From positions 1 through 34,044 of the IMG/VR virus record IMGVR_UViG_3300008114_000086: 34,044 nt of DNA, one strand, 5' to 3'. Positions 1 through 34,044 of this stretch are shown here, one piece after another; position 1 is the first letter of the stretch, and every line of letters begins with the position of its first letter. The position numbers and the translations under genes are program-made. The notes beneath the pieces are model-generated. The model was not told where the DNA came from, did not search any database, and saw only the letters and a program-made list of their open reading frames with translations. This DNA is from a virus.

Positions 1-1
1 A

Positions 2-604
2 GTAAAAGCCAAGGGCTATGTTTACTTTGATGGCGCCAAAGACTATGATGTAAATATCATAGGCGTGCGTAACTCTTCTACTGGAAATGATGTTACCAAC
101 TTATTTGATGACACTATGACTGTTGCTTACAAAGTAGCAGGTAAGTGGGTATTCCACCAATGGCAAGCTACTACAGACCCTGGAACAAAAGGTGTTAAAG
201 AGTATCACAACGCACAAGGTGTGGCTCGCTTAGTACCTGGACAATATCGTGGTAGTCACGGTATCGGTCTTCACCAAGGTAAATACGAAGCTTTAAAGCA
301 AGCCAAACCCGTAAAGGTTTACCGCGATGCCAACAAGGATATGACTTACGATGAGAAGTTAATCACCGAAGGTATCTATGGTATCAACATCCATAAAGCT
401 GGAGCTGACTCTACTTATGTAGAAAATTGGAGCGAAGGTTGCCAAGTGTTCAAGCGTGAGAAAGACTTTAACCAGTTTATGGATATTGTCCGTCAAGCTC
501 GTGGCATCCATGGTAATTCTTTTACCTATACTTTGATTGAGTCTGGCGATTTTATTGCTGCTGACAAAGCAAAAGGTGAGGCTAAGAAAGCCGCCAAAAA
601 ATAA
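2..604 (+). CDS. YkuD-like (L,D-transpeptidase-type) cell-wall enzyme, 5' partial
   Basis: The reading frame is open to the window edge, so the true start lies upstream; the internal GTG at 65 is not needed. The protein has a His-Gly-rich stretch (GQYRGSH, bases about 239-259), an INIHKAG motif with the His at 392-394, and WSEGCQVF with the Cys at 440-442. A His followed some 15 residues later by S-x-G-C is the signature of L,D-transpeptidase/YkuD-type catalytic domains; in Bacteroidota phages proteins of this type sit in lysis modules and probably act on peptidoglycan. It directly abuts the next gene (stop at 604, next start at 605). I infer a lysin or peptidoglycan-modifying role; hydrolase versus transpeptidase cannot be told from sequence. 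The tail is Lys/Ala-rich. Confidence 0.7.
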   Translation, partial: VKAKGYVYFDGAKDYDVNIIGVRNSSTGNDVTNLFDDTMTVAYKVAGKWVFHQWQATTDPGTKGVKEYHNAQGVARLVPGQYRGSHGIGLHQGKYEALKQAKPVKVYRDANKDMTYDEKLITEGIYGINIHKAGADSTYVENWSEGCQVFKREKDFNQFMDIVRQARGIHGNSFTYTLIESGDFIAADKAKGEAKKAAKK

Positions 605-1060
605 ATGAAACGATTGGGGACTATCAGTCTCTTATTCTTGGTCAACTCCTGCTTTTGTCAAACAATCTCAAAGGCAGGAGATGGCTGGGATACAAAAATT
701 GACAGTGCGATACAGATAATTAAAAAGTACGACTATCCTAAGTACGTTGTCTTTAAAGAAGTTTGTCAGCGAGTTGATTTTTGGAAAAGTTCTTTTTCTT
801 CCACAGGTATAGTTGACGGAGACTATACCATACTAGTAGCGGATGCAGATGTTAAGTTAAACTCAATCAATAACTTAGCCTGTGTCTTAGTTCATGAAAG
901 TCAGCATCTTATGTATGCAATGCAGGATAGTGACTTAAGTGAATCGGAAGAAGAATTTAGATGCTACTTGTACGAACTCTCCTTCGCAAAAAACATTCCA
1001 ACCCCCGAGCCTTGGTTACTGGCAAACATTTATGACAAATTGGAAAAATACAAAAAATGA
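605..1060 (+). CDS. Secreted HExxH putative zinc metallopeptidase
   Basis: This 151-residue protein begins with a Sec-type signal peptide (positive MKR, then a hydrophobic stretch to about residue 18). The Cys at 16 could serve as an atypical lipobox. Residues 97-101 read HESQH, a perfect HExxH zinc-binding motif within a helix (LVHESQHLMY), and an acidic cluster at 113-117 (ESEEE) could provide the third zinc ligand of a gluzincin-type peptidase. The start ATG follows the previous stop immediately and the end overlaps the next gene by ATGA, so it belongs to the same operon. Position between a cell-wall enzyme and a holin-like gene suggests a periplasmic or envelope role in lysis, but the substrate is unknown. 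I do not recognise the exact family. Confidence 0.6.
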   Translation: MKRLGTISLLFLVNSCFCQTISKAGDGWDTKIDSAIQIIKKYDYPKYVVFKEVCQRVDFWKSSFSSTGIVDGDYTILVADADVKLNSINNLACVLVHESQHLMYAMQDSDLSESEEEFRCYLYELSFAKNIPTPEPWLLANIYDKLEKYKK

Positions 1061-2094
1061 AAAAACTAATTCTGTTTGTAGTCGGGGTGTTGTGCCTTAC
1101 TACTAGCCTCTTTGCACAAAGTGCAAACACTTCTCCTGGAACTGGTCATTGGGTTGTAATTGACTCTGGCTATCAGGTTGCTACCACTACTGTCGGACAG
1201 ACAGTAGCACCTTTACATTTCTATAACACATCTACATCTGAAAAGATTACAGGTATGCAGTACAGAGTATTCTATGACAACACTGCGTTTACAGGTGTGG
1301 TTCCTTCCTTAAAGATTTCTACTTCAGACCAGTATCTTCAGTACGTAGACAGTAACGCACAAGGATTCTTAACTGTAACTCTAGCTTACACAGGTTCTAG
1401 TGCTAGCTTTAACTATTCTAATGGTGCTACTTTTGACCTTACGTTTACTCACGCAGCTAGTGCAGTTTGGAACAACTTAGATTCTATTAAGACTTTGAAA
1501 GTTGCAGGTGTTAAATCATTTGCAAACAAAGCTGCCACTAACTGGGGTAACGATACTACATTGGTAGTTTACTCTTATGGTGGTCGTTTCAATCAAAAGG
1601 TCTTAAGATTTGCTGCTAAGTTTAAAAACGTAACAGGTTCTGATGCTAAGAACTTGTGGGTTTCTTTAGAAAAGAAAGCTCCTTCAGGATCTTGGACTCA
1701 AGTAGAAGCCAAAGCAACTAACTCATTAGGTCATGTTGTGTTTCGTAAATTCTTAGACACTACTTACTGGGATGTACGTATGGTAGTTAAAGGAGACACA
1801 ATGACTCCAGGTAACGTATTCTCTACTGCAGATGCACAGAAGATTAACCAATCTATCTTAGCTCAATACACTCCTACAGGATTTGACTATTACACAATGG
1901 ATGTAAACAACACCAACGGAGATATTACTATTGCTGACGTATACTCAGTATACGGAAGATTGGCAGGTAGATTCTCGAGCTGGCCTAATTCTAAAAAGGA
2001 TGTAATGTTCTTCACAGTTGCTCAGTATAATTCTATTAACGGCTCTTCCACCAACCTTACCTCTACCTACTCTACCATTAATAACTTTGACTAA
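1057..2094 (+). CDS. Secreted cohesin-like/dockerin-like protein (upstream part of a broken gene)
   Basis: Signal peptide at residues 1-20 ending LFA|QS. Residues about 30-175 resemble a cohesin-type beta-sandwich (conserved YDNTAF and GATFDLTF segments). Residues about 180-250 look like an Ig-like domain. Residues 253-310 form a dockerin-like pair: a first half around STADAQKINQSIL, then the calcium-loop motif DVNNTNGDITIAD at 282-294. A tail of FFTVAQYNSI type follows. The frame stops at TAA 2092-2094, but the same frame continues immediately as sensible protein (KGDANSTGFK, then a second cohesin-like domain). The product is therefore probably the front part of a longer ancestral protein. 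It is coupled to the gene before by an ATGA overlap. Secretion to the cell surface is inferred; domain calls are by eye. Confidence 0.65.
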   Translation: MKKLILFVVGVLCLTTSLFAQSANTSPGTGHWVVIDSGYQVATTTVGQTVAPLHFYNTSTSEKITGMQYRVFYDNTAFTGVVPSLKISTSDQYLQYVDSNAQGFLTVTLAYTGSSASFNYSNGATFDLTFTHAASAVWNNLDSIKTLKVAGVKSFANKAATNWGNDTTLVVYSYGGRFNQKVLRFAAKFKNVTGSDAKNLWVSLEKKAPSGSWTQVEAKATNSLGHVVFRKFLDTTYWDVRMVVKGDTMTPGNVFSTADAQKINQSILAQYTPTGFDYYTMDVNNTNGDITIADVYSVYGRLAGRFSSWPNSKKDVMFFTVAQYNSINGSSTNLTSTYSTINNFD

Positions 2095-2809
2095 AAAGGA
2101 GACGCAAACTCTACTGGATTTAAGATGGCTCGTTTGACTCCTATCAAAATTGTCAACCAAGCTAACGCCAAAAAGTACATCATTGACAAAACAGTAAGTT
2201 ACGATGACCCTACTTTAGACGTAGTAGAAATCAACATGCCTAAAGTAACCGTAGATGCAGGTAACTTAGTAAACGTGCCTGTAAAAGTTTTAACTAACGG
2301 CAAGTCATTGGGTGCTCTTCAGTTAGACCTTAAGTATGATACAGCTTACTTAGAGTTTAAGAACGTAGAAGTAACTGATAAGATGATGAAGTGGACTTCT
2401 TATACCAACCCTTCTAACGGGTTATTGTCTTGGGGCGGTGCAGATTTAACCAACTCTAACTTGCTTGTAGATGGAGAACTTGCTTTTACACTACAGTTTG
2501 TTGCTAAGAAACCTCAAGACTCTTGGGCTACCGCAGCAATCTGGACATCAGAAAAGTACGTAGGAGACGACAAAGCAAAAGATATGGTCATCACTCCTGC
2601 TATGGGTATTATAGAAGTAAGACGTAAAGGTGTAGTTGCTATGAAAGACATCTCGTCTTTGTTAGTATATACAAACCATCTTAGACACAAAGATGCCCAA
2701 AGGTTCCTACACCTATACTCCTAGCTTAGAAAGACTATCTAACGGCACATACATCTTAACTTTGAAAACCAACAAAGACATATTAGATTCGAAACTATTA
2801 ATTATATAA
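2095..2809 (+). pseudogene. Downstream part of the broken gene: cohesin-like domain plus type IX-like sorting tail
   Basis: This stretch continues the previous gene in the same frame after one TAA codon. An ATG at 2125 could restart translation, but it would lack a signal peptide. Bases about 2224-2620 encode a clear cohesin-like domain (VTVDAGNLVNVPVKV, LDLKYDTAYLEF, LAFTLQF). Around 2665-2674 the coding sense moves to the +1 frame; in the original frame it ends at TAG 2722. The shifted frame runs to TAA 2807-2809 and encodes YTPSLERLSNGTYILTLKTN then SKLLII. That pattern (LxxGTYIxxL and a terminal K-L-hydrophobic end) resembles C-terminal sorting domains of the type IX secretion system. Two lesions suggest a decaying gene, a recent mutation or sequence errors; programmed recoding is less likely. 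Confidence 0.65.
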
Positions 2810-2813
2810 AACT

Positions 2814-3179
2814 ATGAGCCTTAAAGACAAACTTGGTTTTGGCCAAGCAGAACCCGTAGCAGTAGCAGATAACAATCGTTTTTACTACATGCTACAACAG
2901 ATGCAAGCTAACCGTTGGAAGATTACTGCCATTGTGTTAGGTTTGTTTACTTTAATTATTGTAGGCATTAACTCTGCCGTGTTCTTTGGAGCATCTATCG
3001 GAGAAGATTGGAAAGAACTATTACTTATTCTTTTAGGTGCCTTTGTAGGTAACTTGAATAAGGTAGTAGACTACTGGTTTAACTCTGAAGACCGTGACAA
3101 AATGTTGATAGCAAAGGTGGATGAGGAAGATGATACCCCAGAAATTTTAGCTGCTAAGTACAGTAAAAAAGAAGATTAA
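2814..3179 (+). CDS. Holin-like two-helix membrane protein
   Basis: The protein has 121 residues with two predicted membrane helices, at about 36-58 (ITAIVLGLFTLIIVGINSAV) and about 68-85 (LLLILLGAFVGNLNKVV). A soluble N-terminus precedes them and a strongly charged acidic/Lys tail follows. The segment GAFVGNLNKVVDYWFNSEDRD is typical of small holin-type proteins of Bacteroidota phages as I know them. Size, two-helix layout, charged end and position next to cell-wall enzymes all fit a holin that permits lysis through the inner membrane. It starts four bases after the end of the broken cohesin gene. It could instead be an antiholin or another small membrane protein. Confidence 0.65.
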   Translation: MSLKDKLGFGQAEPVAVADNNRFYYMLQQMQANRWKITAIVLGLFTLIIVGINSAVFFGASIGEDWKELLLILLGAFVGNLNKVVDYWFNSEDRDKMLIAKVDEEDDTPEILAAKYSKKED

Positions 3180-3194
3180 TAAGTAAATTTACAC

Positions 3195-3782
3195 GTGGCT
3201 TATCTTTACCGACATATTAGACTTGATAAAAATATTCCTTTTTATATAGGGATAGGTGTTGATGATGATGGAGGAAACTTCAGAAGATCCAAGGCAAAAG
3301 AACATCGTAATGAATACTGGCATAATATTGTAGCCAAAACAAGTTACAGAGTAGATATCATTATGAATGACTTGAGTTGGGAAGAAGCTTGTGCCAAAGA
3401 AAAGGAGTTTATTAAGTTATATGGAAGAAAAGATAAGTCTCAGGGTTTTTTAGCAAATCAAACTGATGGAGGTGATGGAGGTACTGGTGTAATTGTAAAA
3501 CCAGAAACACGAGAGAAGATACGGCAATTCCAAATTAGTTTAGATAAGAAAGGAAAACCAGGTAGGGTATGGACGCAAGAATCAAAAGATAAACTTGCAA
3601 ATACAATACGAGGAGTTAAGCATAGTCCTGAAGCTATCGAGAAGATGCGTAAGCCTAGGGAAAACACAGAAAATTATAAATATCCCAAAGCAAAAATACC
3701 ATGTCAAGTTTGTGGTTTTATGGCGCAACCTGCTGCAATTTCAAGATGGCACAATAAAAACTGTAAAAAAATTAATCCATAA
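3195..3782 (+). CDS. GIY-YIG homing endonuclease with NUMOD3 repeats and a zinc-finger tail
   Basis: The only in-frame start is GTG at 3195, since a stop lies just upstream. Residues 4-19 hold the two halves of the GIY-YIG core in the form YLY...FYIG, followed by basic residues (FRRSK) and a helix carrying the conserved Glu (EEACAKEKEFIKLYG). Residues about 100-150 contain repeated DNA-binding NUMOD3-type motifs (KPETREKIRQ, SKDKLANTIRGVKHSPEAIEKM). The C-terminus has C-x2-C-x12-H-x3-C, a probable zinc finger. Such enzymes nick or cleave specific DNA sites and spread as selfish free-standing genes between phage genes. Here it separates the holin-like gene from the small membrane protein gene. 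Its gene is more A-rich than its neighbours, consistent with independent acquisition. Confidence 0.9.
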   Translation: MAYLYRHIRLDKNIPFYIGIGVDDDGGNFRRSKAKEHRNEYWHNIVAKTSYRVDIIMNDLSWEEACAKEKEFIKLYGRKDKSQGFLANQTDGGDGGTGVIVKPETREKIRQFQISLDKKGKPGRVWTQESKDKLANTIRGVKHSPEAIEKMRKPRENTENYKYPKAKIPCQVCGFMAQPAAISRWHNKNCKKINP

Positions 3783-3786
3783 TATT

Positions 3787-4107
3787 ATGTCAGAAGAACA
3801 AGAAGAAGGCGGAATGTCTGGAGTTAAAAAGGCAATCATCGGAGCCATCACTACCGCAGTAACTGCAGGTGGTGCTTGGTTTGCTACTACTTTAGGTGGT
3901 GGAGATGAGCCTGCAGCTTCAGCAGCTACAGCTGCACCCGCACCCGTAATCAACATTACTAACAGTAATGAGAATCAGCAGAAGCAACAAAATAATGGCG
4001 GTGGCAACACTGTAATTATTAAAGAGAAAGCAGTACCAGCAGCAGCTCCTGCTCCAGCTCCAGCTCCTGCCGCTAAACCCCAAGCAGATGAAGAAGATCC
4101 TTGGTAG
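3787..4107 (+). CDS. Small Ala/Pro-rich membrane-anchored protein
   Basis: I chose ATG 3787, giving 106 residues, because the longer frame upstream lies inside the endonuclease gene and is not protein-like. After an acidic start there is one hydrophobic segment (about residues 14-32, AIIGAITTAVTAGGAWFAT). Then come a Gly/Asn/Gln-rich linker (NQQKQQNNGGG) and an Ala-Pro repeat (AAPAPAPAPAA) with an acidic end, EEDPW. A single anchor followed by an extended, Pro-rich, periplasm-spanning region is compatible with a spanin-like or other lysis accessory role, but no family is recognised. It overlaps the CsgG-family gene by 20 bases, indicating translational coupling. The sequence is low-complexity, so homology calls would be weak. 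Confidence 0.65.
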   Translation: MSEEQEEGGMSGVKKAIIGAITTAVTAGGAWFATTLGGGDEPAASAATAAPAPVINITNSNENQQKQQNNGGGNTVIIKEKAVPAAAPAPAPAPAAKPQADEEDPW

Positions 4108-4777
4108 TTTACTAATTGTAATCCTTGTCTATGGTTGTGGTTCTATGAAGACCACAACCGAGGATGAGGTTATTGAGAAAGCAGACATCTCTACTGTCTC
4201 TAACTACACGGACTCTATCAAGAGAACCGTGCAAGTTATCAGTATGGACATGACCAAAGTATTGGCTATGTACCCAGACTTACAAGAGAAGAACGTAGGT
4301 TTAGGTTTTGCAGAATCCGTATTAGATTATTTAGATGAGACAAATCGTTTTGTATTTACTGAAGAGAAGGGAGAAATCAAGGAAAGGATGGTAACCCAGT
4401 TTAAGGCTTCTAAAAAAGGAGTCTTTGAAGAACCCATTGATGGGAAAGGAAAGATTAAAGCAGCACAATACTTTGTGTATGTGACTGTTGCTGACTTTGC
4501 CGTAGATGAGGATGAAACTGTAGAAGGAGCTAAAGCTAAAGTAGTTGTTACTACCTTTATCCGTTTGCAAGTTCGTTTCGTAGATGCAAAAACAGGGCAA
4601 ATCTTTATAGGCTCAGGAGAAGGAGAATCCACTAAGACTGGAGAATCTTTCTTAAAGTCATTAGACGGAATGAAGTTTTCTCAAAGCACAGTAGGTAAGG
4701 CTACACGTAAATCACTAGAAACTGCTACAACTAAAGTGATTGAAAACCTTATCAAGAACGGTGTCTTTAAGAGTTAA
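4088..4777 (+). CDS. CsgG-family outer-membrane lipoprotein
   Basis: The protein has 229 residues. The N-terminus MKKILGSLLIVILVYGCGS is a lipoprotein signal with the lipidated Cys at 17. The body follows the CsgG plan as I know it: a VLDYLDETNRFVF segment (the 'grF' helix/strand), an alpha/beta segment with AAQYFVYVTVADF, then a strand pair RLQVRFVDAKTGQIFIGSGEGES corresponding to the family's hallmark 'R..D..TG.i' motif, and a final Ala/Thr-rich helix. CsgG forms a ring-shaped outer-membrane pore that exports curli subunits in bacteria. A phage copy next to several Sec-signal proteins suggests a phage-directed envelope pore or lipoprotein ring. Whether the full pore-forming barrel hairpins are present cannot be judged by eye. 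ATG at 4088 is inside the preceding gene's end. Confidence 0.75.
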   Translation: MKKILGSLLIVILVYGCGSMKTTTEDEVIEKADISTVSNYTDSIKRTVQVISMDMTKVLAMYPDLQEKNVGLGFAESVLDYLDETNRFVFTEEKGEIKERMVTQFKASKKGVFEEPIDGKGKIKAAQYFVYVTVADFAVDEDETVEGAKAKVVVTTFIRLQVRFVDAKTGQIFIGSGEGESTKTGESFLKSLDGMKFSQSTVGKATRKSLETATTKVIENLIKNGVFKS

Positions 4778-6209
4778 CATATTAATCTTATTGATGTGTA
4801 TAGGACTGAGTGTAAAAGCTCAGTCCTTCACATACTCGTACACAGACCCGTGTACAAAACAATTGAAGTTCATAAGTGCAGATATGAACTCACCCATAGT
4901 AATAAGTTACTACGGACAAGTAAAAAGTTTTAGTTACACAGAACTACAGGATGGTACTTTTGACAACTGGTTAAACTCTACCTACATAAACTTCAAAAAT
5001 GCCAAACCTTGTGAGGGAGTATTCTCAACAACTACAACTACGACCTCTACTACTACGGTAACTTCTCTAGTAAATAGTGTGATGAATCTAAACTCTTTAT
5101 CTAGTTTAGACTTATCTTCGACATCATCAATAGGATCTAGTGCTTCAGTAGGAAGTACAACATCCTCAGGAACAACAGGAACGACAGGTAAAAATGGAAG
5201 CTCGAATAATAAATCCCGTAGTAATGGAAGTAATAATACTACTGGGTCTTCTAGCAATAACTCTAGTCAAGGTGGCGAATCATCTGGACAAGGGTCCAAT
5301 ACGTCGTCGGAAGGACAAATAGACAACAATGGAAGCACTAATGGAAATAGTGGAAGCAGCGGTTCTTCTAACTCTGGGAGTAGTTCTGGGAGTGGTTCTA
5401 ATTCTTCTAATTCTAGTAATAGCAATGGTTCTAGCGGAAGCGGTAGTGGAGGTACAACTGGCAACAATAAATCTGAAGAGAAAACTCCTGAACAAGTCGA
5501 AGAACAAAAGTCCGAAACTCAACAAGCAGGAGGAAGCGCTTCAGCAAAGTCCGCAGCAAAAGGTAAAGTAGAAACACAGAAACCTGCAATCCTAGTTACA
5601 GGAGATATCGTAGGTGTTCAAACAATCAAAGACCAAGCACAAGATGCACGTGGTACAATGTCTCTAACTAAAGTTAAGGGAGATGGTACAGCATCAATTG
5701 GATTCTCAGCCGACTACATGCTTAACGCAAAGATTGGAAACTTCAATGCAATGCGTTCTTGGATGGGCGCAAACAACAAAGGACACAAGCATATCAACGT
5801 TCTTTCCGCAGGAGTTAACTTTATGCCTAAGTCTTACAACGGCTCAATGCTTTTTGTAAGGGTAAACTCTCTAAAGAATTTTACAGCACTATACGGAGCA
5901 GCAGGTTCTTATGGACAACTGTTTGAGGAGGAAGTTATCTCTACTTTATTGATTGGAGGTTTTATGTACAAAGGAAAGTTGAGTAAACAAATAGACGCTA
6001 CAATTATTGCTGCGGCTGTTTACGCTCCCTACACAAAGTATTATACGGAGAGTTTGTTTGAGTCTCAGCCAATCATAGTTCCCTTTCTAAACATAAACTA
6101 CTCTATAACTAAGACTTTTAAGTTTGGTTTAACTGGAGGAGGAACCTACATAGCAAACCAAGACATTGTTAACTATCAAATCTTAATGGGAGGTAAGTTA
6201 AAGATATGA
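4761..6209 (+). CDS. Secreted Ser/Gly-rich protein with beta-rich C-terminal domain
   Basis: I favour GTG 4761, which gives a clean signal peptide (SLRVNILILLMCIGLSVKA|Q); TTG 4740 is an alternative and both overlap the end of the CsgG-family gene. Numbering from TTG 4740, residues 28-92 are a small domain with two Cys (PC at 37-38 and 90-91). Residues about 96-245 are a very low-complexity Ser/Thr/Gly/Asn linker, and 246-280 are charged. Residues 281-489 form a beta-rich domain with alternating aromatic/hydrophobic strands, ending MGGKLKI, as in outer-membrane barrels or beta-sandwiches. The pairing with CsgG suggests export to, or residence in, the outer membrane. Function is unknown; a partner or substrate of the CsgG-like pore is an inference. 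It overlaps the next gene by ATGA. Confidence 0.65.
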   Translation: MSLRVNILILLMCIGLSVKAQSFTYSYTDPCTKQLKFISADMNSPIVISYYGQVKSFSYTELQDGTFDNWLNSTYINFKNAKPCEGVFSTTTTTTSTTTVTSLVNSVMNLNSLSSLDLSSTSSIGSSASVGSTTSSGTTGTTGKNGSSNNKSRSNGSNNTTGSSSNNSSQGGESSGQGSNTSSEGQIDNNGSTNGNSGSSGSSNSGSSSGSGSNSSNSSNSNGSSGSGSGGTTGNNKSEEKTPEQVEEQKSETQQAGGSASAKSAAKGKVETQKPAILVTGDIVGVQTIKDQAQDARGTMSLTKVKGDGTASIGFSADYMLNAKIGNFNAMRSWMGANNKGHKHINVLSAGVNFMPKSYNGSMLFVRVNSLKNFTALYGAAGSYGQLFEEEVISTLLIGGFMYKGKLSKQIDATIIAAAVYAPYTKYYTESLFESQPIIVPFLNINYSITKTFKFGLTGGGTYIANQDIVNYQILMGGKLKI

Positions 6210-7402
6210 GGTGGCTTATTGTTTTATTCTTATTCTCAGGCTCTCTAGAAGCACAGTTTACCTATTCTGGATACTTGTATAACGCAAATGGTTCTGGTGC
6301 CTCTAACGTAGCTGTAAAACTTTTTAAAAGTACAGCAGGGGCTACTACAAAGACAGGAACGCTAACTAAGATAACATCTGGTATTCCTTCTGATAGAGGA
6401 AGAGGAGGTTCTGTTTTACACTCTACCCTTAACACAGATGAGAAATCAGTTGCTGTAACTATTCCCTTTACGGTAAGTTATGCGGGTACAAATTATACAA
6501 GTGGTCACGTTAATGCTAACTCTTGGTTTACTTTTGGTACAAGTTCAAGTTCTGGTTATAACGGAAGTGCTACCAGTCCTAACCAACCCACCATCCATAT
6601 CGGCTCGGTAGATAATGGTTCTACAGATAATAACGTTTCTTATGTCTCGACTGAAGCTTACACAGATGGAACTTACGGAGATGTGTTTAGGGTTAGGTAC
6701 GAAGGTAACTGCAAATACAATCAAACAGGAATCAACTATGTTTGGGATTTGTACTTTATCAAGAATCAAACAGCAAAGCAGATAGTAGTTTGGAGAACAT
6801 TTACTGCTGATGGTTCAAACCAAGAGGTAATGGGTATATCCACAGGTAGTGCGTGGATGGCAAATTCATTCGTTACCTCAGGTACTTTTTCTAGCACTAG
6901 TTGGGAGATAACATCAACGTCAACCACAACAACCTCTTCTAGTTCTTTAGACGCTACAGCATACACAAACTCATCAGGCTATTATTCTTTCTCAAGAACT
7001 ACAGTTGCAGGGAATCAATTTACGATTCAAGTAGATGCGCCAACTAGAGTGCAAGCTTATACCACTACAGACATACAGAATATTTCTAACATAGTTTTAG
7101 GAAAGACTGCAATAAATGGACTTTCTTATCATATGTTTGATGTTAATGATGACGAGAGAATAAACATAGCAGACAAGTACTACATAGCTGCTAGGAAAGC
7201 AGGAAGATTTTCTAAGTGGAGAATCGCACCTGATGTAAGAATCTTTACCCTAGCTCAGTACAATGCCATAGTAGCTTCTAAAGTAAACGTACGTACAACT
7301 TACCCTGGAGTTAGTACGCATACAACCTCAACTTTAACTAGTGGAGGAACTCTGAATCTTTACCTTATAGCTCCAGGATACTCTGGGGCAGTAGCTTATT
7401 AA
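6206..7402 (+). CDS. Secreted protein with virion-surface-type beta domain and dockerin-like C-terminus
   Basis: Signal peptide MRWLIVLFLFSGSLEA|Q. Residues about 18-45 (FTYSGYLYNANGSGASNVAVKLF) and 247-278 (AYTNSSGYYSF...FTIQVDAP) together resemble a split carboxypeptidase-regulatory/Ig-like domain. Between them residues 80-235 form a beta domain starting IPFTVSYAGTNYTSGHVNANSWFTFG, a pattern I have seen in phage and marine surface proteins. Residues 285-340 are dockerin-like, with the calcium-loop-type segment DVNDDERINIAD at 312-323 and then RKAGRFSKW. The segment IFTLAQYNAI matches the tail of the dockerin in the gene at 1057. No cohesin or sorting tail follows; the protein ends GYSGAVAY. 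Function is unknown; calcium-dependent binding to a cohesin-like partner is an inference. Confidence 0.65.
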   Translation: MRWLIVLFLFSGSLEAQFTYSGYLYNANGSGASNVAVKLFKSTAGATTKTGTLTKITSGIPSDRGRGGSVLHSTLNTDEKSVAVTIPFTVSYAGTNYTSGHVNANSWFTFGTSSSSGYNGSATSPNQPTIHIGSVDNGSTDNNVSYVSTEAYTDGTYGDVFRVRYEGNCKYNQTGINYVWDLYFIKNQTAKQIVVWRTFTADGSNQEVMGISTGSAWMANSFVTSGTFSSTSWEITSTSTTTTSSSSLDATAYTNSSGYYSFSRTTVAGNQFTIQVDAPTRVQAYTTTDIQNISNIVLGKTAINGLSYHMFDVNDDERINIADKYYIAARKAGRFSKWRIAPDVRIFTLAQYNAIVASKVNVRTTYPGVSTHTTSTLTSGGTLNLYLIAPGYSGAVAY

Positions 7403-7404
7403 CC

Positions 7405-7845
7405 ATGAAAAAACTAATCATAATCCTCACAACCGCCCTCACGGCATCACTAGGTGCTCAATGCTTTACGATTGACACAGTAAGAAATCACACTCACTTG
7501 CAAACTATTGCAGGTAGACCTGTTGACTTTGGAGTAGTTCCTACTGCAGAACAACTAATCTCTAACAAGTATTCTATCTGCGACAATGGTATTAAAGTAG
7601 AGTTAGCTTTAAACACAATTGCTGTTCCTCAGAGAATTATAAACATCGTAGGAATACAACTGCTAAAGAGAGATTACGTAGTCAATATGTCTATCACAGC
7701 TAATAACATTACACATTATTCTCGCAACGTAAAGACTGTTTATGTAAACGCTATGTTCCTTACCGTAGAGCAGATTCCTGAGAACAAAAAGGCATACTCT
7801 AAGGCAGTTGAGAAGTGCTTAATTGATTTAGTTAAGCAGTTGTAG
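7405..7845 (+). CDS. Small secreted protein of the CsgG-linked cluster
   Basis: The protein has 146 residues with a clear signal peptide (MKKLIIILTTALTASLGA|Q). The mature part has three Cys, a predicted beta core (VVNMSITANNI, TVYVNAMFLTVEQIP) and a terminal helix (NKKAYSKAVEKCLIDLVKQL). The strand-then-helix ending is loosely like the end of the CsgG-family protein upstream, but I do not recognise the family and cannot call it CsgE or CsgF. It is the last gene of the secreted-protein run, starting two bases after the previous stop, and is followed directly by a hairpin that looks like a terminator. It is probably co-expressed with the CsgG-family gene and the dockerin protein. Confidence 0.6.
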   Translation: MKKLIIILTTALTASLGAQCFTIDTVRNHTHLQTIAGRPVDFGVVPTAEQLISNKYSICDNGIKVELALNTIAVPQRIINIVGIQLLKRDYVVNMSITANNITHYSRNVKTVYVNAMFLTVEQIPENKKAYSKAVEKCLIDLVKQL

Positions 7846-7884
7846 CCCGTATTTACTAGGGTTCTTACCCCTACGGCTATTTTA
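7843..7884 (+). terminator. Probable intrinsic terminator ending the secreted-protein operon
   Basis: Starting at the TAG stop itself, TAGCC pairs with GGCTA, with a GTA/TAC continuation across a bulged C and an inner GGG/CCC. A run of T follows at 7880-7883. The hairpin is imperfect, but its place between the last gene of one module and the promoter of the next supports termination. Confidence 0.55.
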
Positions 7885-7929
7885 ACTTTTGTAGTTAAGT
7901 TCCAAGTTTAACTTAAGTAGTTATAACTT

Positions 7930-7964
7930 TTGACTTGACTTTTTCTATTAGCTTAGTATATTTG
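7930..7964 (+). promoter_or_regulatory. Bacteroidota-type promoter for the packaging module
   Basis: The -7 box TATATTTG at 7957-7964 matches TAnnTTTG exactly. A TTG at 7935-7937 lies 19 nt upstream as the -33 element, and a second TTG is at 7930-7932. The predicted start near 7970 leaves a leader of about 25 nt containing ACAGACAACCAACCA, with no Shine-Dalgarno sequence. Confidence 0.7.
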
Positions 7965-7994
7965 CATTAGTTGTAACAGACAACCAACCACATT

Positions 7995-8384
7995 ATGAAA
8001 AAACTTTTGAGACAGTATCCTGATCCTATTTTAATTCACAAGGACTACATTGATGTCCTACTCAGACTCGCAGGATACCGTTTGTCTGACTTATCTGTCA
8101 CTATCTTAGCCTACTCTAGTTATAGAAAAGCATTGACCTCTGAGACCAAAAGAGAGATTGCTGAGAAGTTTAATACGAGTATCCAAGTAATCTCAAACAG
8201 CATTACTAAACTTAGAAAGCAACAGTTGTTGTTAAAGAACAACCTCAACCCTAAGTTAAAACCAGAGAGTGACAATCAATCAGCATTGACTATCTATTTT
8301 ACTTTAGACAATAAAAGTAAAACAAAGAAACCTGTAGTTACAGAAAACCCTGCTAAAGTAAAACAAGAGGAAGTTGTTGCATGA
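7995..8384 (+). CDS. Winged-helix/HTH DNA-binding protein
   Basis: This is a 129-residue protein. Residues about 48-75 read as a helix-turn-helix (TKREIAEKFNTSIQVISNSITKLRKQQLL), preceded by helices and followed by a short beta-wing-like stretch (SALTIYFTL), which suggests a winged-helix fold. The C-terminal 25 residues are Lys/Pro-rich and probably disordered. It is the first gene after the promoter at 7930-7964 and leads into the packaging genes. Two roles fit: a regulator of late genes or a DNA-recognition subunit for packaging (small terminase). I cannot decide between them from sequence. The end overlaps the next start by ATGA. Confidence 0.7.
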   Translation: MKKLLRQYPDPILIHKDYIDVLLRLAGYRLSDLSVTILAYSSYRKALTSETKREIAEKFNTSIQVISNSITKLRKQQLLLKNNLNPKLKPESDNQSALTIYFTLDNKSKTKKPVVTENPAKVKQEEVVA

Positions 8385-8944
8385 GAAAAGACCTTCAGAT
8401 AGAACTCAAAGTATTTGGATTATACAGTACGGCAGCTAATGAGTTAAAGTGTACTAGCTCAGAGGTGGACGAAGTTTATTCTTGGTATCTAAAAGAGATT
8501 GTGGATTCTCTTAAGAAGACAGAGACTAAACAAGTCTACCTCAAAGGCTTAGGTAAGTTTAGAGCAAACCCTGCTTGTATTCCAAACATCTTCTATTTTA
8601 ATATTGTAAGGTACAGAGAGATGGCACAACACATGGTAATTTTTCCAAAGTACCATACTCGCACACGGGCGAGGTTTATGCTAGAGACTTACAACAAGTA
8701 CAAAGCACTCTATGAACAAGGTTTACAGAAGATGGAGATTCTTCTTAAAGAACCTATATTTGATAAACCTACCTACTATAAGCAACAACAGAGGCTTATA
8801 GATTTCCAAAAACTAAGACTAGATCAACTATATGAATCCATTTCTAGATTACATGAACTTGCTGAAGCAAGGAGTCAAGAATGCAGACAAGATAATCGAG
8901 GGGATAAGCACGAAGACATTGAAAGAATTCAATTTACTAAATGA
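8381..8944 (+). CDS. HU/IHF-like conserved crAss-like protein
   Basis: The protein has 187 residues. Residues about 25-60 run as a helix followed by VYLKGLGKFRANP, which mirrors the HU/IHF layout of a dimerisation helix and the 'l.glGkF' strand. The body after residue 95 is helical with coiled-coil character. Crassvirales genomes encode HU/IHF-like proteins near the packaging and tail genes, and I assign it there with moderate confidence. A role in bending or organising phage DNA is inferred. The last 38 codons are overlapped in another frame by the next gene, whose N-terminus looks like genuine protein. The C-terminal tail here may therefore be under weaker constraint. Confidence 0.55.
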   Translation: MRKDLQIELKVFGLYSTAANELKCTSSEVDEVYSWYLKEIVDSLKKTETKQVYLKGLGKFRANPACIPNIFYFNIVRYREMAQHMVIFPKYHTRTRARFMLETYNKYKALYEQGLQKMEILLKEPIFDKPTYYKQQQRLIDFQKLRLDQLYESISRLHELAEARSQECRQDNRGDKHEDIERIQFTK

Positions 8945-9206
8945 AGATGACAAGCAACGTATCACAGGAAGAATGGATATTTGTCTCAACTGTCCCTACA
9001 ATTCTAGAAATGCAAAACTATCTCCAGAGTACTTGGAACTCACGGGCCACCCATACTCTACAGGAAGAACTGAACTTCACTGTGCGTTATGTGGTTGTGT
9101 CGCAGAGTTTAAAACAGCCTGCCTAACTTGTAACTGCGGAGTACAAAATTGGAACGAACTACACCCAGACAAGAAGTTAGAACTAAAGTGGACCAAAAAA
9201 CCATAA
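8832..9206 (+). CDS. Conserved Cys-rich zinc-ribbon-like protein
   Basis: The 124-residue form starts at ATG 8832; ATG 8853 is an alternative that shortens the unusual 113-base overlap with the preceding gene. The N-terminus is helical (LLKQGVKNADKIIEGIS). Two Cys clusters follow: ICLNC around residues 51-54, then HCALCGC and CLTCNCG around residues 83-103. The spacing suggests one or two bound zinc ions. Similar proteins, with an 'ICxxCP.NS' segment and HCxxCxC, occur near terminase genes of crAss-like and other Bacteroidota phages as I recall them. Function is unknown; nucleic-acid or protein binding in packaging is a reasonable inference. Confidence 0.7.
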   Translation: MNPFLDYMNLLKQGVKNADKIIEGISTKTLKEFNLLNEDDKQRITGRMDICLNCPYNSRNAKLSPEYLELTGHPYSTGRTELHCALCGCVAEFKTACLTCNCGVQNWNELHPDKKLELKWTKKP

Positions 9207-9217
9207 TACATACTCAA

Positions 9218-9370
9218 ATGAAAAAACCATCAATCAAATCAAAAGGTATCACAAACCTAAAGAAAGCTTTCCGTATCCTTAATGGTTGCGGGGGAAACAA
9301 AGGCACTAAGTGCGGAGTTGAAGTTTACTATATGCCTGCAGATAGTAAGCTCCAGGAGATTAAAGCCTAA
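9218..9370 (+). CDS. Small basic protein, 50 residues
   Basis: I chose ATG 9218, just downstream of the previous stop; a longer frame from 9149 would lie inside the previous gene. The product is basic (MKKPSIKSKGITNLKKAF) with two Cys around a Gly-rich turn (GCGGNKGTKCGVEV). It is too short to place in a family. It sits in a run of small genes between the zinc-ribbon-like protein and the large terminase and is separated from the next gene by three bases. Its compact coupling is the main evidence that it is a real gene. Confidence 0.5.
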   Translation: MKKPSIKSKGITNLKKAFRILNGCGGNKGTKCGVEVYYMPADSKLQEIKA

Positions 9371-9373
9371 CCT

Positions 9374-9577
9374 ATGACAAAACAACCAACCAAGCCCCAG
9401 TCACCGTGGAGTAAACCTACCTTCCAAGACAAATTGTTCTCAGTAACAAAAGTGTTTTGGAAGACAGGATACTCCTACGGTAAGACTGGACGCAACGATG
9501 ATTTTTATGCTCGTGTACTAGAAGATTTTGTAAATCTTCCAGAAGACGAGTTTATAGCCAAATACGAAACACTATAA
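9374..9577 (+). CDS. Small hypothetical protein, 67 residues
   Basis: This starts with a Pro/Gln/Lys-rich segment (MTKQPTKPQSPWSKP) and continues with an aromatic-rich helical-looking body ending EDEFIAKYETL. The gene fits tightly between its neighbours (three bases after one stop, one base before the next start) in the same direction. No motif is recognised. It is probably co-transcribed with the terminase. Confidence 0.5.
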   Translation: MTKQPTKPQSPWSKPTFQDKLFSVTKVFWKTGYSYGKTGRNDDFYARVLEDFVNLPEDEFIAKYETL

Positions 9578-9578
9578 C

Positions 9579-9896
9579 ATGGCAACTAAAAAACAATCCT
9601 ACATATCTGCTGAACTAGAGTGGGCAGAAGAAAAACTAAGAGAGTGGAGACAGTATGTAGATTCAAACCCTCTGCATTCTTTAAAAGATCGTGTAGAGTG
9701 GAAACCAACTTCTAAAGGTGGTTCTATTCCTATGGTGATTGCATCCATAGAACAACAGATTAAATCCATCAGAGATACAATGAAAGAGTACCTAGCTCTT
9801 TTAGATGTAGTAGATAAACTTCGTGAGAAGGAAGAAGCCAAACTTGAGATACGTGGTTCTCAAGAAGTTAATGGCAAGATGAGTAAGTTTATGTAA
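9579..9896 (+). CDS. Coiled-coil protein directly before TerL; small-terminase candidate
   Basis: The protein has 105 residues: an N-terminal helix (AELEWAEEKLREWRQYVDSN), a short loop with a Lys/Trp segment, then a long amphipathic helix (about residues 50-90, SIEQQIKSIRDTMKEYLALLDVVDKLREKEE). This resembles the oligomerisation core of small terminase subunits. It stops one base before the TerL start, where many phages encode TerS. There is no obvious DNA-binding motif, unlike the protein at 7995-8384, so the TerS role is only a hypothesis. I recall similar proteins upstream of TerL in other crAss-like phages. Confidence 0.6.
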   Translation: MATKKQSYISAELEWAEEKLREWRQYVDSNPLHSLKDRVEWKPTSKGGSIPMVIASIEQQIKSIRDTMKEYLALLDVVDKLREKEEAKLEIRGSQEVNGKMSKFM

Positions 9897-9897
9897 T

Positions 9898-11898
9898 ATG
9901 CACTTAGATAGTCCAGAGTTTTTTGTCAACACTAAATCTATTCCTGATAAGGAATCTTCTGAGTATGTGGCTTTTTGGGAAGCGGAAGATAGAAAGATAA
10001 CTGAAGGTATAACCATCAATGGTTTTTACTTTTCTCCTTTTGTGTATTGGCACTTAAACTACTGGTCTATTTACGTAGATACTATAGTAGGCAAACGTCA
10101 AGTTCGCCGACTAGACAGACCGCAGTTATGGGATACATATCTAGCGGTAGATGATACCATACATAAAGCAGAGAATCATGCTGAGGGGAAGAAAGGTGTT
10201 GTGATGGTAGGTTCTCGTCGTATCTCTAAGTCAGTATTGACTTCATCGTATATTACCCATAAAGCAGTTACCCAGCGTGGTAGCGATAATCTTATCAGTG
10301 CACTTAACGGACCCGATTTAAAAATTATAACTGAGTACGTAGATTTAGGACTCAGAAACCTACCAGAGTACTTTAAGTTTCCTCGCATAGAAGATGATTG
10401 GAAACGACAAGTAACTCTAGGATACAAAGACAAACAAAACGTAAGACATGAATGGTCTAAATTCCACATCCGAAACTTTGATGAAGGCAACAATACGGAA
10501 GCAGCTGCTGGTCTCACTCTATCTTCTTTTCTATTGGAAGAAGGAGGAAAAGGAAAGATTCTCAACTGTTTGGCAGCAACTACTCCTTGTTTTGACAGCC
10601 CATATGGATGGCGTTGTTCTCCTTTTGTCATTGGGACTTCGGGAGACATGACTAAAGCAGGGGATCTTGAAGAACTCTTCAATAACCCTGAAGCCTACAA
10701 CTTCCTTGCCGTAGAGTCATTAGACTCAGGTAAGTCTTATGGTTTGTTTATCCCAGGCACTAAGTCTTTGAAGGTTCCAAAAGAACCTAAGCCTCTTGGA
10801 CTTTACCTAGAAAATCCAGTTCCATCGGAATTAGACGATATAACAATTTGGGTATCTGATGAGGAGAAAGGCAAAGAACAAATCCTTAAGTCTCGTGAGC
10901 AGATAAAGAAATCAAGTGGTCTAGAAGCTTACTTGAAAGAGGTAATGTATTATCCTCTTACGCATGAGGAGTGTTTCTTAGAACTATCTCAGAACATCTT
11001 CCCAGTAGACTTACTCCAAGAACAACTACAGAAGATTACTAGTTTAGAAGCCAATCCTGATTACGTAGAGTTAGTGCAAAAGTCTGACGGTACAATAGGT
11101 CACAAGTTTACTGAGAAAAAACCAGTACAAAACTTTCCTTCTAAGCCTACTGAGAATCTAGAAGGAGTTGTACAGATATGGGAGTATCCTATTCTAGGAG
11201 CACCCTACGGTCTTTATACTGCAGGAACTGACCCATACAAACAATCACAAGCCAAGTACTCAACCTCACTTGGCTCTACTTACATCTACAAACGAGTCCA
11301 CGATATAGCAGGTGAAGGTTGGTCAAACATCGTAGTAGCCACATACACAGGTCGCCCTAAGAAAATAGAACAATGGTACGAGACCACTAAGATGCTTCTC
11401 AAGTACTATAACGCTAAGAGTCTTTGTGAGAACATGGATATGGGTTTCATACAGCATTGTATTGAGAAGAACGAAGCACCATTCTTCTTAGAGAGAACAC
11501 CGTCTTTTCTAAACGACATTCACCCTAGTAGTGCCGTAAACCGTGAGTATGGTATACACATGACCAACGATATCAAAGATTACCTCAACTCTCTTATCAT
11601 AGAATACATTACCGAAGTGATTGATAGAGAGACAGATAAAGATGGTAACGTCATTAAAGAGAGGTTAGGTGTAACTAGAATCTTAGACCCTTTACTATTG
11701 AAGGAGTTGATTAAGTTTACTCCCAAGTTAAACGTTGACCGAGTGATTTCTTTTGGTTTGACTATAGCAATGGCTAAATCCCTAAACGGTAAGTCAGTTA
11801 TAGTATCCTCTACTGAGGATGCACGTATGCAGGATTACTTTAAATCTACTAAATCTAAGCAACTCTTTAGGACAACTCGTAGTCCGTTTAGGTACTAA
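9898..11898 (+). CDS. terL: Terminase large subunit (DNA-packaging ATPase/nuclease)
   Basis: This 666-residue protein powers DNA entry into the capsid and cuts the packaged DNA. The ATPase half shows a Walker A-like GSRRISKS at residues 105-112, a Walker B segment FLLEEGG at 211-217 with the catalytic Glu, and a coupling motif IGTSGD at 245-250. The RNase H-like nuclease half shows acidic positions in AGTDPY (Asp 445), CEN (Glu 511) and VDRVISFG (Asp 614). Length and motif layout match crAss-like TerL. The Walker A departs from the classic form by Ser in place of the last Gly (ISKS rather than GKS). It starts one base after the preceding small gene and is followed by a 99-base A/T-rich gap before the portal. 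Confidence 0.93.
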   Translation: MHLDSPEFFVNTKSIPDKESSEYVAFWEAEDRKITEGITINGFYFSPFVYWHLNYWSIYVDTIVGKRQVRRLDRPQLWDTYLAVDDTIHKAENHAEGKKGVVMVGSRRISKSVLTSSYITHKAVTQRGSDNLISALNGPDLKIITEYVDLGLRNLPEYFKFPRIEDDWKRQVTLGYKDKQNVRHEWSKFHIRNFDEGNNTEAAAGLTLSSFLLEEGGKGKILNCLAATTPCFDSPYGWRCSPFVIGTSGDMTKAGDLEELFNNPEAYNFLAVESLDSGKSYGLFIPGTKSLKVPKEPKPLGLYLENPVPSELDDITIWVSDEEKGKEQILKSREQIKKSSGLEAYLKEVMYYPLTHEECFLELSQNIFPVDLLQEQLQKITSLEANPDYVELVQKSDGTIGHKFTEKKPVQNFPSKPTENLEGVVQIWEYPILGAPYGLYTAGTDPYKQSQAKYSTSLGSTYIYKRVHDIAGEGWSNIVVATYTGRPKKIEQWYETTKMLLKYYNAKSLCENMDMGFIQHCIEKNEAPFFLERTPSFLNDIHPSSAVNREYGIHMTNDIKDYLNSLIIEYITEVIDRETDKDGNVIKERLGVTRILDPLLLKELIKFTPKLNVDRVISFGLTIAMAKSLNGKSVIVSSTEDARMQDYFKSTKSKQLFRTTRSPFRY

Positions 11899-11997
11899 AC
11901 TGTACTTATTTTAAAATTTTGAGTAGCAAAATTAAGATTTGGTATTATTTTTACCGCTAGTTATACTTTAAAAGTTAATACCTTAACATCCATTGTT
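11899..11997. other. A/T-rich intergenic gap between terminase and portal
   Basis: The gap contains a small inverted repeat, AATTTTG at 11915-11921 and CAAAATT at 11927-11933, with a 5-nt loop. No exact TAnnTTTG box with a correctly spaced TTG was found, so neither a promoter nor an efficient terminator can be supported. Confidence 0.4.
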
Positions 11998-14448
11998 ATG
12001 ATCATAGAAGCACTCAAGGAGTACACCGATCCACTAAACCACGCATACTTTTACCCAGAGCAATTTGTCTCTGCATCCAAGAAACAAAAGCCTCAGTGGA
12101 TTAAATCTACTCTAGACTACTTTGCAAATATTGCATTTGCACAGTATAGGCAGAACATTAAATTCCGTAAGAACTACCGTTTGTTTAACGGTGAGTTTAA
12201 CTTTGATGATTATACTAATGAACCTCAGATTCAAGAAATCATTAATTACCTGTCGGATACTCCTGACCAAGAGCCAGAAATTCCACAACACTTAAAGCAC
12301 TACCCAATCGTAAACCCTCCTATCAATCAGATGAAGGGTGAGTTGATTAACCGTCCTTTTAAGTATAAAGTAAAGGCTGTTGACGATGCAAGTATTGATG
12401 AGAACATAGACTTCCGTACTGACCTTATCAAAGAGTTCTTTATGAACAAGATGATGGCTCGTTTAGAAGGAGTGCCTGAAGAACAGTTAGAGCAGATTCA
12501 ATCAGAGATGATGGCTGAGATTCAGAATAAAATCTTGGATTATACCTCTACTGCCGAGGAGTGGGGAAACAAAGTTCTTAACGCACTTAAGTATAGTTTT
12601 AGATTAAAGGAGAAGTCAAGCCAAGGATTCTTAGATTTCTTGATTACTGGACAGGAGTTCCACCACTTCTATCCTGACAACTCTCGCATAGGATTTAACT
12701 ACAAAGTAGAGAACCCTTCAAACGTTTGGTACTTAGCTAATCGTAACGCTATGTACACTACTGATTGTTGGGCATTAGGAACTATTGAAGTTCTTTCAGT
12801 TAGTGAGATTGTAGATAGGTTTAACTTATCTGGTGAGGAGATTAAACACTTGAACTCTCGTTCTTTACAGAACTTAAGAAACAATGAGTACTCTCCTTTA
12901 TCTCCTGCTCTCCCTGACCCTAACGACCCTTTGTGGCAGTTAACCTTTGAGAACGTAGGTGACTTTGCTAACGGAGGTATTGACCACAACGTATTCTCGT
13001 TTAACTCTCAGCATGCCTATACAGTAGTTACTTGTTACTGGCAGTCTAAGAAAAAGATTTATAAGCGTCAGTACATTGATGAGCAAGGTTACTTGCAAGA
13101 ACAGTTTGTGTCAGAAGATTACAAGTATGACAAGACTATGGGTGATATTGCCTTGGATGAGTTGTGGATTAATGAGTGGTGGAAAGGCGTAAAGATTGGT
13201 GCAGACATCTACATTGACGTTGAGCCTTTAGAGTACAGCCAAACTCCTCCTATTGTTGGTATTGTAAATACTACTCGTAACACTCAAGGTAAATCTCTTC
13301 TTGACCTTCTTAAGCCTTACCAAGTTCTTTATAACATCTGTATGAACCAGTTGTGGGAACTTCTTGAAAAGGAAATCGGCGTAGTGTTCTTAGGTGACCT
13401 TAAGGTAGTTCCTAAGAAAGATTCTCAAGATCCTATTGAGACAATGCTATGGAACGCTAAGAACAGAGGTACTTTGTTTATTGATACGTCTCCAGAGAAC
13501 ACAGGAGGTGCAGTACAGTTTAACCAATTGTCTCGTGTAGACTTAACTAGAACTGCAGAGATTCAATCTCGTATCCAATTAGCACAAGCTCTACGTACAG
13601 AAGCATATGAACTTATTGGAATAACTCGCCAACGTTTAGGAAGCGTAACTCCCTCTGAGACTGCTACTGCTACTAAAGAAGGACTAACACAATCATTCTC
13701 ACAAACAGAAACATGGTTTGCTTGGCATGACAACGTAATGCAACAAGTGTATCAAACTATGTTAGAGATGGCTCAGTACACAGAGTTACAAAAGCCTACC
13801 TCAACTTTAAACTACTTAAACTCAGAACTAGAGACTGTATTCTTACGTATAACTAAGAATGAGTTACTCAGAGAACTCTTTGTATTTGTAACATCTTACG
13901 CTGAGGACAGAGTTACTTTAGAACAGTTAAGGTCATTGGCTCAACCAGCCCTTCAGAACGGTGCAGAGCTTATTGAGATATTTGACTTGTACACTGCAGC
14001 TTCTGAAAGAAGTCTACGTAAAGTACTTGAAGGAGTACAAGAGCGTAAGACTGCTATGCAACAACAACAAATGCAACAACAGCAACAACAGATGGAAATG
14101 CAAAACCAGCAGTTCCAAGCTAAGATGCAGATGGACGCACAGCAAAAAGAAGCAGAAGCTCAACGTGAAGATATGAACAAAGAGCTTGACCGTCAGAACA
14201 GACTTGACGTAGAACGCTTAAGAGGTATCGCCAACGAAGGTTCGTTCTCTCAAGAAAAAGACTTAACTCCTTTACTTATCCAACAAACCAACATGGCTAA
14301 GGAACAATCTAAGTTAAGGTTTGAGCAATTAAAGAATGAGGACCAGAACAAACTGAAGAGTAGAGAGCTTGATTTAAAGGAGAAAGACATTGATACTAAG
14401 CTCCAAATAGCCAAGCAAAACAAGAATAAATACGATAAAAAGAAGTAA
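11998..14448 (+). CDS. Portal protein with Gln-rich coiled-coil tail
   Basis: The 816-residue protein follows TerL and precedes the scaffold candidate and capsid genes, as portals do. The N-terminal 600 residues have the mixed helical pattern of crAss-like portals, including a PIVNPPINQMKGEL segment near residue 105 and the RTEAYELIGITRQRLGSVTPSETATATKEG segment near 530-560 that resembles the portal stem helix region. From about residue 680 onward the chain becomes a long Gln/Lys/Glu-rich coiled coil (MQQQQMQQQQQQMEMQ) ending KYDKKK. It forms the ring through which DNA passes. The long tail probably lies inside the head or around the channel (inference). The gene starts with an ATG preceded by an A/T-rich leader. 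Confidence 0.9.
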   Translation: MIIEALKEYTDPLNHAYFYPEQFVSASKKQKPQWIKSTLDYFANIAFAQYRQNIKFRKNYRLFNGEFNFDDYTNEPQIQEIINYLSDTPDQEPEIPQHLKHYPIVNPPINQMKGELINRPFKYKVKAVDDASIDENIDFRTDLIKEFFMNKMMARLEGVPEEQLEQIQSEMMAEIQNKILDYTSTAEEWGNKVLNALKYSFRLKEKSSQGFLDFLITGQEFHHFYPDNSRIGFNYKVENPSNVWYLANRNAMYTTDCWALGTIEVLSVSEIVDRFNLSGEEIKHLNSRSLQNLRNNEYSPLSPALPDPNDPLWQLTFENVGDFANGGIDHNVFSFNSQHAYTVVTCYWQSKKKIYKRQYIDEQGYLQEQFVSEDYKYDKTMGDIALDELWINEWWKGVKIGADIYIDVEPLEYSQTPPIVGIVNTTRNTQGKSLLDLLKPYQVLYNICMNQLWELLEKEIGVVFLGDLKVVPKKDSQDPIETMLWNAKNRGTLFIDTSPENTGGAVQFNQLSRVDLTRTAEIQSRIQLAQALRTEAYELIGITRQRLGSVTPSETATATKEGLTQSFSQTETWFAWHDNVMQQVYQTMLEMAQYTELQKPTSTLNYLNSELETVFLRITKNELLRELFVFVTSYAEDRVTLEQLRSLAQPALQNGAELIEIFDLYTAASERSLRKVLEGVQERKTAMQQQQMQQQQQQMEMQNQQFQAKMQMDAQQKEAEAQREDMNKELDRQNRLDVERLRGIANEGSFSQEKDLTPLLIQQTNMAKEQSKLRFEQLKNEDQNKLKSRELDLKEKDIDTKLQIAKQNKNKYDKKK

Positions 14449-14485
14449 AGAATCTTCTTTATCTATATTCACACACTCACTTTTT

Positions 14486-14518
14486 TTAACCTATTGTGTT
14501 AATTTTTTAATAGGTTAA
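14486..14518. repeat. Perfect 10-bp inverted repeat overlapping a promoter
   Basis: TTAACCTATT at 14486-14495 is the exact reverse complement of AATAGGTTAA at 14509-14518, with a 13-nt spacer. The arms overlap the -33 TTG and the start of the -7 box of the promoter at 14494-14523. It could be an operator or an RNA hairpin ending the portal transcript. Confidence 0.65.
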
Positions 14519-14523
14519 CTTTG
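14494..14523 (+). promoter_or_regulatory. Bacteroidota-type promoter for the scaffold/capsid genes
   Basis: TAACTTTG at 14516-14523 matches TAnnTTTG exactly. TTG at 14494-14496 lies 19 nt upstream. The leader that follows contains ACAGACAAACCAACCAACCA, closely similar to the leader at 7976-7990. No Shine-Dalgarno sequence precedes the ATG at 14553. Confidence 0.7.
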
Positions 14524-14552
14524 AAAACAGACAAACCAACCAACCAATTGTC

Positions 14553-15740
14553 ATGAATAACAACCCAGAAAACGACCAATTAGGTTTAGACAACCTAGAG
14601 TTCTTTGAAAATTTTGCTACTGAAGATCCCCTAGAGGAAAAACAGTTCGACCCCAACGCCAATCTTGCTCCTGATATTCTAGCAGGTGAGAAGTTGGACT
14701 TAGCCGATGATGACCTTCCATTAGGAGGTCAGGAGAAAACACCCGAAGCTAATCCTCCTACTCCTACTAACACACCAGATCCTGCTGATGAAGAGGAAGA
14801 AGATGAGGTACCTGCAAATGACTTAGAAGATGATGCTGACGATAACTCCGATGACATTAACTACTATGAAGCATTTGGTAAAGGACTACTTCGCTCAGGT
14901 CACTTTGACCTAGGAGAAGATGTAAACCCAGATGAGGTAGAGTGGACAGAAGAATCATTCTTAGAAATGATGTCTACAACCGTTGAGAACAAAGCTTGGA
15001 AACAACTAGAGGAAATTGCACTAGAGGCTTATGGTCAAGAAGGAATCGAGTTAGTTAGAGACCTCTTTATTAATAAGGTTCCTGTTCAACAATATCTTTC
15101 TAAGTACAACGAACAAGTTGCACTAGAGAATATTGACATGACCAATCCTCAAAACCAAGAAGCAATCTTCCGTGAGTATCTATCTCGTACAGGTTTAGAT
15201 GCAGATGAAGTGGAAGAGCAACTTGAGTATGCCGTCAAGACTAATAAACTTGAGAACTTCTCAGAAAAGTATTACGTTAAATTACTAGAACGTAGTAAGC
15301 AAGAAAGAGAAAGCTTGGCAGAGCAAAGTGCACAACGTCAAAGAGAAGCACAAGAAAGAGAAAATGCAAGACAAGAGTCTTACATTAAAACTCTTGAAGA
15401 TGCAATCAAGTCAGGAGAGATTAATGGATATCCTATTAATCAGAACGAAGCTTCTAACTTGTTTGATTATGTAACTAGTAGAAGTTATCAGTTACCTAAC
15501 GGACAAAAGATTAGTGAGTTTGAGTTTACTCTAGCTAAGATGCGTCAAGAAGATCCTCAGAAGTTTCTAGCAGTAGCAAGACTAGTTCAATCTAACTTAG
15601 ACTTAACTCCTATTAAGAAGAAAGGTGTAAGTGAAGAAACGAACTCAATTTTCAAAGAATTGCAAAACAAGTCTAAAAAAGGACCCAAAGGAGAACCTAG
15701 GAAAGAGACCCAACTCTTTAGTAATTTCTTCGGAAGGTAA
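14553..15740 (+). CDS. Putative scaffolding protein
   Basis: The protein has 395 residues and lies between portal and major capsid genes, the classic place for a scaffold. The first 110 residues are strongly acidic and low-complexity (for example DEEEEDEVPANDLEDDADD), and the middle is helical. Residues about 240-285 form an Arg/Glu/Gln coiled coil (QERESLAEQSAQRQREAQER), and the C-terminal 30 residues are basic (NKSKKGPKGEPRKE) and could bind the capsid shell. This charge layout fits scaffolds that are removed during maturation. No protease motif was seen. It is the first gene after the promoter at 14494-14523. Assignment rests on position and composition rather than a specific motif. Confidence 0.65.
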   Translation: MNNNPENDQLGLDNLEFFENFATEDPLEEKQFDPNANLAPDILAGEKLDLADDDLPLGGQEKTPEANPPTPTNTPDPADEEEEDEVPANDLEDDADDNSDDINYYEAFGKGLLRSGHFDLGEDVNPDEVEWTEESFLEMMSTTVENKAWKQLEEIALEAYGQEGIELVRDLFINKVPVQQYLSKYNEQVALENIDMTNPQNQEAIFREYLSRTGLDADEVEEQLEYAVKTNKLENFSEKYYVKLLERSKQERESLAEQSAQRQREAQERENARQESYIKTLEDAIKSGEINGYPINQNEASNLFDYVTSRSYQLPNGQKISEFEFTLAKMRQEDPQKFLAVARLVQSNLDLTPIKKKGVSEETNSIFKELQNKSKKGPKGEPRKETQLFSNFFGR

Positions 15741-15770
15741 AAAGAAAGCACACATAAACACTAAAATAAA

Positions 15771-17300
15771 ATGCCTAATCAATCCATTTCCAGAGTTAAC
15801 GGACGCGTTATAGCTAACGCCCACGTTACCAGCTCATACTATTCCAAGAATAGTTTGGGTAAACTGACTGACAAGAACTTTGTCGAGTCTATGTTGAAAT
15901 CTAAACCTGACCAGTATGACAAAATCATGTTGCGTCTGTTTACTGACACTCGCTTGTATTCTAACGACTTGTTGGATCTTGTGATGAAGAATGGTAAGCC
16001 TTTCATGGTTAACGACCCTAACGGTGTCTTCACTTACAAAATCAAGAAGCGTGCTGAGTTGCCTAAGATTATCGCAAACTTCGCTACTGCACAAGCTAGA
16101 CCTGGTATCGATGGTCAAGAGTTTGAAATCGTATTCGACAAGCAAGGCTTTGTTGCAAACGATATCATCTCTGCTCACCGTTACGAGCAAGAGACTTTGG
16201 TACAAGTTGTATCTGAGCCTGAGCGTTACCAAAACGGATTCAAGTATCGTTGTCGTGCCGTTGCCGCTAACAGTACTGACTTTGTTAACCAACGTTTCTT
16301 GGTTGTAGGTACTGAGTACTTCAAAGTAGGTAACGTGTTGGGTGAGTTCACCACTTCATTCTCTAGCTTAGGTTTGTTTGATGGTCACTTGGAAGTAATG
16401 GCAGATGTTCTTAGCCAATATGGTGTAGAGCACACTATCACTGACTGGGCTGATGCAACCAAGTTGGGTATGCAGACTGATGCTACTGGCAATCCTATGG
16501 ATTTGACCTACTATACTTTAACTGATCCTACTGCTGAAGCTGAAAAGACCAAGATTGTAGGTTGGGAACCAACCGTATCTCGTTTGTTGCGTATGGAAAT
16601 GATGCGTATGAAAGCAAACATGTTGATGTGGGGTCGTCAAGGTCAAGCCAAAGACGAAAAAGGTCGCTCTACTCGTATGAAGCAAGGTTTGTGGCAGCAA
16701 TTGCACTTAGGTAATATTATCCAATATGACCGTGGTCAATTCTCTTTGAACTTGATTCGTACTGCTATCGGTGACTTGTTCTACAACCGTGTATTGATTG
16801 CTGATCGTAAAGTAAAAGTTTACACCAACCGCGCAGGTATGGAGTTGGCTTCTTCTGCTATCAAGAAAGACTTCAACGGTGCCAACATGATGGTATCTGC
16901 TGACAAATTCTTGGATGGTAAAGATCGTTTGAAGCAAGGTTATGCTTTCCAATTTGACCACTATATGACTACTGAAACTGGTCCTGTAGAGTTCGTAGAA
17001 TTGGAACAGTTGAACATGCACGCTACGTTCTTGGAACTTGGCCCTAACAAGAAAACTCCTCCAATCTTCATCGTACTTGATGTATCTGGTCAAGAAGATT
17101 CTGGAATCCGTGAGGTAAAATTGTCTACTCGTCCTAACATGTACTACCAGTACATCCCTGGTTCAGTAGGATTCGGAAGTCAACAAACTGTAATTGCTAA
17201 CAAAGATCCTTATAGCACTTACATCATGAAAGACTTCTGTGGTGTCTTCTTGGAAGATCCTACCCGCACTGTAATTATCAAAGAATACCCACGCTTGTAA
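15771..17300 (+). CDS. Major capsid protein (HK97-fold, crAss-like)
   Basis: This 509-residue protein fits the crAss-like major capsid in size, position and pattern. An N-terminal arm (SISRVNGRVIANAH) is followed by the LYSNDLLDLVMKNGKPFMVND segment, and later come EFTTSFSSLG, LMWGRQG and LFYNRVLIADRKVKVYTNRAG. The gene is strongly biased to TTG for Leu and CGT for Arg compared with neighbours such as TerL, a sign of very high expression. An A-rich leader without Shine-Dalgarno precedes the ATG. A strong G/C hairpin terminator follows directly. It builds the icosahedral head; the HK97 fold is inferred from family membership. Confidence 0.9.
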   Translation: MPNQSISRVNGRVIANAHVTSSYYSKNSLGKLTDKNFVESMLKSKPDQYDKIMLRLFTDTRLYSNDLLDLVMKNGKPFMVNDPNGVFTYKIKKRAELPKIIANFATAQARPGIDGQEFEIVFDKQGFVANDIISAHRYEQETLVQVVSEPERYQNGFKYRCRAVAANSTDFVNQRFLVVGTEYFKVGNVLGEFTTSFSSLGLFDGHLEVMADVLSQYGVEHTITDWADATKLGMQTDATGNPMDLTYYTLTDPTAEAEKTKIVGWEPTVSRLLRMEMMRMKANMLMWGRQGQAKDEKGRSTRMKQGLWQQLHLGNIIQYDRGQFSLNLIRTAIGDLFYNRVLIADRKVKVYTNRAGMELASSAIKKDFNGANMMVSADKFLDGKDRLKQGYAFQFDHYMTTETGPVEFVELEQLNMHATFLELGPNKKTPPIFIVLDVSGQEDSGIREVKLSTRPNMYYQYIPGSVGFGSQQTVIANKDPYSTYIMKDFCGVFLEDPTRTVIIKEYPRL

Positions 17301-17317
17301 TCTTAGCGGTCTCTGAC

Positions 17318-17341
17318 GGGGGAGGTAAAACTCCCCCTTTA
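17318..17341 (+). terminator. Intrinsic terminator after the capsid gene
   Basis: GGGGGAG at 17318-17324 pairs with CTCCCCC at 17331-17337 across a 6-nt loop, followed by a short T tract. It lies 17 bases after the capsid stop and should reduce read-through into the connector genes. Confidence 0.75.
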
Positions 17342-17377
17342 GGGATATAAGATTAAATAAAACAATCAACCAAAATA

Positions 17378-18319
17378 ATGAAAGGACAAGAAATTGCACG
17401 TGGTAGTAAGGTTATTAAACCTTATCGCCGAGAACCTTCAAACTCTAGGAGTTTAGAAGGATCGCTGTACAGGGAAGGATTTAACTTCATCCCAGGTACA
17501 TCAAAAAAATATTACCCTCGTGTTGACTCACGTGGAGTAATTAGAACAGGACTTGATGAGAACGCAATGAAGTTGCGGGCGATTGAAGACCCTGAGGTAA
17601 GAGAGCTAGAGATGCAACGTATTAAGAAACTAAAAACTTACTACGAATCTATTTTAGATGAATCTTTAGAACCTACCAGTACGTTCTATGACGAGATAAA
17701 AGAAAACGGGTTTACCCTTGAAGACGGTGACAACATCTTTAACTTAGAGAATCCTCGTGACGCAGTTAACTTTTTCTGGTTACTCGAAACGGATATGATT
17801 GCTCACAGTATCGAAGATATTGACAACGGCAAAGCTGATGGATCTATCGTACGTTTCTACGTACACGATGGAGAAGTTGAGTCTAAGAGTGCCTTTGAGC
17901 GTAAGAAGCGAATCAACAGTGCGATTGCTGCACTAGATAAGATGACCGCAGTTAAACGCAAGAAGATTCAAAAGCTCTTAGGTTTAGGTTTACCTGCTGA
18001 CTCAAGCGAGGAGGAAGTTTACAATGCTCTTGACGAGTACTTGAGAATTCCCTCAACAGCACTTGAACATGACCCAATTGCTGCGTTTACGAAAATCACT
18101 AACTATAGTGAAGAGACCTTGGCTATCAAGAGTCTTATTAGAGAGTTGATTGACTACAACGTAGTTAGAGTTAAAGGTTCTGTTGTATATGAAGGAGAAC
18201 ATGTATGGGCGAGATCTATCGAAGAGTTAGAACTTATGATAGCAGACCCTAAGAACACCGACATTTACAGTGCCTTTAAGGATAAGATTAAAAACAAAAT
18301 GAAACTAACCATCCTATAA
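17378..18319 (+). CDS. Conserved virion protein after the capsid gene (function unknown)
   Basis: The protein has 313 residues, hydrophilic and mostly helical, with a basic N-terminus (MKGQEIARGSKVIKPYRRE) and charged helices throughout (EDPEVRELEMQRIKKLKTYYE; KRKKIQKLLGLGL). There is no signal peptide or membrane segment. In crAss-like genomes a conserved protein of this size often follows the capsid gene, and it is likely virion-associated, perhaps internal or connector-related. I recognise its position but no defined function. The leader has the A-rich form AATCAACCAAAATAATG and follows the capsid terminator, so expression depends on read-through or a promoter not recognised here. Confidence 0.65.
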   Translation: MKGQEIARGSKVIKPYRREPSNSRSLEGSLYREGFNFIPGTSKKYYPRVDSRGVIRTGLDENAMKLRAIEDPEVRELEMQRIKKLKTYYESILDESLEPTSTFYDEIKENGFTLEDGDNIFNLENPRDAVNFFWLLETDMIAHSIEDIDNGKADGSIVRFYVHDGEVESKSAFERKKRINSAIAALDKMTAVKRKKIQKLLGLGLPADSSEEEVYNALDEYLRIPSTALEHDPIAAFTKITNYSEETLAIKSLIRELIDYNVVRVKGSVVYEGEHVWARSIEELELMIADPKNTDIYSAFKDKIKNKMKLTIL

Positions 18320-18328
18320 TAACCGAAG

Positions 18329-19045
18329 ATGATACCAGTACAGGAGTTGATTTACGAGTTTAAGTTAAGCTTAAATAAAATGGATAGGCAGGATAACGTG
18401 CAGATCCCTTTGGAAGATATTTTAGTTTTCTTAAACCAAGCTCAACTCTCTTGGGTAAAATCAAAGGTAGGAGAGAACAACATCTTTAAAGATGGTTATG
18501 AAGGGACTAGAAAAAGGATTGACGACTTACAAGTATTGAAAGTTGATGATGCCTCTTTACCACTACTGAAAACAACAGACGTTCTTTATAAAGGCTACAA
18601 AGCTGACTTAAAAACAATTCCTAACTACATGATGTATGTTATGTCTCATGTAGGCGCAAGCAAGGAAGATTGTAAGGCAGGTTTAACAGTAGATTTGATA
18701 AGACAAAACGATCTGTCGACTTTATACTTTGATGCAAACTTTAGCCCCTCCTTTGAATGGAGATCGACATTTGCAACTATCGGCCAAGATAACATCATAG
18801 TATATACTGACGACTCGTTTGAAATTGAGAATCTCTACTTAACTTACTTGAGGTACCCACAGCCTATTGATTCAGAAGGCTACATCAAAATTGATGGTAC
18901 GGACTCAGTAACTAGAGACTGTGAACTTCCTTACTACACCAAGCCAGATATCCTGAACTTGGCTAGTAAGTTTGCCGCACAATCAGTAGACAATCAAGCT
19001 CAAGCAGTCTTTGCAGAGGACAGAAGTGTTAAAAACTCAGAATAA
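18329..19045 (+). CDS. Head-tail connector/ring (adaptor) protein
   Basis: The protein has 238 residues. The start MIPVQELIYEFKLSLNKMDRQDN and the segment QIPLEDILVFLNQAQLSWVKSKVG are typical of the crAss-like adaptor or 'ring' protein that docks below the portal, as I recall the family. It is comparable to P22 gp4-like head-completion proteins. Later strands include NIIVYTDDSFEIENLYLTYLRYPQPID. It is expected to form a dodecameric ring sealing the head after packaging. It lies nine bases after the previous gene and before the abundant structural protein. Confidence is good for a connector role and lower for the exact ring number. Confidence 0.75.
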   Translation: MIPVQELIYEFKLSLNKMDRQDNVQIPLEDILVFLNQAQLSWVKSKVGENNIFKDGYEGTRKRIDDLQVLKVDDASLPLLKTTDVLYKGYKADLKTIPNYMMYVMSHVGASKEDCKAGLTVDLIRQNDLSTLYFDANFSPSFEWRSTFATIGQDNIIVYTDDSFEIENLYLTYLRYPQPIDSEGYIKIDGTDSVTRDCELPYYTKPDILNLASKFAAQSVDNQAQAVFAEDRSVKNSE

Positions 19046-19062
19046 AATAAAAACATAAAAAA

Positions 19063-20463
19063 ATGAACTACGATTTCACCCAAGTATTTGTTCCTACAAA
19101 CAAATACATCACCACTGGAAACGGATTCGATGCTCTCGGAGCTCGTATCTTCGGCGTATTTACTCCTACCTATGTTGCTAACACCGACCAATTAGTAGGA
19201 TATCAATCTGTTAACTATAGCACAGGTGCTCCTACTCCATCATCTACTCAACCTTTCAAAGAGATTGTTGTAGCTGTTGGTACTGGTACTTCTTTCCCTG
19301 CAACTAAATTTGGTAGCTTTAAGTCTCCCACAATTAAGAAGGGTAAAGTAACCCAAGTGTCTTACGTTGCTGCTGATGCATCTGCTGCTAAACAGCAAAT
19401 CTCTTACATCGGCTTTGATGAAGTTAACGATTACAAGTCACCTGCTTTCTCTTGCGATGAAGAGTATGTTATCACTTTGAAAATTGACGAGTACTGGTCT
19501 AAAGGTGTATTCCAACCTATGATTCAAGAGTCAGTTCGTGTGAAGACTACTTCTTGCACTGAGTGTGGAGGTAACTGCGATGCTTTGGATTGCTATGATG
19601 TTATGGCTGAAGTAGCTAACAAAATCAATGCTAATCCTTTGTTGAGCAAGTATGTAACTGCTACTCACGTATTTAAAGGTTCTGCTCCTAGCTACAAGTA
19701 CATCTTGACTTTGCCTGATCCAGGTAACTCTACTGCGGAAAACGCTGTATTGGCTTCTTTGCAAGCTTACTACCCATCTGGTACTTACGGTACTATTGCT
19801 CTTACTACTACTGACTTAGACGGTGATACCGATGCAGATGCACTAGGTAACGTATTGTTTGAGATTGCTACTCCTGTATTGGCTATCGAAGCAATGCCTA
19901 CTTACTTAGGTGTAGCTTGGGAAAAAGTTAAGACTGCTGTTGGTTCTGTAACTGCATGTGGTGTTAAGTTGGAAGGTAAGGCTTTGGATGCTTTTGGTAA
20001 CGCTTGTGTACCTGATGCAGTTCCTTACGTATTCAACTTGGTACGTTTCCAAGTTACTGCTGCTAAAGCACCTTTCACCACTCAAGATTTTGATATTAAC
20101 GACTTGGTAAGTCCTTGGTACGTAACTAAGACTCAAGACGTTAAATACGCAATCGGTGCTGGTAGTGCAATGGCAGAATTGGAGCGTCACTTCTTCCGTA
20201 ACAACTTGCCTAACGTGGCTGAGTCTGTGTACTATTGGAATCCTATCTACAACGAAGACGTAAACAGCTTCTTGTATGTAAACAGCACTTTGTTGTACAA
20301 CGTGTTGTCTATCAAATTCTTGGATGATTCTCCAGTAGGATTTGAGAAGAAGTCAACCAATAGCCACGAGTTGTTAATCATGGTAGATACCACTAACGAA
20401 TCTGCTAACACTGTTATCAGTTCCGCTAACATCTCTGCCTTCTTTAACTACTTTGCCGCCTAA
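19063..20463 (+). CDS. Abundant structural (virion) protein, 466 residues
   Basis: This is a structural protein with a start MNYDFTQVFVPTNKYITTGNGFD and beta-rich segments. It has a Cys cluster at about residues 166-178 (CTECGGNCDALDC) that could bind metal or form disulfides, and a C-terminus rich in small residues (ISSANISAFFNYFAA). The gene shares the strong TTG/CGT/GGT codon bias of the capsid gene, has an A-rich leader and is followed by a strong terminator. All this marks a high-copy virion component. Candidates are an auxiliary capsid protein or a tail component; I cannot choose between them by sequence alone. It has no signal peptide. Confidence 0.7.
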   Translation: MNYDFTQVFVPTNKYITTGNGFDALGARIFGVFTPTYVANTDQLVGYQSVNYSTGAPTPSSTQPFKEIVVAVGTGTSFPATKFGSFKSPTIKKGKVTQVSYVAADASAAKQQISYIGFDEVNDYKSPAFSCDEEYVITLKIDEYWSKGVFQPMIQESVRVKTTSCTECGGNCDALDCYDVMAEVANKINANPLLSKYVTATHVFKGSAPSYKYILTLPDPGNSTAENAVLASLQAYYPSGTYGTIALTTTDLDGDTDADALGNVLFEIATPVLAIEAMPTYLGVAWEKVKTAVGSVTACGVKLEGKALDAFGNACVPDAVPYVFNLVRFQVTAAKAPFTTQDFDINDLVSPWYVTKTQDVKYAIGAGSAMAELERHFFRNNLPNVAESVYYWNPIYNEDVNSFLYVNSTLLYNVLSIKFLDDSPVGFEKKSTNSHELLIMVDTTNESANTVISSANISAFFNYFAA

Positions 20464-20475
20464 TCATTAAATAAC

Positions 20476-20501
20476 GGGGGGACTGATACTCCCCCCTTTT
20501 T
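20476..20501 (+). terminator. Intrinsic terminator after the 466-residue structural gene
   Basis: GGGGGGA at 20476-20482 pairs with TCCCCCC at 20490-20496 across a 7-nt loop and is followed by five T residues. Confidence 0.85.
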
Positions 20502-20522
20502 AAACTTTTAAAAACTAAAAAA

Positions 20523-20972
20523 ATGGCAAAAGATATTATCTTAAAGACCGGCACATACCTGCAAACTGTCACTAATAAAGACATTGCAGCAGGTGCTATC
20601 CCAGGTGTTTCACTTGAGAAGTTCGTAGTTAACTTGTTGAAGAACCCAACTTGTTGTGCAAAGTACATTACCTTGAGTAAAGGTACTGTAACACAGTCAG
20701 GTAGTATTACTACTGCTGTGACTTTGAACCAACCTGCTGGAGAAATTACCACAGTAAGTGCGACTATCGGTGCAGGCGCTGCTTCATCTTTCACCTTAAA
20801 CAACAGCTACATCAAAGCTGACTCTGTTATCCTTGCTACGGTAAATGATACTACAGGTTCTGGTATGATTGCTGTTCAAGTTGACGGAATTGTAGCAGGT
20901 TCTTGTACAGTTACTCTTGGAGGTGTTGTTGCAAACACTGGAGTTTTAATTGTTGGATTTGCAATCATGTAA
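20523..20972 (+). CDS. Capsid decoration / head-fibre-like protein
   Basis: The protein has 149 residues. The N-terminal part (DIILKTGTYLQTVTNKDIAAGAIPG) looks like an attachment segment. The C-terminal beta domain runs EITTVSATIGAGAASSFTLNNSYIKADSVILATVND through AGSCTVTL to VLIVGFAIM. This is a widespread phage decoration-type beta-sandwich with the 'FTLxNSxI...SVIL' signature, usually displayed as trimers on capsids. Its position in the capsid/fibre region and its own terminators on both sides support a virion surface role. Head fibre versus small tail decoration remains open. Confidence 0.7.
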   Translation: MAKDIILKTGTYLQTVTNKDIAAGAIPGVSLEKFVVNLLKNPTCCAKYITLSKGTVTQSGSITTAVTLNQPAGEITTVSATIGAGAASSFTLNNSYIKADSVILATVNDTTGSGMIAVQVDGIVAGSCTVTLGGVVANTGVLIVGFAIM

Positions 20973-20978
20973 TTAATC

Positions 20979-21002
20979 GGGGAGAGAAATCTCCCCTTTT
21001 TT
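20979..21002 (+). terminator. Intrinsic terminator after the decoration gene
   Basis: GGGGAGA at 20979-20985 pairs with TCTCCCC at 20990-20996 across a GAAA tetraloop, followed by six T residues. This is a very stable canonical terminator only a few bases after the stop codon. Confidence 0.88.
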
Positions 21003-21014
21003 AAAGTAAACTAA

Positions 21015-21524
21015 ATGGCTAACGTACAAAGAAATATAGAAGTTTATAAGGCTAAGGATTGTTCTTACTTAACTGTACACGATACGTCTTACTATCCTAT
21101 CCTCCCTGATGAGGCAAACATCCAAATTATTATTCCTGGGTATGACACAGGGTTTGAGTTTGCTTTTGTTTTAAATGAAGTTAATGTTTTTAACTCCTAC
21201 TCATTTGGATTAACTACAAGTGAGACTGAGGACTTTGTAGAATTGCCTGATGGTTTGTATACCCTTTATCTGACTACTTGTCCAGATACAGGTATTTGCA
21301 CACGTTATCATTTGCGTACTTGCAAGATTGATTGTCGCCTTGCAGTACAATGGGCTAAGTATGCCCAAGATTGTGAAGATGAAAAAATTCTTTACTACTT
21401 AGACAAGATTGAGTTTTTGCTTCGTGGGGCAGAAGCCAATGCAGATTTATGTAACCCCGATAAGGCTATAGAACTTTACAGAAAAGCAGATGACCTACTC
21501 AGAAGATTTGAACTGGACTGTTAA
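21015..21524 (+). CDS. Conserved Cys-containing virion protein, 169 residues
   Basis: The N-terminal half is beta-rich (IEVYKAKDCSYLTVHDTS, ANIQIIIPGYDTGFEFAFVLNEV). The second half has a Cys-containing stretch (YLTTCPDTGICTRYHLRTCKIDCRL) and then amphipathic helices (KILYYLDKIEFLLRGAEANAD). The helical half with 'C.id.rl...' resembles conserved structural proteins found near crAss-like fibre genes. It starts right after the terminator at 20979-21002. Its end overlaps the start of a small basic ORF by 35 bases. Function is unknown; the Cys content matches the neighbouring fibre proteins. Confidence 0.65.
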   Translation: MANVQRNIEVYKAKDCSYLTVHDTSYYPILPDEANIQIIIPGYDTGFEFAFVLNEVNVFNSYSFGLTTSETEDFVELPDGLYTLYLTTCPDTGICTRYHLRTCKIDCRLAVQWAKYAQDCEDEKILYYLDKIEFLLRGAEANADLCNPDKAIELYRKADDLLRRFELDC

Positions 21525-21678
21525 GAGGAAACTTGCATTAACTGCATACAAAGAATTGCAGCACATCAAGTATCTAACTAAACCTTATTACAAGAAGTCT
21601 AGAAAGTACATGAGGTTCTTGAAACTGAACCACTGTCTAGATTGTATTGACTCCAACAACTTGAAAATAAAACTATAA
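21490..21678 (+). CDS. Small basic protein, 62 residues
   Basis: The product is Lys/Tyr-rich and helical (ALTAYKELQHIKYLTKPYYKKSRKYMRFLKLNHCLDCID). The gene begins inside the last codons of the previous gene and stops one base before the next start, so it fills the gap between two structural genes. Tight placement and a plausible helical sequence favour a real gene, but no family is recognised. Confidence 0.5.
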   Translation: MTYSEDLNWTVKRKLALTAYKELQHIKYLTKPYYKKSRKYMRFLKLNHCLDCIDSNNLKIKL

Positions 21679-21679
21679 A

Positions 21680-22237
21680 ATGGCACATAAAGCACATAAA
21701 CCTTGCTGCGAACCTAACAACTGTGGAGAAATCATTCCTTCTAAGTGTGTTAAGTATACTGGTACTCCTACCACTAATGGTCCAATAGACAAAGAGTTTG
21801 AATGTACTCCTTATCTAAATGACGTTATTCATTTGTTTGATGACAACTTTAAAGACATTATTGAGAAAATCGGGATTAGTAAATCTGCCCTTGACAATGC
21901 TAACACATCTTGTGGTCTTGGTTTGGTTAATACTAGTTCTCTCACGACATATACAGTTAATGATACTCGCTATGTTCAAAGCGAAGTAGTAGTACAACTG
22001 TTGAATGTAGTATGTGCCCTACAAAAACAAGTTAACTACTTAAAGAGTGAAAACGCTACTACAGATAGTGGAAACGTTTTCTGGTTAGACTTGCCTTTAG
22101 ACCAAGACTTTAAGACTTGGTTGAGTGTTAATGGTCAATGTATTTTGACTGAGCCTTGTGCACCTGCTGGTGGAATCACAAATTTGCGTGGTTTACTTCA
22201 GGTGATGATAACTAAACTTTGTACCTGTTGCCCATAA
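21680..22237 (+). CDS. Cys-rich fibre-associated structural protein
   Basis: The protein has 185 residues with Cys in clusters at both ends (KPCCEPNNCGEIIPSKC; LCTCCP). The segment KCVKYTGTPT near residue 24 parallels KCISYSGDGL in the next gene's fibre protein, suggesting a shared virion-attachment module. The middle is helical (LNDVIHLFDDNFKDIIEKIGIS; VVQLLNVVCALQKQVNYLK). It is directly upstream of the probable tail fibre and probably works with it as an adaptor or short fibre. There is no signal peptide, so any disulfides would form only outside the cell. Confidence 0.6.
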   Translation: MAHKAHKPCCEPNNCGEIIPSKCVKYTGTPTTNGPIDKEFECTPYLNDVIHLFDDNFKDIIEKIGISKSALDNANTSCGLGLVNTSSLTTYTVNDTRYVQSEVVVQLLNVVCALQKQVNYLKSENATTDSGNVFWLDLPLDQDFKTWLSVNGQCILTEPCAPAGGITNLRGLLQVMITKLCTCCP

Positions 22238-22252
22238 TTAATCTAAACTATA

Positions 22253-24178
22253 ATGACTACTTGCGTTGACTGCTACGGAACCAATAACATAGAACCTTGT
22301 GCTGAGGTAGGATGTCTTTCCACTAACTACGGAAAATGTATTTCTTATTCAGGAGATGGACTTTACTGTTCATTGGGTCCTATTAACACCTTTACTTATA
22401 GTGGTACTGCTGTTGCCATAGTTTCTGAAGTTACTGTAGTAGTTAGTTCTACTGGCGGTACAGGTTCTGGAGCTACTTTTAGTGTAACTCGCGGCCCTTC
22501 TTCTACCTCATACACAATTTCTATTGTAAACAGAGGTAGTGGATATGCAGTAGGAGATACTTTAACTATTGCTGGTACAGCAGTAGGTGGTACTGCTCCT
22601 GCAAATAACATCTCAATTGCAGTAACTACATTGTCTGCCTTGATTGATTCTACCTACACAGTAGACGCAGCAATCAAGAACTTGCATGATCGTATCTGTA
22701 ACTTAACTCCAAGTGGACTTTTGTACAGTGGATTTAACTTCTCTTGCCTTCGTCAAGGAGGTAACTTAGAGTCAGTAGGTGCTTCAATTACAACTGCACA
22801 AGGATTTGCTGAATCAGCTTCTGCTGCCTTGTGTGCTTTAAACACAAGAGTTAAAGCAGTAGAAACTCCTACATTTACAGTTCCTGGTTGTGTAGTAGGA
22901 TTGACTTCAGGTGTATCTACGCTTGGTGCAATCTTGACAGAGTATGGAAGTAAGCTTTGTGCTATCGCAAGTGGTAGTGGAGGTATTACAATCACTGGTG
23001 TAACAGTTCCTGGTAGTTGTACTATGACTGCACAACCATCATCAACTGCCGCTATTGGTACTTGGATTGATTGGGTAGTAGATAACTTCTGTTCAATCAC
23101 TACAGGATTAAACGCAGCAATCACCTCAACCAACAGTAACGTAACTACAATCAGTACATTCTTAGGAAGTACAACTAGATTTAATAACAGCGCTAACTGC
23201 TTAACTGCCTTAGGAGGTACTGCAACTGATTCAGCTCATGCTACCATCGGTTACTTGACTACTAAAGTATGTGCAGTAGATACTACAGTTACTGCAATCC
23301 CTTCTTACATTAAGAATGATAGTGTAGCACTTAACTGGGTAGGTTGTTTTGGTTCTGCTCCTTACAGTTATTCTAACACAGGTGCAAGTATCCAAACACA
23401 ATTACAACGTATTGTAGCAGTACTAAACGCAGAGAAGACTACTTACTCTGGAGATTTTGTAGTAACTACAGCAGGTTGCGGTTCTAAAGTTGTTTCTTTA
23501 GCAGCAGGTGCAGCGTTTTCTTGTGCTTCTTTAGCTGCTTGTTCTATTGATTCTTTGGGTGATGTAGTTATTACAACTCCATCTAACCCTCACGTTCTTT
23601 ACTACAACGGCACTAACTGGGTTAACAAGAACATCAATGCCTTGGTTACTCTAAGTAGCACTGACACAACTGTTGCTATAACCACAACTACAACTGCAGG
23701 TAACGTAAACTATGACTTGAGTGTTACTGGTCTTACCGCTACAAGAGCAAACCTTACAGCAATTGCAGTAGTAGGAGCTAACAATACATTCCCAGCAGGT
23801 TTCCCAACAACTCCTGGTAGCGGATATGCATTAGTAACTAAACAAGGAAGCATCGTAACCTTAGCAGGAAGTATTGAGTTAGTTGTAACTAGCGGACTTA
23901 CTTTAGCTAGTGGTTCTTTGGTTGCTCTTGCTACAGTACCTGCAGGATTTAGACCAATTGCAGGAACTATTAGTTTCTATTGCAGAGTGTTTAAGAAAGC
24001 AACTGCTCCTTACACAGACCCTGATGGTTCATTTGATGCACGTATTACAATTGATACTGCGGGTACATTAACTATGATTCCATTCCCCGTATACCCTGCA
24101 GCTAGTTTGATTCTTTCTACTGCAGGAAGTAAAGTAGAAGTACTAATTGGAGGTAACTCTTACAGTATTCTACCATAA
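22253..24178 (+). CDS. Probable tail fibre / receptor-binding protein with Cys-paired repeats
   Basis: The protein has 641 residues. Residues 1-45 form a Cys-rich head (MTTCVDCYGTNNIEPCAEVG, KCISYSGDGLYC). Residues about 58-126 are an inserted beta module with GSGATFSVTR, NRGSGYAVGDTLTIAG and APANNISIAV, a repeat type common in phage fibres. Residues 165-340 contain four Cys-paired units (Cys pairs 165/194, 213/236, 256/280, 316/340). From about 440 a beta-sandwich tip ends with VPAGFRPIAGTISFYCRVF and SKVEVLIGGNSYSILP. Size, Thr/Ser/Ala/Gly-rich beta composition and modular build fit a fibre that recognises the host surface. The next gene module starts after a strong terminator. Confidence 0.75.
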   Translation: MTTCVDCYGTNNIEPCAEVGCLSTNYGKCISYSGDGLYCSLGPINTFTYSGTAVAIVSEVTVVVSSTGGTGSGATFSVTRGPSSTSYTISIVNRGSGYAVGDTLTIAGTAVGGTAPANNISIAVTTLSALIDSTYTVDAAIKNLHDRICNLTPSGLLYSGFNFSCLRQGGNLESVGASITTAQGFAESASAALCALNTRVKAVETPTFTVPGCVVGLTSGVSTLGAILTEYGSKLCAIASGSGGITITGVTVPGSCTMTAQPSSTAAIGTWIDWVVDNFCSITTGLNAAITSTNSNVTTISTFLGSTTRFNNSANCLTALGGTATDSAHATIGYLTTKVCAVDTTVTAIPSYIKNDSVALNWVGCFGSAPYSYSNTGASIQTQLQRIVAVLNAEKTTYSGDFVVTTAGCGSKVVSLAAGAAFSCASLAACSIDSLGDVVITTPSNPHVLYYNGTNWVNKNINALVTLSSTDTTVAITTTTTAGNVNYDLSVTGLTATRANLTAIAVVGANNTFPAGFPTTPGSGYALVTKQGSIVTLAGSIELVVTSGLTLASGSLVALATVPAGFRPIAGTISFYCRVFKKATAPYTDPDGSFDARITIDTAGTLTMIPFPVYPAASLILSTAGSKVEVLIGGNSYSILP

Positions 24179-24182
24179 GACC

Positions 24183-24214
24183 TTGACAGTTTACTTGGGT
24201 TGGTTGTCTGTCAA
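24183..24214. repeat. Inverted repeat after the tail-fibre gene
   Basis: TTGACAG at 24183-24189 and CTGTCAA at 24208-24214 are exact reverse complements separated by 18 nt. It lies between the fibre stop and the main terminator. The role is not clear. Confidence 0.5.
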
Positions 24215-24224
24215 AACCCCGAAT

Positions 24225-24250
24225 AGAGCCTAGGCAACTAGGCTCTTTTT
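24225..24250 (+). terminator. Strong intrinsic terminator ending the head/fibre module
   Basis: AGAGCCTAG at 24225-24233 pairs perfectly with CTAGGCTCT at 24238-24246 across a GCAA tetraloop, followed by a T tract to 24250. It marks the boundary with the tail-knob operon. Confidence 0.93.
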
Positions 24251-24267
24251 GGTTTAAGTAAAAGTAA

Positions 24268-24298
24268 TTGACATTAGTAATAGTTTAAATTATATTTG
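24268..24298 (+). promoter_or_regulatory. Bacteroidota-type promoter for the tail-knob operon
   Basis: TATATTTG at 24291-24298 matches TAnnTTTG exactly, with TTG at 24268-24270 spaced by 20 nt. The box covers the TTG at 24296, so translation of the next gene must begin downstream, at ATG 24323. Confidence 0.75.
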
Positions 24299-24322
24299 TA
24301 TAAAAGTAACTCTACACAAACT

Positions 24323-24952
24323 ATGACAATATCAGATATAATATCCAGAGTTAGAGTTTCTAATAAATTTATTAGTGATGATGATTTCATGTCTGATAGG
24401 TATATATACAATACCTTAAAGACCAAGGCTAGTGCTTTACTACGTAGAGAAATTAACCTTCGTAAGTTATTAACTTCTGATAATGTATACAGTGCCTACG
24501 AGTGTGTAGAGTTGATTTTAGCTCCAGGAGCTGAGTGTGATCTTAACTGCGACATAAGAAGAACTAAGAAAAAGTTACCCAAGATTGAGGAAGGTCTTTA
24601 CTCCTACTTCATCCAAGGTGTATTTAACACATCTAACTCTGAAGAATTGTTTCCTACAACTATTAGGGACTTTATCAACCATACTAGATTACGAGTAAAG
24701 ACCAATCGTTCTTACTACACAATCAGAAATGGTTACTTGTATGTCCTTAACCCTGACGTAGAAGCAGTTAATATGTACGCTTACTTTACAGAACCTATTA
24801 ACCAAGTTCCTTGTAGTAGTATGTATGAGCAGGAGTTTAAGTTTCCTGAGTACTTATTAGATTCTTTGTTAGAGATAACTAACCAAAGTCTTATTACATT
24901 CCACAAACTTCCTAGCGAACCTTTTAGCGACAATAAAGATGATGCAATCTAA
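24323..24952 (+). CDS. Conserved crAss-like tail/ring-region protein
   Basis: I chose ATG 24323 (209 residues); the earlier TTG at 24296 lies within the promoter -7 box. The start MTISDIISRVRVSNKF, the segment SDRYIYNTLKTKASALLRREINLRKL, a Cys pair region (GAECDLNCDIRRTKKKLPKI) and a late FTEPINQVP/FKFPEYLLDSLLEI pattern match a conserved structural protein found before the ring and muzzle genes of crAss-like phages, as I recall it. A role in the tail knob is inferred. Its end overlaps the next gene by 14 bases, suggesting translational coupling. Confidence 0.7.
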   Translation: MTISDIISRVRVSNKFISDDDFMSDRYIYNTLKTKASALLRREINLRKLLTSDNVYSAYECVELILAPGAECDLNCDIRRTKKKLPKIEEGLYSYFIQGVFNTSNSEELFPTTIRDFINHTRLRVKTNRSYYTIRNGYLYVLNPDVEAVNMYAYFTEPINQVPCSSMYEQEFKFPEYLLDSLLEITNQSLITFHKLPSEPFSDNKDDAI

Positions 24953-25379
24953 AACTAAGTTGTCTTTAAAGTCAGACATTAATCCTTCCTCTTTGAAGGC
25001 TTATAAAAAGTTTGTAAGTGATACAGGACGTTCTGATATAAGCTATGTTAAGTTTAAAGCTATTATCTTTAAGGTAAACGAAAAAGTCCTTGAGAAAGTA
25101 ATGACAGGTAGATACAAGATAAGATTTCCAAAGATTGGTCTCTTATCTCTTATCAAGGTTACCCCTACAAAACTACTCAAGAAGATAGACTGGGGTAGAT
25201 ACCACAAGGATGGAGTTTACACAACATTCAAAAACTACCATACCGATGGTATGATGTATAGAATCTTCTTTTATTTGTACGAGAGAAAGTATCCGTACTT
25301 TGGCTTTTACAACTTTAGATTAAGTAAACCCAACCAAGTATTGTTGGGACAAAAGATTAAAAACAATGAAATACGCTAA
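24939..25379 (+). CDS. HU/IHF-like small conserved protein
   Basis: The protein has 146 basic residues. Residues about 33-70 give a helix followed by VMTGRYKIRFPKIGLLSLIKVTP, similar to the HU/IHF helix and 'lp.iGtf.i.k' strand. The segments KIDWGRYHKDG and YHTDGMMYRIFFYL are strongly conserved in crAss-like and some jumbo phages as I remember them. It may bind DNA or be a small tail/virion protein. Overlaps with both neighbours (14 bases upstream and an ATGAAAT-type junction downstream) place it firmly in the tail operon. Confidence 0.6.
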   Translation: MMQSKTKLSLKSDINPSSLKAYKKFVSDTGRSDISYVKFKAIIFKVNEKVLEKVMTGRYKIRFPKIGLLSLIKVTPTKLLKKIDWGRYHKDGVYTTFKNYHTDGMMYRIFFYLYERKYPYFGFYNFRLSKPNQVLLGQKIKNNEIR

Positions 25380-26199
25380 CGTAGAATATATCACCTCGGA
25401 GCCACTTATTGCGGAAGTAAAGCAAGAGTTAAAGACTTACTTTGAAGCTGGTGCTATTAGTGAGGTACTTATTCCTTCTTTTATAGATCAAGCTTTACGC
25501 AAACTAAAGGTTCTTGCACTACAACCAGAGGAAGCAGTAATACGTTTTGAGAACTATAAATCAGAACTTCCCCCCGACTTTTACTTGCTAGACTACGCTT
25601 TATCGTATTCTACCGATATATACTGGGATACTGCTGCAGGTTCTATGGTAGGTTCTTGGTATAAGAGTATTCAATCTGATGGATGTATTACAGGTCCAAG
25701 CAGTATTGAGATGTACGAAGCTATTACAATTCCTCTTCCTGGCTTTAGGATTTCTATGCAAAGACCTAAATGGATTAGAGTATATGCCGACAGTACTTCA
25801 TTGTGTGTAGAGAACTGTGAGAACTTAAAGGTTAGCAGTACGGATATTATCAAGATTAACAAGCACAAGAAAGCAAGTGCTAGTTTCCAAGAGGGTTGTG
25901 TGTATGTAAGATACTTTGCTCGCCCTGTGGATGACTATGGTATTCCTATGATTCCAGAAGTTTTAGAGGTAGAGGAGTACATTAAATCTTACTTAAAGTA
26001 TAAATTCTTTGAGCAAATGTGGCATTCAGTAATGGATGAGTCTACAAAACAAGTGACTGAGAAGTTAATGTATTACAAGAGAGAACAGTTAGAGAAACTT
26101 CAGGCTGCATTTAACTACCTGATGACTAAATCAAAGCAAGAAATTGCAGACTCTATTGTACGTACCCGTAACCGTTTTAGCAAATTTCACATTAGGTAA
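25366..26199 (+). CDS. Ring / tail-tube adaptor protein
   Basis: The protein has 277 residues. The N-terminal segment ISEVLIPSFIDQALRKLKVLALQPEEAVIRFENYKSELPPDFYLLDYAL is characteristic of the crAss-like ring proteins that stack between portal and tail muzzle, as I recall the family. The C-terminal third is helical and basic (KLMYYKREQLEKLQAAFNYLMTK; RTRNRFSKFHIR). It probably forms a dodecameric ring in the tail barrel. The stop overlaps the start of the muzzle gene (TAATG), so the two are translationally coupled, as expected for interacting subunits. Confidence 0.72.
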   Translation: MKYANVEYITSEPLIAEVKQELKTYFEAGAISEVLIPSFIDQALRKLKVLALQPEEAVIRFENYKSELPPDFYLLDYALSYSTDIYWDTAAGSMVGSWYKSIQSDGCITGPSSIEMYEAITIPLPGFRISMQRPKWIRVYADSTSLCVENCENLKVSSTDIIKINKHKKASASFQEGCVYVRYFARPVDDYGIPMIPEVLEVEEYIKSYLKYKFFEQMWHSVMDESTKQVTEKLMYYKREQLEKLQAAFNYLMTKSKQEIADSIVRTRNRFSKFHIR

Positions 26200-29100
26200 T
26201 GGAAATTAAAGGTAATCAAAATACCAAAGGGTTAAACCTTGATTCAATTAACTGGCAGGTAGAGGGTAGTCAGTTAACTTGGGCATTGAATGCAAACATT
26301 ATGTCCCATGATGGTAATACGTTTACCTATACAAATGAGATGTCAAACCAAATATGTGTGGACTTTAGTTCTTTTAAGAACGGATATCGCATAGTTGGTT
26401 TGCTTAATATTATAGAACAGAACAAAGTTGTTGTATTCTTGGTAGGTCCTGATGGCAAAGGAGAGATAGGAACAATTACAAACAACGGTTTAGATTGTGT
26501 AGAGTTAGATTCAGTTGAGACAGATTGCGGTTGTGCTGGTGGTAAGGTAATCAAGGATAATGTTGTTAAGGCTACCACTACAATAACATCTAATTCTAAC
26601 TCATGTTTCTATGGAGTAGTGTACCAACAGATTGATGATGGTACAGGAAACATGGTTAGCAACTATGACATTCGTTATGTAGACTGTAACGGAAATAGAG
26701 TTAGTGCTAACACAAGTAGTTTGATTTTTAAGACACGTCGCCAATGGTATATTGACTTAGGTTATCCTGGGTACGATACTACGCCAAATGGTTTAGATAT
26801 GATTGTCTCTGTAGTTTGTTTTGATCCACAAGCTACACAAGAGTGGATGGATGAGTTAACCAACACATATAGTTATGTGAGTTACTTCCAACACCCTAAC
26901 CCACTACTAAACGATACTTTCCCTTGTACCTCTACAGTTACAGAAAAGACTTGTTGTACTTATGATTCTGTCCTTATAGATGAGTGTTGTCAAGATTGTT
27001 GCCAAGATTGTTACACAGTAACTCTTGAGACTATTAATCCAACAGTACCTTCTGGCACTAGCACAGGTCAAGTAGTAATCGAGTATACTGATTGTAACGG
27101 AGTAGTTCGTGGCATAGAGACTCCTGAAAATAGCTTTGAAGGATATGGTTCTTTTAACATGGTTAAAGACTCTTGGAGAATTATCCAAAGAGGAACAGCA
27201 GGTGTTGATGTAAGAATTGTATCTGAGCAGTTATACTCTACAGGAAATTGCAACCCTTGTTTAAACCCTAGTCCTGAGAACTGCTGCTTAAACTTTGATA
27301 TTGAGAATCCTATCTACGCTACTTATCGTGTAGATCAATGTGAAACTAGAGTATACTTTGTAGATGGTAAGAATGCTCCTCGTTATCTTTCTTTAGAGTT
27401 TCCTTTGAACCGTGATGCTTGTGGAGAGTCACAAGATTGTGGTGGTAAGAAGTTAGTGACTAAAAAGAGTTGTGGTGAGTTAAAGATATTCCCAGATACC
27501 TGCCATCCTAAAGTAACTCCAACTAGAGTTTCTAACGGAGGTCAACTTAAAGCTGGAACTTATCAGTTTGCTATTGCCTACACAGATGAAGAAGGTGCTG
27601 AGTTAACTGACTACTTTGACTTCTGTCAACCTATTCCAATCTTTGAGAAGAAGTTAACTAACCTTACTGACTACCAAACCAACTACTCTATCACAGTACA
27701 AATAGACCATAAGGCAAACATCTTTGAGTACTTTAACTTAGTTGTAGCAGAGACTATCCAAGGAGCTACTACAAACTACTATCTGATAGGCACTTACAGA
27801 GTACAACAACAATATTTAACCGACAGTATTGTTTATACAGGAGAGTATAAGTCTACTTTTAGTTCTGCTTCGCCTTTAATACGAACTCCTTACTACAACA
27901 CCGCAGGTATAGTAGAGAACCAAAACGACATCTTGATGTTGGCTGATCTTGAGAAAGAGTATCAATACAACTTCCAACCTTTTGCAAACAAACTTAAGTT
28001 GCAATGGGAAACTGTTAAGATGCCTCATGGAGATAAATGGGACTACTCTAATCCTGAGATAGTGCATATGTTCCGCACCTATCAAAGAGACGAGGTGTAT
28101 GCTTTTGGTATTAAGTTTAAACTAAAGACAGGTAAGTATACTGAAGTATTCCATATTCCTGGAAGAGCTAAGAATCCTGCACTAGGAGACATAGACTCAA
28201 TCCCAACTACAAGTACAGATTACTTTGTAGAAGAGGGAGATTGTTCTGATGTAGCTGCACCTAAAGAAAAGTGGCAGGTATATAATACAGCAGGACAAGG
28301 TCAAGTATTTATCCCTAACAGTCCTACCGAACTAGAAAAGCAATTCTCTTGTGCCATCTTTAACGATAAACGTGGAGAGTTTGCCTACTGGGAATCAAAA
28401 GAAAAGTATCCATGTAACGAAGAGATATGGGATACAGATGCTTGGGGAAATGCATTAGCAGACCAACCTATTAGATTCCATAAGTTTCCTGATTCTTTAG
28501 TTAATCATATCCACGATGGACTGCATGCTACAGGCAATGCATTTCCTGCATTTGACAACCAATCTCATATCTTTCCGATTGGCGTAAGAGTAGATGCGGA
28601 TATCTTTAACAATCTTTTAAATACACTAGAACTTGCTAATCCTGCAGACCCTGATAAACCTTATTACGCTAAGGATATTATCTGTGGGTTTGAGTTAGTG
28701 TATGCTACTCGTGTAGGACACAAGTCAGTAGTTGCTAAAGGACTTCTCTATGACGTAGGATACTACAGAACAGATGAAGGAAGTAAAGAATACTACTATC
28801 CTAACTATCCATTTAACGATATCAACTGGAGAGGCACCAACTCACACACTGACCCTTACTTAAGAACTTCAGGTGATTGGTACAAAAAACAAGACAGAAG
28901 AAACAAGAATGAGGACACAAGCGAGTTCAATCACTTTGGTTTTGTAAACAGCAATATTGTAAACTATACTCATAGTCGTTTTACTTTCCACTCTCCTGAC
29001 ACACACTTCTCTTATCCTAAGATTGGTTCTGAACTTAAGTTAGAGGCTCTTGAGATTGGTAGTGTACTAGGGCACTTTGTAGAAGTAGAGGAGCATAGCA

Positions 29101-31790
29101 AGATTAAACTCTTTACTGATAAAGTACAAACAGTATCAAATCTGCTATCTATCCTACTGAACATCAAAGACTACCGCATTATGACTGAGAACTATTTCCA
29201 AGACAAGGAGATGTTTGCTCAGTTAATTGAAAGGTTTACTCCTAAGGTAAACTTTGCGTGGCAGTATAACGGTGTTGCTAAGTACAATGGTTACTTGACT
29301 ATTCCTAACTCAGGACATAAACGCAGAAGTGTTAAGTTTGGTAACTATGCACCTAGCGAAATTTTGAACTTTGGACAAGGAGAGAAACCATTCCACAACA
29401 GATACAGAGAGACTAGTGTGTATCTTTCTTTGAAGACTTCTTTCAATCACCATCACTCTAATATCATAGATAACTCTAGGTATACAGCAGACAGTCACAA
29501 CAAGTCTTTACCTACCGATGTTGACGATAGCAGAACAACAAGAGCATACTATGGTTCTGTAAAAGTATACAGACCTAATCAGTATGGCCCGTTAACAAAC
29601 TTGCGTTATCTATCTACTGGATATTCAGTAGACATTGAAATCAATCCTAACAACAACTTAGGTCAGATTCAACAAACCTACTATCCTGCATTTGGTGGAG
29701 ACACATTTATCAATGCATTTGCTCTTAAACGTAAGCATGCTTTCTTCCGTCAGAATCTTGCAGGTAAGCCAGACGATATTCCTTTTAACTACTACTTGTT
29801 TCCTAACTTAGGATACCCTAGTTACTTCTACGGATTTAACGCAGCAGCGCAAGATCCCGAAGCGGTACTTGAAGCACAACTCGTTACTTTTCTAGGATTT
29901 TTTGTAGTTGTAGGAGCAATTGCTGGAGCCGCTGCTATTTGGGGCGATGGTATTGCTGCAGGTGAGATAGCATTAGAAGCTCTTACTGTAGGCATTAAGT
30001 TAGGTATTATGAATACCGTATCTGATTTGCTTTCTGCTACAAAGCCGTTTGTATTTCTAGATAGAGATGAGACTTTCTCTAACAACTGGTTAGGCATAGG
30101 TTCAGGCGGTACATACTTTTACTACAAGGGAATGGTTTACTTATTCTCTTATGGTCTTCCTATCTTTTTTGTTGAGTCTGACGTTAACGTAGATTTCCGT
30201 CATGGTAGAAATGATAAGGAAGAAAACTTCTATGGCGCCAAAGAACTTGGAGAGATTCCTGATGAATGGTTGCAAGAGGTAAACGTACCAATTAAGTATG
30301 ACAACTTCTACCACTACAATCCTACTTATTCAGTACAGAACATAATCAATCCAAACTTTGTATATAACGAGAACTATCCTGAACTATACTGTGAGACAGA
30401 CTTGTACAACCGAGTAATATACTCTGATGCAGCAGGTAAGTATGGTAAAGGTGATGCGTGGTTAAACTTTAGAAGAGGTAACTTCTATGACTTTCCTAAA
30501 ACTACAGGTAAGTTAATTGCTCTTAACGGAGTAGAGAATGGAAAAGTATATGCTCGTTTTGAGAACAATACTAAGGTCTACAATGCTATCATCACACTAG
30601 ACAGTAACAATCCTATTGCAATGGAGATTGGTAATGCTAGTATGTTTAATCAAAAACCTATTGAGATGTCTACAGCAGACATTGGATATTTAGGTACACA
30701 GCATAAGGCATTTGTTAAAACTACGCATGGTGGATTCTGGGTAGATGCTCGTAGAGGTCACGTATACCAAGTAACTAGCAATGGTATAGATGAGATTTCT
30801 TTGAGAGGTTCTATGCAGTGGTTTAAGGAGAATCTTCCTTTTAAGATTCTTAAGGACTTCCCTAACTTCCCGATAGACAATACATTTAAAGGTATTGGTA
30901 TCTCTTTAGGTTGGGATGAGCGTTTCCACAGATTGTTCTTAACTAAACTAGACTACAGATTAAAAGAACAGTACAAAGGATTAGTTACCTACGAGAATAA
31001 GAAACTATACTACAACGATACTGAGATTGAGTTTGGCGATTTAACTTACTTTGAAAACCACTCATTTACTATTTCTTATAGCGTTCTTATTAAGGCTTGG
31101 ATTTCTTTCCACTCTTTCCTTCCGAGTGCGTATGTGTCTTTTATAGACCATTTCCAAACTGCTACTCCTACTGGAACTTGGAATCACAACCTATCTCCTT
31201 TAACTTATCAAACTTACTACAATCGTTTTTATCCTTACATCATTGAGTACACGGTAAACAACGCACCAAACACTCATGTAGTAAACTCAGTAAGTTATAA
31301 CCAAGACATCCATAAGTACTATAATAGAAACGACTATTACTCTTTGGGTTCTTACAACGACAAGAATACTCCTAACTTTACTAAAGCTATAGTTTACAAC
31401 AAGGAACAAACCTCTGGATTAGTTAATCTAATTCCTCAACTTCCTAATGACGCTCGTCAAAGATTGTTGTATCCTAGAGTAAGCAGATTCGGTACTGAGG
31501 TACTTGTAACTAAGAGAGACCTTAGAAACACCTTCAATGGTTTCTGGGACTCTACCAACAACAAGGAAAACTTCCAAAGTCTGTTTAGCACTAAATGGGA
31601 AGACGTGAGCACTGACTACCCAATCGACAAGGTAATCAATCCTAAGTCTGTTATAACTACAACTCGTCTGACAGGCAAGCAAAAGATCCGTGCTACTTTC
31701 TGTAAGGTAAGACTTATCCAAGATAAGTTTAATCGTTATAAATTCATCAACAATCTACAACTAACACAAACCACTAACTCAGTAATATGA
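26199..31790 (+). CDS. Tail muzzle / stabilization protein (P22 gp10-like role)
   Basis: This 1863-residue protein is the largest in the window and matches the giant muzzle or 'stabilization' protein of Crassvirales. The start has GLNLDSINWQVEGSQLTWALNANI, and the end has FCKVRLIQDKFNRYKFINNLQ, both typical. Residues about 135-352 carry two related Cys-rich inserts (each with a DCNG turn) flanking a dense Cys cluster at 252-271. The central part is beta-rich with many Asn/Tyr. A hydrophobic Ala/Gly-rich stretch lies at about 1226-1270. It is predicted to close the tail tip and take part in genome ejection. The gene is coupled to the ring protein upstream and overlaps the next gene by ATGA. 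Confidence 0.85.
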   Translation: MEIKGNQNTKGLNLDSINWQVEGSQLTWALNANIMSHDGNTFTYTNEMSNQICVDFSSFKNGYRIVGLLNIIEQNKVVVFLVGPDGKGEIGTITNNGLDCVELDSVETDCGCAGGKVIKDNVVKATTTITSNSNSCFYGVVYQQIDDGTGNMVSNYDIRYVDCNGNRVSANTSSLIFKTRRQWYIDLGYPGYDTTPNGLDMIVSVVCFDPQATQEWMDELTNTYSYVSYFQHPNPLLNDTFPCTSTVTEKTCCTYDSVLIDECCQDCCQDCYTVTLETINPTVPSGTSTGQVVIEYTDCNGVVRGIETPENSFEGYGSFNMVKDSWRIIQRGTAGVDVRIVSEQLYSTGNCNPCLNPSPENCCLNFDIENPIYATYRVDQCETRVYFVDGKNAPRYLSLEFPLNRDACGESQDCGGKKLVTKKSCGELKIFPDTCHPKVTPTRVSNGGQLKAGTYQFAIAYTDEEGAELTDYFDFCQPIPIFEKKLTNLTDYQTNYSITVQIDHKANIFEYFNLVVAETIQGATTNYYLIGTYRVQQQYLTDSIVYTGEYKSTFSSASPLIRTPYYNTAGIVENQNDILMLADLEKEYQYNFQPFANKLKLQWETVKMPHGDKWDYSNPEIVHMFRTYQRDEVYAFGIKFKLKTGKYTEVFHIPGRAKNPALGDIDSIPTTSTDYFVEEGDCSDVAAPKEKWQVYNTAGQGQVFIPNSPTELEKQFSCAIFNDKRGEFAYWESKEKYPCNEEIWDTDAWGNALADQPIRFHKFPDSLVNHIHDGLHATGNAFPAFDNQSHIFPIGVRVDADIFNNLLNTLELANPADPDKPYYAKDIICGFELVYATRVGHKSVVAKGLLYDVGYYRTDEGSKEYYYPNYPFNDINWRGTNSHTDPYLRTSGDWYKKQDRRNKNEDTSEFNHFGFVNSNIVNYTHSRFTFHSPDTHFSYPKIGSELKLEALEIGSVLGHFVEVEEHSKIKLFTDKVQTVSNLLSILLNIKDYRIMTENYFQDKEMFAQLIERFTPKVNFAWQYNGVAKYNGYLTIPNSGHKRRSVKFGNYAPSEILNFGQGEKPFHNRYRETSVYLSLKTSFNHHHSNIIDNSRYTADSHNKSLPTDVDDSRTTRAYYGSVKVYRPNQYGPLTNLRYLSTGYSVDIEINPNNNLGQIQQTYYPAFGGDTFINAFALKRKHAFFRQNLAGKPDDIPFNYYLFPNLGYPSYFYGFNAAAQDPEAVLEAQLVTFLGFFVVVGAIAGAAAIWGDGIAAGEIALEALTVGIKLGIMNTVSDLLSATKPFVFLDRDETFSNNWLGIGSGGTYFYYKGMVYLFSYGLPIFFVESDVNVDFRHGRNDKEENFYGAKELGEIPDEWLQEVNVPIKYDNFYHYNPTYSVQNIINPNFVYNENYPELYCETDLYNRVIYSDAAGKYGKGDAWLNFRRGNFYDFPKTTGKLIALNGVENGKVYARFENNTKVYNAIITLDSNNPIAMEIGNASMFNQKPIEMSTADIGYLGTQHKAFVKTTHGGFWVDARRGHVYQVTSNGIDEISLRGSMQWFKENLPFKILKDFPNFPIDNTFKGIGISLGWDERFHRLFLTKLDYRLKEQYKGLVTYENKKLYYNDTEIEFGDLTYFENHSFTISYSVLIKAWISFHSFLPSAYVSFIDHFQTATPTGTWNHNLSPLTYQTYYNRFYPYIIEYTVNNAPNTHVVNSVSYNQDIHKYYNRNDYYSLGSYNDKNTPNFTKAIVYNKEQTSGLVNLIPQLPNDARQRLLYPRVSRFGTEVLVTKRDLRNTFNGFWDSTNNKENFQSLFSTKWEDVSTDYPIDKVINPKSVITTTRLTGKQKIRATFCKVRLIQDKFNRYKFINNLQLTQTTNSVI

Positions 31791-32164
31791 CACCTGATGT
31801 AATAAGCTCTATAAAACCTGAAGTGTACCTAGGGCAGTTTTTTAACTCACGGGATATCGTACATCTCGCACACTTGCAAACAACTTCTTATGCAGAGCAC
31901 AAGGCGTTAAATGAATATTATGATGGCTTACTACCACTAGTAGATGACATGATAGAAGTTTACTTTGGATGCTTAGGAAAGAGACTAAACATTAAGATAC
32001 CAAGTGCAGAATATATCAATGCAGAAACACATCTAAAACAGTTCAAAGACTATGTAAAGAAGCATAGGAATGTACTAGGTTCAGACCGCACAGACGTACA
32101 GAATATTTTAGATGAAATAATCGCTTTGATAAATAAGACATTATATTTGCTTACCTTAAGTTAA
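31787..32164 (+). CDS. Small helical protein after the muzzle gene
   Basis: This 125-residue protein is mostly helical with hydrophobic and acidic patches (LPLVDDMIEVYFGCLGKRLNIKIP; RTDVQNILDEIIALINKTLYLLTLS). Small helical proteins of this kind follow the muzzle gene in several crAss-like and jumbo phages. It starts within the muzzle stop (ATGA) and is likely co-produced with virion proteins. No catalytic motif is seen and the function is unknown. Confidence 0.65.
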   Translation: MTPDVISSIKPEVYLGQFFNSRDIVHLAHLQTTSYAEHKALNEYYDGLLPLVDDMIEVYFGCLGKRLNIKIPSAEYINAETHLKQFKDYVKKHRNVLGSDRTDVQNILDEIIALINKTLYLLTLS

Positions 32165-32177
32165 TCTTTAAAAATCA

Positions 32178-32420
32178 ATGAATAATTCTAGCCTCAAAGA
32201 GATGTACTATGCCAAGAAAGGCATGCAGATGAAGAAGGGTGGTAACTGGATTAAAAAAGCAGTTTCTAAAAACCCAGGATCTTTTACTGCACAAGCCAAG
32301 CGTGCAGGTATGAGTACAAGTGCTTTCCGTGAGAAAGTGTTGGCTAACAAAAGTAAGTTCTCTGGAACTACAGTTAAGAGAGCTAACTTAGCTAAGACAC
32401 TTTCTAAAATGAAGAAGTAA
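32178..32420 (+). CDS. Small basic virion-type protein (AKRAGMS motif)
   Basis: The protein has 80 residues, very rich in Lys. After an N-terminal YYAKKGMQMKKGGNWIKKAV segment it has the conserved run KNPGSFTAQAKRAGMSTSAF and then TTVKRANLAKTLSKMKK. I have seen this 'Kxxx GAxxxxAKxAGMS...F...V' pattern in many large phages and viruses as short basic virion or DNA-associated peptides. Packaging or DNA condensation inside the head is an inference. Its stop overlaps the next ATG (TAATG). Confidence 0.65.
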   Translation: MNNSSLKEMYYAKKGMQMKKGGNWIKKAVSKNPGSFTAQAKRAGMSTSAFREKVLANKSKFSGTTVKRANLAKTLSKMKK

Positions 32421-33649
32421 TGAAGTCATCTTTGTTTGAGCACTACAAAAAGAAATACGGTTCTGGTGGTAAGCTACCAGTACGTAAGACTGGTATGTGG
32501 TATCAAGACGGAGATGTAGTTGTTCCTTCTAACGAGATTACTATGAAGGGGCCTGAGGGAGAGAAAGATTACTTTGACTCTCCTATCTTAGGCATTGGAT
32601 TACTCTCAGGAGATACTCAGGTTATGGAGCCTGGCAAAGATTATTTGTTTCCTAACGATGAAGCAGTAGTTGAAAAGAAAATGCAGATGGGCGCAAAGAC
32701 TAAAGCAAAGGAGGTAACTCCAGAGCAAGAAGCCCGTCTAAGAAAGTATCTAAAGACTCCTCAGAGCAACGAGGCTAACTTACCTAACTGGTTAGATTTA
32801 TCTTCAGGTGCTACTAACTATGCACGTAGAAGAAATCAAATGACTACACAGGAGTTAATGGAAACTCCTGGAGACATATCAAACCAAGTTAAGAGTGCAT
32901 TTGATCAAGGTATCGAGTATTCTATAGATGCAGGAAACCAACTAGGTAGATTTAGTACACAAGGAGTATACAAACCTTTTGGAGAGAATAGTCTTCAAGA
33001 TATTTATAGTGGTCTTACTTTAAGTAAGTCTGGTAGAAACAACTCTTTAGTTATTAGTCCTACTCAACAACAAGTAGGTTTTAGAGGTAAGACAGGTAAT
33101 GTAAATTACAAAAGAAGTATGACTGACGATGAGACTATCTCTGAGTTAGCGTTTAACTTAAATGTATTACCAGAAGCTTTGAATTTATATGGACAAGGAA
33201 GTATTACCGATGCAGGTGTTGGTCGTACAACTGACGGACAGTTAATGTTTAATCCTCAGTACAAAGCACAAGCAGGTGTTAGAGGAACTGTAGGTCAACT
33301 AGACTACAATATGAGTGGCGCTTATGACCCACAACAGGGCTACTCCTACCAAGGAGATGCAGAACTAAACCTTCTTAAAGACAGACTAAGTCTAAGAGGT
33401 AATGTATCAGGAAGTGAGAAAGAAGGACTAGAGTCTTTATCAGCAGAAGCCAGAGCAAAACTTCTAAAGAACTTACAAGTAAGTGCTGGTTATAGTCAAT
33501 CAAAAAACAATCCTGCAAACTTTAATATTGGCTTAAGTTATAACAAAGCTTTCCAAGTAGGAGGAATGTCTATACCAGGAGTTAACGGAGTTATAGTATC
33601 TACTATGCCAACTACAATTAGAGATAGTTACAAAAAGAAAAAGAAATGA
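32420..33649 (+). CDS. Putative cargo/virion protein with beta-repeat C-terminus
   Basis: The protein has 409 residues. The N-terminal 100 residues contain TGMWYQDGDVVVPSNEITMKG, EKDYFDSPILGIGLLSGDT and MEPGKDYLFPNDEAVVEKKMQMG, a widely shared module in crAss-like and other giant-genome phages that I recall as virion-associated. The middle is polar and helical. Residues about 200-400 are repeated beta strands (LVISPTQQQVGFRGKTGNVNY; AGVRGTVGQLDYNMSGAYD; LSLRGNVSG; LQVSAGYSQS), like a beta-barrel or beta-sheet repeat. It may be injected cargo or a membrane-interacting ejection protein (inference). The last codon overlaps the next gene by ATGA. Confidence 0.6.
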   Translation: MKSSLFEHYKKKYGSGGKLPVRKTGMWYQDGDVVVPSNEITMKGPEGEKDYFDSPILGIGLLSGDTQVMEPGKDYLFPNDEAVVEKKMQMGAKTKAKEVTPEQEARLRKYLKTPQSNEANLPNWLDLSSGATNYARRRNQMTTQELMETPGDISNQVKSAFDQGIEYSIDAGNQLGRFSTQGVYKPFGENSLQDIYSGLTLSKSGRNNSLVISPTQQQVGFRGKTGNVNYKRSMTDDETISELAFNLNVLPEALNLYGQGSITDAGVGRTTDGQLMFNPQYKAQAGVRGTVGQLDYNMSGAYDPQQGYSYQGDAELNLLKDRLSLRGNVSGSEKEGLESLSAEARAKLLKNLQVSAGYSQSKNNPANFNIGLSYNKAFQVGGMSIPGVNGVIVSTMPTTIRDSYKKKKK

Positions 33650-34044
33650 AAAAGCAAATGATAAAAAGAGCAGATGGTTCTTACTCACAAAGAGGCCTTT
33701 GGGACAACATTCGCGCAAACCGTGGTAGTGGCAAAAAACCTACTGCACAAATGCTTAAACAAGAAAGAAAGATTAAAGCAAACATGGCTGATGGCGGTGT
33801 AAACAATCCTGGCTTTAAAGCATTGCCTGGTTATGTACAAGCAAAAATCAGAGCCAATATGCAAGAAGGAGGAATGACAGGTTCTCCTATTGTAGATATC
33901 ATCAACAACCAAAGTCAGATGCCTATGATGCAGATGGGAGGAACAATGCCTCAAACTTCTGCAGGTCAGTCTGTACTACAAGAAGCAATGGCAATGAGCA
34001 AGATGCAAGATGGCGGTAAAATGCCTAACAACATTGCACGTGCT
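33646..34044 (+). CDS. Gly-Gly-repeat virion-type protein, 3' partial
   Basis: The start ATG overlaps the previous stop (ATGA) and the frame is open to the window edge (133 codons seen). The N-terminus MKKQMIKRADGSYSQRGLWD then NIRANRGSGKKPTAQMLKQE is a conserved basic module I recall from large Bacteroidota phages. Short ADGG, QEGG, QMGG and QDGG units recur afterward, separated by Met-rich stretches. It forms a series with the two preceding genes and is likely another virion or cargo protein. Full length and C-terminal domain are outside the window. Confidence 0.65.
   Translation, partial: MKKQMIKRADGSYSQRGLWDNIRANRGSGKKPTAQMLKQERKIKANMADGGVNNPGFKALPGYVQAKIRANMQEGGMTGSPIVDIINNQSQMPMMQMGGTMPQTSAGQSVLQEAMAMSKMQDGGKMPNNIARA

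Follow-up and report, generated by a model that had tools for sequence, protein, structure and literature searches.

The stretch analysed here (the window, 34,044 nt of a viral record) carries near its start, on the plus strand, a block of genes for mostly exported proteins, which we refer to as the cassette. By the criteria applied the window belongs to the crAss-like phages (Crassvirales), as it encodes a muzzle protein (PF25731, 26199-31787) together with a terminase (phrog_6681), a portal (phrog_6547) and a capsid protein (phrog_11589). An endolysin-like gene (2-604; phrog_3000, and phrog_33083 for endolysin) is situated upstream of the cassette, which opens with g1 (605-1060), an exported HExxH (zincin-like) protein with a signal sequence, whose motif and position are conserved in relatives. 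It is followed by the main gene of this study (1057-2809); by g3 (2814-3179), a small two-helix membrane protein according to its sequence and conservation, which we take by recognition to be holin-like; by the CsgG-like lipoprotein g6 (4088-4777); by g7 (4740-6209), an exported protein with a Ser/Gly/Asn-rich middle and a beta-rich end; by g8 (6206-7402), an exported protein with an exchangeable head and a constant dockerin-like C-terminal module; and by the exported protein g9 (7405-7845). Both g7 and g9 were delimited from the list of open reading frames and their conserved position, and no family match was found for g7. In g1 the conserved HExxH is followed by an acidic CY-YEL motif, so that the protein is a candidate exported protease of zincin-like type with no Pfam match. 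A candidate homing endonuclease of GIY-YIG/NUMOD3-like type (3195-3782; NUMOD3 below cut-off) is present at that spot in some relatives only.

Across 1057-2809 one continuous protein design can be read, far above chance, and it is a damaged copy of a phage protein of about 630 aa. The intact protein of this family consists of a signal peptide, a cohesin, an Ig-like domain, a dockerin-like module, a second cohesin and a type A sorting tail of the type IX secretion system (T9SS). In the window, the Sec-type signal peptide MKKLILFVVGVLCLTTSLFAQ (1057-1119) was read directly from the sequence and its position is conserved in all relatives, being clear by inspection in all aligned members. It precedes the first cohesin-like domain (1183-1542; PF00963 19.6 bits, cut-off 24.1), an Ig/transthyretin-like beta domain (1663-1800; weak Pfam matches to PITM1-3 / Transthyretin, all below cut-off), a dockerin-like module of two helices and one D-x-N...D loop (1822-2091), homologous to the C-terminal module of g8, and the second cohesin domain (2224-2586; PF00963 37.5 bits against the same cut-off). 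The 5' part of the broken gene, 345 aa ending at TAA (1057-2094 in the list of open reading frames), holds everything up to the dockerin-like module and is 98-100% identical to the intact relatives L001 and L002. The second open reading frame of the window, 2125-2724, possesses neither signal peptide nor sorting tail, and the remainder (2669-2809) is an out-of-frame remnant of the sorting domain with the same sequence as the end of L001's unbroken protein.

An earlier note on this DNA had attributed the two interruptions to a base change giving TAA at 2092-2094 and to a +1 shift near 2665-2674. Both interruptions, the stop and the lost frame near 2668, do exist in this record, but their nature is different. 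Pairwise alignment with L001 and L002 (95-99% identity to the window over matched DNA stretches) places a deletion of 42 nt between 2093 and 2094, in frame, whose junction (2092-2095) reads TAA, and another of 95 nt between 2668 and 2669, which removed the start of the sorting domain and shifted the frame; a point mutation plus a one-base slip is thereby ruled out. As the second cohesin and the tail are lost from the reading frame, the window's copy is unable to act as a surface scaffold. Thirty-three other genes of the window were compared with the relative G007, and where a counterpart exists it aligns over the whole length or nearly so (two small genes have no or only a partial counterpart), which confines the damage to this gene.

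The window's copy is thus either an allele that was disabled recently or a product of faulty assembly. That the two gaps were introduced by the assembly and the phage in nature has an undamaged gene seems to us close to an even matter, leaning slightly against. Neither junction sequence is present in any other viral contig searched, nearly all other compared genes are full length, and the close relatives L001, L002 and L177 are intact at 98-99% identity to the window, all of which would fit a faulty assembly; however, no microhomology was found at either junction in the alignments with L001 and L002, while assemblers usually require it, and two lesions within one gene resemble the decay that follows a first hit.

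Relatives of the main gene are encoded in 116 viral stretches according to a single-sequence query of viral contigs with the first half of the gene, and in 190 according to an alignment query of viral contigs. A single open frame of 612-633 aa was found in 78 of the first 80 loci, the remaining two running off the contig end, and a full-length frame in 77 of 89 distinct fetched copies, where the shorter ones, the window excepted, begin or stop at a contig edge. The earlier reading of one long design across 1057-2809 is borne out by these relatives; clean stops common to all of them, which would have spoken against it, do not occur, and for crAss-like phages this rules out recoding, a programmed stop common to the family and a division into two genes. 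Strong purifying selection acts across the main gene (median dN/dS 0.14): the cohesins are its best conserved part (0.08-0.14, the first cohesin being lowest with 0.08), the tail region has 0.38 and the signal peptide is highest with 0.50. It is a family widespread in phages and apparently undescribed.

The sorting tail was detected in 34 of 34 family members by both PF18962 (Por_Secre_tail, Pfam) and TIGR04183 (NCBIfam), so the T9SS-type tail proposed from the broken copy is confirmed in the intact relatives by two independent curated models, while the broken copy itself gives no match to PF18962. For L001 the scores are 42.0 bits (cut-off 27) and 35.3 bits (cut-off 23), respectively. In the search of 20 phage records, exactly one sorting tail over cut-off was present in each of the 19 intact ones. 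T9SS substrates combine a Sec signal with a type A tail, by which they are exported across the outer membrane and attached to the surface, and the tail is normally cut off by host machinery while the protein is being fixed there. The main protein shares with the bacterial type A substrates both the signal peptide and a C-terminal sorting domain over the two cut-offs (TIGR04183 / PF18962), but those are encoded by bacteria and this one by phages. We infer from the sequences that the T9SS of the host would carry the main protein out.

The two cohesin-type domains were also correctly recognised from the window alone. Profile search puts the second over the PF00963 cut-off in 21 of 21 records searched, Flavobacterium phage immuto included, and the first in 6 records, with weaker scores of 18-23 bits in most others; the L001 protein reaches 46.2 bits against the Cohesin profile (cut-off 24.1). 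A structure prediction, which the earlier note had named as a check, returned a cohesin fold for the second domain of L001, with TM 0.72-0.82 by target length among the best Foldseek matches to solved cohesins. The whole-protein model is poor (mean pLDDT 51) and was relied on solely for the second cohesin, where pLDDT is about 60-83. When the two cohesins were compared with each other by profile as possible duplicates, no significant signal emerged, the alignments being too shallow.

The dockerin assignment has to be worded more carefully, and with this qualification the domain layout read from the window is right for the family. The loop and the module are present, and the module of the main gene is related to the C-terminal module of g8 with an hhalign probability of 99.7 and 35% identity. 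Dockerin_1 (PF00404, cut-off 22.9 bits) is reached in no record, the best score being 20.4 in the neighbour gene g8, hence we call the module dockerin-like. Type I dockerins have two calcium-binding loop-helix repeats; the alignments reveal one loop only, the first repeat being a helix alone, and the loop of the main gene is one residue longer than the canonical dockerin loop.

In g8 itself (module at 7064-7174; PF00404 13.2 bits in the window, below cut-off) the first approximately 40 and the last 150 residues are constant and the middle differs (alignment A3). The middle domain is a C-type lectin (Lectin_C) in 7 of 18 proteins, GEVED in 2 and PA14 in 1, and the others, that of the window included, have no assigned family. 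The g6 proteins of the window and of locus L004 are identical and their g8 heads different, which indicates that heads are swapped between otherwise similar cassettes. A tail fibre (L018:63-2888) that appeared as a g8 relative was rejected, as its likeness was compositional and disappeared in direct comparison.

The conserved order of the cassette is HExxH protein, main gene, small membrane protein, CsgG-like lipoprotein, exported Ser/Gly-rich protein, head-plus-dockerin protein and small exported protein, most of which start with a signal peptide or a lipobox by inspection. The main gene and the CsgG-like gene co-occur in 149 of 149 and 215 of 215 loci with long enough flanks, counts that are not independent since several loci may share one contig. 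With the curli secretion lipoprotein CsgG, g6 shares a lipobox and a weak profile and fold resemblance (PF03783, E 0.018); its profile score of 14.8 bits is under the Pfam cut-off of 20.8, and the model that matches CsgG structures (E 3e-4) is of low confidence (pLDDT 47), a weak hint, so that the pore is putative. The g6 protein is unusually well conserved: crAss-like and other viral relatives are 81-100% identical, and identity to immuto is about 43%.

Among 50,697 phage records searched, matches were found only in the four records of Flavobacterium phage vB_FspM_immuto (MW353175-7, NC_055915), a T4-like phage whose genes 13-15 represent the same cassette at 26-33% identity, split into separate genes. 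Gene 13 encodes a lectin head with a dockerin-like module, gene 14 the cohesin-like/Ig/dockerin-like part, and gene 15 a cohesin with the sorting tail (36.6 and 36.7 bits, both over cut-off), and relatives of g6, g7 and g9 follow. In GenBank these are annotated as 'cohesin domain-containing protein', 'lectin C-type domain-containing protein' or hypothetical, with no function stated. The claim that no phage had been described with this combination therefore has to be divided: we found no account of it in the open literature, and four GenBank records do hold a split, domain-annotated version. The core genes of immuto are flanked by nucleotide-metabolism genes on one side and by a thioredoxin-like gene on the other; they lie far away from the head genes, and no lysis genes are listed alongside.

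In the records searched, the muzzle family was present in 16 of 20 and in 14 of 25. The capsid protein of three records that have no muzzle (G014, G019, G020; 166-176 kb) shares 50-67% identity with the immuto one, and in these records, too, the main gene is fused. The crAss-type cassette thus also occurs in T4-like phages with immuto-type capsid genes (loci L054, L072 and L104 of these three, and L082), implying that it has been swapped between unrelated phage groups, crAss-like and T4-like. Two further records, G012 and G018 (112 and 102 kb), contain the cassette and match neither the crAss muzzle nor the immuto-type capsid; they may be fragments or a third phage group. In the tree, all crAss-like copies fall in one clade (100/100), and the T4-like and unassigned copies lie outside it. 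With immuto as outgroup this suggests that one transfer may have brought the cassette into crAss-like phages, the immuto branch being very long and the root unsure. The only match in a bacterial genome is a contig of a Sphingomonadaceae MAG (L083, RFPL01000028.1), which itself carries the phage cassette and is probably a phage contig binned wrongly; a bacterial origin or a prophage was rejected on this ground.

What may such a cassette be for? Parts that are fused in one lineage and separate in another are a classic sign of interaction, and the cohesin and dockerin-like parts, fused in most phages and separate in immuto, may be regarded as putative interacting partners on this basis. From the fusion and separation, from the module common to the main protein and g8, and from the constant linkage of the exported genes, we propose, at even chances, that the cassette builds a protein scaffold outside the infected Bacteroidota cell via the host T9SS, with cohesin holding the partners and the surface being altered as a result. 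The signal peptide would take the intact main protein across the inner membrane, and the sorting tail would guide it through the type IX system of the host across the outer one, whereupon host machinery would remove the tail and anchor the protein on the cell surface. Displayed there, the cohesin could bind dockerin-bearing partners, chiefly g8 with its exchangeable lectin-type head, for which the lipoprotein g6 might be a putative route to the surface. The gain would be a changed cell surface, either in adhesion, and an adhesion or aggregation role is suggested by the lectin heads, or in blocked adsorption of competing phages. Phage resistance arose in phage-exposed Flavobacterium columnare carrying gld/spr mutations (PMC9233685); this surface system is therefore of consequence to phages, and the blocking of competitors is plausible for the same reason. 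The purpose remains the weakest step of the proposal. Against the scaffold stand the facts that the partner g8 has no sorting tail, that Dockerin_1 scores are below cut-off everywhere, that the main-gene loop exceeds the canonical one by a residue and that the whole-protein model is poor.

The crAss-like cassette also adjoins endolysin-like and holin-like genes, which is compatible with a role in exit, so that it would weaken or open the outer membrane late in infection, when endolysin and holin would be joined by the surface proteins and the CsgG-like lipoprotein. An endolysin-like gene directly upstream, a holin-like gene within the cassette and the HExxH protein beside the main gene are what one would expect then. 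We nevertheless hold this reading to be rather unlikely: such a role is hinted at by the lysis-type neighbours in crAss-like phages and not by the arrangement in immuto, where lysis genes are not listed beside the core genes, the endolysin-like gene was not found in the fetched stretch of three T4-like records and of many fragments, and neither lectin heads nor a surface-anchoring tail are known components of lysis systems.

It seems very unlikely to us that the proteins decorate the virion and aid its adherence, similar to known Ig-like and lectin-like phage decorations. In the window the cassette shares its strand with the packaging and structural genes and closely precedes them, and phage adhesins commonly bear exchangeable lectin heads, but the signal peptides of the main protein, g7, g8 and g9 and the T9SS tail would direct the proteins away from the cytoplasm, where tailed phages assemble, and the immuto cassette is far from the head genes. 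Little credence can be given, too, to a secretion decoy, an abundant phage substrate that would occupy or jam the host T9SS and leave the gliding adhesins used by other phages undisplayed, with cohesin and dockerin being incidental. One T9SS substrate per genome and the phage resistance of F. columnare T9SS and gliding mutants (PMC9233685) would agree with it; a pure tail decoy, however, predicts the opposite of the conservation observed, in which the cohesins (dN/dS 0.08-0.14) are better conserved than the tail (0.38).

Returning to the scaffold, its close known counterparts include the cellulosome scaffoldins, which it resembles in the cohesin fold and in the dockerin-like partners within one gene cluster. 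It differs from them by a predicted Gram-negative export route, by the single calcium-type loop below the Dockerin_1 cut-off and by its lack of enzymes, as a scan of cassette genes detected no enzyme domain, and hence no dockerin-bearing plant-wall enzyme. The ingredients have all been described singly, namely cohesins, dockerins, T9SS tails and surface proteins encoded by phages; a phage cassette that unites them and is common to unrelated phage groups did not turn up in the open literature searched, where we found no relevant account of cohesin, dockerin or T9SS in phages (subscription papers and preprints being outside the scope). We may even suggest, at somewhat less than even chances, that crAss-like and T4-like phages share a cassette that uses the host T9SS, a cohesin-dockerin scaffold and exchangeable adhesin heads to form a surface organelle of viral making, for which no counterpart has been described.

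If this is true, phages of Bacteroidota would give their hosts a new surface decoration by means of a borrowed secretion system that is, to our knowledge, confined to this phylum, and interchangeable parts would be traded between unrelated phages. The sorting tail predicts a T9SS in the hosts of these crAss-like phages; members of Flavobacterium, the genus of the immuto host, possess one, and the isolated pair of immuto and Flavobacterium sp. LMO8 makes the model testable. The purpose of a conserved block of exported crAss-like genes would then be explained, and it would offer a testable case of phage control over the host surface.

Follow-up and report, generated by a model that had tools for sequence, protein, structure and literature searches.

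Why does a virus with the packaging genes of a crAss-like phage carry, beside an endolysin-like gene, a run of genes whose products bear export signals? The window analysed here, a 34,044-nt stretch covering positions 1 to 34,044 of the IMG/VR record IMGVR_UViG_3300008114_000086, encodes the crAss-like markers terminase large subunit (phrog_6681), portal (phrog_6547) and head protein (phrog_11589). Its terminase shares ~28–38% identity with those of crAss-like, Cellulophaga and Flavobacterium phages; among cultured phages, the terminase gene (9898–11898) has its top match, at 38%, in Leptolyngbya phage Lbo-JY46, whose recorded source is a cyanobacterium. The island of interest, all of whose features lie on the plus strand, follows the endolysin-like gene (2–604, with its 5′ end beyond the window; phrog_33083 endolysin, 3.6e-12; phrog_3000, 1.8e-35), which we treat as context. 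From their position, the island genes are presumably expressed late, and a preliminary description of the sequence had interpreted them as a set of functions directed at the envelope of the host.

The ORFs are present at all six positions that this description had singled out (605, 1057, 4088, 4761, 6206 and 7405), on a single strand, with overlaps at 605–1060/1057, 3787–4107/4088, 4088–4777/4761 and 4761–6209/6206, and export signals are found in all six and again in the aligned relatives. A simple signal rule called 7 of the 10 island genes and none of the 23 others (Fisher p = 2.8e-5); the call on the GIY-YIG/NUMOD-like ORF at 3195 is a false hit, and its removal leaves 6/10 versus 0/23 (p ~2e-4). 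Other details require amendment. The ORF at 1057 is not a stand-alone gene but the first part of one broken gene, continued at 2125–2724. A lipoprotein signal fits the 4088 product, which has a lipobox in the window, but the signal of the 605 product looks SPI-like in most relatives. The terminator thought to close the island exists as a hairpin at 7857–7873, but it is weak and such matches occur at close to chance level.

To place the island in context, we collected loci by scans with the window CsgG-like protein and with its homologue from Flavobacterium phage immuto, which yielded 120 and 113 confirmed viral stretches, respectively, and assessed co-occurrence in 96 fetched CsgG-bearing loci with at least 5 kb of flank on each side. 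The scaffold domains, a one-transmembrane (one-TM) gene, the CsgG-like gene, a barrel gene, a dockerin gene and a 7405-type gene occur together in 96/96 loci, a figure that expresses association and not frequency, because the loci were picked by their CsgG-like gene. The single-TM protein (3787–4107) has, in the alignment, a disordered-looking tail ending in DPW, and its gene lies just upstream of the 4088-type gene in all 96 loci, overlapping it in 66. The 7405-type gene (7405–7845) encodes a small exported protein, aligned across relatives. Two members are optional: an exported HESxH (HExxH-type) zinc-protease-like protein (605–1060; 71 of 96 loci) and a holin-like small membrane protein with two hydrophobic segments by eye (2814–3179; 64 of 96), for which Pfam and phrog searches gave no convincing family match. 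In an alignment of 12 relatives of the 605 product, the H-E-S-x-H motif and downstream acidic residues are invariant, and the protein is a candidate zincin-like metallopeptidase; searches of Pfam and the PDB returned no peptidase match for this family. An ORF with a HESFH zincin-like motif also lies near the packaging genes of a phage without the module (L044:7387-7773), and a signal-bearing thioredoxin-like gene (8.3e-4) occupies the slot after the lysin in a module-negative relative (L034:7067-7432). The GIY-YIG/NUMOD3-like homing-endonuclease ORF (3195–3782; NUMOD3, 0.0067) is an insertion outside the module gene set and is absent from most relatives. It sits between the holin-like and one-TM genes and has high-identity matches in L053, L054, L129, L039, L027 and L028.

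The gene-neighbourhood comparison thus identifies the island as a conserved, mobile module common to several phage lineages, the crAss-like phages included. Its carriers fall into four or more terminase lineages, which include crAss-like and Immutovirus-like phages. Of 24 genomes that carry the module, only 5 gave a match to the terminase of the window, two of these at 29% identity. The immuto terminase recurs at 56–100% in ten records, while four others, including two of >300 kb, match it at ~30%; the head genes of immuto are T4-like, and a tail sheath is annotated in its genome. The CsgG-like protein of the window is 98–100% identical to those of L036, L040 and L051, although their terminases are only 72–76% identical, and 84–89% identical to those of L083, L100 and L119, which have Immuto-type terminases. 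As near-identical CsgG-like proteins stand beside divergent terminases, the module has moved between lineages. A genome-contig scan with two short patterns, which reaches only close relatives, found no bacterial source; its single match, L133 (RFPL01000028.1), a 16.5-kb contig of a 'Sphingomonadaceae' MAG that carries the module, is probably a mis-binned phage contig. The module also has a cultured carrier: in immuto (NC_055915; host Flavobacterium sp. LMO8), gp13–gp19 (~10.5–16.4 kb) encode the lectin–dockerin, split scaffold, TM, CsgG-like, barrel and small proteins, as in the module, annotated only as lectin C-type, cohesin domain-containing or hypothetical proteins. Immuto differs in that its scaffold is encoded by two genes, as in immuto-type phages generally, and in that no lysin or holin gene is adjacent.

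The scaffold gene (1057–2809) is broken in the window into ORFs 1057–2094 and 2125–2724. In the near-identical loci L053 and L129, it is intact as a single 629-aa ORF, and the L129 copy (L129:3657-5543) differs from the window by two gaps, at which 42 and 95 nt are missing from the window, and otherwise agrees with it at 99% identity. The 42-nt gap leaves a TAA at the junction (2092–2094), and the 95-nt gap near 2665–2675 shifts the frame. A programmed split was rejected in view of the missing nucleotides and of these intact, near-identical relatives, which indicate that the normal state of the gene is intact; being broken, the window copy may be non-functional or mis-assembled. The intact protein consists of a signal peptide, a weak cohesin-like domain, a dockerin, an X region, a cohesin and a type IX secretion system (T9SS) type A sorting tail. 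The L129 protein matches Cohesin (PF00963; 6.6e-12, above the cut-off), Por_Secre_tail (PF18962; 1.2e-10) and TIGR04183 (8.2e-9), and the hallmarks of T9SS type A cargo, a signal peptide plus a TIGR04183/PF18962 C-terminal domain, are therefore present; the sorting tail occurs in 95 of the 96 loci. In the PDB, the cohesin profile retrieved cohesins of cellulosomes (best, 1.8e-5); for the first cohesin-like domain, six of eight members gave Pfam matches of 4e-4 to 0.06, below the cut-off.

The exported dockerin protein (6206–7402) retains its N terminus and dockerin end throughout the family and exchanges its centre, which in the window is of a 400-aa type without an assigned family. Profile searches identified Lectin_C (1.2e-18), GEVED (2.7e-14), Laminin_G_3 (2.7e-11) and PA14 (4.9e-7) domains of Pfam in the centres of relatives, and in large phages the centre combines a C-type lectin with a ConA-like lectin (Laminin_G_3). 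The exchange is visible between very close relatives: L003 and L035 have TerL proteins that are 99.7% identical and are 100% identical over the compared CsgG-like stretch, yet they carry unlike centres between matching ends, and the pair L030 and L031 shows the same pattern. No catalytic domain was found in the 20 dockerin proteins scanned, some of which have centres without a family assignment, and the assigned families suggest that the central domains bind glycans. The Ca-binding loop of the dockerin is conserved as DVNxDGxITIxD, which fits DxNxDGxxxxxD, and the first repeat is degenerate. The dockerin profile matched at least eight cellulosomal dockerin chains in the PDB (best, 1.4e-4), and Pfam Dockerin_1 matched 3 of 17 members (best, 0.0068). 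Together with the cohesin matches, these features suggest that the scaffold and the dockerin protein pair physically. Across 16 genomes, the profile gave 33 matches, two each in 15 genomes and three in one. By coordinates, all 33 fall inside the module: 32 are in genes that had been identified as scaffold or dockerin-protein genes, and the last lies between the barrel and 7405-type genes, the usual dockerin-gene slot, so no other protein in these 16 records, structural proteins included, has a recognisable copy.

Two further constant genes encode probable envelope proteins. The exported lipoprotein at 4088–4777 has a sub-threshold Pfam match to CsgG (0.018). Its AlphaFold2 model (pLDDT 73, pTM 0.67), compared with the PDB by Foldseek, returned CsgG in all of the top 16 matches (best, 2.0e-6; TM ~0.45), followed by PelC, GNA1162 and LptE. 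Sequence profiles of this family and of the 7405 family gave no matches in the PDB, so that CsgG is seen by structure only, and a direct comparison with E. coli CsgG, made with shallow profiles, gave nothing significant. The hairpin stretches comprise 24–25 and 31–34 aa, compared with 33 and 38 in E. coli CsgG, and contain a conserved acidic EDE. On the strength of the model, the protein has a CsgG fold; any pore is putative, as the hairpin stretches are both short and acidic and part of the family lacks the lipobox cysteine. The gene at 4761–6209, which starts with GTG, encodes an exported protein with an N-terminal domain, a ~160-aa S/G-rich disordered linker and a predicted 12-stranded C-terminal β-barrel. 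Its AlphaFold2 model shows the 12 C-terminal strands at low overall confidence (pLDDT 56), and the best Foldseek match of the barrel is FapF (4.5e-4), followed by other barrels, with PelB also listed. PelB/PelC is a known case of a CsgG-fold ring that works with a separate barrel. The module thus shares with PelB/PelC a CsgG-fold ring protein and a separate barrel, and with FapF a 12-stranded, polypeptide-exporting barrel, both of which appeared in the structure searches; unlike in the Pel and Fap systems, no partner genes were recognised near the module, and the likeness is one of fold only. The C terminus of the 7405 product weakly resembles the CsgG-like family, which we note as a hint.

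The best explanation of this gene set, to which we assign a probability of roughly 60%, is a phage-encoded surface-display module that coats the infected cell with swappable lectins by means of cohesin–dockerin pairing and the host T9SS. The scaffold would be exported by Sec and then probably carried to the outer surface by the host T9SS, where its cohesin would hold the dockerin-tagged, lectin-like protein; its own dockerin may also chain scaffolds together. Export or anchoring of the lectin proteins is probably the task of an envelope assembly made up of the one-TM protein, the CsgG-fold protein and the 12-stranded barrel; such a ring plus barrel would resemble PelB/PelC, the favoured model, or the exporters of curli and Fap. 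The outcome would be an infected cell covered with interchangeable glycan-binding domains. The sorting tail and signal peptides suggest the T9SS use and the export routes, and the former would imply Bacteroidota hosts for the uncultured carriers. Most likely, the module serves to make infected cells adhere to particles or to cells nearby, which would bring progeny into contact with new hosts; the masking of receptors against rival phages takes second place. The surface remodelling and attachment envisaged in the preliminary description fit well with a set in which cohesin, dockerin, T9SS tail, swappable lectins, barrel and CsgG-fold protein always occur together.

The same anatomy would serve superinfection exclusion or the blocking of competitors, in which lectins on the cell would occupy surface glycans or receptors of the host itself and so prevent other phages from adsorbing. 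By swapping the binding domain, phages could keep pace with changes in host glycans, and the module is accessory, being present in 28 and absent from 12 of the crAss-like terminase relatives with enough upstream sequence. However, simple masking needs no elaborate scaffold, and a PADLOC search, whose library covers bacterial defence, gave no match; we consider exclusion as the main function unlikely, although it is the foremost of the alternatives.

A lysis module, in which opening or destabilising the outer membrane would fall to the CsgG-fold protein and the barrel instead of spanins, is a more doubtful explanation still. Carriers of the crAss-like lineage have the module next to the lysin gene, often with a holin-like gene within it, and a lysis role has been proposed for phage curli pores (PMC9004378). 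Moreover, module-negative phages often have at that site a pair of genes for a TM/coiled-coil protein (93 aa) and a signal/coiled-coil protein (146 aa). Both are absent from 10/10 module-positive contigs (94–122 kb); among module-negative contigs, the 93-aa gene occurs in 4/6 and the 146-aa gene in 2/5, plus a weak third. In L022:6261-7004 and L046:6262-6988, the two genes are adjacent and follow the lysin, as a candidate two-part spanin. The adjoining lysin and this pair are the reasons for keeping lysis as a minor alternative; the pair is, however, missing from some module-negative phages too. The preliminary suggestion of a multi-part lysis system is further weakened by the layout of immuto, whose annotated endolysin–holin pair at 43.7–44.8 kb lies 27 kb from the module, and by the holin-like gene, which is missing from a third of modules; no constant endolysin and holin are thus found in or next to the module. 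Two genes of immuto are annotated as endolysin (22125–22685 and 43732–44349), of which only the second adjoins the annotated holin; the first lies 5.7 kb downstream of the module. It is not obvious what lectins, dockerins and a T9SS tail would do in lysis, and they are better suited to surface display.

Very improbable, in our assessment, is a functional-amyloid exporter of the curli or Fap type, in which the CsgG-fold protein and the FapF-like barrel export fibres. The CsgG fold, the top match of the barrel and the S/G-rich region point in this direction, and phage curli are known (PMC9599517, PMC7029224). Yet the low-complexity stretch is part of the barrel protein itself, no curlin-like gene was seen by eye or with Pfam, and profile comparisons, limited to shallow profiles of these two genes, linked neither the barrel with CsgF nor the 7405 family with CsgE at a significant level. 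A CsgF-like look of the mature barrel N terminus (FTYSYTDP versus MTFQFRNP) was dropped, as the profile comparison lacked significance. Cohesin, dockerin and lectins are foreign to curli and Fap. That the module proteins are instead virion components, serving as receptor-binding decorations, is barely credible: the domain swapping recalls tail-fibre adhesins, but the signal peptides and T9SS tail lead out of the cytoplasm, where virions assemble, and the 16 genomes have no dockerins outside the module. The paper on Baltic Flavobacterium phages (PMC7077304) mentions neither cohesin nor virion mass spectrometry.

Display of lectins on the infected cell, as favoured here, has partial precedents. 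Published work describes curli genes in phages and their movement from one phage family to another, and suggests roles in sibling capture, aggregation, exclusion and lysis (PMC7029224, PMC9599517, PMC9004378). The phage curli/type VIII secretion genes of pelagiphages and the methylophage Melnitz share with the module a CsgG-fold protein, a multi-gene organisation and movement between unrelated phage families. Unlike phage curli, the module lacks detectable CsgE or CsgF and any curlin that we could see, has shortened, acidic hairpins in its CsgG-like protein, and includes cohesin, dockerin, lectins, a T9SS tail and a separate barrel. With the cellulosome, it shares a scaffold cohesin and a dockerin on partners with a variable functional domain; unlike in the cellulosome, the dockerin proteins scanned have ligand-binding domains, with no catalytic ones found, the scaffold has a dockerin of its own and ends in a T9SS tail, and the system is phage-encoded. 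As it differs in these features from both, we place it in neither. Among phages, genes whose products bear T9SS type A sorting domains have been described in Cryophage, where they vary between close relatives (PMC7468147), and among some BACON crAss-like ORFs (PMC6949934); the passages on them concern cargo genes and mention neither a cohesin–dockerin set nor an envelope complex. A search limited to open-access journal papers found none on a phage cohesin–dockerin–CsgG system or on cohesin in crAss-like phages. The nearest known kind is a phage-borne surface-protein secretion module. Whether the module amounts to a phage system of an entirely new category, horizontally mobile and built as a cellulosome-like plug and socket with its own envelope ring and barrel, whose exchangeable lectins coat infected cells and decide their contacts with cells, particles and rival phages, we judge an evenly balanced question.

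Because a cultured carrier exists, in immuto on Flavobacterium sp. LMO8, the display of lectins can be tested now. If it is true, phages of at least four terminase lineages would re-dress the surface of their host with modular binding domains before lysis, and conserved 'hypothetical' genes in ~200 viral contigs would gain a role. It would also offer natural cohesin–dockerin–lectin parts, and would change the picture of phage–host contact, aggregation and phage competition in aquatic environments.
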